NCBI GenBank assembly: GCA_025934735.1
Contig: JAICWP010000001.1
Coordinates: forward strand, 1-64,000
DNA length: 64,000 nucleotides
From: Terriglobales bacterium
GTDB lineage: Bacteria; Acidobacteriota; Terriglobia; Terriglobales; Acidobacteriaceae
Direction: 5' to 3'
Shown here: positions 1 to 64,000 of the stretch, one piece after another
Position numbering within the stretch: the first letter of the stretch is position 1
How the letters are laid out: the number at the start of each line of letters is the position of its first letter
Notes under the pieces: model-generated
What the model saw: only the letters and a program-made list of their open reading frames with translations
Database searches by the model: none
What the model was told of the DNA's origin: nothing
Program-made: the position numbers and the translations under genes

Positions 1-45
1 AAAATCGCTGCTCTCAATTGCCGCCACGGTGCTAACCTTCTTCAT
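1..45 (-). CDS. Start of a divergent gene, truncated by the window edge
   Basis: Only the first 15 codons are present, reading M-K-K-V-S-T-V-A-A-I-E-S-S-D-F and running off the left edge. The start is supported by a strong ribosome binding site on the minus strand (AAGGAGA at 58-52) six bases before the ATG at 45-43. It diverges from the metallo-hydrolase gene at 224, so the 178 bases between them should hold both promoters. The basic start could begin a signal peptide or a cytoplasmic protein. No function can be assigned. Confidence 0.5.
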   Translation of the reverse strand, partial: MKKVSTVAAIESSDF

Positions 46-223
46 TGCCGGTCTCCTTTATCTCTTGTGCTTGCGAGCACGTCGATAACTTGGGAGCGTA
101 CAGCATCCCGTCGGGAGACCGGCCTTCTCATCCCATCTGTTAGCGCCAATCGCCCGCTCTGCTCAACACCGGCTGCCCCCAGCGGCTCTATAATTGGCGG
201 CCACTTCGATGAGGATCTGGCCT

Positions 224-1132
224 ATGCGAGTTCATCACTGTCTGTTTGCTCTCGCTCTCGCTCTCCCGGTCATCGGTGCTCCAGTCGGTTTGACCGCCGC
301 CGATCGGTTATCCACGAAGATCATCATGTTAGGTACCGGCACGCCCCGGCCGAATCCGGATCGTTCAGGACCGGCGACGGCGATCGTTGTCGGCGACCGT
401 GCCTACCTGATCGATTTCGGTCCGGGAGTTGTTCGACGCGCGGCAGCAGCTGCAGCAAAGGGATATCCGGCGGTTGAGCCGACAAAAATCAAAGTCGCGT
501 TCCTCACGCACCTGCATTCCGATCACACCGCAGGTTATCCAGACTTGATGCTCACTCCGTGGATATTTGGCCGAACTAAATTGGACGTGTACGGTCCCGA
601 CGGGACCGAGGATATGACCAAACATCTCCGGGAGGCTTATCGCCGCGACATCGAGAACCGTAGCCAGGGGATGGAGCACGCGCCTCCGCTCGTCGTCCAC
701 GCTCATGATGTAAAGCCAGGCGTTGTGTACCAAGACGACCGCGTGACCGTGAAGGCCTTTCCCGTTGCACACGGAGAGTGGCCGCAGGCATTCGGGTATC
801 GTTTTGAAACACCCGACCGCATCATCGTTATCTCCGGCGACACCAGTCCCAGCAAGGAACTGATCGCCAATTGCCAACCCTGTGATGTTCTTATTCACGA
901 GGTGCAGTCGACGACATACAACGTGGAGACCATACCCGATTGGCCGGCTTACCGCGCCCGTTATCACACGACCACGGATCAACTCGCCGACATTGCCAAC
1001 CGCACCAAGCCAGGTCTGCTGATCGTTTACCACAACGCCGCAAACGAATCGGGACTCCAGGAGATACTGCGACAGATCCAGCGGACCTATCATGGACGGG
1101 TCGTCATCGGCCATGATCTAGACGTGTTCTGA
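224..1132 (+). CDS. Secreted metallo-beta-lactamase-fold hydrolase (RNase Z-like subgroup)
   Basis: A 302-residue protein. A hydrophobic signal peptide occupies about residues 1-24 and ends near GLTAADRLS. The metallo-beta-lactamase signature THLHSDHTAGYP follows, giving the HxHxDH metal ligands. Further likely ligands are the His in the later FPVAHGEWPQ segment, the Asp in SGDTSPS, and the final YHNAANESG region. The GTGTPRPNPDRSGPA opening is typical of RNase Z/arylsulfatase-like members. The export signal argues for a periplasmic hydrolase, not tRNA maturation. The start at 224 is preferred because GAGG at 211-214 lies nine bases upstream; an ATG at 209 in frame is an alternative. Substrate unknown. 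Confidence 0.85.
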   Translation: MRVHHCLFALALALPVIGAPVGLTAADRLSTKIIMLGTGTPRPNPDRSGPATAIVVGDRAYLIDFGPGVVRRAAAAAAKGYPAVEPTKIKVAFLTHLHSDHTAGYPDLMLTPWIFGRTKLDVYGPDGTEDMTKHLREAYRRDIENRSQGMEHAPPLVVHAHDVKPGVVYQDDRVTVKAFPVAHGEWPQAFGYRFETPDRIIVISGDTSPSKELIANCQPCDVLIHEVQSTTYNVETIPDWPAYRARYHTTTDQLADIANRTKPGLLIVYHNAANESGLQEILRQIQRTYHGRVVIGHDLDVF

Positions 1133-1287
1133 TAGATGTCAGTGTTCTGCGCCCAGATGAGCAGACGAATCGGTGAGCGGCGATGATTGGTGTGAAGTCG
1201 TCATATCAATATCACTTTCATTCACCGACGCTACTGTGCAACAGCCAGTTGTTAAAGGCCAAGGGCCCCTTTGCTATCATTCCCGGT

Positions 1288-1905
1288 ATGTCCCTGGAAC
1301 GCGCCCGCAAAATCAAGCTGCTGCTGTTCGATGTGGATGGGGTGCTGACCGACGGCACTCTCTGGTTCTTTCCCGCTCCCGCGGGAGCGCAGCTTTCCAC
1401 CCAGCAGCACGCGCGCCAGCACGGCGGCGAAGGCGGTTTCGGCATTGTCAGCCAGAACATGGTGGAGGCCAAGGGCTTCCACGCCCACGACGGCACCGCC
1501 ATCTCGCTGGCCCGCCTGGCCGGCATCAAGACCGGCCTCATCACCAAACGCATCTCGGAGACGGTGGCCCTGCGCGCCCGCGATCTGAAGCTGGAATACG
1601 TCTATCAAGGCATCCAGGACAAGCTGACGGTCTTTGAAGAGATCCTGGCCAAGGCAGGCTTACGTCCGGAGCAGGCCGCCTACGTGGGCGATGACGTCAT
1701 TGACCTGCCGGTCATGCGCAACTGTGGATTGGCCGTGGCTGTGGCTAATGCTCGCGCCGAGGTCAAGGAGGAAGCCCACTATGTCACGGAACACCATGGA
1801 GGACAGGGGGCCTTGCGCGACGCGCTGGAGTACATCCTGAAAGCGCAGGGCAAATGGGAAGAGGTGGTACGCGAGTACACACGCGAGCGCAGCCCAGCTA
1901 AGTAA
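1288..1905 (+). CDS. kdsC: KdsC-like HAD phosphatase (3-deoxy-D-manno-octulosonate 8-phosphate phosphatase family) with an insertion
   Basis: A 205-residue cytoplasmic HAD-superfamily hydrolase. HAD motif I is FDVDGVLTDG near residues 14-23, with nucleophile and acid Asp two apart. Motif II is the Thr of GLITKR, and motif IV is YVGDDVIDLPVM. The C-terminal HHGGQGALRD is typical of KdsC, which frees Kdo from Kdo-8-phosphate for lipopolysaccharide. Between motif I and the usual substrate loop (KGFHAHDG) there are about 25-30 extra residues (roughly 27-60) not seen in ordinary KdsC of about 170-190 residues. ATG 1288 is chosen because homology begins there; an upstream in-frame ATG at 1183 would add 35 unconserved residues. 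No clear ribosome binding site precedes either start. Confidence 0.8.
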   Translation: MSLERARKIKLLLFDVDGVLTDGTLWFFPAPAGAQLSTQQHARQHGGEGGFGIVSQNMVEAKGFHAHDGTAISLARLAGIKTGLITKRISETVALRARDLKLEYVYQGIQDKLTVFEEILAKAGLRPEQAAYVGDDVIDLPVMRNCGLAVAVANARAEVKEEAHYVTEHHGGQGALRDALEYILKAQGKWEEVVREYTRERSPAK

Positions 1906-1978
1906 ATGAAAAATACAGCCTGGCTAAGTGATTGGGAAAAAGCTGACTGGCTCACTAGCCGTCTAGCTTGAAGCAAAT

Positions 1979-2016
1979 CAGCTAGTTAGCCATTCAGCTA
2001 GTCAGCTAGTCAGCTA
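1979..2016. repeat. Short tandem CAGCTAGT repeats
   Basis: The 8-base unit CAGCTAGT occurs at 1979, 1995 and 2003, with a partial copy at 2011, and degenerate copies lie just upstream (AGCTGACT, CTAGCCGTCTAGC). It sits between the convergent kdsC-like and TPR genes and has no coding potential. Confidence 0.7.
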
Positions 2017-2028
2017 CAAACAAAAACG

Positions 2029-2075
2029 CCCACTGGCTGCGTGCTTGGGGCGTGCTCGGGTGTGCAGCCAGTGGG
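2029..2075. terminator. Long perfect-stem hairpin between convergent genes
   Basis: The 12-base arm CCCACTGGCTGC (2029-2040) is exactly complementary to GCAGCCAGTGGG (2064-2075), leaving a 23-base loop. A weak T-rich stretch follows on the plus strand. Its place between the ends of two convergent genes suggests a bidirectional terminator. The loop is longer than usual, so a processed RNA structure or repeat remnant is also possible. Confidence 0.6.
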
Positions 2076-2183
2076 TTTACCGTTTCTCCTTACTCACCCT
2101 GTTGCTTTCAGGAGGCTTTAATCACTTATACCCTTTTGGAAGCGAAAAGTTTCGCCGGCGGCTAAATTTTTTTTGGCTCCGGC

Positions 2184-3011
2184 TTAATTGGGAATAGCCT
2201 GGGGCCGGGCCTTCATCAACTCGAGAAACCGGGGGTCTTTGCGCAGCCCGGCGAACTCGGAATCCTTGTAAACGGCATCAATCCCCTTGTAACCCTCCTC
2301 CATGGCTTTGCGCAGATAGAGCAGGGAACGGTCTGCAATCCCCATCTGGGCATACATTTTCGCGACCATGTAGTCGTAATGGGCGCGGTCCTCCGGGGAG
2401 GACATCTGCGCCGCCACCCCGGTTTGGGAGGTGCGCTCAAAAATTTCGGGGTCCAGCTGCAGGGCCCGGGCATACTCCACCATGGCAGTCTCGAATTTTT
2501 TCTGCGAGAAGTAAGCTGCGGCCAGATTGCTGTGGTAGGAGGCGGACTGCTCGTAGATTTTTATCGCCTTGCGATACTGTTTGACTGCCTTCCCGTACTT
2601 CTTGTTCAGGTAATAGATGACACCCAGGTTGTTGTAGCCATCGGCATATTTCTTGTCCGCTTTGATGGCGCGGTGGAAGTCCTTGTCGGCATCATGGAAG
2701 CGCTGCATCTGCAGCTCAGTAATACCGATTTTGTTGTAGAGAGCGGCGCTGCGCGTCTTGCGGCTTTTTTCCGCGGCCTTGTAATAGTCAATCGCGTCCA
2801 GATAGAGCTTCTGGGCGCGCAGCGAGTCGGCGCGCTCCTCCAGTTGCTGGCTGGTCCAGTCCCTGGGAGGAGGCTCCACCGCCCGGAGTAGGGGCGGAGC
2901 TACTTCCAGTTGGGCAAAGGCTTTGGGCTGCGTGAGGCAGGCTGCGGCACAGGCAAGCGCCAGCAACAGAAAGGCTGAATGGCTCAACGTGCGGCCACGA
3001 ACGCGAGGCAT
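2184..3011 (-). CDS. Secreted TPR-repeat protein
   Basis: A 275-residue protein with a signal peptide (hydrophobic SAFLLLALACAAACL, cleavage near AFAQ). Tetratricopeptide repeats fill roughly residues 55-210; GYNNLGVIYYLNKKYGKAVK and YHSNLAAAYFSQKKFETAM are clear repeat units. The C-terminal YKGIDAVYKDSEFAGLRKDP segment is common at the end of acidobacterial TPR proteins. The ATG at 3011 is preferred because AGGAGG stands five bases upstream. It starts 45 bases after the penicillin-binding protein gene on the same strand, so the two probably form an operon, which hints at a role in envelope assembly. The direct function is unknown. Confidence 0.85.
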   Translation of the reverse strand: MPRVRGRTLSHSAFLLLALACAAACLTQPKAFAQLEVAPPLLRAVEPPPRDWTSQQLEERADSLRAQKLYLDAIDYYKAAEKSRKTRSAALYNKIGITELQMQRFHDADKDFHRAIKADKKYADGYNNLGVIYYLNKKYGKAVKQYRKAIKIYEQSASYHSNLAAAYFSQKKFETAMVEYARALQLDPEIFERTSQTGVAAQMSSPEDRAHYDYMVAKMYAQMGIADRSLLYLRKAMEEGYKGIDAVYKDSEFAGLRKDPRFLELMKARPQAIPN

Positions 3012-3055
3012 AATGCACCTCCTGCGACCGGTCCCCACAACCGGCCGCTGCCGCC

Positions 3056-5794
3056 TTAATGAGGCTGGCTGGGCGGCGGGGACGGAGCCGTTGGCTTGTC
3101 GTCCTCCTTAAAGATACCCACAATTTTGCCGAACAAACCTTTTTTCTTTTTGTCCGCGTCAGCGGCTTGTCCCTGGGCTCCGGCCGTTTGCTGCCCGGCT
3201 TGGGCGTTAGGGGGCTGCCCGGGGGGCGGCGGGGGCAGGGGCTTAGCTCCTCCCAATCCTAAGATGCGAGCCAGGAACCCGCGGTGTTCGCCCATGGCCT
3301 GATCGCAGGTCTCGGTGGGTTCGGTGCCGGCTATAAACGCGGCCACATAATCATTCGGGCAGGTGGAGGTCGCCAAGGCGTTCGTTACCTTATCGAGCTG
3401 TACGTTTACCACGCCGGTTGGTTGCTCGAAATCCGAGACGTCCCGGTACTCGGGCAAGGTCACCGCCCGTTTCATGAAGTCAGTCCAAATCGGGGCGGCA
3501 ATTTCAGCTCCGCTCAGGCGGATATCGCTGTAATCGTCATAACCCACCCACACAATGCAGAGCAGGTCGCTGGTGTATCCCGCGAACCAGGCATCGTGGG
3601 AAGTGCCGGTCTTACCAGCGGCTGGCGCGTTAAAGCCGGCGGCGCGCACCCCGTAGGCGGTTCCGTAGTTGAGCACGCCTGCCATCATGTTGGTCATGAT
3701 GTAGGCCACCCTGGCATCGAGCACCGGCTTCTGCTCCGCCTGATAGTTGGCCAGCACGTCGCCCTTCGCATTACGCACCGAGTTGATCAGCACAGGGCTC
3801 AACTTCACTCCGCCGTTGGCAAAAACGGTATAGGCGGAAGCCATGTCCAACGGGGTCGCGTCATAAGCGCCCAAAGCCATCGCCGGCGTGGCTTTCACTG
3901 AATTAATGCCGGCGGCTCGGGCCAGATCGGCAACCTTGTCATAGCCCACCAGTTGCGCCAGCGCCACGGTGGCATTATTCAGCGAAAGTGCCAGAGCGTA
4001 ACGGGCGGTTACCTGGCCGTGATACTCGTCTCTGTAATTGCGCGGCTCATAGATCTGGTCGCCGTAGCTGAAGGTGGTCGGCTCATCGTTGACCAGCGTT
4101 ACGGGAGTGATTACCACGGGAGCCGTGGGCGTTGCCACAGGCGCCGGCTCAGGGGGTGCACTCGCGGGTTGTTGGGGGGTGGCACTAGCCGGGGTAGCGG
4201 CATTGGCGGGAGTGGGGACGGTGCTGCTGGAACTGTTTGCGGCTGCGGCAGCAAAATTCGCCGGAGGAACCCCTCCGCTAAGAGCCGTGTTGATGGCTGC
4301 GGCGTAAACAAAGGGCTTGAAAATGGAGCCCGTGGGCCGCTTCGCCACCGCGTGGTCCAATTGGCTGAAGGCGTAATTGCGGCCACCCACCAGGGCCAGC
4401 ATATGGCCGGTGTGGGGATCTATCGCCACCAGCGCTACTTGCGCATCTGGGCCAGGCAGGACTCGGGTTTCGTACTTGGCTTTGCGGCCTTTGCCGATCT
4501 TGATGCGGCGGGTGCGCAGTTTCAACAGCTTAGCGTCCACTACCTTCAGTCCCTCTGAGACCGCCTGAGCCGCACCCCGCTGCAAGTCAGGATCGAGTGT
4601 GCTGTAAACGTGGTAATTTCCCCCTGCCAGCTCCTGATCGCTAAAGTGGCTGGTCAGGTTATCCTTCACCAGATCAACAAAATAGGGCGCATCGCTGGCC
4701 TCCACGTTCAGCGGCGCCAGCTTAAGCGGGGCGGCCTTGCCGCGCTCCGCGTCGCTGCGGGTGATGGCATGGTTCTCCACCATGGCATCCAGCACCAGAT
4801 TGCGCCGATCCAGCGCCCGCTCCGGATGCCGATAAGGCGAAAGATAGCTGGGGCGCTGGATAAGTCCTGCGAGCAACGCCGCTTCCGGCAGGGTTATGGC
4901 CTGCAAGTCCTTGTTGAAAAAGGCATGGGCGGCCTCGCCAAAACCATGAATGGCAAAGGAACCCCGCTGCCCCAGATCCACCTGATTGGCGTAAAACTCA
5001 AAAATCTGCTCTTTGCTGAAGCGATGCTCCAGTTCGATGGAGATCAGCATTTCCGTCAGCTTGCGCCGGAAGGTTTTCTGCGGCGTCAGGAAGAACATGC
5101 GCGCCACTTGCATGGTGATGGTGGAGCCACCCTGCTCGTGGCGGCCTTCGCGCAAGTCCACCAGCGCAGCCTCCAACAGCCGGATGTAGTTCACCCCGCC
5201 GTGCTGAAAGAAGCGGCGGTCCTCAACCGAGAGCACCGCCTCGCGCATTACCTTGGGGATATCCTGATACTTCACCACTTGGCGCTTCGAACGCTGCTCG
5301 GTGTAAAGCGCGGTTACCAGTTGCGGCTCCAGTTCGTAACCGCCCACCAGTTTGCCAGCCGACAGGATGGTATCTACCTTGCCCTGCTTCAAATGAATGT
5401 CGGCTTCCCCGGGACCACGGTAGGACTCCGTCCCGGGCTCAATGGCAATGCCATCGCGCAGCAGGTGGTAAGTACCAATCTGAGAAGGCGCCTTAGCTCC
5501 CTCTTCCGTGTAGCCAGCGCGCTGCAGCTCACTAACGATGTCAGAGGCGGTGATCCGTTCCCCCACCCGCACCAGCTCCGGGGCTCCGTAGATTTTGGCG
5601 GTGTTGTCGAAAATGGGCCCGCTCAAGCGGCGGTCCACGATGCGGGCGTACCGCACCCAATAGAAAGTGAATACTCCACAGCCGATTACGGCCAAAAGAA
5701 GGAAAGCGGCCACGCCGGCACGCAGGACGGCATCTTGCGGAAGATATCTGGCCGCTGAGCCGGGGCCTCTCGGAATCCTGATCTTAATGCTCAC
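3056..5794 (-). CDS. Class A (bifunctional) penicillin-binding protein, PBP1b-like
   Basis: A 912-residue inner-membrane peptidoglycan synthase. A transmembrane helix lies near residues 24-48. A UB2H-like segment spans about 60-150. The glycosyltransferase 51 domain has catalytic Glu191 in EDRRFFQHGG and the QGGSTITMQ motif at 221-229. The transpeptidase domain has Ser490-Ile-Phe-Lys493, SLN at 604-606 and KTG at 728-730, so both activities should be intact. An Ala/Pro/Ser/Thr-rich stretch of about 56 residues (506-562) interrupts the transpeptidase domain between SIFK and SLN, and the C-terminal tail is Pro-rich and then basic. The start codon is GTG with no obvious ribosome binding site, but the sequence from there onward is family-like. 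A TPR lipoprotein-like partner follows 45 bases downstream. Confidence 0.93.
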   Translation of the reverse strand: MSIKIRIPRGPGSAARYLPQDAVLRAGVAAFLLLAVIGCGVFTFYWVRYARIVDRRLSGPIFDNTAKIYGAPELVRVGERITASDIVSELQRAGYTEEGAKAPSQIGTYHLLRDGIAIEPGTESYRGPGEADIHLKQGKVDTILSAGKLVGGYELEPQLVTALYTEQRSKRQVVKYQDIPKVMREAVLSVEDRRFFQHGGVNYIRLLEAALVDLREGRHEQGGSTITMQVARMFFLTPQKTFRRKLTEMLISIELEHRFSKEQIFEFYANQVDLGQRGSFAIHGFGEAAHAFFNKDLQAITLPEAALLAGLIQRPSYLSPYRHPERALDRRNLVLDAMVENHAITRSDAERGKAAPLKLAPLNVEASDAPYFVDLVKDNLTSHFSDQELAGGNYHVYSTLDPDLQRGAAQAVSEGLKVVDAKLLKLRTRRIKIGKGRKAKYETRVLPGPDAQVALVAIDPHTGHMLALVGGRNYAFSQLDHAVAKRPTGSIFKPFVYAAAINTALSGGVPPANFAAAAANSSSSTVPTPANAATPASATPQQPASAPPEPAPVATPTAPVVITPVTLVNDEPTTFSYGDQIYEPRNYRDEYHGQVTARYALALSLNNATVALAQLVGYDKVADLARAAGINSVKATPAMALGAYDATPLDMASAYTVFANGGVKLSPVLINSVRNAKGDVLANYQAEQKPVLDARVAYIMTNMMAGVLNYGTAYGVRAAGFNAPAAGKTGTSHDAWFAGYTSDLLCIVWVGYDDYSDIRLSGAEIAAPIWTDFMKRAVTLPEYRDVSDFEQPTGVVNVQLDKVTNALATSTCPNDYVAAFIAGTEPTETCDQAMGEHRGFLARILGLGGAKPLPPPPPGQPPNAQAGQQTAGAQGQAADADKKKKGLFGKIVGIFKEDDKPTAPSPPPSQPH

Positions 5795-6022
5795 GGGGAT
5801 GGGCGAAGAACCTGCAAATTAAGATGGTAGGCACGGTTGACAATTGATCCAGAGCTACAACGCACTGGCCCTGCCCCGGTGGCCAGTACCGAAGCAACCC
5901 TTACACCAGCACATCACTAGCTCATTTTAAATCATCAGCTGGCACTTACCGGTAGCAATTGAGATGCCGAGAGGGCATGGCCGGAGGGCGGCTGCAAGGA
6001 CTGGTCGGGCGTGACCGGACTC

Positions 6023-6277
6023 CTATCTGGGCAGGTTTGTTGCTCTTAGGGCGCCGAACTGGGACTTGCGTTGCGACCACCAGCGGGAAAGTGCCACCAC
6101 CGACCACACGGCCTCCACCAGTCCGAAGGGCCAGGCTCCCTGAAGGAATCCATACGCTGAGCCGAGCGCGCAGGCGACGGCAAACGCCAGTATGAACCAT
6201 GGGCTGCGTTTCTCCATGGCGTAACACACCAGCATCAGGGTCACGGAAAACAATCCGAACGCGGAGAGCGGGCTCAT
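6023..6277 (-). CDS. Small integral membrane protein, unknown function
   Basis: An 84-residue protein with two to three hydrophobic segments: about residues 4-20, 26-45 (FILAFAVACALGSAYGFLQ) and 48-64. It ends in a basic tail (RWWSQRKSQ). AAGGA lies six bases before the ATG at 6277, which supports translation. Small proteins of this kind, with a conserved GFLQGAWPFGLVEAVW centre, are widespread and uncharacterised. It stands alone, divergent from proline dehydrogenase, with about 200 bases between the two starts. Confidence 0.75.
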   Translation of the reverse strand: MSPLSAFGLFSVTLMLVCYAMEKRSPWFILAFAVACALGSAYGFLQGAWPFGLVEAVWSVVALSRWWSQRKSQFGALRATNLPR

Positions 6278-6479
6278 GTGCGGTCCTTAAGGATTTCGCC
6301 GCCAATTGTACGGCTTTGGACCGAGTCCGCCTTGCGCCGTAACAGCCCGTTGTGACCGGCGTCCTAGCTGACCGCACCAGCGGCGTGTGATAAAACAATC
6401 GGTCGCCCATGCCGCTGCTGCAGGCTGAACTCGCTACCAGCTATTTCCCAGCAAATTTCACCTTTCCGCGCGAGGCCGC

Positions 6480-7403
6480 GTGTTAAGGGCGCTGCTGATC
6501 GGCCTCTCCGAAAATCGCCCCATCCGGGCTATGGCGGAACGCTCCATCGTGGGGCTGCGCATGTCCCGGCGCTTTGTAGCGGGCACCACGGTGGAGGAGG
6601 CGCTGGCCGCCGCCAAGGCTGTCAACCAGCTGGGCATGGGCGTCAGCCTGGACAATCTGGGAGAGAACGTCACCAATGCCGCCGAGGCCCGGCAGAGCGC
6701 GCAGGTCTACGAGCGGCTGCTGCAGGAAATCGAAAGCCGCCAACTCCAGGCCAATGTCAGCGTCAAACTTACCCATATGGGCCTGGACGTGGATGAAAAG
6801 CTGGCGCGCGAGCTGGTGAGCGGCCTGGTGACCAGGGCGGGGCGCAGCAACCCCAGGAATTTCGTGCGCGTGGACATGGAGGGCTCGCCTTACACGCAGC
6901 GCACCCTGGACTTCGTGCACGATCTGCACCAAAAACCGGGTAACGCCGGGGTGGTGGGTGCGGTGATCCAATCCTACATGCGGCGCAGCGAACAGGATGT
7001 GGAGAAGTTGCTGAGTGTGGGCATCCGTATACGCCTGTGTAAGGGAGCCTACAAAGAGCCGCCGGAAATCGCCTACCAGAAGAAATCAGAGGTAGACGCC
7101 AATTACGTAAGACTTACGAAAATGCTGCTCAAGAGCGGGATCTATCATGGCATTGCCACCCATGACCCGAGCATGATCCAGGAGGCGACCGCCTTCGCAC
7201 GGCGGGAAAACATTGCCCGCGACTCCTTCGAATTCCAAATGCTCTACGGCATCCGCCGTGACCTGCAGCAAAAACTCGTGCGCGAGGGCTGGCGCATGCG
7301 CGTCTACATCCCTTTCGGCACGGAATGGTATCCCTATCTGATGCGGCGCCTGGCGGAACGCCCAGCGAATCTGCTGTTCCTGATGAAGAATCTGTTCCGA
7401 TAG
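6480..7403 (+). CDS. Proline dehydrogenase (monofunctional)
   Basis: A 307-residue FAD-dependent enzyme oxidising L-proline to pyrroline-5-carboxylate. It has the PRODH barrel features: VSVKLTHMG (substrate/FAD strand), FVRVDMEGSPYT, RIRLCKGAYKEP, ATHDP, and the closing EFQMLYGIR with YIPFGTEWYPYLMRRLAERPAN. Size fits the bacterial single-domain form, not a PutA fusion. The start is GTG with GAGG five bases upstream. No dehydrogenase partner for the product lies next to it. Confidence 0.92.
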   Translation: MLRALLIGLSENRPIRAMAERSIVGLRMSRRFVAGTTVEEALAAAKAVNQLGMGVSLDNLGENVTNAAEARQSAQVYERLLQEIESRQLQANVSVKLTHMGLDVDEKLARELVSGLVTRAGRSNPRNFVRVDMEGSPYTQRTLDFVHDLHQKPGNAGVVGAVIQSYMRRSEQDVEKLLSVGIRIRLCKGAYKEPPEIAYQKKSEVDANYVRLTKMLLKSGIYHGIATHDPSMIQEATAFARRENIARDSFEFQMLYGIRRDLQQKLVREGWRMRVYIPFGTEWYPYLMRRLAERPANLLFLMKNLFR

Positions 7404-7706
7404 GATTTAGCCGGTGCAATTGGCGATTGGCATTTGGCACTGGGCCAGGGAGCTGTTTTAGTAATTGAGCAAGACGCCTTTGGTCTCGGGCGGGGTAAGC
7501 TCTTCCCGGCTGACACCGTTTGGAACGATGTCCTAACAGCCACGTGCCGGATTGGAGCAATGCCCGTTGCCGGCTAAACGCTAAGCTCCAATTGCAAAGT
7601 GCTTTTCTCTGCACACCCTCCGCAACTCCTTGCATCATCTACACGGCCCTGTTTAGATTCCGGAGCGGCTGGTCCGTTCGCGCCTTCCGTTTGCTAACAT
7701 AAGGGG
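7404..7706. other. Intergenic stretch without recognisable genes
   Basis: About 300 bases between proline dehydrogenase and the SirB1-type gene. It opens with CAATTGGCGATTGGCATTTGGC, which resembles the AT-rich inverted-repeat arms seen near 60.4 kb. No supported open reading frame or RNA gene is visible. Confidence 0.5.
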
Positions 7707-8567
7707 ATGGCTGAGCGGCGGCAGAGTAGCGGCGAAATTGCGGATATCTTTGCGAGCCTTATCGGACAGGAAATAGACGATGAGCGCATTGATCTACTGC
7801 GCGCCGCGCTGACCATTGCCCGCACCGAATATCCCGCGCTGGATACGGATTCTTACGTGGCCCAGGTAGATGTCCTGGCCGAGCGCGTAAGCCGCCGCAT
7901 TCGCGACCTGGGCGACACGGCCCAGACTATTTATGCGCTCAACACGATGCTGTTCCAGGAAGAAGGCCTGCGCGGCAATCGCGACGACTACTACGACCCG
8001 CGCAACTCCTTCATCAATGATGTGCTCGACCGCCGCCTGGGTATTCCCATCACTCTGGCGCTGATCTACATGGAGGTGGCGCGCCGTATCGGATTTCCCC
8101 TGTTCGGCGTGGGCATGCCGGGACATTTCCTGCTCAAGCATTACGACATTGAGGGGCGGCAGGTGCTGATTGACGCGTTCAATGGCGGCAACATCCTTTC
8201 CATGAAGGATTGCCAGCGCCGCCTGAATGAAATTTACGCCGGGCAGGTGGCCTTCCAGCCCGAGTTCCTGATGTCGGTGAGCCGGCGCCAGATGCTCACC
8301 CGCATCCTCAACAACCTGAAATCCGTCTACATGGCCAGCCGCAACTTCCGCAAGGCTCTGCCTATTGTGGATCTGGTGCTAATCATCTACCCGCGCTCGC
8401 CGGAGGACGTGAAGCAGCGTGCCCTGTTGCGCTACAGCCTGGGCCAGATGCGGGGCGCAGCCGAGGACCTGGAACTTTACCTGAAAATGTCGCCCGATGG
8501 CTCCGACGCCGACGAAATCCGCCAAACCGCTCTCTCCATCCGGCGGACATTAGCCACCATGAATTAG
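7707..8567 (+). CDS. SirB1-family protein (transglutaminase-like fold with TPR tail)
   Basis: A 286-residue cytoplasmic protein. The SirB1/transglutaminase-like core covers about residues 35-180 (NTMLFQEEGLRGNRDDYYDPRNSF, RRLGIPITLALIYMEVARRIG, GMPGHFLLKH). The usual catalytic Cys is absent at GIPITLAL, as in many SirB1 proteins, so enzymatic activity is uncertain. A short TPR-like region (NLKSVYMASRNFRKALPIVD, ALLRYSLGQMRGAAEDLELYL) fills the C-terminal third. AAGGGG abuts the ATG. Function remains poorly defined. Confidence 0.85.
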   Translation: MAERRQSSGEIADIFASLIGQEIDDERIDLLRAALTIARTEYPALDTDSYVAQVDVLAERVSRRIRDLGDTAQTIYALNTMLFQEEGLRGNRDDYYDPRNSFINDVLDRRLGIPITLALIYMEVARRIGFPLFGVGMPGHFLLKHYDIEGRQVLIDAFNGGNILSMKDCQRRLNEIYAGQVAFQPEFLMSVSRRQMLTRILNNLKSVYMASRNFRKALPIVDLVLIIYPRSPEDVKQRALLRYSLGQMRGAAEDLELYLKMSPDGSDADEIRQTALSIRRTLATMN

Positions 8568-8781
8568 TCGGGTTCAATTTCCTCATTTCCCGGTCCTAAA
8601 GCCCGACCCCCCGGGTTGCAACACACGGCTGCCAGACGCTCCCTTCGAGTTGTCCGGTTTCGAACGCAAGAGGTCGGAAACGAACACCACCCAGATTCCG
8701 CGAGGAAGCCAATCACCTTATTTTCATAACATTAGCAGAGGCTATCAACGTGCAAAAGCCGGACCTAAAGGGAGCACCTGG

Positions 8782-11253
8782 ATGATCGAGCACATTATGT
8801 CGTTCCTGCGTGAGCTGAAGGTCGGCGCCCGGTCGCTGGCCCGGCAAAAGGGCCTTACGGCCTCAGTAGTACTGACCCTGGCGCTTGGGATCGGAGCCAA
8901 TGCGGTGATGTTCAGCCTGGTTCGAGGCGTGCTGCTGCGCCCTCTCGTCAATCGCGACGAGAACCGGCTCATCTTCATCCGCCAGAGTACGGTGGGACAG
9001 GACGACACCACCTTCTCGGTGCCGGAAGTCAAAGACTTGCGCGCGCGGGTGAAGACGCTGAGCTCGTTCGGCGAGTTCTCCACCCTTGGCTTCACTATGG
9101 TCGGCCTGGGAGAACCCCGGGAAGTCAAGGCCGGGGTGGTCGATGGAGACTATTTCCAAGTCATGGGCCTGCGGCCGGTGCTGGGGCGGCTGCTGGACAG
9201 GCGGGATGACGGTCCGAATGCTGCCGGTGCCGTGGTGTTGACGTACCGCTTCTGGGCGACAGCGCTGAAGAGCGACCCCACGGTAATCGGCAAAACCGTG
9301 CGGCTGGACTCCTTCGATTCGCGAAACGCCACGGTCGTTGGCGTTCTGGAACCGTGCCTGCCTTACCCTCAGGACACGGAAATCATCGCCAACGTTGTTA
9401 CCAGCGCACATCATCTTTCGGCGACCATGGTGACCAGCCGGATACATCGCATGACCGACCTGTTCGGAAGACTCGCGCCGGGTGCGAATCTGCAAATGGC
9501 GCAGGCTGAGCTGCGTTCGGCATCCGGGGCGATGAAGCGGGAACATCCGGAGGCTTATCCGGCCAAAGATGACTTTCGAATTGATGCTCTGAAACTGCGC
9601 GACCAGCTCACGTCGGGAGCACGAACCATCCTGCTGGTGTTAATGGCAACTTCGATCCTCATTTTTGTGATCGCCTGCAGCAATGTCGCCAACCTGATTC
9701 TGGCGCGGACGGTGCGCCGCCAGGCCGAACTGGGTGTCCGGGCGGCGCTGGGAGCCAGCACCGGCGCTCTGCGCCGCACCCTGTTGAGCGAGAGCCTGCT
9801 GCTGTGCGCGGCCGGGGCAGGTCTCGGGATACTGATGGCCAGCCCCATGGTGACCGTGCTCGCCCGTTACATGTCCCGGTACTCCATTCGAGCCCTCGAT
9901 ATACACATTGATTCGAGCATGCTTTGGGTAGGTGCTGGCCTTGCGGTGTTGGCCGCGGCGCTGCTGGCCTATATTCCGCGCCTGCCCTCATCGGAGGGAG
10001 CGCAGGGATTCAACCTGGCCAGCGGCGGCACCCGCTTTACCGGCGCCGCTAATCGCAAGCTGAGGGTCTTCGCGGTGATTCAGATCGCCGCCTCGTTCGT
10101 GCTCGTAGCCTCGGCCGCCGCAACCGTGAAGACGCTCCTTTCCCTCGAAGCGGCGCAGGCTGGTTTCGATACACGCCATGTACTCCTGGCGAACGTGCCA
10201 GTGATGCATTTGGGAAGAACGCCCGCCCAGACGGTGGATTTCTACCGCGAAGCGACGCGGCGAATCCGCGAACTGCCCGGAGTCCAGAACGTTGCCATTG
10301 GCTCAATGGGCCCCTGGCGGGAGGACGGGAACTTCTCGCTGCAATTCGGGCTGGACGGGCACTTACCCGGCCCGAGCGAGCAACATCCGAAGGCGCTTTT
10401 GCGGATCGTATCCCCCGGATTTTTCGCGACGCTGGGCCTACCGGTCCTCGAAGGACGCGATTTCAGCGATGCTGACAGGGACACTAAGGAGCGCGTCGCG
10501 ATCGTCAGTCAGACCTTCGCGCAGCGGATGTTCCCCAGAGGCGATGCGCTGAATCATCATGTTATGTGGACCGACCCCATTCTGAAGGCCGTTCCCATAA
10601 TCAGCGCCGAGCCCCTGCGCATCGTGGGAGTGGTGCCGGACGTGGACGACATCAATATTGTGCCCAAGCCAACCATGACGTTGTATCGTCCTTTCGATCA
10701 GGAGGCCGTCGTGGGAGGAGGGCGCCTGTTCGTTCACGTGAGCTCCAATCCTTATGGTCTGGTAACACCGATCACACGTCTCCTGCGCAATATGTCGGTG
10801 GATCAGCCCGTGGAACATGCAGCAACCCTGGATGACGTTCGCGCGGAAGTGCTCTCCCCTGACCGGCTCAATGTGATGGTGTTCGGCGCGCTCGCGGCGG
10901 TGGCACTGCTGATTGCCGTGGTGGGCGTAGCCGGCGTGCTGGCCTTCTCTGTCAGTTCACGCACGCGAGAGTTTGGCATACGGCTGGCGGTGGGATCGCA
11001 GCCCCGGCAATTGCTGATACGCGTGATCACCGAAGGCGCGTTCATGGCCATCGCTGGGCTTGCTGTTGGCCTGGCCTGCGGGTTTGGGCTGGCGAAATTG
11101 GGGGGCAGTTTGCTGGCCGATCTGAAGACGCCGGGGGTGTTGCCAGTGGCAGGAGCGGCTATCGTCCTGCTGCTGGCAGCGGTGGCGGCCTCGGTGATAC
11201 CCGCCGCGAGGGCGGCGCGAATTGATGTGATCGAGGCGTTGCGGACGGAATGA
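8782..11253 (+). CDS. ADOP-type orphan ABC permease (MacB/FtsX family)
   Basis: An 823-residue membrane protein with the duplicated layout of acidobacterial ADOP permeases. It has an N-terminal transmembrane helix (TASVVLTLALGIGANAVMF), a MacB periplasmic domain, an FtsX module with three helices around 290-430 (FVIACSNVANLILARTVRRQ), a second periplasmic domain, and a second FtsX module at the C-terminus ending in AARIDVIEALRTE. No ATPase is encoded nearby. ATG 8782 is chosen because AGGGAG lies seven bases upstream and homology begins there; the frame is open to 8650. Unlike the 23.8-26.4 kb copy it has no PadR neighbour. Family members are presumed to export or remodel envelope substrates, but none is known. 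Confidence 0.9.
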   Translation: MIEHIMSFLRELKVGARSLARQKGLTASVVLTLALGIGANAVMFSLVRGVLLRPLVNRDENRLIFIRQSTVGQDDTTFSVPEVKDLRARVKTLSSFGEFSTLGFTMVGLGEPREVKAGVVDGDYFQVMGLRPVLGRLLDRRDDGPNAAGAVVLTYRFWATALKSDPTVIGKTVRLDSFDSRNATVVGVLEPCLPYPQDTEIIANVVTSAHHLSATMVTSRIHRMTDLFGRLAPGANLQMAQAELRSASGAMKREHPEAYPAKDDFRIDALKLRDQLTSGARTILLVLMATSILIFVIACSNVANLILARTVRRQAELGVRAALGASTGALRRTLLSESLLLCAAGAGLGILMASPMVTVLARYMSRYSIRALDIHIDSSMLWVGAGLAVLAAALLAYIPRLPSSEGAQGFNLASGGTRFTGAANRKLRVFAVIQIAASFVLVASAAATVKTLLSLEAAQAGFDTRHVLLANVPVMHLGRTPAQTVDFYREATRRIRELPGVQNVAIGSMGPWREDGNFSLQFGLDGHLPGPSEQHPKALLRIVSPGFFATLGLPVLEGRDFSDADRDTKERVAIVSQTFAQRMFPRGDALNHHVMWTDPILKAVPIISAEPLRIVGVVPDVDDINIVPKPTMTLYRPFDQEAVVGGGRLFVHVSSNPYGLVTPITRLLRNMSVDQPVEHAATLDDVRAEVLSPDRLNVMVFGALAAVALLIAVVGVAGVLAFSVSSRTREFGIRLAVGSQPRQLLIRVITEGAFMAIAGLAVGLACGFGLAKLGGSLLADLKTPGVLPVAGAAIVLLLAAVAASVIPAARAARIDVIEALRTE

Positions 11254-11296
11254 CCTGCCGTCCAACGCAGGCCAGTCCTGCCTCAGCTGAGAATCA

Positions 11297-11920
11297 TTAC
11301 TGCGGCTGGGCTGCAGGGGCGGGCGGCTGCTGGTTCTCGGCGTGCACCGGCGCCAGAGGCAGCTTGAGCACGCCTTTGAGCAGGTCGCGTTCCTGATTGG
11401 AAAAGCGGGTATGGTATTCAGCAGAGTCGAGCGCCTGCTCACGCTGCTGCGGGTCCATTCGGCGCAGGTCGCGAATGGCTGCCGTCATCAACTTGCGGCG
11501 CGCCGGCGGCAACTGCCGGATCCTGGTAAACACCGTCTTAGCCGCCTTCTTCTGCGCCTCGGTCAAGTGTTCCCAGGTCTCCATGCGTTTCAGGATGACC
11601 TTCTGCCTTTCCGGAGGCAGGGCGCTGAAGCGGCGCAGTTGCTGCTGTAGCAGCACCTGGCGGTCGGGAGGCAGCTTGCGGAACTGGGGATCGTTTTCCA
11701 GGGCTTTCTGCTGCTGGTCGGGAGGCAAATCCTTGTACTTGCGCAGCCAATCGCCGGAGTGATGAAGGGGGCGGCGCGGATGAACGGCGCGGGCGGCAGG
11801 TACTGAGGCGTGCGCCGCGGAAGCTGAACTTTGCGGGTTGGGCGGGGTCGCCGGCTTGGCCTGTGCGTCCGCCAGCCGAGGTTGCAGGCCAAGGCCCAGG
11901 AGCAGGCCCGCGAGCGCCAT
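11297..11920 (-). CDS. DUF3106-family secreted protein
   Basis: A 207-residue exported protein with a signal peptide (ALAGLLLGLGLQPRLADAQ), a Pro/Ala/His-rich linker and a charged helical region of repeated units. The units KYKDLPPDQQQKALENDP, RFSALPPERQKVILKRM and QLPPARRKLMTAAI all carry the L-P-P-x-x-R/Q-Q pattern of DUF3106. It is the third gene of the ECF sigma / anti-sigma / DUF3106 operon, so it may take part in envelope-stress sensing; that is inference. ATG 11920 is preferred for the signal peptide; a TTG at 11941 would add seven residues. Confidence 0.8.
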   Translation of the reverse strand: MALAGLLLGLGLQPRLADAQAKPATPPNPQSSASAAHASVPAARAVHPRRPLHHSGDWLRKYKDLPPDQQQKALENDPQFRKLPPDRQVLLQQQLRRFSALPPERQKVILKRMETWEHLTEAQKKAAKTVFTRIRQLPPARRKLMTAAIRDLRRMDPQQREQALDSAEYHTRFSNQERDLLKGVLKLPLAPVHAENQQPPAPAAQPQ

Positions 11921-12001
11921 CAATTTGCCAATACTGTGCAACCCGCCATCCCCGTTTCTACTCGCAGGCCGGGTTCGACTTCGCCATCGAACCGCAACCC
12001 G

Positions 12002-12490
12002 TTAAGGAGTTACGTCGTGCTGCACCTCCAGCTGATCGAGCACGTCGAAATCAGCGTAGAGGTCATGATTCTTATCCAGAGCCTGCAAATCGCCCACCGC
12101 GGTGCCGGGCTGGGCAGTGACGTTCATCTCCCAGGAGGTGACCGCGCTGGGGCTGTTGTTCAAGCTCTGGTCGCCGTAGAACAGGCTGGCGCCCACGAAG
12201 AACAGCGCCGCCAGCGATCCGGCAAGCGCGGGTTTGCGCAGCCACGCAAGCCAGTTGCGGGCCGGAGCGGTGGCCATTTCTTCGCGCAGGCGGGCATACA
12301 GCCGGGTATCGAAGTAGGGCGAGGGTTCCGGCGTCTGCCACTCCTCCAGCAGGGCCAGGGTGCGGCGCAGATTTTCCAACTGGGTCGCGCACTGCGGGCA
12401 TTCGCGCAGGTGGGCCTGCGTCTCGGCCGATGCGGCAGCGACCCCGCTGGCCACATCGGGTAGAAATTCACGTACTCCATTGCAGTTCAT
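12002..12490 (-). CDS. Membrane anti-sigma factor with zinc-finger domain
   Basis: A 162-residue protein. The N-terminal ZAS-type zinc finger has the H-x3-C-x2-C signature (HLRECPQC, about residues 27-34) that binds the cognate sigma factor. One transmembrane helix (AGSLAALFFVGASLFYG) lies near 90-107, and an acidic C-terminal domain faces the periplasm (DKNHDLYADFDVLDQLEV). The ATG at 12490 lies 10 bases after the sigma-factor stop, so the pair is translationally close. It is expected to hold the upstream-encoded sigma factor inactive at the membrane. Confidence 0.9.
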   Translation of the reverse strand: MNCNGVREFLPDVASGVAAASAETQAHLRECPQCATQLENLRRTLALLEEWQTPEPSPYFDTRLYARLREEMATAPARNWLAWLRKPALAGSLAALFFVGASLFYGDQSLNNSPSAVTSWEMNVTAQPGTAVGDLQALDKNHDLYADFDVLDQLEVQHDVTP

Positions 12491-12500
12491 ATTCGCCAAC

Positions 12501-13298
12501 CTAAACAAAGTCTTTCAGCTTTTCGCGCAAACTCTCGTAAGCGCGAAATAAAAGCGATTTAGTCGCGGATTCGCTCAGGTGCAGCACTTCCGCGATCTGC
12601 CGGTAATCCATGCCCTGGTACTTGTGCATGATCACCGCCATGCGCTGCCGCTCCGGCAAGGCCTGCACGTGGCTACGAATGGCCGCCAGACGCTCCCGCC
12701 GCAGGATGTGCTCCTCCACGTTGGGCGTGCCGTCGGGCAGGTCCGGCATCAGCCCCGTCTCGGTGTCGGGCTCATCCAGGCTCACGCTGACTTCGGGCCG
12801 CTCGTGGCGCGTATCGCGCGCGTGATTCACCGCCAGGTTGGTTGCAATGCGGTACAACCAGGTGGTGAACTTGGCATTGGCCGTGTAGGTCTCGCGCGAA
12901 CGATAGACCCGCAGAAAAACTTCCTGCGCCAAATCTTCCGCCGCCGCCTGGTTGCGCACCATGCGATACATGAAGCTCAGCATGGGACGGCGGTACTTCT
13001 GCACCAGGAAGGCGTAAGCCGACTCGTCTCCCGCGCGCACCCGCAGCATGACCTCGGCATCGCTCAAACCATCCAGCAGGCCGGAAGCGGCGACCGCTTG
13101 CGCGGCGGTGCGGCGGTTGAGCGTCACCGTGCCAGGCAGCTGCGGCGCCATGGCAACGCTGGTCACACTAGTCGAAACCCGTTCGCCAGCAGAAAGTTGC
13201 GGCGAAATTTCGTTCTGGGAAGAGGCTTGGCCGTTGCCTTTGGCTGGGGTTGGCTCAGCCGGCGGGGATGGGGATTGGGTAGGGCGCTCGCTGCCCAT
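12501..13298 (-). CDS. ECF RNA polymerase sigma factor (RpoE/SigW-like)
   Basis: A 265-residue sigma-70 family protein. Region 2 covers about residues 90-160 (FLVQKYRRPMLSFMYRMVRNQAAA, AEDLAQEVFLRVYR, FTTWLYRIATNLAVNHAR). Region 4 covers about 205-262 (LPERQRMAVIMHKYQGMDYRQIAEVL, SESATKSLLFRAYESLREKL). The first 75 residues are a Pro/Ser/Ala-rich extension without known homology, unusual for ECF factors. The operon sigma / anti-sigma / DUF3106 fits the group of ECF factors controlled by a zinc-finger anti-sigma protein. A start inside the extension (Met at about residue 50) cannot be excluded. Confidence 0.92.
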   Translation of the reverse strand: MGSERPTQSPSPPAEPTPAKGNGQASSQNEISPQLSAGERVSTSVTSVAMAPQLPGTVTLNRRTAAQAVAASGLLDGLSDAEVMLRVRAGDESAYAFLVQKYRRPMLSFMYRMVRNQAAAEDLAQEVFLRVYRSRETYTANAKFTTWLYRIATNLAVNHARDTRHERPEVSVSLDEPDTETGLMPDLPDGTPNVEEHILRRERLAAIRSHVQALPERQRMAVIMHKYQGMDYRQIAEVLHLSESATKSLLFRAYESLREKLKDFV

Positions 13299-13412
13299 TA
13301 CTTTAGGAACCTGTGAGCCCGGTTACCCCAGGCTAAGTTGCCGTCCGATAAAGGCTATCACGGAGCCGCTGCCGGGCGCAGCCCCCGGCTTTGTTACAAT
13401 GGAAACCACCCC

Positions 13413-13489
13413 GGGCGCTTAGCTCAGCTGGTTAGAGCGCGTGCTTCACACGCACGAGGTCGCAGGTTCGAGTCCTGCAGTGCCCACCA
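13413..13489 (+). tRNA. tRNA-Val (anticodon CAC)
   Basis: A 77-base cloverleaf including an encoded CCA. The acceptor arms are GGGCGCT and AGTGCCC with one G-T pair. The D arm is GCTC/GAGC. The anticodon stem is CGTGC/GCACG with loop TTCACAC and anticodon CAC at 13447-13449. The T arm is GCAGG/CCTGC with loop TTCGAGT. A -10-like TACAAT stands at 13395-13400. A copy of its last 24 bases recurs 110 bases downstream. Confidence 0.97.
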
Positions 13490-13575
13490 CTCTTCCCCTA
13501 ACTTGCCGTGGTAGAGGTCCTTCGCTGCGCTCAGGATTTCGGCTGGCGGTTTCGGACGCCACCAAAGCGCCTCAA

Positions 13576-13599
13576 GTTCGAGTCCTGCAGTGCCCACCA
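13576..13599 (+). repeat. Displaced copy of the tRNA-Val 3' end
   Basis: Bases 13576-13599 repeat exactly the last 24 bases of tRNA-Val (13466-13489), from the T-loop side of the T arm to the CCA. No acceptor 5' arm or anticodon arm precedes it, so it is not a tRNA gene. It could be an attachment-site scar or the relic of a tandem tRNA duplication. Confidence 0.85.
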
Positions 13600-13652
13600 T
13601 CTACCCCTCATCCACCTGATTTCGGCTTGAAGTCCTCGCCTTTGTCTCAGGA

Positions 13653-13798
13653 TTCGTATCAGGGCATGGCTTTAGCCGTGCCGACGAGGGCCTGCTTAAG
13701 TGATTCGCCTTCAGGCGCTGCGAACAAAGCACAGCGGCTGCAGCCGGGCTGTCTCAGAAGCTTTGCTGGGCATGACTGAAGGCATGCCCTAATACGAA
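13653..13798. repeat. Large imperfect palindromic repeat (REP/MITE-like)
   Basis: The arm TTCGTATCAGGGCATG (13653-13668) is complementary, with one mismatch, to CATGCCCTAATACGAA (13783-13798). A second smaller pairing, GGCATGGCTTTAGCCGTGCC, lies inside the left arm. The element is about 146 bases and non-coding. The structure suits a repetitive palindromic element mobilised in trans, but no transposase is present in the window. Confidence 0.7.
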
Positions 13799-13974
13799 CT
13801 TATCTGCCATCCCCGCATGCCCACCGTCCCAGCCTTGACTGTTAGCCCATGGCGTTGCAATCTTGACGGCACTGGGGCTGTGCCCGTCCATCGGGAGTGA
13901 TAGCTCGTTTTTCTCGTGACGCCGGCCGGCGTTCGCCCGGGGTACGTTTCAAATCCAATTTAAGGAGGAACTTG

Positions 13975-14403
13975 GTGCTGAGGGAATTTTGTCTCTTGCT
14001 GGCAGGATCGGTTGTGGTTACCGCGATGGCCGCGGGAAGCTCGCCGCGGAAGCAGACCAAGGCACGGCAGATTGAGCGGGGGAGTTACCTGGCCAACGGG
14101 GTGGCCGGATGCGGCGATTGTCACTCACCTCGCTTGCCCAACGGAGCGCCTGACAAGGCGCATTGGCTGGAGGGCACCACCCTGTTTTTCTCGCCCGTGC
14201 ACCCCATTCCCAACTGGGCCACCCGTTCGCCCGACATAGCCGGACTGCAGTTCTGGAAACCAGAGGACGTGGTCAAATTGCTGGAAAGCGGCGCCTTTTC
14301 CGATGGCAAACACCCCAATCCGCCCATGCCCACCTACCACATGACCGCCCGCGATGCGCAAGCCGTGGTGGCCTATCTCAAGTCGCTGGGCGACAAACAC
14401 TAG
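13975..14403 (+). CDS. Secreted monohaem cytochrome c
   Basis: A 142-residue protein with a signal sequence (FCLLLAGSVVVTAMAAG). Haem is attached at CGDCH (GVAGCGDCHSPR), with a probable distal Met ligand in NPPMPTYHM, as in small class I cytochromes c. The closing DAQAVVAYLKSLGDK helix is typical of the fold. Start GTG 13975 is chosen because AGGAGG (13963-13968) lies six bases upstream; the frame is open to 13897. It stands alone, so its electron-transfer partners are not evident. Confidence 0.85.
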   Translation: MLREFCLLLAGSVVVTAMAAGSSPRKQTKARQIERGSYLANGVAGCGDCHSPRLPNGAPDKAHWLEGTTLFFSPVHPIPNWATRSPDIAGLQFWKPEDVVKLLESGAFSDGKHPNPPMPTYHMTARDAQAVVAYLKSLGDKH

Positions 14404-14422
14404 CTACTTCGCCGAAACGGCA

Positions 14423-14452
14423 CGGGCCGGCTGATTAACTCAAGTCGGCCCG
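14423..14452. terminator. Hairpin between convergent genes
   Basis: The arms CGGGCCGGCT (14423-14432) and AGTCGGCCCG (14443-14452) form a 10-pair stem with one G-T pair and a 10-base loop. It lies between the ends of the cytochrome c and lipoprotein genes. There is no T tract, so its efficiency as a terminator is uncertain. Confidence 0.55.
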
Positions 14453-14473
14453 CCTAACACGCCGCGCCCTGCT

Positions 14474-15058
14474 TTAGGGCAGCAACGTGATAATGGCCGG
14501 GTGGAGCTCCCATGTAGTGGCAAAGGGAACGGGGCGGTCATGATTGAAATCGTGAAACGCCAGCCCCAGCACCTGCACCGGCAGCGGCGTGGCCAGTTCT
14601 CCTCCGTGATTCGCATCCAGCCTGAGTCCATGCTGCGCTAACTCGGACTGAATGATGTGCCGGGAGGCGCAGTACTCGGAATCTATGGGAGTTTCCACGA
14701 TGGCCCGCGGAGCGTTCTTATCGGCGGTTTCGGAAATTGAATAGTGCAGATCGCAATCTTCCTTGTCCAGGCCCATGTTCTGCAGGAACGCCTTCTTAAT
14801 GTGAAACAGTTGGAGTTCGCGTCCGGAGCGGCGGTCGCGAAAAGCGGGGTTGGGACCTTGCGGCCACTGCAACATGGTTGTGACGGTGATTTCCTGGGGA
14901 GTGGCCTTGGGCAGGGGTACATGCTTGGCGGCGGACCGGTACTGCTGGGAAAGCGGGGCGAGCGGGGTGCAGTCGCAGATATCCCGTCCTCCGCCACAGG
15001 ACGCGACCACCAGCGAAAGCAGCGCCGTGGCGAGGGTAGCTCTGCCGTACTTGCTCAT
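14474..15058 (-). CDS. Lipoprotein of unknown function
   Basis: A 194-residue protein with a lipoprotein signal (TLATALLSLVVASCGGG; lipobox Cys about residue 21). A Cys pair (DICDC) follows closely. The middle region mentions no known domain; it contains MLQWPQGPNP and an acidic FLQNMGLDKEDCDLHY segment. The end, LAFHDFNHDRPVPFATTWELHPAI, resembles the 'ExHP' motif seen at the end of several uncharacterised secreted proteins. The in-frame open region extends upstream to 15511, but homology and the signal peptide place the start at 15058. The gene is convergent with cytochrome c and divergent from pilin operon A. Confidence 0.65.
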   Translation of the reverse strand: MSKYGRATLATALLSLVVASCGGGRDICDCTPLAPLSQQYRSAAKHVPLPKATPQEITVTTMLQWPQGPNPAFRDRRSGRELQLFHIKKAFLQNMGLDKEDCDLHYSISETADKNAPRAIVETPIDSEYCASRHIIQSELAQHGLRLDANHGGELATPLPVQVLGLAFHDFNHDRPVPFATTWELHPAIITLLP

Positions 15059-15248
15059 CCGCCATCGGATGAAAATGGTGGGATCGCGGTTTTCCGTGGC
15101 GGAAACAGAAATCCCAGGCTGGGGATCACGGCGATCAAACCTCCCAATCCGGGCCTGTTCCCAAAGCGGAAGAGACCATCCCCTTTGGGCGGCCCCGGAG
15201 CACCGCCTCCCGTCCTCCCCTCCTTTTAACATGCAATAGGCGGGAACA

Positions 15249-15878
15249 GTGGGAAGAACTGTCCAGGTCCGGCGGCCCCATGGCGCGAAATTCCAAGGCG
15301 TGTCACTGCTGGAACTGTGCGTGGTGGTAGCGGTGATGCTGGTGGTGGCGGCCAGTTCGCTTCCCGCCATGATGAACATCCTGCAGCAATACCGCTTGCG
15401 CATGGCGGCCAGGGACGTAGCCGCGATGCTGCAGAGATCGCGCATGCGCTGCGTGCGCGACAACCGCTTCCACACAGTTCTGGAAGCGCAGACCACCCAC
15501 GGCGGCCACATCTACAACCAAATGTTCCTAGACCAGAACGGCAACACTGCCTATGACGCCGGGGAAGCCATGGTGCAGTTGCCCAGCGGCGTGCGTTTCA
15601 ATAATGCTTCCGCGCCGGTGCTCAGCGCGGCCACGCTCGGTTATACCCCGCAACCCGCTTCGACCGCGCTGAGCTTCAATGGCCTGGGCCTGCCCTGCGT
15701 GGTGCGCAATGGTATCTGCACCAACTGGGACTCCAGCGGCAACGCCGTGGGCGTGGTGTATTACCTGCAAGACTCACGGCGCGCCAGCGTGGCCTGGGCG
15801 GCGGTGACGGTGGGCCCGGCGGGGCGGGCGCGCACGTGGCAGTACTCGGCCAGCAGTTCGCAATGGCAGGCGCAGTAA
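15249..15878 (+). CDS. Type IV minor pilin, FimT/GspH-like (operon A)
   Basis: A 209-residue prepilin. The prepilin-peptidase site is the Gly of KFQG followed by VSLLE, with the conserved Glu at +5 and a hydrophobic helix (LCVVVAVMLVVAASSLPAMM). The RDVAAMLQRSRMRCVRDN stretch and the large C-terminal beta region (FNGLGLPCVV, AWAAVTVGPAGRARTW) match GspH/FimT pseudopilins. The start is GTG with a modest upstream site. It opens a five-gene operon (15249-19302) of FimT, PilV, PilW, an extra secreted protein and PilX. Its counterpart in operon B (37456-38136) shares the GLPCV turn and the closing W-x-Y segment. Confidence 0.9.
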   Translation: MGRTVQVRRPHGAKFQGVSLLELCVVVAVMLVVAASSLPAMMNILQQYRLRMAARDVAAMLQRSRMRCVRDNRFHTVLEAQTTHGGHIYNQMFLDQNGNTAYDAGEAMVQLPSGVRFNNASAPVLSAATLGYTPQPASTALSFNGLGLPCVVRNGICTNWDSSGNAVGVVYYLQDSRRASVAWAAVTVGPAGRARTWQYSASSSQWQAQ

Positions 15879-15889
15879 GGGGATCGCTT

Positions 15890-16462
15890 ATGAGAGTTGG
15901 CGCCGCATTAACGCGTCATTGTTCGGAACCGCTGGATGCAGCAGGCATGAGCATGTTGGAACTGGTGGTGGGCATGGCGGTGCTGGCGGTGGGCATGACG
16001 GCGGTGACGGGACTGTTTCACAGTTCGATCCTCAGCAACAACCGCGCCAAGGTGGACACCAGCGCCACTATGCTTGCTCAAACCGTGCTGGAGAAGATTG
16101 CCGCCCAGCCCGCCAATCAGACAGCCACCATTTCTTTTACCGATTGCGGCGGCACGCCCACCACTTGGGTGATGGCCACAGCGGGAGCGTCCGCGCCAGG
16201 CGCCGGCGCGGACCTGGACGGCACCAGTGGCGCCATTGATTTCACCCAGACCTACGCCAGCGTTCCCAACTCCTACAAAATGCAGTTCGCAGCTTGCGGA
16301 GCGGGCGGGCGCCAGACCACGTTTGACGTGCGCTGGAATGTGCAGACGCTCACTGCTAATAGCCGGCTGATCACGGTGGCGGCGCGCCCCCTGGCGGCGG
16401 AGATCACCCAACCCAGGCAATTCGCACAGCCTGTCAGCCTGCGCACCATTGGAGGCCTGTGA
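15890..16462 (+). CDS. Type IV minor pilin, PilV-like (operon A)
   Basis: A 190-residue prepilin whose cleavage site lies after DAAG, before MSMLE, with a hydrophobic helix LVVGMAVLAVGMTAVTGLF. The LAQTVLEKIAAQP motif after the helix is characteristic of PilV. The C-terminal region has two Cys (SFTDCGG, FAACGAGG) likely to form a disulphide. AAGGGG lies seven bases before ATG 15890, 11 bases after fimT ends. Its stop codon overlaps the next start (TGATG). The operon B copy shares the PGxGAxL and DIDF patterns. Confidence 0.88.
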   Translation: MRVGAALTRHCSEPLDAAGMSMLELVVGMAVLAVGMTAVTGLFHSSILSNNRAKVDTSATMLAQTVLEKIAAQPANQTATISFTDCGGTPTTWVMATAGASAPGAGADLDGTSGAIDFTQTYASVPNSYKMQFAACGAGGRQTTFDVRWNVQTLTANSRLITVAARPLAAEITQPRQFAQPVSLRTIGGL

Positions 16463-17283
16463 TGCGCGGCCCGCGGAAGTTCTTTGACAGGCGCGGCGCT
16501 GGAGGGTTCAGCCTGCTGGAATTGCTGGTGGTGATGGCGGTGCTGACCGCGGTTCTGGGCGTGGTGTTCAGCGCGGTCACTCGCCTGCAAAAGGTTTACA
16601 GAATGGAGGAAAGCAAAGTAGATGCCACGCAGGTGGCGCGCACTTTCCTGGACACCATGTCCAGCGAGCTGCGGCAGGCAGGATTTCCCTCGCACCGCCT
16701 GTACGCTCCCGGTGTGCTCGGCACTCCAGAGGTGAACGACTATCGCTGCGCCGCCGGCGTGGTGCGGATATCCGCTTCCGAATTGTGGTTCGAAGCCGAT
16801 CTCGAAGGGGATGGACAGGTGGAAAGCGTGCGCTACACCTTGACCGACAGCAATGGCGCGGCCGTAACCAGCGCCAGCACTTGTCCCTGCACGGTGTGGC
16901 GCAGCCAGGTGGTGAAGGTGACCGGGGCGCCGGCCTCACAGGCGGTGAATTACAACTCCAGCGTGGAGCGGGTAATCAATAGCGCGGGGGTGGGCGCCGG
17001 CAGCACTGCCCTGTCCCTTACCGGGTCAATGCGCTTTGGCGCGGGCACAGTCGCTTACGATCAGCTCTATGCCGCCTATAAGGCGGCGCCGCTGTTCGCC
17101 GCTTTCGACCAGAGCGGGGCGGCGCTGACCCTGCCGGTTGACCTCTCCACCAACCCTGACGTCCTGGCCCAAGTACGGTCGGTGACGGTGACTTTCAACC
17201 TGCTGGCCAGCGCCCCCGACCTGCAGACGGGATTGACGCCGGCCCTCAGCATGAGCTCCACGGCTAAGCTGAATAACTTCTAG
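16462..17283 (+). CDS. Type IV minor pilin, PilW-like (operon A)
   Basis: A 273-residue prepilin. Cleavage is expected after GAGG, before FSLLELLVVMAV. The DTMSSELRQAGFPSHRLY stretch is the PilW hallmark. An ELWFEADLEGDGQVESVRY core closely matches DLWFEGDIDDSGQVQSIRY of the operon B protein, and the CPCT motif is shared. The start overlaps the PilV stop by one base, with GGAGG six bases upstream; a GTG one codon earlier is possible. PilW proteins join the tip complex of type IV pili and prime assembly. Confidence 0.88.
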   Translation: MRGPRKFFDRRGAGGFSLLELLVVMAVLTAVLGVVFSAVTRLQKVYRMEESKVDATQVARTFLDTMSSELRQAGFPSHRLYAPGVLGTPEVNDYRCAAGVVRISASELWFEADLEGDGQVESVRYTLTDSNGAAVTSASTCPCTVWRSQVVKVTGAPASQAVNYNSSVERVINSAGVGAGSTALSLTGSMRFGAGTVAYDQLYAAYKAAPLFAAFDQSGAALTLPVDLSTNPDVLAQVRSVTVTFNLLASAPDLQTGLTPALSMSSTAKLNNF

Positions 17284-17291
17284 TGGGGGAT

Positions 17292-17825
17292 ATGAGAATT
17301 TACCGACAATTCGAGCAGCGCCTGTGCGGCCTCGGGCTTCTGCTGGCGCTGTGCGGCACGGGGTGGGCACAGGAGCGGCCGCTGCCGGAAGTGGCCCGCG
17401 AGAAAAGCGGCAAGACCGCAACGCGGGTGTTCACCGACGAAGATCTGGAGAGAGGACGTCCCGCCCAGACGCCGTCAGCGGCTCCGGCCGCCAGTCCGAA
17501 ACCCGCAGCCGAGACTTCCAAGGCGCGCATTAACGTTCCCGGGCTGGTGGAAGAAGGCACGCTCAGCCGGGGCCGCGAAATTCTGGAGAGCCTGAGGCGG
17601 GATGAGCAGGTACTGCTGCGGCGCTACGCACAAATTGAGCAGAAGCTGAGTACGGAAACGGATGCGCACCTGCGGCAGCTCTATTCCAATTCGCTGGCGC
17701 GGCGTGAGGAAACCCTGGCGCGCAAGCGCCTGCAGATCCATCAAGTGGAAAAGGCAATCGAGGCGGCGGAACGCACCCCCGCGCCGAGGAGCAAACATGA
17801 GGCTGCACCGGAGACTGAGAAATAG
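17292..17825 (+). CDS. Secreted coiled-coil protein inside pilin operon A
   Basis: A 177-residue protein with a signal peptide (GLGLLLALCGTGWAQ), then a basic Ala/Pro-rich linker (TPSAAPAASPKPAAETSK). A long charged helix at about residues 95-160 (ILESLRRDEQVLLRRYAQIEQKLSTETD) is probably a coiled coil. GGGGGA precedes ATG 17292. It sits between PilW and PilX, overlapping the PilX start by 29 bases, so it belongs to the operon. Operon B has no equivalent. Function unknown; it could be a periplasmic assembly factor. Confidence 0.75.
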   Translation: MRIYRQFEQRLCGLGLLLALCGTGWAQERPLPEVAREKSGKTATRVFTDEDLERGRPAQTPSAAPAASPKPAAETSKARINVPGLVEEGTLSRGREILESLRRDEQVLLRRYAQIEQKLSTETDAHLRQLYSNSLARREETLARKRLQIHQVEKAIEAAERTPAPRSKHEAAPETEK

Positions 17826-19302
17826 CAACCGCGGCGTGGCGCTGCTCGCCTGCCTTCTGGCATTGCTGTTGCTGACCGCCCTCGGCCTGGCGCTGATGTA
17901 TCTGGGCGATTCGGAAACCCGCATTAACGACAATTTCCGTTCTTCGCAGCAGGCCTACTTTGCCAGCATGGCCGGGCTGCAAAGCGCGCGCGAGCGCATG
18001 ATGCTGGCCAACGCCGCTCCCCACAAGCTCATTCCCCCGGTCAACATGCCCGGCAACAGCAATTCGATGCTGTACGTGCTGAATCCGGCAGGGACTTCGG
18101 ACACAGTCGATCCCACCGATGTAACCAACCCATATCACGATCAGGAGCTGTGCCGGGAAATGGCGGTGCAGAATATCAATTGCCCGCTGGCCAGCAACAA
18201 CATCATCACCACGGCGGAGAACGGCCCGCCCTACCTGAACACGCCCGCCGCGCTTGCTTACAAATGGGTGCGCGTCCATCGTAAGGCCAATGCCTCGGTC
18301 GCTCCCTATTACAACAATGGCAGCAATTCCGGCAGCACCCTGACTACGCAGGTGTGCTGGAATGGGGTAAGCGAGCTGCCGGTCACCATGCTTCCGGTGA
18401 CCGATTGTGCGCTTTCCGCGGGCAGCGACCCCGCGGGATGGGGACCGGTGTATGAGCTGACTTCTCTGGCCGTGACGGCTAGCGGCGCCTCGCGCCTGCT
18501 GCAAATGGAAGTGGCGCAGGACCCGCCGCTGGTGACGCGGGCGGCGGTGGATTCCCAGGACCACGTGGACCTGAACGGCTCGTTGATCGTGAATGGTTGG
18601 GACTACTGCACCTGCCAATGCACCACCAACAAAGTTAACGGCATTGACGTTACAACCTGTACCAACCGTGCGGGCATGGTGTGTGACGGCAGCCATTACG
18701 CCATTTATGCCGCCGGCACGGTGGACAATCCCACGCCCTCGGAAACCCTGATCGCGGGCACCAGCCAGCCGGTGGTGCAGAACCAGCCCTGGCCCTGGGA
18801 CATGGATGGGCTAATCAATAAATTCAAGTACGCTCAGGGCACAGTCAGCGTCACGCGGGCGCCTTACAGCTGGTCTTGCACGGCGGGAAGTTGCGGCACG
18901 CGATCGGGCCAGGTGTTTGGGGTTCCGCCGGCTTTTCCGCCGAGTCCAGCAAACAATCCCGCCGGGCCATCGAATATGTCCAGCCAGGTGACGTATGTTC
19001 CCGGCAACGTGCAAATGACGGGCGGGGCGCAGGGCAATGGGGTGCTGGTGATTGACGGCAACCTCGATATTCACGGCGGCCTGAATTTCTATGGCCTCAT
19101 TCTGGTGCGGGGCGTGATTTCATTTACTGGCGGCGGATCGAGCGGAGTGAATATTTACGGCGCGATTCTGGCCGGCCAGCAATCCTATGTGGATACCACC
19201 CTGGGCGGGAGCGCTAACATTTATTTCGACTTCTGCTCCTTGCCGCAGGGAATTCAGGATCAGCCGCCGCGCGTGCTCAGCTTCCGCGAGCAACTGCTGT
19301 GA
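17797..19302 (+). CDS. PilX-like pilus assembly protein (operon A)
   Basis: A 501-residue protein with the PilX N-terminal layout: NRGVALLACLLALLLLTALGLALMYLGDSETRI, with a transmembrane helix preceded by arginines, then SSQQAYFASMAGLQSARERM. It is far larger than proteobacterial PilX. The rest is a secreted beta-rich region with several Cys (WDYCTCQCTTNK) and a C-terminal right-handed repeat of N/G-rich turns (VIDGNLDIHGGLNFYGLILVRGV). GAGGAG lies five bases before ATG 17797. Operon B carries a paralogue of 502 residues (34557-36065). It may form an adhesive or structural tip. Confidence 0.85.
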   Translation: MRLHRRLRNSNRGVALLACLLALLLLTALGLALMYLGDSETRINDNFRSSQQAYFASMAGLQSARERMMLANAAPHKLIPPVNMPGNSNSMLYVLNPAGTSDTVDPTDVTNPYHDQELCREMAVQNINCPLASNNIITTAENGPPYLNTPAALAYKWVRVHRKANASVAPYYNNGSNSGSTLTTQVCWNGVSELPVTMLPVTDCALSAGSDPAGWGPVYELTSLAVTASGASRLLQMEVAQDPPLVTRAAVDSQDHVDLNGSLIVNGWDYCTCQCTTNKVNGIDVTTCTNRAGMVCDGSHYAIYAAGTVDNPTPSETLIAGTSQPVVQNQPWPWDMDGLINKFKYAQGTVSVTRAPYSWSCTAGSCGTRSGQVFGVPPAFPPSPANNPAGPSNMSSQVTYVPGNVQMTGGAQGNGVLVIDGNLDIHGGLNFYGLILVRGVISFTGGGSSGVNIYGAILAGQQSYVDTTLGGSANIYFDFCSLPQGIQDQPPRVLSFREQLL

Positions 19303-19468
19303 GCGGTACGAGGAGACCGGCTAACAAAATGGAATCCGCTGGTTGGGGCGGTGGTAAACTGGGTTGGCTTTGGAGGTTCCCTTCGGCCGTTTGTGCTCTG
19401 GAGCGGGCGAAGCGCGGCATCTCCGGCACGGCCCAGTTTTTCAGGATTCGACCCTGCGAGGGCGCAAC

Positions 19469-19915
19469 ATGCCCGTCCTGATCATCGTCCTTTCGGCGTA
19501 CCTGTTCTTCTTCGCGGTGATCGCCCTGATTGCGATTGCCGAGTACGCGGACCGCCATGAGCGCCGCCAGGCCGTGGAGCACGCCGGCGGTCCTCCGGTG
19601 TCGCTGGCGGGGATGAACGCGGGCCAGGCTTCCCATCCTCACTATTTCGGTTTTTGGCAGGCCCAACTGCCGGGGCTGCGGTTGATTCATGATGCCGGCA
19701 ATGCCGGCATTTACCTGCGCAATCTGCGCCAGTGCTTCGCCGTGGTATGCCGCCGATTTCCCGAAATTTACGACGGCCGCACGCTGGAGCAGTGGGTGCT
19801 CTTCCTGGAGCAGGAGCAGTTGGTCCTGTGCAGCGGACCGAAGGTCAAACTGACCCCCCAGGGCAGCGATTTTCTCCGGGTTCAGCTTACTCGCGGCACT
19901 ACCGTCCACCGCTGA
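19469..19915 (+). CDS. Small membrane-anchored protein with winged-helix-like tail
   Basis: A 148-residue protein. An N-terminal transmembrane helix (LIIVLSAYLFFFAVIALIAIA, residues 4-24) precedes a basic loop. A C-terminal region (LEQWVLFLEQEQLVLCSGPKVKLTPQGSDFLRVQL) looks like a winged-helix fold with an L-T-P-x-G-x-x-F-L core, as in MarR/PadR-type domains. The ATG at 19469 follows GAGGG by six bases. No recognised family. It lies 166 bases after pilX on the same strand. Confidence 0.55.
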   Translation: MPVLIIVLSAYLFFFAVIALIAIAEYADRHERRQAVEHAGGPPVSLAGMNAGQASHPHYFGFWQAQLPGLRLIHDAGNAGIYLRNLRQCFAVVCRRFPEIYDGRTLEQWVLFLEQEQLVLCSGPKVKLTPQGSDFLRVQLTRGTTVHR

Positions 19916-20350
19916 GCCGAGGGCCCGGCAAAGAGAGCCGAGGGGAATGAGCTTGCGCCCGGCGGATGCAGCACTGCTGGCGCCAGATCCAGAGGCCTCC
20001 CGTTACCTCCCCGGCGCGGTCAGGGCTGAACAAAGCTGAAGCGCGGAGCGTGGGGACAGCATCATAAGAAGTGAGGACGGGCGAAGTTACTTTCGGTACT
20101 TTTAGCACTTGCGCGGACCGCGCCTGCCGGGTAACATCATGGTGTCCTCCAAATGGCCGCACGTTCCCCGTGCCGGCACTCCGCGCCCCAAGTTAAAGCT
20201 CCAGGCGCCAGACGGACAAAATAGATTCACGATTTGACTTCCCGCCGCAACGGGTTGTGAGGGTTTTGCACCAGCAGCGAAATTCCCGCGGCAGAAAAGC
20301 GCATCGAACCAGTTTTTCCCTCGGTCAACGAGGGCAAAAAAGAGAGCAAC
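19916..20350. other. Intergenic stretch with a leader hairpin
   Basis: About 435 bases without a supported gene. Near its end CCCTCG (20318-20323) and CGAGGG (20329-20334) make a 6-pair stem with a 5-base loop flanked by T and A runs. The hairpin lies 16 bases before the start of the next gene, so it could act in its 5' leader or be part of an upstream terminator. The rest is unremarkable. Confidence 0.5.
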
Positions 20351-20998
20351 ATGATGATTGGACCGAACCATCCCTCCGGCTCCGGAGGGAGAAACCGACG
20401 CCGGCGTGGCCGACGTCCACCTAACCACCGCCCCGGACAAGGCGCAGGACAGCGCGATCGTCACGGCGGCATTTACACCGCTCCCATGGACCACGCTTAC
20501 CGCGCCGGCATGAATGGCGATAACGGCAGGGGTGGCCGCGGCCGCTTCAATCCCAGCAACTACATGGGCGCGGAACCAGAACCCTTGCCCGAATCCAACG
20601 GCGGACCGCGCATCTTCGCCTTCGTGGATGACCTGTTTTTTTCGGCAAAAATTCAGGAAGTCGCGCGCAAACTCAACGTAAAAGTAGAGTTTGTGAAGAC
20701 GGAGAAAGACCTGGCCGAGCGCATCACCAGCAACGGCGAGGAAAAGCCTTCCCTGATCATCTTCGATTTGAACAATGTCGGCGCCAAGCCGCTGACCCTG
20801 ATCCCCAAATTGAAATCGAAGCTGAAGAAAGGGACCAGCATTATCGGGTTCCTGTCGCATGTACAAGGCGATTTGAAGCTGAAGGCGCAGGAAGCGGGTT
20901 GCGACATGGTAGTGCCGCGCTCGGCTTTCTCGCAGAATCTGCCGCAGTTGTTGCGCCGCCACGGCGCTCCTGAGGAACTGGAGCAGGGAGCGGAGTAA
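20351..20998 (+). CDS. Receiver-like domain protein with Arg/Gly-rich N-terminus
   Basis: A 215-residue protein. Residues 1-80 are low-complexity and basic (RNRRRRGRRPP, GRGGRGRF), typical of nucleic-acid-binding tails. Residues 87-203 form a CheY-like receiver fold: acidic pair FVDD (93-94), candidate phospho-acceptor Asp139 in IIFDLNN, Ser169 in the Thr position (FLSH), and Arg190 where the conserved Lys should be (VVPRSAF). So phosphorylation is doubtful, as in other receiver-like pseudo-domains. No histidine kinase is nearby. Function unknown; a link to RNA or DNA is inference from the basic head. Confidence 0.65.
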   Translation: MMIGPNHPSGSGGRNRRRRGRRPPNHRPGQGAGQRDRHGGIYTAPMDHAYRAGMNGDNGRGGRGRFNPSNYMGAEPEPLPESNGGPRIFAFVDDLFFSAKIQEVARKLNVKVEFVKTEKDLAERITSNGEEKPSLIIFDLNNVGAKPLTLIPKLKSKLKKGTSIIGFLSHVQGDLKLKAQEAGCDMVVPRSAFSQNLPQLLRRHGAPEELEQGAE

Positions 20999-21077
20999 CT
21001 ACACCGCCGCAGAGAACCGCAACCAATTCAGCCGGCGGTACGGGACAGCGGGATGGAACCGCAACCCGCTTTATCCC

Positions 21078-23624
21078 TCACTCCGCCCGCAAGGCCTCCA
21101 TGGGATGGATGGCGGCCGCGCGCAGGGCGGGAATCAGCGCTGCCAGAAAAGCGCAGGCGGCGAGGGCAGCTGTCGCCACTGATAGCGCCAGCGGGTCCCA
21201 TGCCTTGACGCCCCACAATTGTGAGGCCAGCAGGCGCCCGGCGCCGATGGCCAGGGGTATTCCGATCAGCAATCCCAGGCCGACGCGGCGGAATGCGCCT
21301 CGCAGCACAAGTTGGATAACTCTCGTCCGGTCGGCTCCCAAGGCCATGCGCACGCCAATCTCGCCAGTGCGCTGCGCCACCGTGTAAGCGGTTACGCCAT
21401 AGAGACCGACAGCCGCCAGCACCAGCGCCACCAGTCCAAACAAACCGGCCAGGCTGGCCACGGCGCGCTCCTGATCGAACTCCAGGCCTACCTGCTCGTC
21501 CAGCGTTCGCAGGCTGGTAATGGTGAGGTCCGGGTCAATATCCGCCAGGGTCCTGGTCAGGACCGGTTCCAGCACGCCCGGGGGGGTGTGCGTGACGAGA
21601 AGGATTCCCTGCAGGAAATGCGAGCGCAGCTCGATCTTCTGCATCAGAGGATGGGGATAATGCACGAATTGCGCCGCGGGAACGAAGAACATGGGACGCA
21701 CGTTCTCGCGCGCGAATGCGAACTTCGAATCCCGTACCACGCCGACGATGCGGAAGGTGCCGGCAAAAGATGGGTCATCCAACCCGAAATGTTTATCCAG
21801 CGGGTCTTCCTTGGGCAGAAAGCGCTTGACGAAGCTCTCATTGACGATGGCGACGGGCGCGGTGGTTTCGTTGTCCGCCTCCGTGAAACCGCGCCCCCGC
21901 AGCACCGGTATGCCCAGCGATTGCAGGTACCCGGTGCTAACCCGGTCCCAGGATGCTCCTGAATCGGGGCCCATGGTCGACGCCGCGTGCCCCTGCACCA
22001 CGATGCCCTCACCCCAGTTATCAGTAAGCGGGTTGTATAAAGCCATGCCCACCTGCTCCACCCCAGGCACGCGCTTGAGGCGGTCCTCCATCTCGCGATA
22101 CAAGGCGTTCAGACGCTCCGGACCGTAGGTGGCTGCCGGAGGGTTGATTTCCACCACCACACGATTTTCGGTTTGAAACCCGAAATTCTGATGTTCGAGA
22201 TTGCCCAGGCTGCGCGCCAGCATAGTGGCGCCCGCCACCAGAACCACTGAAAGAGTGGCTTGCACGATAAGCAGGGTCACGCGAGCGGAGGAAGAGCTGT
22301 CTCGGGTGCTGCGGGTGGCGCTGCGCAGAGCCTCAATGGGAGGAGTGTGCGTGGCGAACCACGCCGGCGCTGTTCCGAAAATGACCCCGGTCACCAGCGA
22401 GAGAAGGAACGCGAACCCCAGCACTGCCAGGGAAGGCGTGATGCTGATGGGAAGAAAATGGGCATCATCGAAGGCCAAGCCCAGCAACAGGCGGGAGGCG
22501 CCCACCGCCACCGCCAGCCCGGCAACGCCGCCCATGATCGCCAGCAAGGTGCTCTCCAGCAGCGCTGGCCCGATAATCTGTCGGCGCGAGGCGCCGATGG
22601 CCACCCGCAGGGCAGTCTGGCTGCGCCGCGCAGCCGCCCGCGCCAGTAGCAGGTTGGCCACGTTGGCACAGGCAATCAGCAGCACCAGAGAGCAGACGGC
22701 CAGAAGCACGGCCAGGCTGCGCCCGTAGGCTTCCTTCATCTGCGCTACACCCGCTCCCGCCGGAACCACGTTAATGCTTTGCTTGGGAAGAGTGCGCTTG
22801 ACTTCCGGCATCCACGATGCCGGGTAGCCGCTGTCGGTCTGCATCCACTGGCGCAGCATGGCGGTGAGCCGGGGAGACATGCCGGCCACGGTGGCGCCCG
22901 GCCGCAGGCGCCCAATAACACGCAGCCACGCGGAGATGGATTGGTGCAGCAGGGAGCCTTCGCCCTCGATAAGCGGTTCCTGCTGCAACGGGATCCAGAC
23001 ATCGGGAGGATCGCTGCGCAAGGTCTCGCCAAAGAAGCCAGGCGGAGCAATGCCGATCACGGTGAAGGGATGTCCCGCGATTACGTAGGTGGAGCCCACC
23101 ACGCTGGGATCCGCTCCATAGGTTTCCTGCCAGGCGTGGTAGCTCATCACCACCACCGGCGCGGCCGAAGGCTGGTCGTCAGCGGGCGAGAACAGCCGGC
23201 CTCCGAAAGCATGAATGCCGAAAGTGGAGAAATAGCTTCCGGTGACAAACTCGGTGCGCAGCGGCCGGGCCGCGCGTTCGGATTGCCGCCGCACGCTCAT
23301 GCGCGGCGCCCCCGCCTGGAACGCCGTAACTTCTTCGAACTGCGGCAGGTTCTGTTTCAGGCGTTCATAGAAGGGATAAGAAAACATGCCCCAGCGGTCC
23401 TGGGGACCGCCTTCCACACAGCAGTCGTTACCCTCACCAATGCGGTAAAGCCTGCCCGGATCGGCCACCGGCAGGGAACGCAGCATGACGGTGTGAATGA
23501 GGGAAAAAATGGCAGTGGTGCCGCCGATGCCCAGGGCCAGCGTGAGCACGGCCGCGGCCGTAAACACCGGGGCCCGCCCGAACTGCCGCAAGGTATAGCG
23601 AAGATTACTGAAAAAGTTCTGCAT
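21078..23624 (-). CDS. ADOP-type orphan ABC permease (MacB/FtsX family)
   Basis: An 848-residue protein with the ADOP plan: NLRYTLRQFGRAPVFTAAAVLTLALGIGGTTAIFS at the start, MacB-like periplasmic domain, first FtsX module (LIACANVANLLLARAAARRSQ), second periplasmic domain, second FtsX module and an end at AAIHPMEALRAE. ATG 23624 is preferred because a GGGGG run lies eight bases upstream. No ATPase is encoded in the window. It lies downstream of the ADOP gene at 23.8-26.4 kb in the same direction, with 175 bases between, and may share its transcript. Substrate unknown. Confidence 0.88.
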   Translation of the reverse strand: MQNFFSNLRYTLRQFGRAPVFTAAAVLTLALGIGGTTAIFSLIHTVMLRSLPVADPGRLYRIGEGNDCCVEGGPQDRWGMFSYPFYERLKQNLPQFEEVTAFQAGAPRMSVRRQSERAARPLRTEFVTGSYFSTFGIHAFGGRLFSPADDQPSAAPVVVMSYHAWQETYGADPSVVGSTYVIAGHPFTVIGIAPPGFFGETLRSDPPDVWIPLQQEPLIEGEGSLLHQSISAWLRVIGRLRPGATVAGMSPRLTAMLRQWMQTDSGYPASWMPEVKRTLPKQSINVVPAGAGVAQMKEAYGRSLAVLLAVCSLVLLIACANVANLLLARAAARRSQTALRVAIGASRRQIIGPALLESTLLAIMGGVAGLAVAVGASRLLLGLAFDDAHFLPISITPSLAVLGFAFLLSLVTGVIFGTAPAWFATHTPPIEALRSATRSTRDSSSSARVTLLIVQATLSVVLVAGATMLARSLGNLEHQNFGFQTENRVVVEINPPAATYGPERLNALYREMEDRLKRVPGVEQVGMALYNPLTDNWGEGIVVQGHAASTMGPDSGASWDRVSTGYLQSLGIPVLRGRGFTEADNETTAPVAIVNESFVKRFLPKEDPLDKHFGLDDPSFAGTFRIVGVVRDSKFAFARENVRPMFFVPAAQFVHYPHPLMQKIELRSHFLQGILLVTHTPPGVLEPVLTRTLADIDPDLTITSLRTLDEQVGLEFDQERAVASLAGLFGLVALVLAAVGLYGVTAYTVAQRTGEIGVRMALGADRTRVIQLVLRGAFRRVGLGLLIGIPLAIGAGRLLASQLWGVKAWDPLALSVATAALAACAFLAALIPALRAAAIHPMEALRAE

Positions 23625-23799
23625 CGTCGGCCCCCACATTTCGTACGCGTGTCCGGCAGCAGAAGTTCCGTATTTTTCTTCACCGAAGTTTTGGACGGGC
23701 GGAGAGGCGAAATGTCAATGGGCTAATTCAGCAGATAAACCGGCCACCAATGCTGCGCAGGGGGGCGACTGAAGACGCATCGCGTGCGGCGCATGGCGT

Positions 23800-26418
23800 T
23801 CACTCATAGCGCAGCGCGATCGTGGGATCCACGCGCACTGCGCGTCGCGCCGGCAGATAACCGGCGAGGATCGCCACCAGACCCAGGACCGCCCCAACCG
23901 TGATCAACGTCAGCGGATCGGTCGTCTTCACCTGAAAGAGGAAGCGTTCGAGCGTACGCGTGAGCAGCAGCGACGCGGCCAGCCCGACAGCAACTCCGGC
24001 CGCACCCAGCGCCGCGCCTTTACCGACAACCAGACGCAGCACGTCCGAGGGCTGCGCGCCCAACGCCATGCGGATGCCGAACTCCTGCGTGCGTTGCGCG
24101 ACTGAGTAGGCGATGACACCGTACACGCCGATGGCGGCGAGCAGCAAGGCGGCGAGCGCGAAGCTTCCCAGCAGCGCGGTGCGGAAGCGAGGTTCGGAAG
24201 CGGAGTCCGAGATGGTGATGTCCAGCGTCTGCTCGTGATTGACCACTGCGTCGCGGTCAATGGTGTGGATGGCGTGCTCGACCTCCGGTGCGAGGCTGGC
24301 TGCGGCCCGTGTGGAGCGCACATAGAGGAATTGAGCTTCCACGAATGACTGCGCCACCGGCGTGTAATAGGCCATCGGCGAGTTCTTGCTGTCTAGCCCC
24401 TGGTATTTCACGTCGCCGACAACACCGACGATTTCCATCGGCGGGTTATGCTGCTCGGGTTGGCTCTGGTGCATGATGTGTCCCAGGGGGTCATCGTTCG
24501 GGAAGTAGCGCTTGGCCAGCGACTCGCTGATGATGACCACGCCGTGCCGGTCACGGCGATCGCCATCGGTGAAGTAGCGGCCGCGGAGCAGCGGGATCTG
24601 CATGGTTTCGAAGTACCCGGGCATGATGTGACCGACCGGGGTTGAGGGGAACGCACCCTCGCTCCAGGGCTGGCCGTCAATGTTGAAGCTGTCGTCCTCG
24701 TTCCACCAGTTGGGTGGGCGAAGATCGGCCATACCCGCCGCTTCGACACCAGGCAGAGCGCGCACCGAGTCCAGGATGTTCTGGTAGAAGGCGACGCCTT
24801 TGGCTACGTCGCGGTACTTCGCATTCGTCGCCGCGACGTACATGCTCAGCACATGGCGCGGCTCGGCGCCGACGCCAGTCTGCACGCGCTGCAACTCTAT
24901 CAGGCTGCGCACGAGCAGTCCCGCGCCCGCCAACAGCACCAGCGAGAGAGCGATCTCGAACACGGCCAGCGCGGAGTGAGTGCGCAGTCCCGAAGTCGAG
25001 AGCCCGCCGGTGCGTCCGCCTTCCTTCAGCGCGAGATGGGGATCGGACGCCGAAGCGCGTAGCGCGGGAATCAGGCCGAAGAGTGCGCTGGTCAGAATGG
25101 CGAGGGCGAAGGTGAAGATTACAACCATCCAGTCGAGGCGGATATCGCCGACACGCGGCAGCAGATTCGTCGGGTTCCACCGCTGCAGCGCACGGACCGC
25201 AATCCATGCGAATGCCAGGCCGGCGAACGCTCCGAGGATGCCGGTCACCACCGATTCAGTGAGAAGTTGGCGCACCAGGCGAAGGCGGGTGGCGCCAAGT
25301 CCAACTCGAACGGCCATCTCGCGGCGGCGCACTGTCGAACGGGCGAGCGTGAGGTTGGCGATGTTGACCAGGGCAATAAGCAATACGAAGGCGACGGCGC
25401 CGAACATCATCCACAGGGCCGGGCGCACGTTGCCGACCATCGCGTCGCGCAGCGGCAGCACCGGCATGGTAAGGCGCGCGTAGGTGTTGGGATTGTCGTG
25501 CTCGATGTTGCGCCCGATGGAATTCGTGTCGGATTGCGCCTGTTCGAAGGTGACGCCCGGCTTCAGGTGGGCGATCCCGGTGAAGAAGAACGGCCCCCGA
25601 CGCTTCGGCGGCGCGAGCCGATAGTTGATCCATAGTTCGGTCTGTTGGCGAGGAAAATGGAATGATGCCGGCATCACACCAACGATGGTGGTCGCATCGC
25701 CGCTGAGCATCACCGTCTTGCCGAGTATGTTGGGATCGGCGCCAAAGTGGCGGCGCCACAGCGCCTCTCCGATCACCGCAAGCCGCGCGCTCGAGCCCTG
25801 ATCCTCGCCCTCGACGAAAGTGCGGCCGAGCTGCGGCACGCCACCTAGTAGAGAAAAGAAATTCGCGGTGACGTGGGCGCTTATTACCTGCTCAGGAGTG
25901 CCATTGCCGGTAATCTCCTGTACTCCATTGGCGTAGAGGCCGATTGCGTCGAAGGAGCGGTTTCGCGCCTTCCAGTCGAAGTAGTCGGCCAGTGAGAGAT
26001 TGCCGCGCGGACTGTTTTGCGGCGAGAAGTTCATGAATACGAGGGCGATGCGGCCGGCGTCGCGGTAGGCAAGCGGTCGCAGCAGCACGCCGTACACCAC
26101 GCTGAAAATGGCAGCGTTGGCTCCGATACCGAGACCGAGCGTGAGCACGGCGACGATCGTGAAGGCCGGCGACTTCGCGAGCATGCGCAGTCCGAAGCGC
26201 AGGTCCTGGGCGAAACGTTCCAGCCAGGCCCAGCCCCACATGTCGCGGGTAGTTTCCTGGACCAGCAACACGTTGCCGAACTCGCGCCGCGATTCGGCCT
26301 TTGCGGCGTCTGGCGCCGCCCCTCGCGCTTCGCGGTCGCGTGCTGCCATGCCCAGATGCGACTGAATTTCCTCGTCCAGTTCCCGCGCCTGATCCCTTTT
26401 CCACCGTGGCAACCGCAT
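23800..26418 (-). CDS. ADOP-type permease with N-terminal prefix domain
   Basis: An 872-residue protein. It starts with a short helical prefix (RELDEEIQSHL, about 1-65) found in many ADOP permeases. Then follow the LRMLAKSPAFTIVAVLTLGLGIG helix, MacB periplasmic domain, FtsX module (LIALVNIANLTLARSTVRRR), second periplasmic domain, and second FtsX module ending RVDPTIALRYE. AGGAGG precedes ATG 26418. It starts 11 bases after the PadR stop, so the two are co-transcribed, the typical acidobacterial pairing. Confidence 0.92.
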   Translation of the reverse strand: MRLPRWKRDQARELDEEIQSHLGMAARDREARGAAPDAAKAESRREFGNVLLVQETTRDMWGWAWLERFAQDLRFGLRMLAKSPAFTIVAVLTLGLGIGANAAIFSVVYGVLLRPLAYRDAGRIALVFMNFSPQNSPRGNLSLADYFDWKARNRSFDAIGLYANGVQEITGNGTPEQVISAHVTANFFSLLGGVPQLGRTFVEGEDQGSSARLAVIGEALWRRHFGADPNILGKTVMLSGDATTIVGVMPASFHFPRQQTELWINYRLAPPKRRGPFFFTGIAHLKPGVTFEQAQSDTNSIGRNIEHDNPNTYARLTMPVLPLRDAMVGNVRPALWMMFGAVAFVLLIALVNIANLTLARSTVRRREMAVRVGLGATRLRLVRQLLTESVVTGILGAFAGLAFAWIAVRALQRWNPTNLLPRVGDIRLDWMVVIFTFALAILTSALFGLIPALRASASDPHLALKEGGRTGGLSTSGLRTHSALAVFEIALSLVLLAGAGLLVRSLIELQRVQTGVGAEPRHVLSMYVAATNAKYRDVAKGVAFYQNILDSVRALPGVEAAGMADLRPPNWWNEDDSFNIDGQPWSEGAFPSTPVGHIMPGYFETMQIPLLRGRYFTDGDRRDRHGVVIISESLAKRYFPNDDPLGHIMHQSQPEQHNPPMEIVGVVGDVKYQGLDSKNSPMAYYTPVAQSFVEAQFLYVRSTRAAASLAPEVEHAIHTIDRDAVVNHEQTLDITISDSASEPRFRTALLGSFALAALLLAAIGVYGVIAYSVAQRTQEFGIRMALGAQPSDVLRLVVGKGAALGAAGVAVGLAASLLLTRTLERFLFQVKTTDPLTLITVGAVLGLVAILAGYLPARRAVRVDPTIALRYE

Positions 26419-26428
26419 AGTTGGCCTC

Positions 26429-26776
26429 CTAATTGCCCGCGGGCTTCAGCACTCCGGCAATTGCCTGCACCAGCAGTTCCCAGCGCGAGCGCTCGGCTGC
26501 CAGCTGTTTTTTGCCCGTGGGCGTCAGCCGATATTCCTTCACCCGTTGACTGTTGTCAGAAAGCTTCCACTCGGACTCGATCCAGCGCTCGCGCTCCAGC
26601 CGGTGCAGGGCCGGATATAGGGAGCCGGTCTCCACCTGCAGCACCTCGCCCGAGCCCAGCCGGATAGCCTGGCTGATGCCATAGCCATGCTGCGGTCCCC
26701 ACTGCAGAGTCTGAAGAATCAGCAGATCGAGAGTGCCCTGCAGCAGCTCAATGCGGTTCTGATAGCGATTTCCCAT
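26429..26776 (-). CDS. PadR-family transcriptional regulator
   Basis: A 115-residue winged-helix repressor. It opens with ELLQGTLDLLILQTL, followed by the recognition helix region (HGYGISQAIRLGSGEVLQVETGSLYPALHRLERERWIESEW) and the wing (VKEYRLTPTGKKQLA), ending in a short dimerisation helix. It is the first gene of an operon with an ADOP permease 11 bases downstream, so it probably controls that gene and itself. A candidate operator lies 17-47 bases upstream of the start. Confidence 0.93.
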   Translation of the reverse strand: MGNRYQNRIELLQGTLDLLILQTLQWGPQHGYGISQAIRLGSGEVLQVETGSLYPALHRLERERWIESEWKLSDNSQRVKEYRLTPTGKKQLAAERSRWELLVQAIAGVLKPAGN

Positions 26777-26792
26777 ATACCGGCCTTAGGCT

Positions 26793-26823
26793 GTAGACAT
26801 CCTACATGCCTTGGGATGTAGAC
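26793..26823. promoter_or_regulatory. Candidate PadR operator
   Basis: CTACAT (26802-26807) and ATGTAG (26816-26821) form a palindrome with 8-base spacing. Flanking GTAGAC copies at 26793 and 26818 give direct repeats 25 bases apart. The site lies just upstream of the PadR start, where self-regulation would act. Binding has not been shown. Confidence 0.55.
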
Positions 26824-26889
26824 GGCCTACTCCCTGGTTGGTGAGCAGCCAAACCGATTATTTTCTTCGGAACGAGGCGGTGGTATGGG

Positions 26890-27231
26890 CTATCCCGGAG
26901 GCCAGCGCAGGCTGCGCCCGCCCAGCAGGTGCAAGTGTAAGTGGAAGACGGACTGGCCAGCACGCGGGCCCACATTGAATACAGTGCGGTAGCCGTCCTC
27001 GATGCCGCGCTCGCGGGCGATTTGCGCTGCCACCAAATGGAGATAGCCGATGATTTCCGCATCTTCAGGCTGGGCTTCTTTCATTCCGACGATATGCTTT
27101 CTGGGAATGATCAGCACATGGGTGGGGGCCTGCGGGTTGATGTCTTCGAAGACGAAGGCCCGCTCATCTTCATAGACCTTCTTGGCGGGCGCCTCCCCGC
27201 GGATGATGCGGCAGAAGATGCAATCGGGCAT
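26890..27231 (-). CDS. HIT-family nucleotide-binding protein
   Basis: A 113-residue protein of the histidine-triad (HINT-like) family. It has CIFCRIIRGEAPA at the start, with a CxxC that may bind zinc, and HVLIIPRKHI in the core. The HxHxH signature is in the closing SVFHLHLHLLGGR. Such proteins hydrolyse AMP-lysine or related phosphoramidates in the cytoplasm. It is full length. It lies on the same strand as PadR, upstream by 113 bases, but the operator between them suggests separate control. Confidence 0.92.
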   Translation of the reverse strand: MPDCIFCRIIRGEAPAKKVYEDERAFVFEDINPQAPTHVLIIPRKHIVGMKEAQPEDAEIIGYLHLVAAQIARERGIEDGYRTVFNVGPRAGQSVFHLHLHLLGGRSLRWPPG

Positions 27232-27346
27232 AGAGAGTGGCCAGTTTTGAGTGGCCAGCCGTCAGTGTAATTGGGATGAGTGGGGCAGGGTAGTCATGAG
27301 CCAGCAAAATCCGCAGCCCTTCGAACCGGCGTCCGACTCCAGGTTC

Positions 27347-28597
27347 TTACGGATTGCGTACCAGCCGAATCGGAACCAGCGTTGGGCTGGTCGTCCCCAC
27401 CGGTGGGCTGCCGGATCCGCCCCCGGGGCCGCCAGCTGGCGGGCAAGCGACCACATTGAGGATTACGGCGTTAACGTCCGCCTGCGAACTGATCCCTTGA
27501 ATGAAGAGCTGCATGAACCCGACCACCGTTTGAGTGTTACCGCAGCTGTTGCCGGGACAGAGTCCTCCGGGCGTGTCGTACACCGGAACCGTAACTATGG
27601 AATTGCTGCTTGAAATCCACGGAGTGCCGGGTGGGTAAAAGGTGTTGCCAGTGCCCGCGGTGATGTTAAACGGCGGAGGCGAGCTGGTATCAATCGAGTC
27701 TTGTCCGTTGGGGCCATTGATTAAAGCGTCAGTGCCTTGCTTGGTCGGACCCGTGGCCTGCCCGTTATTGGTGAACACCGTGTCGCCGCAGGCCAATGCC
27801 GCCTCCGGGGCACAGCTTTGAATTTCATTGCGGTAAACGTTACCGCTGTTATTGGCGCCGGTGAAGCTAATTTCGCCGTACTGGCTGGGTAGAATTCCGA
27901 AGTGCAGCAGCCAGGGCTCGCCAATCACGCCACCGTTGCCGCCGTTGTAGTAACCCGCGTGAACAATCTGAGCCGGGTTGCCCTGGACAAAATACCCGAA
28001 CCCCGGCCCGCAATTAGGGTTAGCAGGGATTGTATGTCCAGGTGCAGGGTCGCAGTTGGGCATCATCCAGGGCTTTACGCAACTGGTGGCGAAAGGCGTA
28101 GAGCCCCCGGTACCATTGAAGGCCTCGGCCGTAGCTGTGGCCGCTACGCTGATTCCGGATGAGTTTCCCCCCAGCATCTTGCTCAACGCGCCGATAAACA
28201 GGGTGGGAATCACGCGATGGACCTTGACCTCCACCATGGGATCGTGCGGATCGCTGGTGGGCGAAGGCGGAAAAGTGACGTCGGCGGGTGCGATGCTGGC
28301 CGGCTGGCCAAACACCTTGTTCTGCGCCCCTGCGCCTTGTGCCTGCTGTTGAACCAGTGTTTGTGTGGTCCCGCTGGTGCAGTTGGCGGAAGTGGTGCAG
28401 CCGGAAGCGACAAACACCCTGGCACCGGCCAGGGCGGCGGCATCCGCCGCGCGCTGGGCATCGGTGCGCGCCACGTACAAAGTGAGCGCGTCAATGGCAA
28501 AGCCCGCCATGGCCAGCAGCAGCAACAGCGAGGCTACAGCCATCAGCAGGGTGGATCCCCGCTGGGCGCCGCGAACGTGTTGCCGGTTATCTGCCAT
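27347..28597 (-). CDS. TadG-like pilus-assembly protein
   Basis: A 416-residue secreted-face membrane protein. It opens with the TadG-like anchor RGSTLLMAVASLLLLLAMAGFAIDALTLYVARTDAQRAADAAALAGARV, one transmembrane helix followed by the conserved QRAADAAALAGA stretch. The rest is a large Cys-containing, Gly/Asn-rich extracellular domain with no detected known fold. It is the third gene of the TadE-TadE-TadG operon. Such proteins contribute to Tad (Flp) pilus assembly at the inner membrane. Confidence 0.85.
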   Translation of the reverse strand: MADNRQHVRGAQRGSTLLMAVASLLLLLAMAGFAIDALTLYVARTDAQRAADAAALAGARVFVASGCTTSANCTSGTTQTLVQQQAQGAGAQNKVFGQPASIAPADVTFPPSPTSDPHDPMVEVKVHRVIPTLFIGALSKMLGGNSSGISVAATATAEAFNGTGGSTPFATSCVKPWMMPNCDPAPGHTIPANPNCGPGFGYFVQGNPAQIVHAGYYNGGNGGVIGEPWLLHFGILPSQYGEISFTGANNSGNVYRNEIQSCAPEAALACGDTVFTNNGQATGPTKQGTDALINGPNGQDSIDTSSPPPFNITAGTGNTFYPPGTPWISSSNSIVTVPVYDTPGGLCPGNSCGNTQTVVGFMQLFIQGISSQADVNAVILNVVACPPAGGPGGGSGSPPVGTTSPTLVPIRLVRNP

Positions 28598-28612
28598 GTG
28601 AATTCCTCTTTC

Positions 28613-29176
28613 TTACAGGTTCGGCATGACCGCCTGGGGAGTCAGAACAAAAGTGCTGGGATAGCTAGCGCCCGGCGCCAGCAGTCCAATCACGCGGTGG
28701 AAAAATAGAAAGTGCGCCGGATAAGAAACCGTCACCCGGCTCATGCTGACTGTGTTGCCGCTGACCAGCACCTGGTAATTCCGCTCCACGGTGATGCCCA
28801 AATTGTCAGGACAGTTTGTGGCACTGAAGCTCCAGGTAAAGGTGCCCGAACTGGCTCCGCCGTTGAGAGTGCAGCCGTGCACCACCTTGGCATCGAACAG
28901 GTAGTTGAATACCGCCTGCGCCACGGCAGTGGTATTCGCCGATGGTGCGGATCCTGACACCTCGACACTGAGTGGCAGCGAGGCTGCTATGCGACCGCCC
29001 TCGCGCGCCGAGTTGTCCAGCTTGTCGCGCAGCGCGAACACGTGCCCGAAATCGAAGGCGGCGATGGTGAAGACCAGGAATATGGGCAACACCATGGCGA
29101 ATTCCACGATCTGCGAACCACGGCGGCTCTGCCCGTTCTGGCCTCTTCGAAATGGTCCGATGCGCATGGCGGTCAT
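28613..29176 (-). CDS. TadE-like pseudopilin
   Basis: A 187-residue protein with the TadE signature RGSQIVEFAMVLPIFLVFTIAAFDFGHVFALRDKLDNSAREGGR. The Glu inside the hydrophobic stretch and the following REGGR motif are conserved. A Cys-containing periplasmic tail follows. The ATG at 29176 overlaps the stop of the upstream tadE gene (TGATG), with AGGAG close upstream. It is paralogous to the neighbour encoded at 29176-29751. Confidence 0.85.
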   Translation of the reverse strand: MTAMRIGPFRRGQNGQSRRGSQIVEFAMVLPIFLVFTIAAFDFGHVFALRDKLDNSAREGGRIAASLPLSVEVSGSAPSANTTAVAQAVFNYLFDAKVVHGCTLNGGASSGTFTWSFSATNCPDNLGITVERNYQVLVSGNTVSMSRVTVSYPAHFLFFHRVIGLLAPGASYPSTFVLTPQAVMPNL

Positions 29177-29751
29177 CACTCCTGGCTTACCTGCACGCTG
29201 GTGGCAACCGTGATCTGAGGAAGTTTGACCAGCGCTCCGGCGGTTTGCACGCTCAGCGCCATCGGCACCGGGTAGGAATAGCTGACGACGGTCCCGCACT
29301 GCTGCGGCGGCGCAGTGGTGTTCAGTTGCACGCCGCGGCAAATGCGAATGTTGCCGCTGGTGGTGCAAGCGGCCACGGGCACTCCGGTGCAGAAGGTTAG
29401 GGTTCCCGGAGGAGAATACGACTGGATTGAGCCGGGGCTGAGGCTCGCCGCCTTTAGAGAACCGTTGATTACGTTCACCACCTCGGTGTCTGTCGGCGAA
29501 GCGTTGCCCGGCAGACTGTTCGAGGGACAGGAGGCGCAGGATGGAGCCACGGCAAAGCGGGCGCCTTCGCGGGCAGCCCGCGTGATGGTGCCATACACGC
29601 TCATGGCCCGGCCGACCCAGATGAGAGCAAAAAGCAGCGCCAGGAACAGCGGAAACACGATGGCGAACTCCGCCAGTTCCGCGCCCCTCTGGCGTTCCTT
29701 GCGGCCGCGAGAAACTACACTTCCGCGTTTTGCGTTTGCCAAACCAATCAT
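29176..29751 (-). CDS. TadE-like pseudopilin
   Basis: A 191-residue protein, first gene of the TadE-TadE-TadG operon. The TadE core is RGAELAEFAIVFPLFLALLFALIWVGRAMSVYGTITRAAREGARFA. Several Cys residues (CASCP, FCTG, ACTTSG) are in the exported tail and probably form disulphides. ATG 29751 is used; a TTG further upstream is in frame but would add an unconserved stretch. TadE proteins are processed like prepilins and needed for Flp pilus assembly. Confidence 0.83.
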   Translation of the reverse strand: MIGLANAKRGSVVSRGRKERQRGAELAEFAIVFPLFLALLFALIWVGRAMSVYGTITRAAREGARFAVAPSCASCPSNSLPGNASPTDTEVVNVINGSLKAASLSPGSIQSYSPPGTLTFCTGVPVAACTTSGNIRICRGVQLNTTAPPQQCGTVVSYSYPVPMALSVQTAGALVKLPQITVATSVQVSQE

Positions 29752-29901
29752 GCTGAAGCACGATCCCAAAATTTTTTCGGGTGCTTCATTTCAGTTTAAT
29801 GAGTTGCCCGAAATTAGAAAGTCCACAGAGGTGCTATTACTGCGGTAATCATGGAGTGAAACGAAGGAAACGTGGAAGTGGCAAAGCGAATGACTGCGGG
29901 G

Positions 29902-30639
29902 TTAATCCAGGCGCACCAGAAACACCGCGCCCTCGGGTGTATGCGTGTCGTGAGCCACCTCTTGGGCGCGCTGTTTATCGTCCTGCAGCACGCGTACCTG
30001 CAGCCACCAGTCACCCGCGGGGCTGGCAAATTCGTGTACCCGGGCGGTGTGGTAGCGGCGAGCCAGGTGATCGCGCAGTTCGGTAGCGGCTGCCTGATCA
30101 TCGAAGCCCCCGATCTGCACCGCCCAACGCCCGCCTTCGTCCACGGGCACGGGAGTTTTCAGCAGCTCCACCTTGACCGTGGCCAGGCCCGGCCGCCACA
30201 CGTCCACGGCCTTGGCCGCAGCCAATGACAAATCAATGATGCGTCCGGGTATGAACGGTCCGCGATCGGTAATGCGCACCACCACAGAATGCTCGGTTTT
30301 CACGTTGGTGACCCGCACCATGGAACCTAAGGGCAGGGTCCGATGAGCGGCGGTGAGAGCGTTCATGTTGTAGATCTCGCCATTGGAAGCGCGGCGATTG
30401 TGGTAGGGTGGCCCGTACCAGCTGGCAATTCCGGTTTGTGCGAATACCGGTTCCGGAACGGCCGCCGGTGGAGCTTGCGTCGAGGGAACGCTCGGCGTGG
30501 CCGCAGTGCCGGTTGCCGGGGGCGCGTTTTCAGGGAGGCTGGGAGGCGGTGGCACGCTGACCCGGGCGGTTCGGTGGCCGCAGCCGCTCAGCAGGAGCGC
30601 TCCGGCCAGGAGCAACAGGATGGCACTGGGGTTCCGCAT
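29902..30639 (-). CDS. rlpA: Septal-ring lytic transglycosylase RlpA
   Basis: A 245-residue lipoprotein (lipobox ALLLSGCGH). A Pro-rich linker follows to about residue 65. The double-psi beta-barrel domain contains GIASWYGPPYHNRRASNGEIYNMNALTAAHRTLPLG, with the catalytic Asp in VVRITDRGPFIPGRIIDLS. A C-terminal SPOR domain (WAVQIGGFDDQAAATELRDHL) binds denuded glycans at the septum. Its ATG overlaps the stop of the upstream 88-residue protein (TGATG), so the two are translationally coupled. Confidence 0.95.
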   Translation of the reverse strand: MRNPSAILLLLAGALLLSGCGHRTARVSVPPPPSLPENAPPATGTAATPSVPSTQAPPAAVPEPVFAQTGIASWYGPPYHNRRASNGEIYNMNALTAAHRTLPLGSMVRVTNVKTEHSVVVRITDRGPFIPGRIIDLSLAAAKAVDVWRPGLATVKVELLKTPVPVDEGGRWAVQIGGFDDQAAATELRDHLARRYHTARVHEFASPAGDWWLQVRVLQDDKQRAQEVAHDTHTPEGAVFLVRLD

Positions 30640-30905
30640 CACCGCCGTTGCCGATCCATATAGTCGGCGAATTGGGCCAGTTTCCCGGCTGCGGTGCGCA
30701 GCGCCTGGGTGGAGTGGCTCCGAATCGCCGGAACGACCTCATCGTTGAGGTAGGAAATGATGTTCTCCGCGTCCTTGTCCAACCCTTGGTCTTCTAGGGA
30801 ACGCCCCAGCTTCTTGCCGGCAGCCTCTACTTTCCTGCTGGCCTGGCTGAAGGCCTGGTCCAGGCGCGACTTGAGGCCGCCACGATTTTGCCGTTTGGGT
30901 GCCAA
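30639..30905 (-). CDS. Small basic helical protein, upstream of rlpA
   Basis: An 88-residue protein, mostly charged helix (LEDQGLDKDAENIISYLNDEVVPAIRSHSTQALRTAA, ending LAQFADYMDRQRR). The start is TTG 30905, with AGGA about eight bases upstream; no ATG lies before residue 80. The YLNDEVVP core recurs in acidobacterial proteins of unknown function, by my recollection. It overlaps rlpA by one base, so it may act with it. Confidence 0.6.
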   Translation of the reverse strand: MAPKRQNRGGLKSRLDQAFSQASRKVEAAGKKLGRSLEDQGLDKDAENIISYLNDEVVPAIRSHSTQALRTAAGKLAQFADYMDRQRR

Positions 30906-31116
30906 GTAGTACCGTCCTGAGGACTTAGAGGAGCTGAAACTCCGATTATGCGGCGGTTACTCAAGCTGGTCAATGCTGCCGTGCGGCTTTGTACCTGGAA
31001 AGGAACGGGCCCGGGACTGGGGCAAACTTCGCGGCGCAGGTTACTTCTGAGTATGTGGACTTCGGCACCTTGATTGCTACTAGGTCAGAGTAGGGAAAGA
31101 GCAGCACGGGAACTTT

Positions 31117-32037
31117 ATGCGTGTCTGGGCGGTAGCCGTCATGGTGCTGGGATTGAGCCTGGGCGTGACCGCCCAGAATACCGGCAACCCTGCCCCCGGC
31201 AACTTGCCTGAAGCGCCGGCCCCGGGCAGCGCCGCACCGTTACCTCCGGGCGCGGTGGTGCAGGATCCTACCGCAACCGTGCAACCGGGCCTGCCGCTGG
31301 TGTACACGCCGCTCTCGCCCCATCAGAAATTTCACATTTTCGTGGAGCAGACCTATTCGGTGTACACGTTTGCGAACACCGCTTTTGATGCGGGATGGGC
31401 GCAGATGACCGACGATTGGCCAGCCTATGGCCAGGGGGCCGCAGGCTACGGCAAGCGTTACGGCGCCTTGCTCGCAAACCACGAAGCCGGCAGTTTTTTT
31501 GAAAATTTCCTGTTTCCCACCCTGCTGCGCCAGGACCCGCGCTACTTCCGCATGGGCGACGGGCATTCCATTTTTGCGCGCGTGCCGTATGCCATGAGCC
31601 GGGTGTTGATCACGCGCTCCGACAGCGGGCACGGCACCTTCAATAGCTCCTTGCTTCTGGGATTGCTGTTCGTGGATGGCCTGACCAACTCCTACTATCC
31701 CCGTCCGCAGCGCGGCTTCGGCGAGACTATGAGCCGCTTTGGCGGAGGGGTGCTGAGCAGCGCTGAAACCAACCTGCTGCGCGAATTCATGCCCGACCTG
31801 ATACGCGTCTTCCACAAGCACGAACCGGAGAAGCTGAAGAAGCTGGAGCAGCTGGAAAAAAAGATGCCGCTGGCCAACAAGCTTTCCCGGCCCAATGACG
31901 GCGTGGTGCAGTCGCCGGGATCGCAAACCGGCGCCACGACCCGGCCCTCGAGTCGTGGCAACTCAGCACCTGGCGCCGGTAGCCAGCCCGCGGCCGACCC
32001 GTCGTTTCGGAGCAACTGCTCCTCTCCCAAACACTGA
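31117..32037 (+). CDS. Secreted protein of unknown function (acidobacterial)
   Basis: A 306-residue exported protein with signal peptide (VWAVAVMVLGLSLGVTAQ) and a Pro/Ala-rich spacer to about residue 60. A central region (FDAGWAQMTDDWPAYGQGAAGYGKRYGALLANHEAGSFFENFLFPTLLRQDPRYF) resembles a recurrent acidobacterial family of unknown role. A charged LEKLKKLEQLEKK segment precedes a low-complexity Pro/Ser/Gly tail. No catalytic motif is evident. The alternating amphipathic segments may form an outer-membrane barrel; this is speculation. Confidence 0.7.
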   Translation: MRVWAVAVMVLGLSLGVTAQNTGNPAPGNLPEAPAPGSAAPLPPGAVVQDPTATVQPGLPLVYTPLSPHQKFHIFVEQTYSVYTFANTAFDAGWAQMTDDWPAYGQGAAGYGKRYGALLANHEAGSFFENFLFPTLLRQDPRYFRMGDGHSIFARVPYAMSRVLITRSDSGHGTFNSSLLLGLLFVDGLTNSYYPRPQRGFGETMSRFGGGVLSSAETNLLREFMPDLIRVFHKHEPEKLKKLEQLEKKMPLANKLSRPNDGVVQSPGSQTGATTRPSSRGNSAPGAGSQPAADPSFRSNCSSPKH

Positions 32038-32328
32038 GCTTAGGCAGCCCGTCCTCTCACTGGTCATGGTGCCGCGTTTTTAACCCAGCGCGGGCACTGG
32101 CCTTGCCTGTTGATCGTGAATTTTCCGGATATAGGAAAGCAGCAGCCGCAACTCCTGGGTTGCGCCCAGCATCATAGCTGGACATCAGATCGGCACCGCG
32201 CGGAAAGAGCTGGAAAAAGGTGCATAAACCATGCCAGAAAGCCGCGACAGGGCCGACCAAAGTGCGACCTCTCAACGTCCCTGCCACTTGCTCAACAAAC
32301 CCACAGGCGTTTCCTTAAGGAGTAGCCC

Positions 32329-32808
32329 ATGCCAACCAAGTTGCCCGCCCTGGCAACGTGTCTCGTTGCAGCTTTATTGATTGCGATTGTGCCCGCGAAT
32401 GCCGCGGTACAAGTGAATGACAAAACTGACATCAGCCTGGGTGTGTACATACCCTGCGCTGCCGGCGGGACCGGCGAGGTAGTGGACCTCAGCGGCCCAT
32501 TGCATACCTTGGTTTCCTTCACCATCAATGGAAATAACGTCAGCGGCTATTTCCATTTTCAGCCCCAGGGGATCAGCGGAACCGGGGAAACGACAGGCGA
32601 GAAATATCAGGCCACCGGTGTGACCCAGGAGAGTTTCAAGAACTCCTTCCAAAACGGCCAGGCAAACTCCACCTACGTTAACAACTTCAGAATTATCGGC
32701 CAGGGGCCAGGGAACAACTTCCTGGTGCACGAGACTCTGCATTTCACCATCAACGCGAAGGGCACTGTGACGGTGTTTCACGATAACTTCAGCGTTGAGT
32801 GCAAGTAG
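32329..32808 (+). CDS. Secreted protein of unknown function
   Basis: A 159-residue protein with a signal peptide (TCLVAALLIAIVPANA). The mature part is a beta-rich domain (VNDKTDISLGVYIPC, GEVVDLSGPLHTLVSFTING, HETLHFTINAKGTVTVF) with two Cys, probably one disulphide. TAAGGAG lies eight bases before the ATG. A strong hairpin follows the stop at 32852-32880, so it is a single-gene unit. No family recognised. Confidence 0.75.
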   Translation: MPTKLPALATCLVAALLIAIVPANAAVQVNDKTDISLGVYIPCAAGGTGEVVDLSGPLHTLVSFTINGNNVSGYFHFQPQGISGTGETTGEKYQATGVTQESFKNSFQNGQANSTYVNNFRIIGQGPGNNFLVHETLHFTINAKGTVTVFHDNFSVECK

Positions 32809-32851
32809 CCGAGAAGCCAAGCGGATTGAGGCCGTTTAGCCCCAAGAGGCC

Positions 32852-32880
32852 ACTGCACTCCCCTTGGCTGGGAGTGCAGT
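32852..32880. terminator. Hairpin downstream of the 159-residue protein
   Basis: The arms ACTGCACTCCC (32852-32862) and GGGAGTGCAGT (32870-32880) form a perfect 11-pair stem with a 7-base loop. There is no T tract on the plus strand. Confidence 0.6.
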
Positions 32881-32924
32881 TGGCATCGGGAAGATTGCGG
32901 GCCAGCCTCATTCCGCCAGCGTTG

Positions 32925-32990
32925 GCGGCTTAGTACACCTCTTCATGCGAGGCCGGCACCCGCAACTTCATGCGAGGCCGGCACCCGCAA
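32925..32990 (-). pseudogene. Fragment of a second pilX 3' end
   Basis: Bases 32925-32954 match 34552-34581, the end of the operon B pilX gene, at 29 of 30 positions in the same orientation. On the minus strand it reads L-R-V-P-A-S-H-E-E-V-Y-stop, next to L-R-V-M-A-S-H-E-E-V-Y-stop of the intact gene. The upstream part of the gene is missing, and a 25-base unit has been duplicated. It is best read as the relic of a duplicated pilX end. Confidence 0.75.
32941..32990. repeat. Two-copy perfect tandem repeat of 25 bases
   Basis: The 25-base unit beginning CTTCATGCGAGGCC is repeated exactly at 32941-32965 and 32966-32990. The first copy carries the pilX-derived sequence described for the neighbouring fragment. 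Confidence 0.9.
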
Positions 32991-33339
32991 CGCGAGAACT
33001 GGGGAGTGGGTCAGTTCAGGAGCTTGTTTTGCTTCTAGATTCAAACTGACCCACTACTGACTGATGAAAACCGTGGAATTGTGGGTTTCGACTTTCCAGC
33101 CCTCGCGGCGTAACCGTCGCCGGCGTGCCATGGTTTTTTTCCATCAGCGGCTGCCAAGTGCAGATGCCGACCCGATCTATGAGACCCGCAACTGCCTCAG
33201 CAACAATGCTTTGCGCAGATAACGCAAAAAGCTGCACAACCGACATACTTTTTATGCGAACTTTTCCACAGCTTTAACCAAGGTCGCCTAACTTGCAGAA
33301 ACTAAGCAAGAAATATCACTCACCATCGGGTCTCACTGC
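32991..33339. other. Gene-free segment with a 12-base inverted repeat
   Basis: About 350 bases with no supported gene. AGTGGGTCAGTT (33005-33016) and AACTGACCCACT (33044-33055) form a perfect inverted repeat around a 27-base spacer. This could be a terminator or the relic of a mobile repeat. A 76-codon minus-strand frame here has no ribosome binding site or recognised sequence and is not called. Confidence 0.55.
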
Positions 33340-33382
33340 GGTTACTTTGGTAACTAACCTGCCTAGGGGAATGATACGTATC
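33340..33382. promoter_or_regulatory. Palindromes in the leader of the PEP-CTERM gene
   Basis: GGTTAC-TTTG-GTAACTAACC at 33340-33359 and the perfect GATACGTATC at 33373-33382 lie directly before the ribosome binding site of the gene at 33396. Their position suggests operator or leader function, but no regulator can be named. Confidence 0.4.
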
Positions 33383-33395
33383 TAGGAGATACACA

Positions 33396-34091
33396 ATGAA
33401 AGTCTCCATCTTGAAATTTGGGCTCTTTGCCTTCCTTGCGGTAGCGCTTCTGCTGCCGTCAACCGGGCGGGCTGACACCTTCACCAGCTTGCTCAGCACA
33501 GGAAATACTGCCATCTCAGGTTTCACTGGGCCCTACGGTACGGTCACAATTGATTTGACAAGCTCCACCACGGCGATGATCACATTCACCGCCAACAGCA
33601 CGGCTACCAATAACTTTTACTTCATTGACTCCAGCGCTGCGGCTGTGAATGTCAACTCGACCGATTTCACACTGAGCGGTCTTACAGGAACCGCCGCATC
33701 GTTTGGCGCCGGTGTTAACCTCAGCGATACGGGTGCAGGTACGGCGGATGGATTCGGTAGTTTCAACCAGACCATCAAGGAATTCGATGGGTATGCCTGG
33801 GCTCTTAGCTCGATCAGTTTCGATCTAACCAATGTCTCCGGGACTTGGGCGAGCGCAGCTGACGTACTGGCGTTCAATTCCCTTAATTTCGACGCTGCCG
33901 CGCACATCGCTGTGTGCGACCTCGCGACTAACCCCACCTGTAGTACTGCCATAGGTGCGGCCGCCACTGGCTTTGCGGGCGAGGGGCCGGGCACGCCGAT
34001 CAACAAAACCCCCGAACCCGCTTCCCTCGGCTTACTCGGGAGTGGCCTGGTAAGCCTTGCTTACTTCCTTCGCCGCCGTATCAAGAAGTAG
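33396..34091 (+). CDS. PEP-CTERM-anchored exported protein
   Basis: A 231-residue protein. It has a signal peptide (FGLFAFLAVALLLPSTGRA), a beta-rich Thr/Ser/Asn-rich domain, and a classic PEP-CTERM sorting signal at the end: TPEPASLGLLGSGLVSLAY, then the basic RRRIKK. The signal is expected to be cut by an exosortase (EpsH/XrtA-type), not encoded here. Two Cys near residues 182-190 (CDLATNPTC) probably pair. CTAGGAG precedes the start, and a strong terminator follows at 34118. The gene lies in a segment flanked by pilX 3' sequences. Confidence 0.9.
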   Translation: MKVSILKFGLFAFLAVALLLPSTGRADTFTSLLSTGNTAISGFTGPYGTVTIDLTSSTTAMITFTANSTATNNFYFIDSSAAAVNVNSTDFTLSGLTGTAASFGAGVNLSDTGAGTADGFGSFNQTIKEFDGYAWALSSISFDLTNVSGTWASAADVLAFNSLNFDAAAHIAVCDLATNPTCSTAIGAAATGFAGEGPGTPINKTPEPASLGLLGSGLVSLAYFLRRRIKK

Positions 34092-34117
34092 GGCTCTCTC
34101 TGCGGATAGGTTGCGAG

Positions 34118-34144
34118 AAAGGCGCCCCAATGGGCGCCTTTTTC
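34118..34144 (+). terminator. Rho-independent terminator of the PEP-CTERM gene
   Basis: AAAGGCGCCC (34118-34127) pairs perfectly with GGGCGCCTTT (34132-34141) over a 4-base loop, followed by a T run. Confidence 0.92.
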
Positions 34145-34218
34145 GTTGGTTGCTGGCAGGCATTCCCTTTTCAATTAACCCAGATACAAGCTTCAGGGCA
34201 TCGGCGGTTACGAACTGA

Positions 34219-34533
34219 ATGGAAACGGGTTTCATAACTATGAACGCTGTTCAGAAGCTCGTGGCCAGTTTCGAAGGGGACGGCTTCGTGACCGATCCCA
34301 GCAATGCCAGTGTCCTGACCTCGGTACATTGCCGGTATGACCTCTGGCAGGAATACGGCGGAAATCCCCTCAGACCGACTATGAGTCGCATCGTTGGCGT
34401 AGTAGAAGCAAAAGACCCGGTCGCACTTTTTAGACTTTGCGAAGAACAGAAGAAACTGGAATTACGAACTGACCTGCGCAGCTTCAATATTTACCTCGTG
34501 AACTCACGTGGGGAGTTCATTGCCTGTGAATGA
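34219..34533 (+). CDS. Small protein of unknown function
   Basis: A 104-residue protein without signal peptide, of mixed alpha/beta appearance (TSVHCRYDLWQEYGG, CEEQKKLELRTDLRSFNIYLVNSRGEFIACE). No strong ribosome binding site precedes ATG 34219; ATG 34240 is an alternative. It lies between the PEP-CTERM terminator and the end of pilX operon B. The sequence looks like a genuine globular protein, but no family is recognised. Confidence 0.5.
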   Translation: METGFITMNAVQKLVASFEGDGFVTDPSNASVLTSVHCRYDLWQEYGGNPLRPTMSRIVGVVEAKDPVALFRLCEEQKKLELRTDLRSFNIYLVNSRGEFIACE

Positions 34534-34551
34534 CTCCAAACCCTGACACCC

Positions 34552-34581
34552 GCGGCTTAGTACACTTCTTCATGCGAGGCC
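34552..34581. repeat. Direct-repeat partner within the pilX 3' end
   Basis: The 30 bases starting GCGGCTTAGTACAC match 32925-32954 at 29 positions. They include the stop codon and last codons of the operon B pilX gene. Together the two copies bracket about 1.6 kb. Confidence 0.85.
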
Positions 34582-36065
34582 ATCACGCGCAGGGCAATGC
34601 GCTGGGAAAAGTTGGTCATCCAGCAGCTGTCGTAATTCAACGTCATGTTGCCGGCGCCGTTCCAGGTAAAGGACGGAACACCGGGAGCGCTGCTGGACGG
34701 CAGCAGGGCGTTGCTGCTGTCGTACAAGTTCGCGACGAACAGTCCGCCGTTGATGGTGGAAGTACCGTTGCCGTTAGAAAGCAGTTGCCCCTTGCCGATC
34801 ACCAGGACGATTCCGTTGAAGGTGGAGTTACCGCTGCCGCCAATGGTGAGCGCGCCCGTCACCAGCAGCAGGCCGGCGCCTCCGCTGGTGGGATTTAAGG
34901 TGTAGTCCCCATTCACCACCGTGATCAGAGGTGCGGACGTGGTGCCCAGATTGCTGATGGTGGGGTTATTGGTGTTGTAGATCTGGTCGGCGCTGGTGTC
35001 TATATTGGTCACCAGATTCTGCAATCCGCCCACGGTGCTTAGCATTCCCAAGGTTGAATTCACATTGACCACGCTGGGCGTGCCGCCTGCGCCTTGGTAC
35101 AAACCGGTCTTAGTGCTGGGAATGTCCGCGATCAGGGTACTGGTGGAAGTGGCATCGAAGCCGCCCATGGCCGGCATGGTGCCCGCTACTCCGCAGGCAT
35201 CGGCGCCGTTAATGACTAAGGCGTTGGAGTGCGGCGGGTTGAAATTGGGGGCGGCGCCGTCCATGGTGATGGCGGCAGGTAGCGGCGGCAGGGTGATGGG
35301 CGAAACTTCATACTGCGTCATTTTGCGCGAGCCGTTGCTCAGCTTGGACAAAGAGGTGATGACGTACACCTCGCGCATGTTGGACTGCTCGCAGGTGGTA
35401 GTGCCGGCCGGCATCGGAGTCTCGTAGTACTGCGGAACCGCGGGCGAGGCGCCGTTCAGGGCAGCACAAACCTGCCTGCTGGCACTGGGGCAAGTGCTTT
35501 GGGGGGTGGACGAGTTCGCGCAATAGGGAGCCGTAGAACCCACCTGCTTCAGGGTGATGCGCACCCACTTGTACGGTATGGAAGCGGCCGTAGCGGTGTA
35601 AGGGTCGGTGCTCTGAGGATTCGCGACGGTGTACCACGTGCCCGTGGGCGCGGTGGTGCACGGTACGGTCAGCGCGGTTTGCGAAAGCCCCAGGCCAGAG
35701 TAGTTCTCATGGCAGAGTTCGTCATCGAAATAAGTGGAGCCTGCCACCCATGGAGTAATGGATTCTGAAGCGCTGGCTGGATTGATGATGTAAATCACGC
35801 CGCCGGCGTTGGTGGTGGAAGGCATCACCGTGGGGGGTGGGATGGCAGTAGCGGGACTGGTGTACTTGCGCAGTCGTTCGCGTCCTTCCTCCAGGCCGGC
35901 TTTGGAAGCGTAGTAGGCCTGCTGCTCGGAGCGGAAGTTGGCGTCAATTCCCGTCTCCGTGGTGGTCATGTACATCATTCCCAGCCCCACGGCGGTGAGC
36001 AGCATCAGGGCGAACAGCACCAGGATAAGCGCCATGCCGCGTTCGCGATTGGATTTCCGGATCAT
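34557..36065 (-). CDS. PilX-like pilus assembly protein (operon B)
   Basis: A 502-residue protein, paralogous to the operon A protein at 17797-19302. The N-terminus has RGMALILVLFALMLLTAVGLGMMYMTTTETGID, followed by SEQQAYYASKAGLEEGRERLRKY, the PilX pattern. A large secreted region carries several Cys pairs (CANSSTPQSTC, CAAL, DACGVAG) and an N/G/S-rich repetitive C-terminal part (VNGDYTLNP, FNGIVLVIGKGQ). It is last in the operon. Its 3' end is duplicated at 32925. Confidence 0.85.
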   Translation of the reverse strand: MIRKSNRERGMALILVLFALMLLTAVGLGMMYMTTTETGIDANFRSEQQAYYASKAGLEEGRERLRKYTSPATAIPPPTVMPSTTNAGGVIYIINPASASESITPWVAGSTYFDDELCHENYSGLGLSQTALTVPCTTAPTGTWYTVANPQSTDPYTATAASIPYKWVRITLKQVGSTAPYCANSSTPQSTCPSASRQVCAALNGASPAVPQYYETPMPAGTTTCEQSNMREVYVITSLSKLSNGSRKMTQYEVSPITLPPLPAAITMDGAAPNFNPPHSNALVINGADACGVAGTMPAMGGFDATSTSTLIADIPSTKTGLYQGAGGTPSVVNVNSTLGMLSTVGGLQNLVTNIDTSADQIYNTNNPTISNLGTTSAPLITVVNGDYTLNPTSGGAGLLLVTGALTIGGSGNSTFNGIVLVIGKGQLLSNGNGTSTINGGLFVANLYDSSNALLPSSSAPGVPSFTWNGAGNMTLNYDSCWMTNFSQRIALRVMASHEEVY

Positions 36066-36080
36066 GCTTCCTCCCCATTC

Positions 36081-36884
36081 CTAAAGATTGTTCGGTTTCA
36101 CCATGGCCCGCATGGACACGCCGGAGCGCAGATGCGTCTGCAAGTCCTCCTGCGCGGAAAGCAGGTTCAGGGCCACGCTGATCATGTGCACGTTGGCGAC
36201 AGCGCTTATGCCGGTGTTCAGATTCGACCCCTGCAGGTCGGATGGAACCGTTACCGCGTTGCCGTTCTGGTCATAGAACGAGAACACGGGGACGGTTTTG
36301 AACGAGGCGTAGAGCGTGTTATTGCTGACGGCGGTGCCGTTGAAAATAGTGCCGCCGTCCAGGGCATAGGGGCTCGCGCCTCCCGTGCTGTTGATCACGT
36401 TCTGCAATTCGGTGTTGTACTGCACTGTCTGAGAACTGGGCGCCGTGCCACCCGTCTTGAGCGTGCTGCCGCGCATGATGGTGCAGGGACAATGGCCGTT
36501 AGCATTGGCCTGCAGGGTGTAGCGGATGCTCTGCACCTGGCCGCTGTCATCAATATCGCCTTCAAACCAGAGATCGGTAGCCGAAACCGCCACCAGGCCG
36601 ACAGCCACATTGGAGTTGCTCTGCGCCGTGGACCCGCTCCCGATCGCAGCAGGGTCATACATGCGCAGGCCGGGATACCCGGCGCTGTGCAGGTCGCGCA
36701 CGATCTGGTCGAGAAATTCGCGCGATTGCTGGGTGGTGTTGACCCGGTTTTCTTCCTGCCGGTATTTCTTCATGCCGTCGAGAATCGTATTGAAGATGGC
36801 TCCCAGCACCAGGCTGAGCACAGCCACCACAATCAGCATTTCAATCAGCGAGAAGCCCCGTTGTTGGTGCGCATGTCGGCTCAT
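36081..36884 (-). CDS. Type IV minor pilin, PilW-like (operon B)
   Basis: A 267-residue prepilin with cleavage after QQRG, before FSLIEMLIVVAVLSLVLGAIF. The FLDQIVRDLHSAGYPGLRMYDP stretch is the PilW hallmark. The core DLWFEGDIDDSGQVQSIRY matches the operon A protein. CPCT is also shared. AGGAGAA lies five bases before ATG 36884. It starts nine bases after the pilV stop. Confidence 0.9.
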   Translation of the reverse strand: MSRHAHQQRGFSLIEMLIVVAVLSLVLGAIFNTILDGMKKYRQEENRVNTTQQSREFLDQIVRDLHSAGYPGLRMYDPAAIGSGSTAQSNSNVAVGLVAVSATDLWFEGDIDDSGQVQSIRYTLQANANGHCPCTIMRGSTLKTGGTAPSSQTVQYNTELQNVINSTGGASPYALDGGTIFNGTAVSNNTLYASFKTVPVFSFYDQNGNAVTVPSDLQGSNLNTGISAVANVHMISVALNLLSAQEDLQTHLRSGVSMRAMVKPNNL

Positions 36885-36892
36885 GATTTCTC

Positions 36893-37447
36893 CTAGTTCT
36901 CCGCCACTGCGGCGACGCCGCGCAAGGTTATGGGCAACAGAAACGAATTGGCGGCGGTTGTGCCTTTGGGCTTGGCCGCCACCCGCACCTGGCGCGTGAA
37001 AACGGTGGGGCCCGAGGTGTCCATGTCCAGAACGTTCCAGCGCACGTCATAGACGGCGGTTTGCCCGTTGGCGCGGCATACCGTGTACTGCATGCTGTAG
37101 TTGCTGCCGGGAGCGGCTTGCGAGAAATCAATGTCGCCGCTGCTGGTGAGCGCCGCACCCGTTCCCGGCGAGGCGCCGCCCACGGTGTTGATGGTGAAAT
37201 TGTTGCTCAGGCAATCGGTCAGGGCAATGGTGGCGGTGCCGTTGGTGCCAGCCAGCATAATCTGCTCCAGCACGCTTTGCGAAAGCAGAGTAGCGGTGGA
37301 GTCTCGTTTGCTGCGGCTGTTATTGCCGATGGCCATGATGAACAGCCCCATGATGGCCGACAGTCCGACCGCGGCGATGCCCAGGGCAATGAGCAGTTCA
37401 ATTAGCGTCATGCCCGCCGAGTTGCGTTTACTGATGACCGGTTTCAT
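36893..37447 (-). CDS. Type IV minor pilin, PilV-like (operon B)
   Basis: A 184-residue prepilin. Cleavage is after NSAG, before MTLIELLIALGIAAVGLSAI. The LLSQSVLEQIMLAG motif is typical of PilV. Cys residues DCLSNNF and TVCRANG likely pair. GAGGAG precedes ATG 37447 by four bases, nine bases after the fimT stop. The operon A counterpart shares the S-P-G-x-G-A-x-L and D-I-D-F patterns. Confidence 0.9.
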   Translation of the reverse strand: MKPVISKRNSAGMTLIELLIALGIAAVGLSAIMGLFIMAIGNNSRSKRDSTATLLSQSVLEQIMLAGTNGTATIALTDCLSNNFTINTVGGASPGTGAALTSSGDIDFSQAAPGSNYSMQYTVCRANGQTAVYDVRWNVLDMDTSGPTVFTRQVRVAAKPKGTTAANSFLLPITLRGVAAVAEN

Positions 37448-37455
37448 GCGTCTCC

Positions 37456-38136
37456 TCATTGCTGCGCCCAGGAACTGCCGTTGTACAGCCACACGCTGAC
37501 CAGGCCGGCGGGCGTAACCGAGACGGCGGCGTAGGTGTTGGAGTTACTGCCGGCATACCGCAACAGGTACAGGAAACCCACGGGAGCTGCGGGCGACACG
37601 CTGCTGTCCCATTCATTGCAGACTTGTACAGTGCCGCTAGGGTTCGGCTCAGTGGTGGCGGGATTGCCCACGCACGGTAAGCCACGCGCGTTGTACGAAG
37701 CGGGTACCGTAGCCCCTAGCGCAACGTAATTCAGTCCAGTGAATCCCGTTGGACATGGTGTGGTTAAGGCTCCGCAAGTGATCTGGGCGGTTGACGGTCC
37801 GCTGCCGTTGGTGATCAGCGTTACATTGCTGGCCAGCACTATCGTGGGCTCGCCGGAGGTGCAGCCACCGCTGTAATCCAGATCGATGCAGGCTTCCTGG
37901 CCGCCATTGCTGAAGGTGGTGAACACCACACTGTAGAAACCATTAGCCTTGACTGCCTGAATGCGCGTGCGCTGCAGCACGCTGGCCACATCCTGCGCCG
38001 AACTCTGCAGGCGGATGATCTGCAGGTTCTTGGAGATGATGGGAAATGCAGCAACCGCTACCACCATCATGACCACCATCACAATCAGCAGTTCCAGCAA
38101 GCTGAAACCGCTGCGCCGTGCTCGACGCTTCTGCAT
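37456..38136 (-). CDS. Type IV minor pilin, FimT/GspH-like (operon B)
   Basis: A 226-residue prepilin. Cleavage is after RRSG, before FSLLELLIVMVVMMVVAVAAF. The post-helix LQSSAQDVASVLQRTRIQAVKANG matches GspH/FimT. The closing region (RGLPCVGN, LYLLRYAGSNSNTYAAVSVTPAG) resembles the operon A protein. AAGGAG lies eight bases before ATG 38136. It is the first gene of operon B (FimT-PilV-PilW-PilX), which runs down to 34557. Confidence 0.9.
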   Translation of the reverse strand: MQKRRARRSGFSLLELLIVMVVMMVVAVAAFPIISKNLQIIRLQSSAQDVASVLQRTRIQAVKANGFYSVVFTTFSNGGQEACIDLDYSGGCTSGEPTIVLASNVTLITNGSGPSTAQITCGALTTPCPTGFTGLNYVALGATVPASYNARGLPCVGNPATTEPNPSGTVQVCNEWDSSVSPAAPVGFLYLLRYAGSNSNTYAAVSVTPAGLVSVWLYNGSSWAQQ

Positions 38137-38334
38137 GCCTGCTCCTTGGGGATTGGCATACTCAAAAGCAGTCCGCCGTCCAAACCACTGTGTTTTTGTA
38201 AGTTGCTGAAAGCAAGCGGCTTCCTGTATGCTCCGGGGAAACTCTGGAGGCTGGGCGGCAGCTGGGATGTTTCCTTTCGTTACATTTTGTGAAAGCGGTC
38301 CGGGCGTGGCGGCACGACCGGCAGACCCTCAGCC

Positions 38335-39339
38335 ATGACTTCGAAAGCCCAGAACAAGAGCGCTGCTTCAGCCCCGGTGGAACTGGGCTCGCCCTCGGCG
38401 CGCCAGGCATTTCGGCGGCGGCTGCTGTCCTGGTATGGGCGCAAGCGGCGGAACCTGCCCTGGCGTGATAGCCGGGATCCCTATCGCATCTGGATTTCAG
38501 AAGTGATGCTGCAGCAGACGCGGGTGAGTGCCGTGGTGCCTTATTACCAGCGCTTCCTGCAGCAGTTTCCTGATATGCAAGCGTTGGCGGCGGTCCCAGA
38601 GCAGGCAGTGCTGGCCGCCTGGAGCGGGCTGGGTTACTACCGGCGAGCGCGGGCGCTGCATGCCGCGGCTAAGATCGTAGTTGCCGAGCATGGCGGGGAA
38701 TTACCCCGCACGGCGGCGGCATTGCGGCAGCTTCCAGGCTTTGGGCGCTACACTGCGGCGGCGGTGGCCAGCATCGCTTACGGAGAACCGATGCCGGTGG
38801 TGGACGGCAACGTCGAGCGTGTCTTGTCGCGCCTGTTTGCCTGGGCCGAACCGGGGCGCGACGCCGCCTGGAGCATGGCGGGCCAATTACTTGCTCGCCA
38901 CTGCCCGGGCGATTTCAACCAGGCAATGATGGAACTGGGCGCCACCGTGTGCCTCCCCGGGGAAGCGCAGTGCGCCCGGTGCCCTGTGTTTCGCTGGTGC
39001 AACACTCGCGGCCGCGGCCGGCCAAAAAAACAAGAGCGTCGCCGCGCTGGCCACCTGCATTACAGGCTGGCACAGCGCGATCGAGCGGTGTGGCTGGTGC
39101 AGCGTTCCCGCCGTGCCTCACTTATGCCGAGCATGTGGGAGTTGCCGGAGGTGGCGAAGAATGGCGCGCCTGCCGACTTGACCCTGCGCCATTCGATCAC
39201 GGTGACCGATTTCATGGTGGAGGTTAGCCGGGGAGAGCCGCCTTCCGGACGTGGGCGCTGGGTCACGCGGGCGCAAGTGGAAGCGCTTCCGCTCACCGGC
39301 TTAACAAGAAAAATCCTGCGGCGCGCCAATTTCATCTAA
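38335..39339 (+). CDS. mutY: A/G-specific adenine glycosylase MutY
   Basis: A 334-residue base-excision repair enzyme that removes adenine mispaired with 8-oxoguanine. It has the EVMLQQTRV stretch with the catalytic Glu, the helix-hairpin-helix LPGFGRYTAAAVAS, catalytic Asp in VVDGNVERVLSR, and the [4Fe-4S] ligands C-x6-C-x2-C-x5-C in CLPGEAQCARCPVFRWC. The C-terminal NUDIX-like 8-oxoG recognition domain (MWELPEVAKN and onward) is short but present. It faces away from pilin operon B. Confidence 0.97.
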   Translation: MTSKAQNKSAASAPVELGSPSARQAFRRRLLSWYGRKRRNLPWRDSRDPYRIWISEVMLQQTRVSAVVPYYQRFLQQFPDMQALAAVPEQAVLAAWSGLGYYRRARALHAAAKIVVAEHGGELPRTAAALRQLPGFGRYTAAAVASIAYGEPMPVVDGNVERVLSRLFAWAEPGRDAAWSMAGQLLARHCPGDFNQAMMELGATVCLPGEAQCARCPVFRWCNTRGRGRPKKQERRRAGHLHYRLAQRDRAVWLVQRSRRASLMPSMWELPEVAKNGAPADLTLRHSITVTDFMVEVSRGEPPSGRGRWVTRAQVEALPLTGLTRKILRRANFI

Positions 39340-39397
39340 GAACTAGCAGCCGCAATGTGGGATGGTGGTGCACTCCATAATTGAGGAGGAGAAATAG

Positions 39398-39895
39398 ATG
39401 CCTGCTTTGATCGCCGGCAGGGCCGCTCCCGAGTTCACTCTGGAGGACATGAAGGGTGGCAAGTTCAGCTTGCGCGAGGCCCTGAGCCGCGGCCCGGTAC
39501 TGGCCGTGTTTTTCAAAATTTCCTGCCCGGTATGTCAATTCGCTCTGCCCTATGTGGAACGCATGTACCGGGCCTACGCGGGCAAGAACGTCACCATTCT
39601 CGGGGTTTCGCAAAATAACGAGAGCGATACCGCCGCTTTCCTGCGGGAATACAAGATCACCTTTCCTGTGCTGCTCGACGATACCGACAGCTATCCCGTC
39701 TCCAATGCGTACGGCCTGACCAATGTGCCCACTCTTTTCTGGATCGAGCCCGACGGCGAAATCGGACTCAGCAGCGTGGGCTGGAGCCGGAAAGAGATGG
39801 AGCAGATCAATAGCCTGCTGGCGGAGGCGGGACGCGGCACCCCCGCGCTCATTTTTTCCCCGGGGGAAAACGTACCCGACTTCCGCGCCGGTTGA
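39398..39895 (+). CDS. Cytoplasmic thioredoxin-fold peroxiredoxin/TlpA-like protein
   Basis: A 165-residue protein without signal peptide. It has the AhpC/TSA-like start (AGRAAPEFTLEDMKGGKFSL) and a CPVC redox motif in FFKISCPVCQFALPY. The cis-Pro loop TNVPTLFWIEPDG follows. The CxxC favours a thiol-disulphide oxidoreductase; peroxiredoxin activity is possible. GAGGAGGAG lies upstream of ATG. It follows mutY by 58 bases on the same strand, possibly the same transcript. Confidence 0.85.
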   Translation: MPALIAGRAAPEFTLEDMKGGKFSLREALSRGPVLAVFFKISCPVCQFALPYVERMYRAYAGKNVTILGVSQNNESDTAAFLREYKITFPVLLDDTDSYPVSNAYGLTNVPTLFWIEPDGEIGLSSVGWSRKEMEQINSLLAEAGRGTPALIFSPGENVPDFRAG

Positions 39896-39935
39896 AGCTC
39901 TAAAAACTGACCTGCGGTTCGCAGGCATAATTCCC

Positions 39936-39962
39936 AAGCCCGGCGCCCAGCCGGGCTTTTCC
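39936..39962 (+). terminator. Rho-independent terminator
   Basis: AAGCCCGGC (39936-39944) pairs with GCCGGGCTT (39950-39958) over a 5-base loop, followed by TTTT. It ends the mutY/thioredoxin-fold transcript. Confidence 0.9.
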
Positions 39963-40052
39963 TTTGCCGTGACTTCTGTAACGTTGGCCGCCCCCGGGGG
40001 CCATGTTACCCTCCGGCCAGAGTTGGCAGCCTCCGCGATTCCGAGGAACCGA

Positions 40053-41525
40053 ATGCATTTGTGTCGCAGCGCGCTGGCGGCAGTCCTGCTGTGCAGCGGG
40101 GCTTTTGCCGTTGCTGGGCACGCCAAGGCCGCACACCCGCGCTCCGCCAAACTGCTTCCCATCACTACCAATTCGGCGGAAGCCCGCAATCTGTTCCGGC
40201 AGGCCATGGTCAACCTGGAAAACCTGCGCACGGAGTGGGCGCTGGCGGGCTGGCGCGCGGCCGCCAAGAAGGATCCCAACTTCGCCCAGGCGCAGATTCT
40301 GGTGGCTTATCTCACCCAGGATCCGGCGGAGGAAATGGCGGCTTTGGCGGCCGCCAAAAAGCTGGAGCCGAAGGTCACGCCAGGCGAGCGCCTGCTTATC
40401 GAATGGCTCAGCGGTGTGCGCGAGAGCCGCTACGTGCCCGCCATCGCCGCTATGAACGATTTGCTTTCTCTTTACCCGCAGGACCGGCGCCTGTCATTCC
40501 TGGCCGGCCGCTGGATGATCCTGCAGGGGCGCTACGACCACGGCGAGATGCTGCTGGAGCACGCCATTGCGCTCTACCCTGACTACCCTGCAGCAATCAA
40601 CGAGTTGGGCTACGCCTATGCCTACAACGGCGAGTTCAACAAATCCATCGCCATGATGCAGAGGTACGTGGCGCTGCAGCCCAGGGAGCCCAATCCGCAG
40701 GATTCCTACGCGGAGATTTTGCGGCTCTCGGGAGACTTTTCCGGCGCCCTGGAGCACTACCGTAAGGCGCTCCAGTTGGACTCCAATTTCGTAAGCTCGC
40801 AGTTGGGCATTGCCGATACTTACGCGTTGATGGGGCAAGAGGATCAGGCGCGGCACGAATATGACAAGGCCATTGCGCTGGCTGATGGCGAAGGCGCGCG
40901 CTTGCAGTATGGCCTGCAGGAAGCCATCACCTATGTTCGGGAGAGACGCTATGTGGAGGCCAACCAAGCCTTCCGTGCGCTGGCTGACGAAGCCCATCGC
41001 GAAGGCTTTGCCCATGTGGAAGCCGACGCCTACCGCAGCATGGCTGTCTATGATCCCCAGGTGCCTGCGGCCATGAAGGACCTGGATCTTGCGGAAAAAG
41101 CGCTGGGCGATCACTGGGTGTCGCAATCCGATGCGGATGAAGAGCACGCGTTCATCTTGGGTGTGCGGGCGCAGCGCGCCTTGCAGGCCGCGGATCGCAA
41201 GACGGCGCTGCAGGCGGTCCAGCAACTCCAGGCCATGGCAGCCTCCAGCCGCAGCGCAGCGGTGCAGCGCTCCTTTCATGCCGCCGCCGGAGCCCTGGCC
41301 ATGGCGCAAGGAAAGTACACCCAAGCGGTGGCGCATCTGGAGGAGGACCAGGACAATCCCTTATCCCTGGAACTGCTGTGGCGAGCTCTCAGGAAGACGG
41401 GGGCACGGGACGACGCGGCAGCTCTGCGCTCCGACATGGCGGCCTTGAATGAGCCCTCGCTGGAGCAGGCCGTGGTGGACCCGGAACTGCGCGCCAGCCT
41501 GAGCGGGGCGGCGGCGCACCCGTAA
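40053..41525 (+). CDS. Secreted TPR protein
   Basis: A 490-residue protein with a signal peptide (SALAAVLLCSGAFAVAGHAKA). Tetratricopeptide repeats run from about residue 45 to 330 (AINELGYAYAYNGEFNKSIAMMQRY, PQDSYAEILRLSGDFSGALEHYRKALQLD, SQLGIADTYALMGQEDQARHEYDKAI are clear). The rest is also helical. GAGGAA precedes ATG 40053; the open frame extends upstream to 39723 but without a plausible start. It probably forms an operon with the cyclase-like gene 17 bases downstream. Function unknown. Confidence 0.85.
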   Translation: MHLCRSALAAVLLCSGAFAVAGHAKAAHPRSAKLLPITTNSAEARNLFRQAMVNLENLRTEWALAGWRAAAKKDPNFAQAQILVAYLTQDPAEEMAALAAAKKLEPKVTPGERLLIEWLSGVRESRYVPAIAAMNDLLSLYPQDRRLSFLAGRWMILQGRYDHGEMLLEHAIALYPDYPAAINELGYAYAYNGEFNKSIAMMQRYVALQPREPNPQDSYAEILRLSGDFSGALEHYRKALQLDSNFVSSQLGIADTYALMGQEDQARHEYDKAIALADGEGARLQYGLQEAITYVRERRYVEANQAFRALADEAHREGFAHVEADAYRSMAVYDPQVPAAMKDLDLAEKALGDHWVSQSDADEEHAFILGVRAQRALQAADRKTALQAVQQLQAMAASSRSAAVQRSFHAAAGALAMAQGKYTQAVAHLEEDQDNPLSLELLWRALRKTGARDDAAALRSDMAALNEPSLEQAVVDPELRASLSGAAAHP

Positions 41526-41542
41526 TCATCAGGGCAGCAATT

Positions 41543-43777
41543 ATGGCGCGCATCCCCATTCTGCGATTTGGCAACCTTGCCGATCACGCACGCCAGCTCA
41601 ATCTCACCAGCTATTCGCCCGTCATCGTGCTGGAGGGGCTGGTGCGTGGCGTGGACAACGTGCGCCACGACGTTTACCTCAGCTCCCGCTTTTGTGAGGA
41701 GGCGCGGGCTTACCTGGGCGGCCTGATCGCGCGTCAGGCCAACGTGGCCGATTTGATTATGGAAACGCCGCGGCCGCTGCAGCCGCGCAGCAACCTGCTG
41801 ATGCGCGCGCGCGAGGAGCGCCCTGAACCGCCCAGCCCGCGGGGCACGCCGGCGGAGTTCAAGCGGCTGCTCTCCGACCTGCAGGTGGAAGCGCTGAAAG
41901 CCGCCAAGCAACAGGGCAATGTTTCGCTGGACCTGCTGGCCCGGCTGGCGGTGGTGAAGTTTCTGCGCTCCGAGGTGACGGCGCAGTTTGCCACCGTTCT
42001 GGAGCGCTGCCGCACTCTCCTCAAAAGCTCCGAAAACAGGCCGGAGCGGACCAACCAGATTCGCGACCGGGTTTATGCCCTGCAGGTCTCGAAAAAGTCG
42101 GTGCTGCGCCGCGCCGGACAGGAAATTTTCGAAACCCTGCGAGACATTGAAAAGCAGACGCTGGTGCGAATGCGCCAGTCCTTATTCGGCGATGCCGCGG
42201 GCGGCAGCTACGAACTTTTCCTCAACCGCCTGGTGTTCACCGAAGATGGCCGCGACGATTACTTGAATGCTGAGCATTACGTCATGCTTGGCAATTACGA
42301 GCACGATCCTGACCGCTTTCCCACCATGCGCGAGCTGGCGGGCGCCTTCCTGGTTTCACTGGATGTGGTGGGGCCGGGCATGGACGCCGACCGCGTGCTC
42401 GACGGCCTGCTCAACTCTCCGGAAAATGCCCAGGAACTGGTGGCCGGGGGAGCTCCCGATGACTCCTCTCCCCGGGGCAAAGCGCAAAAGGCGCTGCTCA
42501 ATACCTGGCAAGATTTCTTGGAATCGCAAAAGGTAATGGATCACGTAGTGGCCTCCTATGAGGCGGTGCCGCTGTTAAGCGAATATTCGCCCGCCATCAA
42601 CGCCCAGCAGTTGAAGAACGCGCTGGTGTCCAAAAAGGAACGCAGCCGGGTAGAGTCTCTGATTACCGAGCACCCCCGGCTCTCCCCCGCCAGCCTGCAG
42701 GCCGCCATCCGCCGGATCGGAGAAATGAAAGGGGCTGACCGGGCCCGTATTGCCGGACGTTTTCTGAGCGACTTCATGCGCTACCACCGCGACCTGCGCC
42801 GCCTGGAAGCGCTCAACTCCGCGCTCGACAGCGTCAACGTAATCGGCAACGAGAAACTGCGGGAGCTCTCCTCGCTCAACCGGTTGCTCTACGAGTTCCT
42901 GCTTCGCGACGAGCAGAAGCCCAGCGAAGAAAAGGTCGTGCATCACGTCATCATCAAGGCCGACGTGCGCGATTCCACTCGCATGACGCGCGCCCTGGGC
43001 GAGCGTGGCCTCAACCCGGCTTCCTACTTCAGCCTGAACTTTTACGATCCGGTGAACAAGCTGCTGCCCAAGTATGGCGCCGGAAAAGTTTTTATCGAGG
43101 GCGACGCCATCATTCTGGCCCTGCTGGAATATGAGGGCGAGCGCGGCTTTGCGGTGAGCCGCGCCTGCGTCTTGGCCAAGGAGATGGTGGATATCGTGCG
43201 CGCCTACAACGAGGAGTCGCAGAAGGCCGGCCTGCCCGGGCTGGAGCTGGGCGTGGGCATCACCTACCAGGGCTCGCCGCCCATGTACCTGATGGACGGC
43301 AGCGCGCGCATCATGATTTCCGAGGCGCTCAACGAGAGTGACCGGCTTTCCGCCTGCAGCAAAGAGGCGCGCCGCCTGCTGCCGCTGGGTGGACCGTTTA
43401 ATGTGTACCGGTTTCAGCTGCAGCGCGAGGCCAACACCAGTGAGTTCGAGAACGCGCCCCTGGTGTACAACGTCAGCGGCATTCAGTTGAATGCCGCCGC
43501 CTTCCACAAGCTGCAGCAGGAAATTTCTCTCCAGGCGCAGGATGTGGCTATGCCCACCATTTGGGAAAGCGAGCAGATGCGGCTCCACAGAGGGCTGGTG
43601 CCGCTGGAAGGCGGATTATTCCACACCGTGGTGGTCCGCGAAGCCCGCGTCGCCCGGCTCAACGCCCGCGACTTCTCCCCTGTAGGCTGGAGCGACGATC
43701 TCTATTACGAAGTGTGCACCAACGCCGGCGTGTACCGCTTTCTGGAACAAACCCAGGCCGCCAAAGCCGGCCAATAA
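41543..43777 (+). CDS. Large protein with divergent class III nucleotide-cyclase-like domain
   Basis: A 744-residue cytoplasmic protein. Residues 1-90 contain an alpha/beta head (SPVIVLEGLVRGVDNVRHDVYLSS). Residues 100-460 are mainly helical, charged and unrecognised. Residues about 466-605 resemble a class III adenylate/guanylate cyclase: ADVRDSTRMTRAL (Asp474/Asp477, compare ADIxGST), IEGDAIILALL (Asp521, compare GDAxxA), GVGITYQG and ISEALNESDRLS (compare NLAARL). The C-terminal 140 residues are unassigned. The two metal Asp positions and the Asn seem conserved, so it may be active; this is inference. It starts 17 bases after the TPR gene. Confidence 0.7.
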   Translation: MARIPILRFGNLADHARQLNLTSYSPVIVLEGLVRGVDNVRHDVYLSSRFCEEARAYLGGLIARQANVADLIMETPRPLQPRSNLLMRAREERPEPPSPRGTPAEFKRLLSDLQVEALKAAKQQGNVSLDLLARLAVVKFLRSEVTAQFATVLERCRTLLKSSENRPERTNQIRDRVYALQVSKKSVLRRAGQEIFETLRDIEKQTLVRMRQSLFGDAAGGSYELFLNRLVFTEDGRDDYLNAEHYVMLGNYEHDPDRFPTMRELAGAFLVSLDVVGPGMDADRVLDGLLNSPENAQELVAGGAPDDSSPRGKAQKALLNTWQDFLESQKVMDHVVASYEAVPLLSEYSPAINAQQLKNALVSKKERSRVESLITEHPRLSPASLQAAIRRIGEMKGADRARIAGRFLSDFMRYHRDLRRLEALNSALDSVNVIGNEKLRELSSLNRLLYEFLLRDEQKPSEEKVVHHVIIKADVRDSTRMTRALGERGLNPASYFSLNFYDPVNKLLPKYGAGKVFIEGDAIILALLEYEGERGFAVSRACVLAKEMVDIVRAYNEESQKAGLPGLELGVGITYQGSPPMYLMDGSARIMISEALNESDRLSACSKEARRLLPLGGPFNVYRFQLQREANTSEFENAPLVYNVSGIQLNAAAFHKLQQEISLQAQDVAMPTIWESEQMRLHRGLVPLEGGLFHTVVVREARVARLNARDFSPVGWSDDLYYEVCTNAGVYRFLEQTQAAKAGQ

Positions 43778-43833
43778 GGCCAATTCAAAGCATGGATTTT
43801 GTCATTCTGAGGGCGGCGCTCGCGAGGAGAGGA

Positions 43834-45657
43834 TTAGTACGGTATGCGGTGCACTTCGAAAGGAATGCGGATCACCGCTTCCAGCGCTACCGCCAAGCCA
43901 TTCTTGGTGGCGGGACGGAAGTGGCAATGGCTCAGCGCATCGCGCGCGGCCGCATCCAGCCGGCCCTCCACGCCGCGCAACACGCGAACTCCGGCCACGT
44001 TGCCGTCGGTTCCGATCACGGCATACAGCGTCACCGTGCCCTCCACGTGCTCGCGCATCAGGATGCCCGGGTAGGCCGGATCCACTTTCTCCACCACCAC
44101 AGGCGCGGTCAAGTCCCCCTGCTTGTCATCCTGGTTGAGTTCGGCAAAGCGAATTACCCAGCTGCCGCTCCGCGAGTTCAGGTTGGGCATGTTAAGGGTG
44201 ACGGAATAAAACTTTTTATGACCGAACACCTGGCGGTCAATTTCCGAAGGCGCAATGCTGGGCGCTTCCGTAGTCACGCGCGGCGGCAGGCTCGGAACTC
44301 TGGCCAGCGCCATCAAGTTATGTCCGGGCGCCAGGCCTGCTGCCACTGGCGCGCCCGTATTGGCGGGTGAGGACGTCCCGGGCGCGACATTAATTCCCGC
44401 CAATTTGTCGCTGCTCGGACTGTTGCTGCTGCCGGTGCCTGCTTCCGCCGTGCCGCCGCTATTCGCGGCGGGCGTGCCTGAAGCGCCGGCATGTCCGGAA
44501 GGCTCGGCGGCGAAAATTCCCCGCCGGTTGCCCTGCGGAACACTGATTGGCCCGCTGACGGCGGTTGGCGAGAGCCCAAGGGCAATCAACTGGCCGCTGG
44601 GCCGGCCGAACACCACATTCTGTGTATCCGGCGCCGCGGCAGCACTGCTCTCAGCCTGTCCGGCAGCGCCACCCGTTTGAGCGCCATTACCAGTGGCAGT
44701 CCCTCCCTCGACTGTGGCACTCTCCGTCTGCTGCGCCGGCAGCGGCAACTTGGGAGCGGAAACCTGCGGCTGCAGCTCAGCAACATTCATGGTGCCCACC
44801 GTACGCGTCACGGTTGCGGTTGCCACCGGCGGCGGAACCACCGCCGGCTGGGGCGCGTTGGGCACGTGCACGCTTGCCAGGTCGGATGTGTTCTCCGGGG
44901 CAGGCGCAACTGCCGTGGGCTGGGCCAGCGCCGGACCGGCATGATGGGCGGCATCCGCAACGTCGGGTGGTGGCGCAATCACCGAGGCCTGCGGTACCGG
45001 CGAGGCAGCGCGATCGTTTGCCCGCGCCACTTCAGGCGGAGGGGGAATTACCGGCGTAGAAATCTGCGGCAGCGTCAGCTTGGAGTTGAGCGAGCCGGGC
45101 ACGGGCACGGGGCCAGGGCTGGGCGTCCAGGCCACCAGGTTGGGCAGGGACATCTCCTGCGCCAGCTTTACATCCGGAGGCGTGACAATCGTCTGGCTGC
45201 GGTTGTCGGCTTCCGGTGGCACCGAGATGATTTCCTGGGGCGCATAGGCGGGGTCCGCCGCACGCGGTTCGCGGGCTCGCGGACTGGGCGTCTTGATGGG
45301 CGGCAGGTACTCAGACGTTGTGTAGTAAACGATTTGGCTGTGCTGGAACTGGGGCCGCATGGTCACTTGAGGCCGGTTGAGCCAGGCGGCTTGCGACAGG
45401 CTCCAGATGGCCGCCACCATCAGGCCGTGCGTCAGGACTGATTCCAGCAGGCCGCGCCAGGGCAGGCCCGCGCCGACAAAAACGTCAGTCCAGAAGGGAC
45501 CAGCCTCCAGCCATGGGTCATTCGGCGTGCGGCGCAGCAGCGCTGCCAAATTGCCGAATAATGACGTAAGACGAGGTTCTAGCCGAATCAGGAACTGGGG
45601 TGCGGGTCCACTGGCACTGCACCTTGGCGAATTCGGCTGGCCTGGCGGCAGGGACAT
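43834..45657 (-). CDS. TonB-family energy-transducer protein
   Basis: A 607-residue protein. A cytoplasmic start is followed by a transmembrane helix (LLESVLTHGLMVAAIWSLS, about 72-92), a very long Pro/Ala/Val-rich periplasmic linker (about 120-480), and a C-terminal TonB domain (KVDPAYPGILMREHVEGTVTLYAVIGTDGNVAGVRVLRG, then ALSHCHFRPATKNG). ATG 45657 is preferred because TATAAT lies 26-31 bases upstream, inside the longer frame that begins with GTG 45705. No ExbB/ExbD is adjacent. It is convergent with the cyclase-like gene. Confidence 0.85.
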   Translation of the reverse strand: MSLPPGQPNSPRCSASGPAPQFLIRLEPRLTSLFGNLAALLRRTPNDPWLEAGPFWTDVFVGAGLPWRGLLESVLTHGLMVAAIWSLSQAAWLNRPQVTMRPQFQHSQIVYYTTSEYLPPIKTPSPRAREPRAADPAYAPQEIISVPPEADNRSQTIVTPPDVKLAQEMSLPNLVAWTPSPGPVPVPGSLNSKLTLPQISTPVIPPPPEVARANDRAASPVPQASVIAPPPDVADAAHHAGPALAQPTAVAPAPENTSDLASVHVPNAPQPAVVPPPVATATVTRTVGTMNVAELQPQVSAPKLPLPAQQTESATVEGGTATGNGAQTGGAAGQAESSAAAAPDTQNVVFGRPSGQLIALGLSPTAVSGPISVPQGNRRGIFAAEPSGHAGASGTPAANSGGTAEAGTGSSNSPSSDKLAGINVAPGTSSPANTGAPVAAGLAPGHNLMALARVPSLPPRVTTEAPSIAPSEIDRQVFGHKKFYSVTLNMPNLNSRSGSWVIRFAELNQDDKQGDLTAPVVVEKVDPAYPGILMREHVEGTVTLYAVIGTDGNVAGVRVLRGVEGRLDAAARDALSHCHFRPATKNGLAVALEAVIRIPFEVHRIPY

Positions 45658-45682
45658 AACTTCATCCAAGGGCGCGGCCCCG

Positions 45683-45688
45683 ATTATA
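45683..45688 (-). promoter_or_regulatory. Candidate -10 box for the TonB-family gene
   Basis: A perfect TATAAT on the minus strand 26-31 bases before ATG 45657. No convincing -35 element is spaced 16-18 bases upstream, so a regulated or extended -10 promoter is possible. Confidence 0.45.
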
Positions 45689-45815
45689 GCCGCTTTTCTT
45701 TCCACAACTTCCGCAAAACGGGAATTGACAGCGGTTCCCGACCTTGCCCCGGTGAGCTGGCCCGTAAGAGTAATGTTTTCAGCATCGCCCTTTAATGCTT
45801 AAATGGGGGAATCCT

Positions 45816-46331
45816 ATGCGCAAAATTTTGCTCTTCGTTCTTCTCTTAGGGTTGGGCTCGGCGAACGCGCAGAGCACCGCCGCACCCGCGCAAACCGTCA
45901 GCAGCCAAGGCGCCGCAACCTCCACATCGGCGGGGGATTACACCGGCATGTACGGTTTTCTGCGCGATGGAGAGTTTTTGCAGATCACGGTGGGAGAGAA
46001 GGGCAAGCTGGAAGGTTTTGTCTCGCGCTATGGCGAGTTGAATAGCGATCGCGGCGCGTTTCTTGACCAGTTCATCAAGCAGGGCACTCTGGATGGCCAC
46101 AACCTGAGCTTCCTTACGGAAACCGTGCATGGCGTTTGGTTCGAATTTAAGGGAACGGTCGGCCGAGGCGAAGGCAAGACCGTGAATGACGAAGGCTATT
46201 ACGTACTCAAAGGCACGCTTACCCAGCACGTAGCCGACGCCAACCACAGTGACGCAGCGAAGTCCCGCGAAGTCGTATTCAAGTCTTTTCCGCAGGACGT
46301 GAGCGCGCCGGCATCTGCCCCCAAGGACTAG
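45816..46331 (+). CDS. Secreted protein of unknown function
   Basis: A 171-residue protein with a clear signal peptide (RKILLFVLLLGLGSANAQ). After a Ser/Thr/Ala linker comes a beta-rich domain (YTGMYGFLRDGEFLQITVGEKGKLEGFVSRYGE, FLDQFIKQGTLDGHNLSFLTETVHGVWFEFKG), ending in a charged tail. GGGGGA lies just before ATG 45816. It diverges from the TonB-family gene and ends two bases before the next gene's stop (convergent). No named family. Confidence 0.75.
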   Translation: MRKILLFVLLLGLGSANAQSTAAPAQTVSSQGAATSTSAGDYTGMYGFLRDGEFLQITVGEKGKLEGFVSRYGELNSDRGAFLDQFIKQGTLDGHNLSFLTETVHGVWFEFKGTVGRGEGKTVNDEGYYVLKGTLTQHVADANHSDAAKSREVVFKSFPQDVSAPASAPKD

Positions 46332-46332
46332 C

Positions 46333-46998
46333 TCAGGATTTCGCCTCCGGTGGCCGGGTAAACTCCACCGGGTTGGGTGCTCCGCCAAAGCGGGTATGCT
46401 GTGTGCCGCCCAGTTCTGTGGGTCCGTAAGTTCCGGTGCCTTCGGTCGGCTTGGGCCGGGGCATCTCTACCCTGGCTTCGAGCGCCGACTTCACGTCCCG
46501 CAGCACTTTTTCAATCAGTTCCTCCAAGCGTGCCGAAAAAGGAGTGACAAAGGGCGTCAGCAGGCTGACAGGCGGTGCGTAGTTCATCGTCACGTGCACC
46601 ATGGTGTCGGTGCCCAGGGGGGAGAAGGTGATGCGGCCGCTATTCTTTGAACCTGAGACTGACTTCCAGCCGATCGCCTGATTGAGAATGAACTGCTCTA
46701 TTTCCGCATCCCATTCGAACTGCCGGCCGTCAATGTTGACCGTCCAATGGGAGCGGTCGCCATCGCGGCGGACCTGCTCGATTACATCAGTGAATTGAGG
46801 CAGGCGCTCCATATCCAGCCAGGTGCGGAAAACATCTTCCACGGGTGCGCCGATTTGAATGCTCTTCTCCAGTCGCACCACGCGCCGGTGCCCCGCTCGA
46901 CCCACGTAGTTGAGCGCCAGCAGCACACCTACGGTGCCGCCTGCTCCCGCGGCCGCGCCAATTCCAAAGCTTTTCCAGAAATGATTCCGCCGCGCCAT
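46333..46998 (-). CDS. SRPBCC-fold (START/polyketide-cyclase-like) membrane protein
   Basis: A 221-residue protein. An N-terminal Gly/Ala-rich hydrophobic segment (FGIGAAAGAGGTVGVLLALNYVG) anchors it. A ligand-binding SRPBCC domain follows (VRLEKSIQIGAPVEDVFRTWLDMERLPQFTDVIEQVRR, then GSKNSGRITFSPLG and TMVHVTMNYAPP). The C-terminal tail is Pro-rich. Such domains bind hydrophobic ligands; the ligand is unknown. It is divergent from the DUF1440-type gene, sharing a 239-base upstream region. Confidence 0.8.
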   Translation of the reverse strand: MARRNHFWKSFGIGAAAGAGGTVGVLLALNYVGRAGHRRVVRLEKSIQIGAPVEDVFRTWLDMERLPQFTDVIEQVRRDGDRSHWTVNIDGRQFEWDAEIEQFILNQAIGWKSVSGSKNSGRITFSPLGTDTMVHVTMNYAPPVSLLTPFVTPFSARLEELIEKVLRDVKSALEARVEMPRPKPTEGTGTYGPTELGGTQHTRFGGAPNPVEFTRPPEAKS

Positions 46999-47237
46999 CG
47001 CACCCTCCAGGCGTGATCCTGCTCGTGTTAATCGCTAGAGACCGCTAAACGATTGGAGGCTGCTCAGGAGACGCTTGGTTGCCATGTAGAAGAAGTACCG
47101 AGTACCGGATTGCGAGTACCGTGTAGGAACGCAACATCCGAAGCGGCTCTCTGTAAACGACGCTGAAGGGAAGTACAACTGGAGAGGGTGAAAGTTACAT
47201 CGCTTTATATAGAGCGCCAGCGGCGAGGGGAGCGGCT

Positions 47238-47741
47238 TTGCGGGCACATAGCGCAGGAAAAACTCTGCTGGCGGGGTTGGCAGGGGGATTGGCGGGAGCA
47301 TGGGCCATGCGCAGTTTCAGCTCGGCCTGGCGACGATTGGGTGGCCCATCCTCGGCGCCGAAAGGGGAGCCCTACAGTTCCCAGGAATGGGATTCCGCGG
47401 GAGGAGCCGCCGAAGCCGCTGCAGAAAAGTTGCTGGGCCGGCATTTGTCGGGCGAGGAGAAACGTTGTGCTGCGGCCGCGGTGCACTACGGTGTAGGTGG
47501 GCTGGCTGCCGCCGGCTATGCGGCTGCCGTCCGCGCGTTTCCCCGGGTACAGGCTGGCTCGGGTGCCGTCTTCAGCATCGCCTTCTGGCTGCTTGGCGAC
47601 GAGTTGCTCATGCCCCGAATCGGCCTGACCGCCCGGCCCAGCGCTTACTCGCCGCTCATGCACCTCAACTCATTGGGCGAGCACCTGGTGTACGGGATCA
47701 CAGTCGAGCGGGTTCGGCGCACTGTTTTAAATTTTGGGTGA
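47238..47741 (+). CDS. DUF1440-like (YagU-type) membrane protein
   Basis: A 167-residue membrane protein. TLLAGLAGGLAGAWAMRSFSSAWRRLGG starts with a helix typical of the family. Two more helices follow (VHYGVGGLAAAGYAAAV and FSIAFWLLGDELLMPRIGL), and the protein closes with HLVYGITVERVRR. The start is TTG with GAGGGGAG six bases upstream; no ATG fits. Function unknown; YagU relates to acid resistance in E. coli. It ends four bases before the DUF72 start. Confidence 0.75.
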   Translation: MRAHSAGKTLLAGLAGGLAGAWAMRSFSSAWRRLGGPSSAPKGEPYSSQEWDSAGGAAEAAAEKLLGRHLSGEEKRCAAAAVHYGVGGLAAAGYAAAVRAFPRVQAGSGAVFSIAFWLLGDELLMPRIGLTARPSAYSPLMHLNSLGEHLVYGITVERVRRTVLNFG

Positions 47742-47744
47742 GCC

Positions 47745-48515
47745 ATGGCCAAAGTTCACATCGGCACTTCCGGCTGGCACTACAACCACTGGCGAGGGCC
47801 GTTCTATCCCGAGAAGCTGTCCGCGGCCAAAATGCTGGACCACTATGTCAAGCAATTCGACACAGTGGAGCTCAACAATAGCTTTTACAAACTCCCCAGC
47901 GTGCAGACTTTTGAAAATTGGCGCCAGGCCACGCCTGCCGATTTTTGTTTTGCAGTGAAGGCCAGCCGTTTTCTGACTCACAATAAAAAGCTCAAGGATC
48001 CGGAAAACGCCCTGCGCAACTTTCTTCCGCGTGCGGAGGCGCTCAAGGAAAAGCTCGGTCCCATTCTGTTTCAGCTGCCGCCGCGCTGGCGCGTGAATGT
48101 GGAACGGCTGGAGGAATTTCTGCAGTCTCTGCCGCGCCGTCACCTTTACGCCTTTGAATTTCGCGAGCCCAGCTGGAATACAAAAGCGGTGTATGCCACT
48201 CTGCGCCGCCACAATGCCGCGTACTGCATTTTCGAGCTGGACTGCTTCATGTCGCCGCTGGAGATCACGGCCGATTTCACCTATGTGCGACTGCACGGCC
48301 CTGGCGGCAAGTACCAGGGGTGCTACTCGGGTTACACGTTGAAGCAGTGGGCAAAGCGCATTGAAGAGTGGAGCAAGTTGCGCGCCATCTACATCTATTT
48401 CGACAACGACCAGGGCGCTTATGCGGCGCAGAACGCTGTTGAGCTCAAGCGCCTGGTCGCCAAGGGGCGCTCGCAATCCAATGCCATTGAGGAAGCACAA
48501 CTCGGCGTCGCCTAG
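47745..48515 (+). CDS. DUF72 (YecE-family) protein
   Basis: A 256-residue TIM-barrel-like protein of DUF72. It opens VHIGTSGWHYNHWRGPFYPEKL, continues with FDTVELNNSFYKLPS and FEFREPSWN, and includes YVRLHGPGGKYQG and the closing IYIYFDNDQGAYAAQNA. The family has no proven activity. It starts four bases after the preceding gene and ends 13 bases before the debranching-type glucosidase, so the three probably share a transcript. Confidence 0.93.
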   Translation: MAKVHIGTSGWHYNHWRGPFYPEKLSAAKMLDHYVKQFDTVELNNSFYKLPSVQTFENWRQATPADFCFAVKASRFLTHNKKLKDPENALRNFLPRAEALKEKLGPILFQLPPRWRVNVERLEEFLQSLPRRHLYAFEFREPSWNTKAVYATLRRHNAAYCIFELDCFMSPLEITADFTYVRLHGPGGKYQGCYSGYTLKQWAKRIEEWSKLRAIYIYFDNDQGAYAAQNAVELKRLVAKGRSQSNAIEEAQLGVA

Positions 48516-48528
48516 CACGCGGCGAAAA

Positions 48529-50871
48529 ATGATCGAGCCCCATGGCAACGGGCGCAACGGTCAGGCTGGCATGGAGCATCCCCCCAGCAACTGGCAGGTG
48601 CGGTTGCGGCCGCGCGACACGACCGTGTATGTGAGCCAAGGCCGGACCGTGCTGGCCACCAGCACCGATGGTTTTGTGTTCGAGCACCCTGAGCATGGGC
48701 TGTGGGTTTACCAGTCGCGCATGCTCTCCCGCTATCGCTGGCTGATTAATGGCCAGCCACCCCGGCGAGCCGGCAATTCCAATATGCAGCAGCACACCTG
48801 GATGGGCTACTACATTGCTTCGCCGCCCGACATCAAGGATACCGGCCTCGATGAGAAAGACCCGGCGCAGCAGACGCTGGAGTTGCGCCTCACCCGCTAC
48901 GTGGGCGCGGGCATGCACGAAGACGTGGACGTCACCAACTTTACCCAGATCCACACTTCGGTTCGCCTGGAATTGGAAGTGGAGAGCGACTTTGCCGATC
49001 CCAACGAAGCGGGCGGCCAGCGCAAGCAGAAAGGCCGGCTGAAGCGCCGCTGGAAGCAAATGGGCAAGAATCAGGCGGAACTGGAATACGACTACCGCGT
49101 GCAGCACGCGTACCGCCACCAGGGGGATAAGGGAGTCGCCCACATGCACCGTGGCCTGAAGCTGACCATTGCGAAGGCGGGCTCCCGGCCGCAATTCCGG
49201 CGCCAGCGGATCGCTTTCATGGTTGACCTGCCGCCGCACGGCACCTGGCATGCCTGCCTGGATTGGGTGCCGCAGATCGAAGGCGAGTGGATGAAGCTGG
49301 ACCACTCCTGCTACTTCTCTGGCGCCAACCAGTGGGACCGCAAGCGTGGCGAGTTTCTGCACAACGCTGCTTCATTCACCAGCCTGGGCAGTGGCACTCT
49401 GGCGTCCGTGGTGGTAGGGGCGCTGGAGCAGTCCAAGCGCGACCTGGCGGCGCTTCGCCTCTATGATCTGGACAACGCGCGCGGCTGGGTGCCGGCAGGC
49501 GGTTTGCCCGACTACGTGGCCCTGTTCGGGCGCGATTCTCTCGCTGCTTCGTGGGAAGCCGAACTGCTGGGCCAGGAGATGAGCGGAGGCACGCTGCTGG
49601 AATTGGCTCGCACGCAGGCCACCAAGGTGGATGACTGGCGCGACGAGCAGCCCGGTCGCATTGTCCACGAAGTTCACACCGATCCCCTGGCTACGCTCAA
49701 CTTCAATCCTCACGGCTGCTACTACGGAGGCGTGACCGGCGCTATGTACTACCCCGTCGTCGTCGCCGGACTGTGGCACTGGACGGGAAACAAGGAGCTG
49801 ATACGGCCGCTGATCGAGCCCGCGCTTAAAGGCTTGGAGTGGGCCGATACTTACGGCGACTTGGACGACGATGGGTTCTACGAGTACCAGACCCGGTCGC
49901 AACAAGGCGAAAAGAATCAGGGCTGGAAAGATTCCGGCGACGCCATCGTCTATGAAGACGGTTCGCAGGTGCACACGCCCCTGGGCACCTGCGAAATGCA
50001 GTCCTTCACCTATGTTTCCAAGCTGCACCTGTCTGAGGTTTTATGGTGGCTGGATCAGAAGGAATTGGCGGCGAGACTGTTCGAAGAAGCCAGCGAGCTC
50101 AAGAAGCGCTTCAACGAAGCGTTCTGGATGGAAGACGAAGGCTACATCGCCATGGGGCTGGATTCCCAAAAGCGGCAGATCAAATCCATTGCCTCCGACC
50201 CCGGGCACGCCCTGGCCAGCGGCATTGTGGACATTGCCAACGTGGAGCGAGTCGCGGCGAGGTTGATGGCCGCCGACATGTTCAATGGCTGGGGAATCCG
50301 CACTCTGTCGGCGGACCACCCTGCCTACAACCCCTACGCCTATCATCGCGGCACGGTGTGGCCGGTGGAAAACGCGGTATTTGCGCTGGCCTTCGCCCGC
50401 TATGGTCTGCATGAGCTCATGTTCAAGCTGTGCGAGGCGCAGTTTGAGGCGGCTTCGCTGTTCGATTACTTCCGCCTGCCGGAATGTTTTGCCGGGCATC
50501 AGCGCGAACCCCAGCATCCTTTTCCCGGCCTGTACCCCAAAGCCAACTGGCCGCAGGCGTGGTCAGCTTCGGCGACGCTGCTGCATGTACAGGCCATGAT
50601 CGGCCTATATCCCTATGCGCCGCTGCACGCTCTGTTGCTCGATCCTCATCTTCCCCCGTGGCTGCCGGAAATAACGCTGCACAACCTGCGCGTGGCGGAA
50701 GCCGTGATCAGCCTACGTTTCTATCGCCGCGCTGATGGCAGCAGTGACTACGAAGTGCTGGATAAGCGCGGGCATTTGCACGTGGTGCGCCAGCCCAGTC
50801 CCTGGTCGCTGACCGCCGGCTTCGGTGAGCGCGTGCGCGACGCGGTGGAGAGCGTGTTGCCGGGAAAATAA
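48529..50871 (+). CDS. Glycogen-debranching-type amylo-alpha-1,6-glucosidase family protein
   Basis: A 780-residue cytoplasmic protein. The N-terminal beta domain, about residues 20-320, is the type that precedes many debranching enzymes (STDGFVFEHPEHGLWVYQSRMLSRYRW). An (alpha/alpha)6 catalytic barrel follows, with LFGRDSLAASWEAELLG, the NQGWKDSGDA catalytic-acid region, and YHRGTVWPVENAVFALAFARYG. Family members hydrolyse alpha-1,6 branch points in glycogen or related glucans, or trehalose-type bonds. The start, ATG 48529, is 13 bases after the DUF72 stop. Confidence 0.88.
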   Translation: MIEPHGNGRNGQAGMEHPPSNWQVRLRPRDTTVYVSQGRTVLATSTDGFVFEHPEHGLWVYQSRMLSRYRWLINGQPPRRAGNSNMQQHTWMGYYIASPPDIKDTGLDEKDPAQQTLELRLTRYVGAGMHEDVDVTNFTQIHTSVRLELEVESDFADPNEAGGQRKQKGRLKRRWKQMGKNQAELEYDYRVQHAYRHQGDKGVAHMHRGLKLTIAKAGSRPQFRRQRIAFMVDLPPHGTWHACLDWVPQIEGEWMKLDHSCYFSGANQWDRKRGEFLHNAASFTSLGSGTLASVVVGALEQSKRDLAALRLYDLDNARGWVPAGGLPDYVALFGRDSLAASWEAELLGQEMSGGTLLELARTQATKVDDWRDEQPGRIVHEVHTDPLATLNFNPHGCYYGGVTGAMYYPVVVAGLWHWTGNKELIRPLIEPALKGLEWADTYGDLDDDGFYEYQTRSQQGEKNQGWKDSGDAIVYEDGSQVHTPLGTCEMQSFTYVSKLHLSEVLWWLDQKELAARLFEEASELKKRFNEAFWMEDEGYIAMGLDSQKRQIKSIASDPGHALASGIVDIANVERVAARLMAADMFNGWGIRTLSADHPAYNPYAYHRGTVWPVENAVFALAFARYGLHELMFKLCEAQFEAASLFDYFRLPECFAGHQREPQHPFPGLYPKANWPQAWSASATLLHVQAMIGLYPYAPLHALLLDPHLPPWLPEITLHNLRVAEAVISLRFYRRADGSSDYEVLDKRGHLHVVRQPSPWSLTAGFGERVRDAVESVLPGK

Positions 50872-50911
50872 GTCACGGAAGCGGCGAAATCACGCAGTGG
50901 AGTGTTCAGGT

Positions 50912-51442
50912 TCAGGCGTGGCTGCCGCCGCCAGTGGCGCGCCGCGCCTCGGCTATCTTCTTTTCCAGGAAATCAGTGTGGTCCCGCTCGAAGCTGGAGA
51001 ATTCGCGGTAGAGCTCGCTTAGTTCCACCTCATCGGTAAGCTCCGCCAGGCGGGTGTAGTAACGCACCGCATTCTGCTCGGCGGCTACGGCAATCTCCAG
51101 CGCCAGTTCGCGAGGGGAGCGGCCCCCGCTGGCGCGGCTGATGGCGAAAATGTCGCCGCTGTTCAGTTGCGGCACCTCGATGAAGTCGCGCACATCATCG
51201 TCGGTAATGGCGCAGGGACGGGTGCCGTAGCGGTCGAAGTAGCGCTGCTGCAGTTCGGTGCCGTGGCGGCGTTCTTCGGCTGCCATGTCCCAGAACGTGC
51301 CCGCGATCTCCAGCGACTCATCGTCGCGGAAGCCGGCGAACAACTCGGCGAACTGATGGTAGATTTCGGCGTTGCGTTCTTCAATGAAGATGGCCACATG
51401 CAACGCTTCTTGCGCGGTGAGGGAAGCGAAGTCACGTTTCAC
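50912..51442 (-). CDS. Ferritin-like (rubrerythrin-type) diiron protein
   Basis: A 176-residue helical protein with two half-site motifs: FIEERNAEIYHQFAE with MAAEERRHGTEL in the first half, and AAEQNAVRYYTRLAE with SFERDHTDFLEK in the second. These supply the Glu/His ligands of a diiron centre. No rubredoxin-type Cys tail follows. It may detoxify peroxide. The start is GTG 51442 with GGAG upstream. It is the last of three minus-strand genes of likely redox or metal function. Confidence 0.85.
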   Translation of the reverse strand: MKRDFASLTAQEALHVAIFIEERNAEIYHQFAELFAGFRDDESLEIAGTFWDMAAEERRHGTELQQRYFDRYGTRPCAITDDDVRDFIEVPQLNSGDIFAISRASGGRSPRELALEIAVAAEQNAVRYYTRLAELTDEVELSELYREFSSFERDHTDFLEKKIAEARRATGGGSHA

Positions 51443-51505
51443 GCAGCGATCTCCTGAGCACAGAATAACGCAGAACGCCGCGGCGCAGCTTCGGCGCAGT
51501 CACAG

Positions 51506-51754
51506 CTAAGCGTTGGCCACCCCGGAAAGCGCGCGGGCCGCCGCCCGCGTGGGGCGGGCCATCACTTCGCCTCCGTGCAGTTCCAGGGTCATGCTGCGGG
51601 CGCAACGCTCGCAAAGCCAGAAATACTGCAAGCGGCGTGGGGTGTTGCCGGAAACTGACGGCGGTCCGGCACCCAGATCCAGGCGGAACAGTTTGCCTTC
51701 GTGCAGGTAGCGAAACGGGGCGGAACAGGCGGGGTTCGCGCATTTGGCGAGCAT
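51506..51754 (-). CDS. Small Cys-motif (zinc-ribbon-like) protein
   Basis: An 82-residue protein with a C-x4-C (CANPAC) near the start and a C-x2-C (CERC) near residue 50. It can fold as a zinc ribbon around FRYLHEGKLFRLDLG and FWLCERCARSMTLELHGG. GGGAGG lies six bases before ATG 51754. The family is common in acidobacteria and unnamed, by my recollection. It may bind DNA, RNA or protein. Confidence 0.7.
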   Translation of the reverse strand: MLAKCANPACSAPFRYLHEGKLFRLDLGAGPPSVSGNTPRRLQYFWLCERCARSMTLELHGGEVMARPTRAAARALSGVANA

Positions 51755-51847
51755 GTCCGGCCTCCCAATGGGTTGCACCCGGCCCGTAAGCCGGGGGCAG
51801 GGAAGAGTTGCGGTTCCACAGCCGCAAGAACCACGGTCCGGTACGGC

Positions 51848-52240
51848 TCAGGCGCCGCGTTTGGCAGTGCCCACAGGTTGGGTGCGTTCCCGTTCCAACC
51901 GCTGGATCGTGTTACGCAGCCAGGTCTTGATGGATTCCTCTGACTCAGCCTGATTGTAACCCTTATCCAGAGTGACCAGGGTATCGCCTTGCTGATTTAT
52001 GGGGATGTGGTGGCAGGGCACAGTTTCATTTCGGGAATATTCCGGAACGAAATCGAAGAGCAGGCACTCGCTGCAGGCATGGCTGTGTTCGCTGTCTCCG
52101 AAATTGAGGCAGGTCAGCGAGTCTTGAAAGATCGAGGTTGGCTTCCAGGGGGTGCGCACAGAGCGGCCATAGCCGCCATGCTCCAGGAAACTGAGTTCGA
52201 ACTTCAGCACTTCCAGCACGTCGCGATCGTCTTCCGCCAT
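51848..52240 (-). CDS. Cys-containing protein of unknown function
   Basis: A 130-residue protein. The conserved-looking parts are LKFELSFLEHGGYGRSVRTPWKP, LTCLNFGDSEHSHACSECLLFDFVP (three Cys with CxxC) and CHHIPINQQGDT. The Cys/His set suits a metal site. GGAGG precedes ATG 52240. It is the first of three minus-strand genes here and diverges from the OsmC-type gene. Confidence 0.7.
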   Translation of the reverse strand: MAEDDRDVLEVLKFELSFLEHGGYGRSVRTPWKPTSIFQDSLTCLNFGDSEHSHACSECLLFDFVPEYSRNETVPCHHIPINQQGDTLVTLDKGYNQAESEESIKTWLRNTIQRLERERTQPVGTAKRGA

Positions 52241-52350
52241 GCAAGCCTCCGCCGCTGGATAAGGCGCGGGGAGCGCGGACGGCGGCGGGCCGTCCTCCAG
52301 CCTGCGGCTATTCTGAGCGCCCATGTACCAGGTGGCTGTGACCTTTATCA

Positions 52351-52362
52351 CACCCCGGGGTG
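52351..52362. promoter_or_regulatory. Perfect palindrome in a divergent promoter region
   Basis: CACCCCGGGGTG reads the same on both strands. It lies in the 265 bases between the Cys-containing protein and OsmC-type genes, where both promoters must lie. It could be an operator for a redox or metal regulator. Confidence 0.4.
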
Positions 52363-52505
52363 AGCTATCTCACTCCATGACGCAGGTCAGTTCCCAAGCG
52401 GCCTGCGCTCCTCCGCGGTAGTACCCGTCCTCACTCCGCCTCGTGAGCCTCATCACTGCGCGGCGCCAATGCCCGGCCCACAATGGCGCAAAAAGGGGGT
52501 ATACC

Positions 52506-52955
52506 GTGGAGAGCACGTACCTGTACCGCAGCAGCGCCGTCTGGACCATGAAGCGCCGGGGCATTGTCTCGGCGCAAGATGTGCCGCGCACCATCAATTT
52601 TTCCTCCCCGCCGGAATTTCAGGGCGAGCCCGGCCTGTGGACCCCGGAGCACCTGCTGGTGGCCGCGGTTGCCACCTGCTTCCTGGCTACTTTCCGCGCG
52701 TTCACGGAAAATTCCAAACTGCACGTGGTGCAATTGGAAGTTGAAACCGAGGGCCTGCTGGAGAAAGAAGAAGGCGGCTTCCGCTTTACTCAAATACTGG
52801 TGCGGCCGCGACTGACCATTGCTGACCCGGCGGACCAGGAGCGGGCGCAGCGCCTGCTGGAAAAGGCCGAGCGCGCCTGCCTCATCTCGCGTTCGCTTTC
52901 CAGCCACATGGAACTGCAGGCCAAGGTAGAAGTGGCCGCGGCTGTGCCGGCCTAG
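52506..52955 (+). CDS. OsmC-family peroxiredoxin
   Basis: A 149-residue protein of the OsmC/Ohr family. It has the peroxidatic Cys in LLVAAVATCFLATFRAF and the second Cys in RACLISRSL, and PPEFQGEPGLWTPEHLL precedes the first. It probably reduces organic hydroperoxides in the cytoplasm. Start GTG 52506 is chosen because AGGGGG lies six bases upstream; a longer in-frame start at 52443 would add 21 unconserved residues. Confidence 0.9.
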   Translation: MESTYLYRSSAVWTMKRRGIVSAQDVPRTINFSSPPEFQGEPGLWTPEHLLVAAVATCFLATFRAFTENSKLHVVQLEVETEGLLEKEEGGFRFTQILVRPRLTIADPADQERAQRLLEKAERACLISRSLSSHMELQAKVEVAAAVPA

Positions 52956-53027
52956 CCACCCTGGGGAAGTGGAAGTTTCCGGCGGTGTGAAGTAAGGTGA
53001 TAGGCGGGCCGGAGATGCCGGCCCGCG

Positions 53028-54707
53028 ATGAACCCCGCCACCGCAGTTCACAGTCCCACCCAGTCCGCGGGCGCTACGGCCCTGGCCGCGCGGCCACCCA
53101 TGCGGCTGCTCCTGCCGTTGGCCCTGCTAGCCATCTACGTGGCGCAGTGCGCCTGGTTCATCCGCACCCAGTCCTTTACCTTCGACGAACCAGTCCACAT
53201 TGTGACTGGCCAGGAAATGTGGCGCGAAGGCCGCTTCCAGGATTGGAACGACCACCCGCCCCTGCAGCGCTTGCTGTGCACCCTGCCCCTTATCGGCTCC
53301 AGGTGGCAGGTGGATGTGCAGGGACACTTTCCGGACTTCCTGGCGCTTAGGTTTCATCCCAGCCCGCAGGCGATGGCCGACCGAGGGCGCGCCGTGAGCG
53401 TGCTCCTGGGCATCATTCTGGCGCTGGTGCTGTGGACCACGGCGCGCCGCATGTTCTCCGAAGGCGCCGCCAATCTGGCCTTGGGCTTGTTTGCCTTCTC
53501 GCCGGCCCTGATTGCGCATTATTCGCTCATCACCACCGACGGCATTGGCGTGCTGATGATCTTCGCCACCGCCGTGCAGTTGCTGCGCTGGCGGCGCCAT
53601 CCTAGTGCCGGGGAAACGGCTTTGCTGGGCGTTGTTATGGGGCTGTTGCTGCTGGCCAAGTTTTATACCCCTCCCATGTTTCTGGTAGCGCTGGCCTGGA
53701 TCCTGGTGCTCAAGCCGCAGGGCGTGGCCATTAATCCTCGTCGCTGGAACTGGCGCGCCGCGGCCGAGGTGTGCGCGCTCGCTTTCCTGCTGCTTTGGGC
53801 GGGGTACTTCTTCCATGTGTCGCACCTCACCATGCGCGACGGCCGCTTTGTGGCCACATTCCCGCACCGGCCCGCGATCATCAAGAACATGCGAACCCCG
53901 GTGAACTTCAGCATTCCGATTCCCGCGGGCGAATACCTCGACGGTTTGCGCAACGTCGCCTTTCACAACCATCGCGGGCACCAGGCCTTCTTCCTGGGCA
54001 CAGCCTCGGCGAAGGGTGGCTGGAAGCTTTACTACCCCACCGTCATGCTGCTGAAGTGGCCGACGATGGTGTTGGTGCTGTTCCTCGCGCTCTTGCTGCT
54101 GTCCGCACGACGGCGCATCACTGTGCCGCGCGACCTGCTGATCATGGCGAGTTTTCCCGCAGTGTATTTCGTGTTTGCCATCTTTTCCCATATTGATATT
54201 GGCGACCGCCACATCCTGCCCATGTATCCCTTTGTCCTGCTGTTTGTGGCCGGAGGCTGGGCGCAACTGGCGCGGCGCTCGCGCCTGGTTTTGGCCCTTG
54301 TGCTGTTGGCGGTAGGCCTTAATGCCGCTGACGGGTTGCGCTACGCTCCCGACTACCTCTCGTACTTCACGCCTTTCATTTCCCCGCACCGGACTGACGA
54401 GTTGCTGAGCGACAGTAATCTGGACTGGGGACAGGGTTTGCTGGCCTTGCGGCATTACCAGAACATGCACCCACAGGAGAAGATCTACCTGACCTATTTC
54501 GGCAGCGTGGACCCGGCTGCTTATGGCTTGCGGGTGGAGCAACTGGCGGAGAACCAGCGAGTTTCAGGCGCAACCGTAGTGGTGAGCGCCACCCAAATGA
54601 CCGGACAGATGCTCCAGGATTTCAATGCTTACCACTGGGTGTTGCGCTATCCGGAGAAAGCCATGCTTGACCACAGCCTGTACGTTTTCCAGATTCCGCC
54701 GCACTAG
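53028..54707 (+). CDS. Membrane glycosyltransferase, GT39/PMT_2-like
   Basis: A 559-residue multi-pass membrane protein. Early motifs FTFDEPVHIVTGQEMWREG and NDHPPLQRLL match the first loop of ArnT/PMT-type transferases, with the acidic residues that bind polyprenyl-phosphate sugars. About ten hydrophobic helices follow (VLLGIILALVLWTT, LALGLFAFSPALIAHYS, LLLALVLLAVGLN). It probably transfers a sugar from a lipid carrier to a lipid or protein acceptor on the periplasmic side. No glycan operon is adjacent. Confidence 0.88.
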   Translation: MNPATAVHSPTQSAGATALAARPPMRLLLPLALLAIYVAQCAWFIRTQSFTFDEPVHIVTGQEMWREGRFQDWNDHPPLQRLLCTLPLIGSRWQVDVQGHFPDFLALRFHPSPQAMADRGRAVSVLLGIILALVLWTTARRMFSEGAANLALGLFAFSPALIAHYSLITTDGIGVLMIFATAVQLLRWRRHPSAGETALLGVVMGLLLLAKFYTPPMFLVALAWILVLKPQGVAINPRRWNWRAAAEVCALAFLLLWAGYFFHVSHLTMRDGRFVATFPHRPAIIKNMRTPVNFSIPIPAGEYLDGLRNVAFHNHRGHQAFFLGTASAKGGWKLYYPTVMLLKWPTMVLVLFLALLLLSARRRITVPRDLLIMASFPAVYFVFAIFSHIDIGDRHILPMYPFVLLFVAGGWAQLARRSRLVLALVLLAVGLNAADGLRYAPDYLSYFTPFISPHRTDELLSDSNLDWGQGLLALRHYQNMHPQEKIYLTYFGSVDPAAYGLRVEQLAENQRVSGATVVVSATQMTGQMLQDFNAYHWVLRYPEKAMLDHSLYVFQIPPH

Positions 54708-54763
54708 GTAGGTGAAATGCCTTCGAACAAGAACTCCTGCCAATTCAACGAGTTGTCTGGATG

Positions 54764-55990
54764 TCAGGTCTGCCGGATGGGGCTGGGGTTAAGGCTGATC
54801 AGGCGATCCAGTGGCTTGCGTGCTTTTTCCTTATCGCGGTCCGCATCCTGGTTGGGAGATGCGTGAGAGTTCAGCCTTCCCAGAGCATCGGCCAATTCGG
54901 TGAACGAACGTGCAATTTCCGAATTGGTCTGAGAAACGACCGGGCTGCCACGGTCTATGGCCGGCCCCACAGCGTTGAACTGGTTGGGTATCTTCCAGAA
55001 AATACGACAGTTGGCGGCTGCCTCCGCGTCTTCATCGCTAAAACCGGCAATCTTGCGGTAGCGGTTCACCAGCAGCTGCACCCGGGGGCTGTTCGGTTCG
55101 CTGCCCAGAAATTCCCAGACTCTACCCGCGCTCCACAGTGAGGAAACGTCCGCCTGAACCACCAGAAGTACCAATTGGGAAAGGTCGCAAATGGTGCGGC
55201 TGACCTTGTCCATGCGGTTGGAGGCGTCCACTACCACGTATTTGTAGCGGTCGAGCAGCAAGTCGAACAGGAGGACGAGATCGCTGGTTTCGACCTCCAG
55301 GGGCGAAGGGGCAATCAGGCCGGCCAGGAGCCGCAATCCTCCCGCCGTTTCGGTCATAAACCCTTCCAGCAGAGAGGCATCCATGCGGTGCACATTACTC
55401 AGGGCGTCCAGCAAGGCGAACTGTGGCCGCACATTCAAATGCAGGGAGACATGCCCCAGAGGCGCCAGATCCACAAGCGCGACAGGTGCATGTTGCTTCT
55501 GGAGAGCAAGAGCGGTGTTGACGGCCACCGTGGTGGCTCCGCAACCTCCTTTGGCACTCACCACTGAAATAAGCTTGCCCCGGCGAGAGGCGTCGGATTT
55601 GCGTCCATGCAGCGAAGCGTGCAAGCGGGCGAACGCTTCCAATAGAGTGCCGCTAGCCAGTTCGCGGTCCAGATACTCGCAAGCTCCTGCTCGCATAGCG
55701 CGAATAATGGCTTGAGGCTGGTGCAGCGCACCCACGGCAAATACGGCGACGGTGCCTGCTAGAGCCTCTATGGCGGCGATGCCGGCATCGGCCTCGCCGC
55801 TATCAACATCCACCAGCACCACATCCGGCCGGGATTGGTGTAAATGCCTGATTACCGGGTCGGCGGCGATGGCGGGCAGGGCCTCCCGACGGAATACGAC
55901 CTCCCCCGCCAGGGTGGCTTCCACCCGCGATTTGAGCAGTGACAGACGCTCTTCATTCCTGCTTAAAAGGGCAACCCTGAACGTGCGCAT
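54764..55990 (-). CDS. CpaE/TadZ-like pilus localisation ATPase
   Basis: A 408-residue protein. Residues 1-125 are a receiver-like domain with a conserved Asp in VVLVDVDSGE and AGACEYLDRE at the end. Residues 138-390 are a MinD/ParA-type ATPase with deviant Walker A KGGCGATTVAVN. This architecture is CpaE/TadZ, which places Tad pilus machinery at the cell pole. The other Tad genes in the window (TadE, TadE, TadG) lie 25 kb away. It diverges from the XRE-type regulator. Confidence 0.87.
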   Translation of the reverse strand: MRTFRVALLSRNEERLSLLKSRVEATLAGEVVFRREALPAIAADPVIRHLHQSRPDVVLVDVDSGEADAGIAAIEALAGTVAVFAVGALHQPQAIIRAMRAGACEYLDRELASGTLLEAFARLHASLHGRKSDASRRGKLISVVSAKGGCGATTVAVNTALALQKQHAPVALVDLAPLGHVSLHLNVRPQFALLDALSNVHRMDASLLEGFMTETAGGLRLLAGLIAPSPLEVETSDLVLLFDLLLDRYKYVVVDASNRMDKVSRTICDLSQLVLLVVQADVSSLWSAGRVWEFLGSEPNSPRVQLLVNRYRKIAGFSDEDAEAAANCRIFWKIPNQFNAVGPAIDRGSPVVSQTNSEIARSFTELADALGRLNSHASPNQDADRDKEKARKPLDRLISLNPSPIRQT

Positions 55991-56203
55991 GGGTATGTCT
56001 ATTGTTCCTTGCCCTGCGACATCCTAAAAAGGATTTTTGGGCTTGGCTGGTAACCACGGTAACGCGAGTTCCGGAAGTGGCCGCTCATGGCCGAAACGGG
56101 AAGCGCTGCCCAGAAAGCGGAAATTCCAGCAGAGTGGAAAAGTCCTTTTTGTGAGGCGTTGATTGTGATAGCGTTTCGCCCTACTTGTTTCAGGGAGTTA
56201 CAA

Positions 56204-57010
56204 GTGCACACACCGGGCCACCAGTTACGCATCCTGCGGGAACAGCTGGGACTGACCATGCGCGACGTGGAAGTCGCTAGTTCGCGGATCGCCTCCAAAC
56301 ACTCCAATGACGACTTCTCAGTAGCGCTTAGCCGCCTCTCCGACATTGAAACTAAAGGAATTGTCCCCAGCATCTACCGGCTCTACTCGCTGGCGGTGAT
56401 TTATCGCCGCGACATGCGTGAGCTGCTGGGCTGGTATGGCATTGATTTGAACGAGGTGGCCGGCGATGTGGGTGTGGTGGATTTGCGCAAATCACACCGT
56501 GCCGAGCTTATGCTGGGGGCCAGCGCGGTGCGCGTCCCAGTGCGCATGGATCCGGCTTTTGATCCCAAGCGCAGCGCGAACCTGGGCCGAATGATCGAGC
56601 AGTGGGGGGTGGTCCCCATGGCCTACCTGGCACAGTTTGCCAGCCGCAATTACACCTATGGCTATGTGGGTACGGAGGATTTCACCATGTACCCCATCCT
56701 GCTGCCGGGCTCATTCGTGCAGGTGGACGAGGCGCGAAACAAGGTGACCAGCGGGATGTGGCGTTCGGAATTCGAGCGGCCCATCTATTTTGTCGAGACC
56801 CGCCATGGCCATACCTGCTGCTGGTGCAGCTTGAAAGGGGAGCAGCTTACCCTCCACCCGCATCCGCTTTCGCCGCAACCGGTGCGCATTCTGCGCCACC
56901 CGCAGGAGGCGGAGGTGATTGGCCAGGTGGTGGGAGTGGCTATGAGGCTTGCCGACTGGTATGACAGCGAGCACGTGCCAGAGCCGAAAGGGCGTGCAGC
57001 ACTGAATTGA
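56204..57010 (+). CDS. XRE-family regulator with degenerate S24-like domain
   Basis: A 268-residue protein. The HTH_3 (Cro/C1) domain lies near residues 5-70 (LRILREQLGLTMRDVEVAS, FSVALSRLSDIETKGIVPS). The C-terminal part resembles an S24 LexA/CI peptidase fold (TMYPILLPGSFVQVDEARNKVTS, RPIYFVETRHGHTCCWC, AEVIGQVVGVAMRL). The usual Ser/Lys dyad is not evident, so self-cleavage is unlikely. GTG 56204 is used because AGGGAG lies six bases upstream. Its end overlaps the convergent 139-residue gene by 71 bases. Confidence 0.75.
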   Translation: MHTPGHQLRILREQLGLTMRDVEVASSRIASKHSNDDFSVALSRLSDIETKGIVPSIYRLYSLAVIYRRDMRELLGWYGIDLNEVAGDVGVVDLRKSHRAELMLGASAVRVPVRMDPAFDPKRSANLGRMIEQWGVVPMAYLAQFASRNYTYGYVGTEDFTMYPILLPGSFVQVDEARNKVTSGMWRSEFERPIYFVETRHGHTCCWCSLKGEQLTLHPHPLSPQPVRILRHPQEAEVIGQVVGVAMRLADWYDSEHVPEPKGRAALN

Positions 57011-57359
57011 GGTGAAGCACCGGCCCGCGTTCTGCTCCCGGAGGAGCCAGGAGGGACAGGCGCTGCGCGAGGTACTCCAGGTAGGGATCCAGGCCCAGGC
57101 TCCCGGCCGGCTGCGATTGAGCGGTTTCGTCCAACAAGTGCGCCAAAGGCGTGCTCAGCACCCTGGAAAACAGCCGGCGGTGGGCTTCCCCGGCAGCCTC
57201 GTGCGCGGCATTTTCTCCGTGCACCCGTGCTAAACCCCAGTGAGCATAGTTGCCATCGCCCCGGCGCAGCCCGGCTACATAATCCAGCTTGTCCAGCAGC
57301 CCCCCGATAGCTGCCAGGCTATTAAGCACAAAATCCTCAAAAGGCGACTGGAAAGTCAT
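56940..57359 (-). CDS. Helical protein of unknown function
   Basis: A 139-residue protein (FEDFVLNSLAAIGGLLDKLDYVAGLRRGDGNYAHWGLARVHG, RVLSTPLAHLLDET, VLHLNSVLHALSALARA). It reads like a genuine helical protein, and the DKLDYVAGLR and YAHWGLARVHG stretches recur in acidobacteria by my recollection. ATG 57359 is used. A longer frame continues upstream across the 184-residue gene, but that part is antisense. It overlaps the end of the XRE-type gene by 71 bases on the opposite strand. Confidence 0.6.
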   Translation of the reverse strand: MTFQSPFEDFVLNSLAAIGGLLDKLDYVAGLRRGDGNYAHWGLARVHGENAAHEAAGEAHRRLFSRVLSTPLAHLLDETAQSQPAGSLGLDPYLEYLAQRLSLLAPPGAERGPVLHLNSVLHALSALARARCHTSRQAS

Positions 57360-57584
57360 TTTTGTTCCGTTTTCCGGAATCTTAACTTTTGCCCAATTCT
57401 CTTGCTTTTGTCTGGACGCCAGCACATTATCATGCCCAGACGGGATGGGGAAGAGGGCTTTACACACCCCAAATACGCGTTCCAGAAAGTGCAGTTCGCG
57501 CCAGAAGCGCGCGCAATCTAATTTCGGACGGGCCGATTCCGGTTCCAGTACGGCGTCGGTTCGGGTGGTCGGCAGGGGCTTGCA

Positions 57585-58139
57585 GTGGAACCTCGCATGG
57601 TAGTAACTGTAATTCTGGTTGTTGTAGTGGCGGGCGCCCTGCTTGTGCTGGCGCGGGCGGCACGCGGCCAAGCCGCCGCCAACATCACCAGTCTGGTGGA
57701 TTTGCAAGGGCGGACCACCGCCATTGACCTTTCCGCGTTCCGCAATCTCATCTCTCCCGAGGAAGAGGAGTACCTGCGCCGCCAGCTGCCGCCGGCGGAG
57801 TTCAAGCGCCTGCGCAAGGAACGTTTGCGAGCCGCGGTCGCGTACGTCCAGTGCGCCTTGCAGAACGCGGCCATCCTGCTGCGGCTGGGAGAGGCGGCGC
57901 AAACGAGCGCCGATCCGCAATTGGCCACAGCGGGGCGAAAGCTGGTGGACAACGCTATTCGCCTGCGTCTCTATGCGTTTTTTGCCTTGTCGAAGCTCTA
58001 TCTCAACATCGTCTTTCCGGGACTTCAACTCTCACCCATGGCGGTGGCCGACCGTTACGAGCACCTGACCGAGGCCATGGGTCGTTTCACCCGCCTGCAG
58101 CAGCCCGGGTTGGTCACGCGCATCTCCCTGACGCTATAG
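57585..58139 (+). CDS. Membrane-anchored helical protein of unknown function
   Basis: A 184-residue protein with an N-terminal transmembrane helix (VVTVILVVVVAGALLVLARAA). The rest is a helical domain with a charged core (PEEEEYLRRQLPPAEFKRLRKERLRAAVAYVQCALQNAAILLRLGEAAQ). GTG 57585 has AGGGG seven bases upstream; ATG 57597 is an alternative. It is divergent from the 139-residue gene and convergent with the PilZ gene. Confidence 0.7.
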   Translation: MEPRMVVTVILVVVVAGALLVLARAARGQAAANITSLVDLQGRTTAIDLSAFRNLISPEEEEYLRRQLPPAEFKRLRKERLRAAVAYVQCALQNAAILLRLGEAAQTSADPQLATAGRKLVDNAIRLRLYAFFALSKLYLNIVFPGLQLSPMAVADRYEHLTEAMGRFTRLQQPGLVTRISLTL

Positions 58140-58350
58140 ATGGGAATCCCGGTACTCAGGCAACACACTATCAAGCAAGGTCAATCTGTTTATGTATGCA
58201 GCTCTCCTAGCTGCGGACATGGTGTGGCGATTTTGCCAGTCCAGGACCTCACGTCCGGAAACCGGACGGAGTTTACATCGCTTCCACAGGAGTTTAGCTT
58301 TCGGCGACGTTGTTTGGGGCAGACGCTTAATGCAGTTTAGGATTCGCCGG

Positions 58351-58779
58351 TCACGCCCGCCAGGGATAACTGCGTGCGCCGTATTCCTGGGCCTGTTCGG
58401 CATCGTCAAACCCGGCTGCGGTGGCGCGTTCCGCGGGCCGCGGTTCGCTGCGCAATTCGGGCAGGAATTCATAGTGCTCGACCACTACAGCGACCCCAAA
58501 CTTCGCGCCCAGGCCCGGCCCCTCAACCCGTATCGCTTTGCCGCGGCAGCGCACCCGCATGCTTTCCGTGAGCGTAACTTCAGGCGGCAGCACCAGCGTG
58601 AACTCAACCACGGCGGCCTCCGCCACCTTGGCCTCGGTCAAAATGAAGGCGCCCCGCGCGCTCACGTCCTGCGTGACCCCCATACATTCCACTTCTCCGC
58701 CGAGGCGAAGGGCAACCGGAAGTTGAAAGGGAAAACGCTGTGCTGCGCGACGTTCGTGCTGAACTGGAGAAGAACTCAT
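58351..58779 (-). CDS. PilZ-domain protein
   Basis: A 142-residue protein whose middle is a PilZ domain for cyclic di-GMP. It has the RxxxR motif (ERRAAQRFPF, about 9-18) and D-x-S-x-x-G (DVSARG, about 38-43). The GPGLGAKFGVAVVV segment completes the barrel. The C-terminal 25 residues are charged and unstructured. GGAGAG lies six bases before ATG 58779. With the two pilin operons in the window it may link c-di-GMP to surface structures; that is inference. Confidence 0.88.
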   Translation of the reverse strand: MSSSPVQHERRAAQRFPFQLPVALRLGGEVECMGVTQDVSARGAFILTEAKVAEAAVVEFTLVLPPEVTLTESMRVRCRGKAIRVEGPGLGAKFGVAVVVEHYEFLPELRSEPRPAERATAAGFDDAEQAQEYGARSYPWRA

Positions 58780-59041
58780 CGCCACTCTCCCTGGCTGGCA
58801 CGGGCCCGACCCGGGCGGGTCGGCCAGCACCAGCTTACCCTCATCCCCCGGGGAAGAAAAGAAACAAATGTGAACCAGGCCTGGGATTACTAGACGGTTA
58901 AGGGAACAATTCCCCTGTACCAGAGTCTGGACCTGTGGCTCTTTGAAACCCGCATGGAGCGGGCGGTCGCCTGATAATAGGCAGCTTGCGTTTCGTGGGC
59001 CAGTTCACATTTAAGATAGTTGGGCTGCCGAGCCGATTACG

Positions 59042-60394
59042 ATGCCAGTTTCCGGCAATCCAGACGAATCCATCTCCACATCCGGGGAGGCCCTGCCTGC
59101 GCGCCCGCCTTCTCGGCTGCAGCTGGCGATGCGTTCGTTGCGTCACCGCAATTTTCGCCTGTTTTTCAGCGGTCAGCTCATCTCCCTGATCGGCACCTGG
59201 ATGCAAAACATTGCACAGGCCTGGCTGGTTTACCGGCTGACCGGGTCCTCCCTCCTGCTGGGCATCGTCGGGTTCGCCTCGCAGATACCGGTTTTCATTC
59301 TGGCGCCGATTGGGGGCGCCGTGGCCGACCGGCACAACCGACACCGCGTGGTGATTGCTACGCAAGCCGCATCGCTCGTGCTGGCTTTTATCCTGGCTGC
59401 TCTGACCCTGAGCCGGGCGGTGCAGGTGTGGCACATCATGGTGCTGGCCGCCTTGCTCGGGGTGGTAAATGCCTTCGATATTCCCGCGCGGCAAGCGTTC
59501 ATCGTGGAAATGGTGGGCAAAGAAGACCTGATGAACGCCATCGCCCTCAACTCCTCCATGTTCAATGGAGCTCGCATTATTGGTCCTGCCATCGCCGGTG
59601 TACTCGTAGCCAGCATCGGGGAAGGCTGGTGCTTCTTCGCCAATGGCGTGAGCTACATCGCCGTGATCGCGGGCCTGCTGCTCATGCACGTGCAGTTCAG
59701 TCCGCGCGTGCATGAAAGCTCGCCGCTGGAGCACATTATCGAGGGCTTTCGCTTTGTGCGCCGCACCTTACCCATTCGCGACCTGCTGCTGTTGCTGGGA
59801 CTGGTGAGCCTGGTGGCCATGCCTTACTCCGTGCTCATGCCGATATTTGCCGACAAAATCCTCCACAGCGGGGCGCGCGGGCTGGGCATCCTGATGGGCG
59901 CAACCGGGGTAGGCGCGCTGATCGGCGCGCTCATGCTGGCGGCCAAGTCAGGGATTCGCGGGCTAGGGCGATGGGTGGCGGTTTCCACGGCGGCGTTTGC
60001 AGTCACGCTGATCCTGTTTTCCTGGTCGCATGCTTTTTGGGTTTCCACTCTGGTGCTGGTGCCGGCGGGCCTGGCCATGATGGTACAGATGGCGGCCTCC
60101 AACACGCTCATCCAGGCCATGGTGCCGGATGAACTGTGCGGGCGGGTGATGGCGGTCTATTCCATGATGTTCATGGGCATGGCGCCACTGGGGGCGCTGT
60201 TTGCCGGCGTGCTGGCCGACCGCCTGGGCGCGCCGCTCACGTTGAGCATTGGAGCGGTAGCTTGCCTGGCCGGAGCGGCGGTGTTCTGGAAGCGGCTGCC
60301 GGCGCTGCGAGTGGAAGCGCGGCAGTTGATCATTGCCCAAGCGGCGGGGGGCGGCGAACCAGCGGAGCAGTCCACGGCGCGGAGCATCTCGTGA
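59042..60394 (+). CDS. MFS transporter (enterobactin-exporter-like / MFS_3)
   Basis: A 450-residue transporter with 12 predicted helices. It has the GQLISLIGTWMQNIAQAWLVYRLTGSS opening, the ADRHNRHRVV loop between helices 2 and 3, and FNGARIIGPAIAGVL in helix 5 of the family. A short polar N-terminal extension precedes helix 1. The family exports siderophores or drugs; the substrate is unknown. A large inverted repeat follows its stop at 60396-60502. Confidence 0.9.
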   Translation: MPVSGNPDESISTSGEALPARPPSRLQLAMRSLRHRNFRLFFSGQLISLIGTWMQNIAQAWLVYRLTGSSLLLGIVGFASQIPVFILAPIGGAVADRHNRHRVVIATQAASLVLAFILAALTLSRAVQVWHIMVLAALLGVVNAFDIPARQAFIVEMVGKEDLMNAIALNSSMFNGARIIGPAIAGVLVASIGEGWCFFANGVSYIAVIAGLLLMHVQFSPRVHESSPLEHIIEGFRFVRRTLPIRDLLLLLGLVSLVAMPYSVLMPIFADKILHSGARGLGILMGATGVGALIGALMLAAKSGIRGLGRWVAVSTAAFAVTLILFSWSHAFWVSTLVLVPAGLAMMVQMAASNTLIQAMVPDELCGRVMAVYSMMFMGMAPLGALFAGVLADRLGAPLTLSIGAVACLAGAAVFWKRLPALRVEARQLIIAQAAGGGEPAEQSTARSIS

Positions 60395-60395
60395 A

Positions 60396-60502
60396 TTTGT
60401 AATTCGGCAATTTGAAATTTGGTGATTTGAAAACCGCTGTGGCTTACTGGTAGACGTGGCCTACCCAAGAAAATTACAAATTACAAATTGCCAAATTACA
60501 AA
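60396..60502. repeat. AT-rich inverted repeat between convergent genes
   Basis: A 26-base arm (60396-60421) is complementary to 60477-60502 with two mismatches, around a 55-base spacer. It lies between the ends of the MFS and korC genes. It can act as a bidirectional terminator or be a mobile palindromic repeat. Similar sequence is seen after 7404. Confidence 0.85.
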
Positions 60503-60513
60503 CTGCATTCAGC

Positions 60514-61119
60514 TCACACGCCGTCGAAGTACTTGGCCGCGTGTTCGTGTTCGTGCTCGGAATTCTCAGCCACCAGAGGCACGGCGGCGGTGCCGTAATC
60601 GAAGCCGCGGTCGAAGGCGCGCAGGTTGAGTTCGCGGAAGCCGGCCGGAACGGAGTCGGCAATGGCCTTGCGCAAGGAGTCGGGATCGAGCAGCCCGGCC
60701 ACCGCGCCGAAAAATCCCACCATCACCGAGTTCAGCACCATGCGTTTGCCCAGTTCCTCGGCAATCCGGGTGGCGGGCACGCTGAACAGGCGCGTGCCTT
60801 CCGGCAACTCGGAAACCCGCACCAAGTCCTGCTCAATGATGAGCAAACCGTTGTCTTTGAGTTCCGGCGAGAAGCGGGTGTACGCCTCCTGCGACATCAC
60901 CACCAGAATGTCCGGCCGGGTCACGTAGGGATAGAGGATGGGCTCATCCGACAAAATCACCTGCGCGCTGCAGGCGCCGCCGCGCGCTTCCGGGCCGAAG
61001 CTCTGGGTCATGGTGGCGTAGCCGCCGTGAAAAATGCAGGCGGCCTTACCGATCACGATGGCGGAGAGGATCACGCCCTGGCCGCCGAATCCCGCAATGC
61101 GAATTTCGGTTAGCTGCAT
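60514..61119 (-). CDS. 2-oxoacid:ferredoxin oxidoreductase, gamma subunit
   Basis: A 201-residue subunit (EIRIAGFGGQGVILSAIVIGKAACIFHGGYATMTQSFGPEARGGACSAQVILSDEPI), with the GGQGV start and EARGGACS core of the family. The MVLNSVMVGFFGAVAGLLD stretch closes the fold. It is the last gene of the operon, overlapping korB by 10 bases. ATG 61119 has GAGGA six bases upstream. Confidence 0.93.
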   Translation of the reverse strand: MQLTEIRIAGFGGQGVILSAIVIGKAACIFHGGYATMTQSFGPEARGGACSAQVILSDEPILYPYVTRPDILVVMSQEAYTRFSPELKDNGLLIIEQDLVRVSELPEGTRLFSVPATRIAEELGKRMVLNSVMVGFFGAVAGLLDPDSLRKAIADSVPAGFRELNLRAFDRGFDYGTAAVPLVAENSEHEHEHAAKYFDGV

Positions 61120-61970
61120 ACCAGTTCCTCGCACTCCACATAGCGATCGCCCAAGGTCTCCGCCAGACGGTGTCGCATCAGTTCGCGATAATCGGGCCGG
61201 TCGCGGTCTACGAACTTGCCCACAATGATTTCTCCCTGCATGGTCAGTCCGACTTCGCTGGTGGGCGCGCCGTTGCGGACTTTGCTCTTTTCTTTGTAGT
61301 ACTTCATCGTTTCCAGGCCATCGCCGAGCTTGTTGCGGCGCTGGTAGAGCGTCGGACAGGGCGAGAGCACTTCGATGAAGGAGAAGCCTTTTTTCGCGAA
61401 CGCCTCCTGCATAGAGCGCGCCAACTGGCGCACGTGATAGGTGGTCCAGCGCGCCACGTAAACCGCGCCCGCGGCTTCCACCAGGTGCGGCAGGTTGAAC
61501 GCCGGCTCGTAGCTGCCGTAAGGAGCGGTGGAGGTGACCGCATCATTGGGCGTGGTGGGGGCGGTCTGGCCGCCGGTCATGGCGTAGATGAGGTTGTTCA
61601 CGCAGACAATTTTCAGGTCAATGTTGCGGCGGGCCGCATGGATCAGGTGATTGCCGCCAATGGCCGAGAGATCGCCGTCTCCCGAGTACACGATCACGTT
61701 CAGCTTGGGATTCGCCAGCTTCAGGCCGGTGGCGAAGGGAATGGCGCGCCCGTGTGTGGTGTGGAAGGAATCCAGCTTCACGTAGCCGGCCACGCGCCCG
61801 GTGCAGCCGATCCCGGACACAATAGTGACATGATCCAGGTCCACCTTCGATTCGATCAGGGCGCGGGTAAAGCAGTTGACCGTGGTGCCAATGCCGCAGC
61901 CGGGGCACCAGATGTGCGGCATGCGGTCCATGCGCAGGAAAGGTTCCACGGGATTGCGAACTTCGCTCAT
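61110..61970 (-). CDS. korB: 2-oxoacid:ferredoxin oxidoreductase, beta subunit (thiamine-diphosphate binding)
   Basis: A 286-residue subunit. It has WCPGCGIGTTVNC with iron-sulphur Cys near residues 22-25, SGIGCTGR with another Cys, and the thiamine-diphosphate motif GDGDLSAIGGNHLIHAARRN. NLIYAMTGGQTAPTTP is a family signature. It decarboxylates a 2-oxoacid (2-oxoglutarate most likely) to acyl-CoA, with electrons to ferredoxin. It overlaps korA by four bases and korC by ten. Confidence 0.95.
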   Translation of the reverse strand: MSEVRNPVEPFLRMDRMPHIWCPGCGIGTTVNCFTRALIESKVDLDHVTIVSGIGCTGRVAGYVKLDSFHTTHGRAIPFATGLKLANPKLNVIVYSGDGDLSAIGGNHLIHAARRNIDLKIVCVNNLIYAMTGGQTAPTTPNDAVTSTAPYGSYEPAFNLPHLVEAAGAVYVARWTTYHVRQLARSMQEAFAKKGFSFIEVLSPCPTLYQRRNKLGDGLETMKYYKEKSKVRNGAPTSEVGLTMQGEIIVGKFVDRDRPDYRELMRHRLAETLGDRYVECEELVCS

Positions 61971-63124
61971 GATGCCGCCTCCAGGATGGCCTGCAGGATA
62001 TCTTCTGGCCGGTGTACGCCGCCGCCGGCGTGGGAAACGGGAAGCACGCGGGACAGCCCGCCGGCCAAGCGTTCCACTTCGCGCACCATTTGACCCAGAT
62101 TCAACTCCGGCACCACAAATGCCTTTGTCCTCTGCGCCAGCTGGCGGATCCGGTGCTCCGGGAAGGGCCAGGCGGTGATCAGGCGGAACTTGCCCACTCG
62201 CCGCCCTTGGGCCCGCGCCAGTTCGATGGCGCGCTGGGCCACGCGCGACGTGATGCCGTAGGAAACCACCACCACCTCTGCATCGTCCACCTTCTCTTCT
62301 TCGTACAGGGCGATCTCATCGGCGGCGCGTTCAATTTTTTGCTGCAGGCGCCGCACCAGCTTGTCCTGAGCGGGCACGGTCATCACCGGATAGCCTCGCT
62401 CGTCGTGGGTGAGGCCGGTGATGTGAAACTTGTAACCTTCGCCGGCATGCGCCATTTCCGGCACCATGTCGCCATTGGTCTCGTAAGGAAGGTAATCGGC
62501 GGGAGGCTTGCTAGTGTGGCGGCGAGGGAAAATTTCAATTTGCTCGGCGGGAGGGATCACCACCTTTTCGGTCATGTGGCCGACCACTTCGTCCATCATC
62601 AGCATGACGGGAACACGGAACTGCTCGGCAAAGTTGAAGGCCTGGATGGTCAGGTCGAAGCACTCCTGGGGCGAGTTGGGGCAGAGGGCGATGATTCCGT
62701 AATCGCCATGCGAGCCCCAGCGCGCCTGCATCATGTCCGCCTGGGCGGGCAGGGTGGGCAGGCCGGTGGAGGGCCCGCCGCGCTGCACGTTGACGAACAC
62801 GCAAGGCGTTTCCGTCATGGCGGCGTAGCCGATGTGCTCCATCATCAGCGAGAAGCCGGGGCCGGAGGTCACGGTGAAAGCCTTGGCTCCGCCCCACACC
62901 GCGCCCTGCAGAGCGATGGAGGCAGCCAGTTCGTCTTCCATCTGGATGAAGATACCGCCCAGCGTGGGCACGCGCGCGGCAAAGCGCTCCACCACCTCGG
63001 TGGAGGGAGTAATGGGATAACCCGAGGCAAAACGCGCGCCCGCTGTGAGCGCGCCTTCACAGCAGGCATGGTCGCCGTCTAGAAAGTGCACGCCGGTGAG
63101 GACGCCGCGGGGATCAGCGTGCAT
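61967..63124 (-). CDS. korA: 2-oxoacid:ferredoxin oxidoreductase, alpha subunit
   Basis: A 385-residue subunit. It has the FASGYPITPSTEVVERFA start, FIQMEDELAASIALQGA with the conserved E-D-E, and the TSGPGFSLMMEHIGYAAMTETPCVFVNVQRGGPSTGLPT pocket. The C-terminal domain has VVVVSYGITSRVAQRAI. Homologous to KorA of 2-oxoglutarate:ferredoxin oxidoreductase. AAGGAGA lies seven bases before ATG 63124, and it overlaps the ferredoxin gene end by 11 bases. Confidence 0.95.
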   Translation of the reverse strand: MHADPRGVLTGVHFLDGDHACCEGALTAGARFASGYPITPSTEVVERFAARVPTLGGIFIQMEDELAASIALQGAVWGGAKAFTVTSGPGFSLMMEHIGYAAMTETPCVFVNVQRGGPSTGLPTLPAQADMMQARWGSHGDYGIIALCPNSPQECFDLTIQAFNFAEQFRVPVMLMMDEVVGHMTEKVVIPPAEQIEIFPRRHTSKPPADYLPYETNGDMVPEMAHAGEGYKFHITGLTHDERGYPVMTVPAQDKLVRRLQQKIERAADEIALYEEEKVDDAEVVVVSYGITSRVAQRAIELARAQGRRVGKFRLITAWPFPEHRIRQLAQRTKAFVVPELNLGQMVREVERLAGGLSRVLPVSHAGGGVHRPEDILQAILEAAS

Positions 63125-63371
63125 CAGCCGTCTCCTTGTTGGGCGTTGCCTGGGGCTGCGGCTGGCGGTAACCAAAGATTGCGAAATCGGGACAGTACAT
63201 GCCGCACAGGTCGCAACCGCTGCATTTTTCCGTTGCCACCACGTGCGGCGGGTGGTAACCCTTGGAATTGAAGGCGGAAGAGAGCGCCAGCACCTTGGTG
63301 GGACAGAATTCCACGCAGAAGCCGCACGCCTTGCAGCGTTCGACCACAATTTTGACCGCACCTTTGGCCAT
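63114..63371 (-). CDS. 2-oxoacid:ferredoxin oxidoreductase, delta (ferredoxin) subunit
   Basis: An 85-residue ferredoxin with two [4Fe-4S] motifs: CKACGFCVEFCP and CSGCDLCGMYCP. It accepts electrons from the alpha/beta core. ATG 63371 is used because a GGGGG run lies close upstream and homology begins near MAKGAVKI; starts at 63392 and 63404 are in frame. It is the first gene of the operon D-A-B-C. Confidence 0.92.
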   Translation of the reverse strand: MAKGAVKIVVERCKACGFCVEFCPTKVLALSSAFNSKGYHPPHVVATEKCSGCDLCGMYCPDFAIFGYRQPQPQATPNKETADAR

Positions 63372-63501
63372 GATCCCCCACTTGCCGCGCATGGCGGCCG
63401 GCAATCAGGAACCATTATGAATTCGAATGTTGCAGGGTGGTGTGATGTGGGTCACGAAGCGACGTGAGGAGGGACACAGGGCGCAGCCGTGGAGCAGGTC
63501 T

Positions 63502-64000
63502 TCAGGCTTTCATTTCTTTTTTGCGCACGGCGATCCCCAGCTCCTTCAGTTGCGCTTCGCTGACCGGGGTGGGCGCGTCCACCATCAGGTCCACGGCCTT
63601 GGCCGTCTTGGGGAAGGGAATCACTTCGCGCAGGCTGTCCGCTCCCGCGAGAATCATCACAATGCGGTCCAAACCGAGCGCAATGCCGCCATGCGGCGGC
63701 GTGCCGTACTCCAGCGCCTCCAGAAAAAATCCAAAGCGGGCCTTGGCTTCCTCATCGCTCATGCCCAGCGCGTGGAAAATTTTCTTCTGAATGTCCTGGC
63801 GGTGAATACGGATCGAGCCGGAGCCCAGTTCGGTGCCGTTCAGCACCACGTCGTAGGCCAGGGCACGCACTGCCGCCGGATCGGACTCCAGCTTGTCCAT
63901 GTCCTTTTCGTGCGGCGAGGTGAAGGGATGATGCGCTGCCGCCCAGCGCTTGCCCTCCTCGTCCCACTCGAACATGGGAAAGTCGGTCACCCAGAGAAAA
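63502..64000 (-). CDS. aspS: Aspartyl-tRNA synthetase, C-terminal part (cut by window edge)
   Basis: The last 165 residues of AspRS; the gene continues past the right edge. Visible family features are [10 protein letters not shown] near the edge, [13 protein letters not shown], and class II motif 3 in [28 protein letters not shown]. The final [15 protein letters not shown] is typical of the bacterial form. Stop codon at 63502. Confidence 0.95.

Follow-up and report, generated by a model that had tools for sequence, protein, structure and literature searches.

The window (the whole stretch of DNA that was analysed, 64,000 nucleotides from a Terriglobales bacterium) carries, at positions 41543-43777 on the forward strand, an open reading frame that starts with ATG, has no internal stop and encodes a protein of 744 amino acids. 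The gene and the parts of its product discussed here are as follows.

41543..43777, + strand: gene for the 744-residue cyclase-like protein (stop codon included); an intact open reading frame with relatives at 38-69% identity
41543..42868, + strand: predicted N-terminal helical domain, residues 1-442, folded alone by AlphaFold2; motif GVDNxRxDV (36-44) and block D238-R258 conserved
42872..43735, + strand: predicted class III cyclase domain, approximately residues 444-731, its short lead-in helix counted (Foldseek, VIA-align and hhalign)
42956..42979, + strand: first metal motif, K472-A-D474-V-R476-D-S478-T; K472 and D474 in 94/94 aligned sequences and in 7/7 rows left out of the alignment
43091..43105, + strand: second metal motif, F517-I-E519-G-D521; F517, E519 and D521 in 94/94 aligned sequences and in 7/7 rows left out
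43310..43345, + strand: I590-M-I-S-E-A-L-N597-E-S-D600-R601, proposed equivalent of IGDxVNxAxR (conservation and predicted strand-helix order)

Immediately upstream on the same strand, a TPR open reading frame ends at 41525, which confirms the 17-base gap between the two genes pointed out in an earlier reading of the letters alone (the sequence-only reading). The TPR frame is readable from 39723, thereby overlapping the redoxin open reading frame (39398-39895), and a start at 40053 gives a protein of 490 amino acids with a signal-peptide-like head (40053-41525, +). Downstream, on the opposite strand, lies a gene for a protein with a TonB-type C-terminus by eye (43834-45705, -). Further upstream, several pilin-like minor-pilus genes follow one another on the minus strand (34557-38136), with PilX-, PilW-, PilV- and FimT-like heads, again by eye.

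The 744-residue protein has no evident signal peptide and no transmembrane stretch as judged by sequence and hydropathy (maximum 19-residue hydropathy of 1.14), in agreement with the signal-less head described previously. It had no significant match in Pfam, NCBIfam, PADLOC or PHROGs, and neither the protein nor the profiles of its family had a significant match among PDB sequences. Weak matches to HTH_32, ThermoDBP-RP, phrog_12848 and an EF-hand-like model (E 0.03 to 2.3) were taken as chance. A Guanylate_cyc profile search, suggested in the sequence-only reading as a check, gave a negative result: the Pfam model (PF00211) did not match the protein even at E 1, and it has no match in the window's genome. 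We take the missing match of the protein as a mark of divergence, since the superfamily is defined by its fold and catalytic residues.

The protein is a member of an intact, usually single-copy acidobacterial family. A match was found in 16 of 41 genomes (the window's own counted), and the family profile matched 98 of 200 genomes sampled from the window's taxonomic family at E<=0.001; one of the 98 (G401) was weak, covering residues 28-103 at E 2.1e-4, which leaves 97 strong matches, with 50 of 79 genera represented (200-genome sample). In the class sample, 88 of 299 genomes matched, of which 14 belong to the window's family and 74 to others, and in the phylum sample of 297 genomes there were six matches with the single sequence and six with the N-terminal profile, all in the window's own family. 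None of the 12 genomes listed for one genus (g34) had a match. Named genomes were scanned as well, with 445 relatives confirmed; the best 80 of these 445 all carry acidobacterial names. Most matching genomes of the window's taxonomic family have one match and some have two or three, several being fragments; in the other families of the class a genome usually has two, since each half of the protein is matched by the profile separately. At the distant loci the protein has 818-901 residues in 18 of 20 cases, and the remaining two read 581 and 694. A literature search on cyclases of Acidobacteria/Acidobacteriota, with subscription papers mostly outside its scope, found nothing.

To the C-terminal part of the protein, structure prediction assigned a familiar fold. 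AlphaFold2 modelled the whole protein (74 sequences) with a mean pLDDT of 89.9 and a pTM of 0.72; block means in the cyclase domain were 76-97, except for 62 at residues 631-640. Comparison of this model with the PDB by Foldseek returned 125 matches at E<=0.001, and among the matches listed 50 of 50 were mononucleotide cyclases, with the soluble cyclase CyaC at the top (1wc4_A; E 1.4e-7, TM 0.65 by target). With VIA-align, the best match was adenylyl cyclase 9 (AC9), with Z 16.2 and rmsd 2.7 over 172 aligned residues in the model range 463-727. A further 93 residues within this range are unaligned, i.e., approximately 90 residues of the domain are without counterpart in solved cyclases, and judged by the predicted strands they would lie mostly between residues 628 and 692. 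The range 463-727, together with the fold matches to solved cyclases, places the domain at about residues 445 to 731. A short helix in the AlphaFold2 model (437-445) leads into it, and in ordinary cyclases a short helix likewise precedes the cyclase domain.

A link to ordinary cyclases was also found by profile comparison. In hhalign, the profile of the family's cyclase domain was compared with one built from 11 ordinary class III cyclases of Acidobacteriota and matched it at E 6.6e-8 (Prob 94.6); the whole-protein family profile matched it at E 1.3e-6 and the profile of the 94-sequence alignment at E 2.1e-8 (Prob 95.3). One ordinary cyclase of a relative (locus L019, genome G024), with a GAF-GAF-PAS-cyclase architecture by eye, was matched by the 744-residue sequence alone (E 1.9e-4) and by the family profile (E 3.6e-7). 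The C-terminal domain is predicted by these comparisons to have the class III cyclase fold, and Foldseek, VIA-align and hhalign agree on the divergent cyclase behind an unrecognised helical region that had been proposed from the sequence. The four motifs on which the proposal rested (ADVRDSTRM, EGDAIIL, GVGITYQG and SEALNESDRLS) were all found, and the profile and fold matches place them beyond chance. The extent given for them, residues 466-605, fared less well: the cyclase domain extends over about 445-731, and residues 1-442 form a single confidently predicted helical domain, which has no recognised relative. The sequence-only reading had named a fold mismatch or the loss of both metal aspartates as grounds for giving up its proposal; the fold matches, and D474 and D521 are kept.

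Conservation in the active site was read from an alignment of 94 sequences, comprising the 744-residue protein, its 73 nearest named relatives and 20 sequences from more distant families of the class; seven of the best 80 loci were left out (two missed by the anchor pattern, two long and three short). The 20 distant loci were drawn from a profile search, and the anchor pattern for them, which demanded K472, D474, R476, S478 and GDA/GEA, lost none of the 20. K472, D474, F517, E519, D521, N597, D600 and R601 are invariant in 94/94 sequences, with the reservation that KVF[IL]EGDA was among the seeds used to scan the named genomes, which partly ascertains F517, E519 and D521 in the rows obtained that way; position 590 is Ile in 92/94 and Val in 2/94. 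All seven relatives left out of the alignment retain the eight key residues, and the 20 distant loci, viewed with a smaller set, keep the same residues. A separate alignment, built from a single-sequence search with no anchor pattern, showed the same invariant residues in 20/20 rows including the window, and in it I590 reaches at least 90%. Of the 290 positions in the domain, 49 are conserved at 97% or more, and each of the eight positions tested is one of these 49 (hypergeometric P 4e-7), a P value that is indicative because the positions were picked via knowledge of class III enzymes after the first alignments had been viewed.

By their alignment in hhalign, D474 (the first Asp of ADVRDSTRM) is paired with the first and D521 (the Asp of EGDAIIL) with the second metal aspartate of ordinary cyclases. 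For the third motif, the deepest local hhalign run aligned IMISEALNESDR to IGDxVNxAxR, N to N and R to R, while other runs, including the global run, paired it with a later segment (ILVNDLIYE), so that the register depends on the alignment; with the C-terminal stretch alone the matches were weak (E 0.016 and 0.37) and the first register was unsupported. We favour the IGDxVNxAxR register on the invariance of the motif and on the predicted order of a strand (588-592) followed by a helix (594-603) in the AlphaFold2 model, and N597 and R601 would then be the Asn-x3-Arg pair that steadies the transition state.

The residues expected to read the base differ from those of ordinary cyclases. The panel used for comparison consisted of 45 loci, i.e., the best-scoring Pfam matches and L019, and it leans to typical sequences; 43 of the 45 loci aligned at E<=1e-8, the profile being made from 11, and L154 was unaligned at the second motif. 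Two residues before the first metal Asp (Asp1-2), Phe stands in 43/43 aligned ordinary acidobacterial cyclases and K472 in the 744-residue family; four residues before the second metal Asp (Asp2-4), Lys stands in 42/42 and F517 in the family, so that the Phe and Lys of ordinary cyclases seem swapped. At Asp2-2, the Ile, Leu or Met of the ordinary enzymes is replaced by Glu (E519). The Asp/Thr/Cys position, seven residues before the Asn, is Thr (32), Asp (4) or Ser (1) in the ordinary cyclases where aligned, and Ile or Val at residue 590 in 94/94 members of the family. Two loci too divergent for the ordinary cyclase profile (L153 and L156) read FLSIDxVGSTKM by eye, with Ser at Asp1-2, so Phe at this position is not universal.

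A Lys-Asp pair marks ATP cyclases and a Glu-Cys pair GTP cyclases, an established rule that PMC4886424 also states. Neither the Lys and Asp/Thr pair (ATP) nor the Glu and Cys pair (GTP) is present in the 744-residue family (94/94 sequences). HMMER inserts one residue before G520 and so sets V516, not F517, opposite the canonical Lys, whereas hhalign has no such shift; in either register there is neither Lys nor Glu at this base-choosing position. According to PMC11224242, cyclases that departed from the ATP and GTP residue sets proved to make cUMP and cCMP: the CTP cyclase EaPycC chooses its base through F100, R142 and Q144 and has D102 and D146 as its metal residues, and a change of F100, R142 or Q144 to alanine abolished activity, while AnPycC has base-choosing F60, K104 and F109 with metal residues D62 and D106. 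By count from this published numbering, K472, F517 and E519 occupy the positions of EaPycC F100, R142 and Q144. Since a Lys and Glu pair could in principle accommodate adenine and guanine as well as cytosine and uracil, no substrate is named here.

The unusual pocket bears on two alternatives to a working cyclase. The fold might be catalytically silent, kept as a nucleotide-binding sensor or as a scaffold for the helical domain; the base pocket is indeed unlike that of known adenylyl and guanylyl cyclases, the Pfam models have no match, and regulatory pseudo-cyclase domains are known in general. Pseudoenzymes often lose their metal ligands, however, and here the metal Asp pair and the Asn-x3-Arg pair are unchanged in 94/94 sequences, which makes a dead fold unlikely. 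Between two of the possibilities raised in the sequence-only reading, a signalling enzyme or a dead cyclase fold, the signalling enzyme is accordingly the probable one, with metal aspartates and pocket fully conserved; the conserved site is proof of constraint, not of product. The second alternative is an NTP-using enzyme that performs other chemistry on the cyclase fold, for example synthesis of linear or cyclic oligonucleotides or NTP hydrolysis. K472 and E519 are novel pocket residues, and the class III fold sits in a wider polymerase-palm group that includes diguanylate cyclases; against this, the 50 Foldseek matches listed are without exception mononucleotide cyclases and the conserved Asn-x3-Arg pair is typical of class III cyclases, and we judge other chemistry to be less probable still than a silent fold.

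The surroundings of the gene were compared across the family, with neighbour counts over 80 loci being lower bounds because the flank lengths differ. Upstream, MutY was found in at least 38/80 loci and redoxin in at least 43/80, and downstream, on the opposite strand, a TonB-type protein in at least 51/80. A small protein that looks secreted by eye, encoded in the window at 45795-46331 (+), recurs in at least 35/80 loci. Different genes recur around the cyclase gene in the more distant families of the class; at loci L124-L142 it is accompanied by genes that by eye are TsaE-, Nnr- and NtrY-like. The sequence-only reading had taken the cyclase and the secreted TPR protein for one coupled system, and their short spacing on the same strand in the window fits that idea, as do the intervals of -55 to 24 bases seen in the seven relatives that have a TPR gene at -1. 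A survey of this neighbour, which that reading had called for, speaks against it: the TPR gene is directly upstream in only 7/76 loci and present at all in 8/80 (at L047 it is a TPR gene by similarity, yet was not called as the -1 gene). In 29/76 loci the -1 gene instead encodes a protein of approximately 569 amino acids, an M28-type peptidase by eye, and in the remainder other genes take the place; the -1 gene is on the same strand in 56/76 loci and on the opposite strand in 20/76, as called by a crude gene caller, and some of these genes are possibly spurious. Coupling of the two genes is therefore most improbable.

A defence-like role had also been raised for the protein, and in its sharpest form the protein would be a Pycsar-like pyrimidine cyclase acting against phage. 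VIA-align matched the model to the cUMP synthase 7r65 (Z 15.2, rmsd 6.6 over 201 aligned residues), and residues are changed at the very positions that set PycC specificity. The context argues otherwise. PADLOC, which presumably contains Pycsar models, gave 0 families at E<=1 for the 744-residue protein, and a cyclic-nucleotide-binding domain was found in just 1/100 family loci (L074), with a model built from nine domains of the window's genome, which may overlook distant types as well as effectors that lack such a domain. The protein had no match in 72,556 plasmids and 50,697 phages, and among viral contigs 27 candidate stretches were obtained, none encoding a relative. Moreover, the K-F-E set is unlike the PycC sets given in PMC11224242. 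Given that the same chromosomal genes recur around it and that the phage, plasmid and viral collections searched contained no match, the gene looks like a vertically kept chromosomal gene and not a defence module, and a Pycsar-like function has very little likelihood. The window's genome (G000) has ten matches to cNMP-binding domains (loci L157-L166), so receptors for a cyclic nucleotide may exist.

Folded alone by AlphaFold2, the N-terminal domain (residues 1-442) gave a mean pLDDT of 91.8 and a pTM of 0.89, nearly all helix, and a Foldseek search of this model against the PDB gave no significant match (best E 0.1); the fold searches used the whole 442-residue model, in which a match of a sub-domain may be hidden. 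VIA-align rows for the same residues (best Z 6.2; a 14-3-3 run with Z of about 5) were within the range of unrelated helical proteins and were set aside. D38, N39, D43, D238, D255, N295, Y339 and D410 are each conserved at 97% or more in the 94 sequences, and these polar positions suggest a binding surface or pocket. The family defines a helical domain of approximately 440 residues that was so far unrecognised.

We consider it likely that the 744-residue protein is a cytosolic, chromosomally encoded and active class III-type nucleotidyl cyclase controlled by its helical domain. Following established class III enzymology, two chains would pair head-to-tail, two metal ions held by D474 and D521 of one chain would activate the ribose 3'-OH, N597 and R601 of the partner chain would steady the transition state, and an NTP would be converted to a 3',5'-cyclic NMP and pyrophosphate. 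The base would be read by a pocket of K472, F517 and E519 in place of the Lys-Asp/Thr set for ATP or the Glu-Cys set for GTP, and such a pocket would not commit the enzyme to cAMP or cGMP as its product. By conjecture, the helical domain at the N-terminus, which has invariant polar residues, might be the regulatory part and bind a ligand or partner; alternatively, it might set the geometry of the dimer through the short helix 437-445. The TPR gene would have no part in this system. A bolder reading, which we offer tentatively and at somewhat less than an even chance, is that of a class-wide acidobacterial signalling enzyme with a new nucleotide-reading code (K472; F517, E519) in place of the known ATP, GTP and pyrimidine sets. 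Its housekeeping signal would be a cyclic nucleotide that is neither cAMP nor cGMP, or else cAMP or cGMP made by a new mode of recognition, under an unprecedented helical sensor. The family is deeply conserved: roughly half of the genomes sampled from its taxonomic family have it, as do others elsewhere in the class, and the K, F, E set is invariant and unlike all sets compared. Class III cyclases pick the base via few positions, and with these altered the product is an interesting question.

Among known systems, the class III cyclases (PF00211; CyaC 1wc0-1wc6, Rv1625c 7yz9 and Cya2 2w01) are like the 744-residue protein in the predicted fold of about residues 445-731, the two metal Asp, the probable Asn-x3-Arg pair, the order of strands and helices and the lead-in helix. 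The protein differs from them in that it lies below Pfam detection, has Lys and not Phe at Asp1-2, Phe and not Lys or Glu at Asp2-4, Glu at Asp2-2 and Ile at the Asp/Thr/Cys position, and carries approximately 90 unaligned domain residues and an unrelated N-terminal domain. The Pfam model of DUF2652, which we take to be included in Pfam-A, had no match to the protein at E<=1. The DUF2652 proteins tabulated in PMC4886424 have 183-385 amino acids and come from Actinobacteria, Bacteroidetes and Proteobacteria; they have Lys-Glu or Glu-Lys/Arg pairs, and no Asn at the place of the transition-state Asn. They resemble the present family as another uncharacterised bacterial set of class III fold with unusual specificity residues. 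From the PycC enzymes of Pycsar (7r65 BcPycC; EaPycC and AnPycC), the protein differs in its 440-residue N-terminal domain, in having no regular adjacent cyclic-nucleotide effector or mobile context, and in the residues themselves at the specificity positions, yet it shares with them the fold and the alteration of these positions, counted relative to the metal Asp, that set specificity in EaPycC (PMC11224242).
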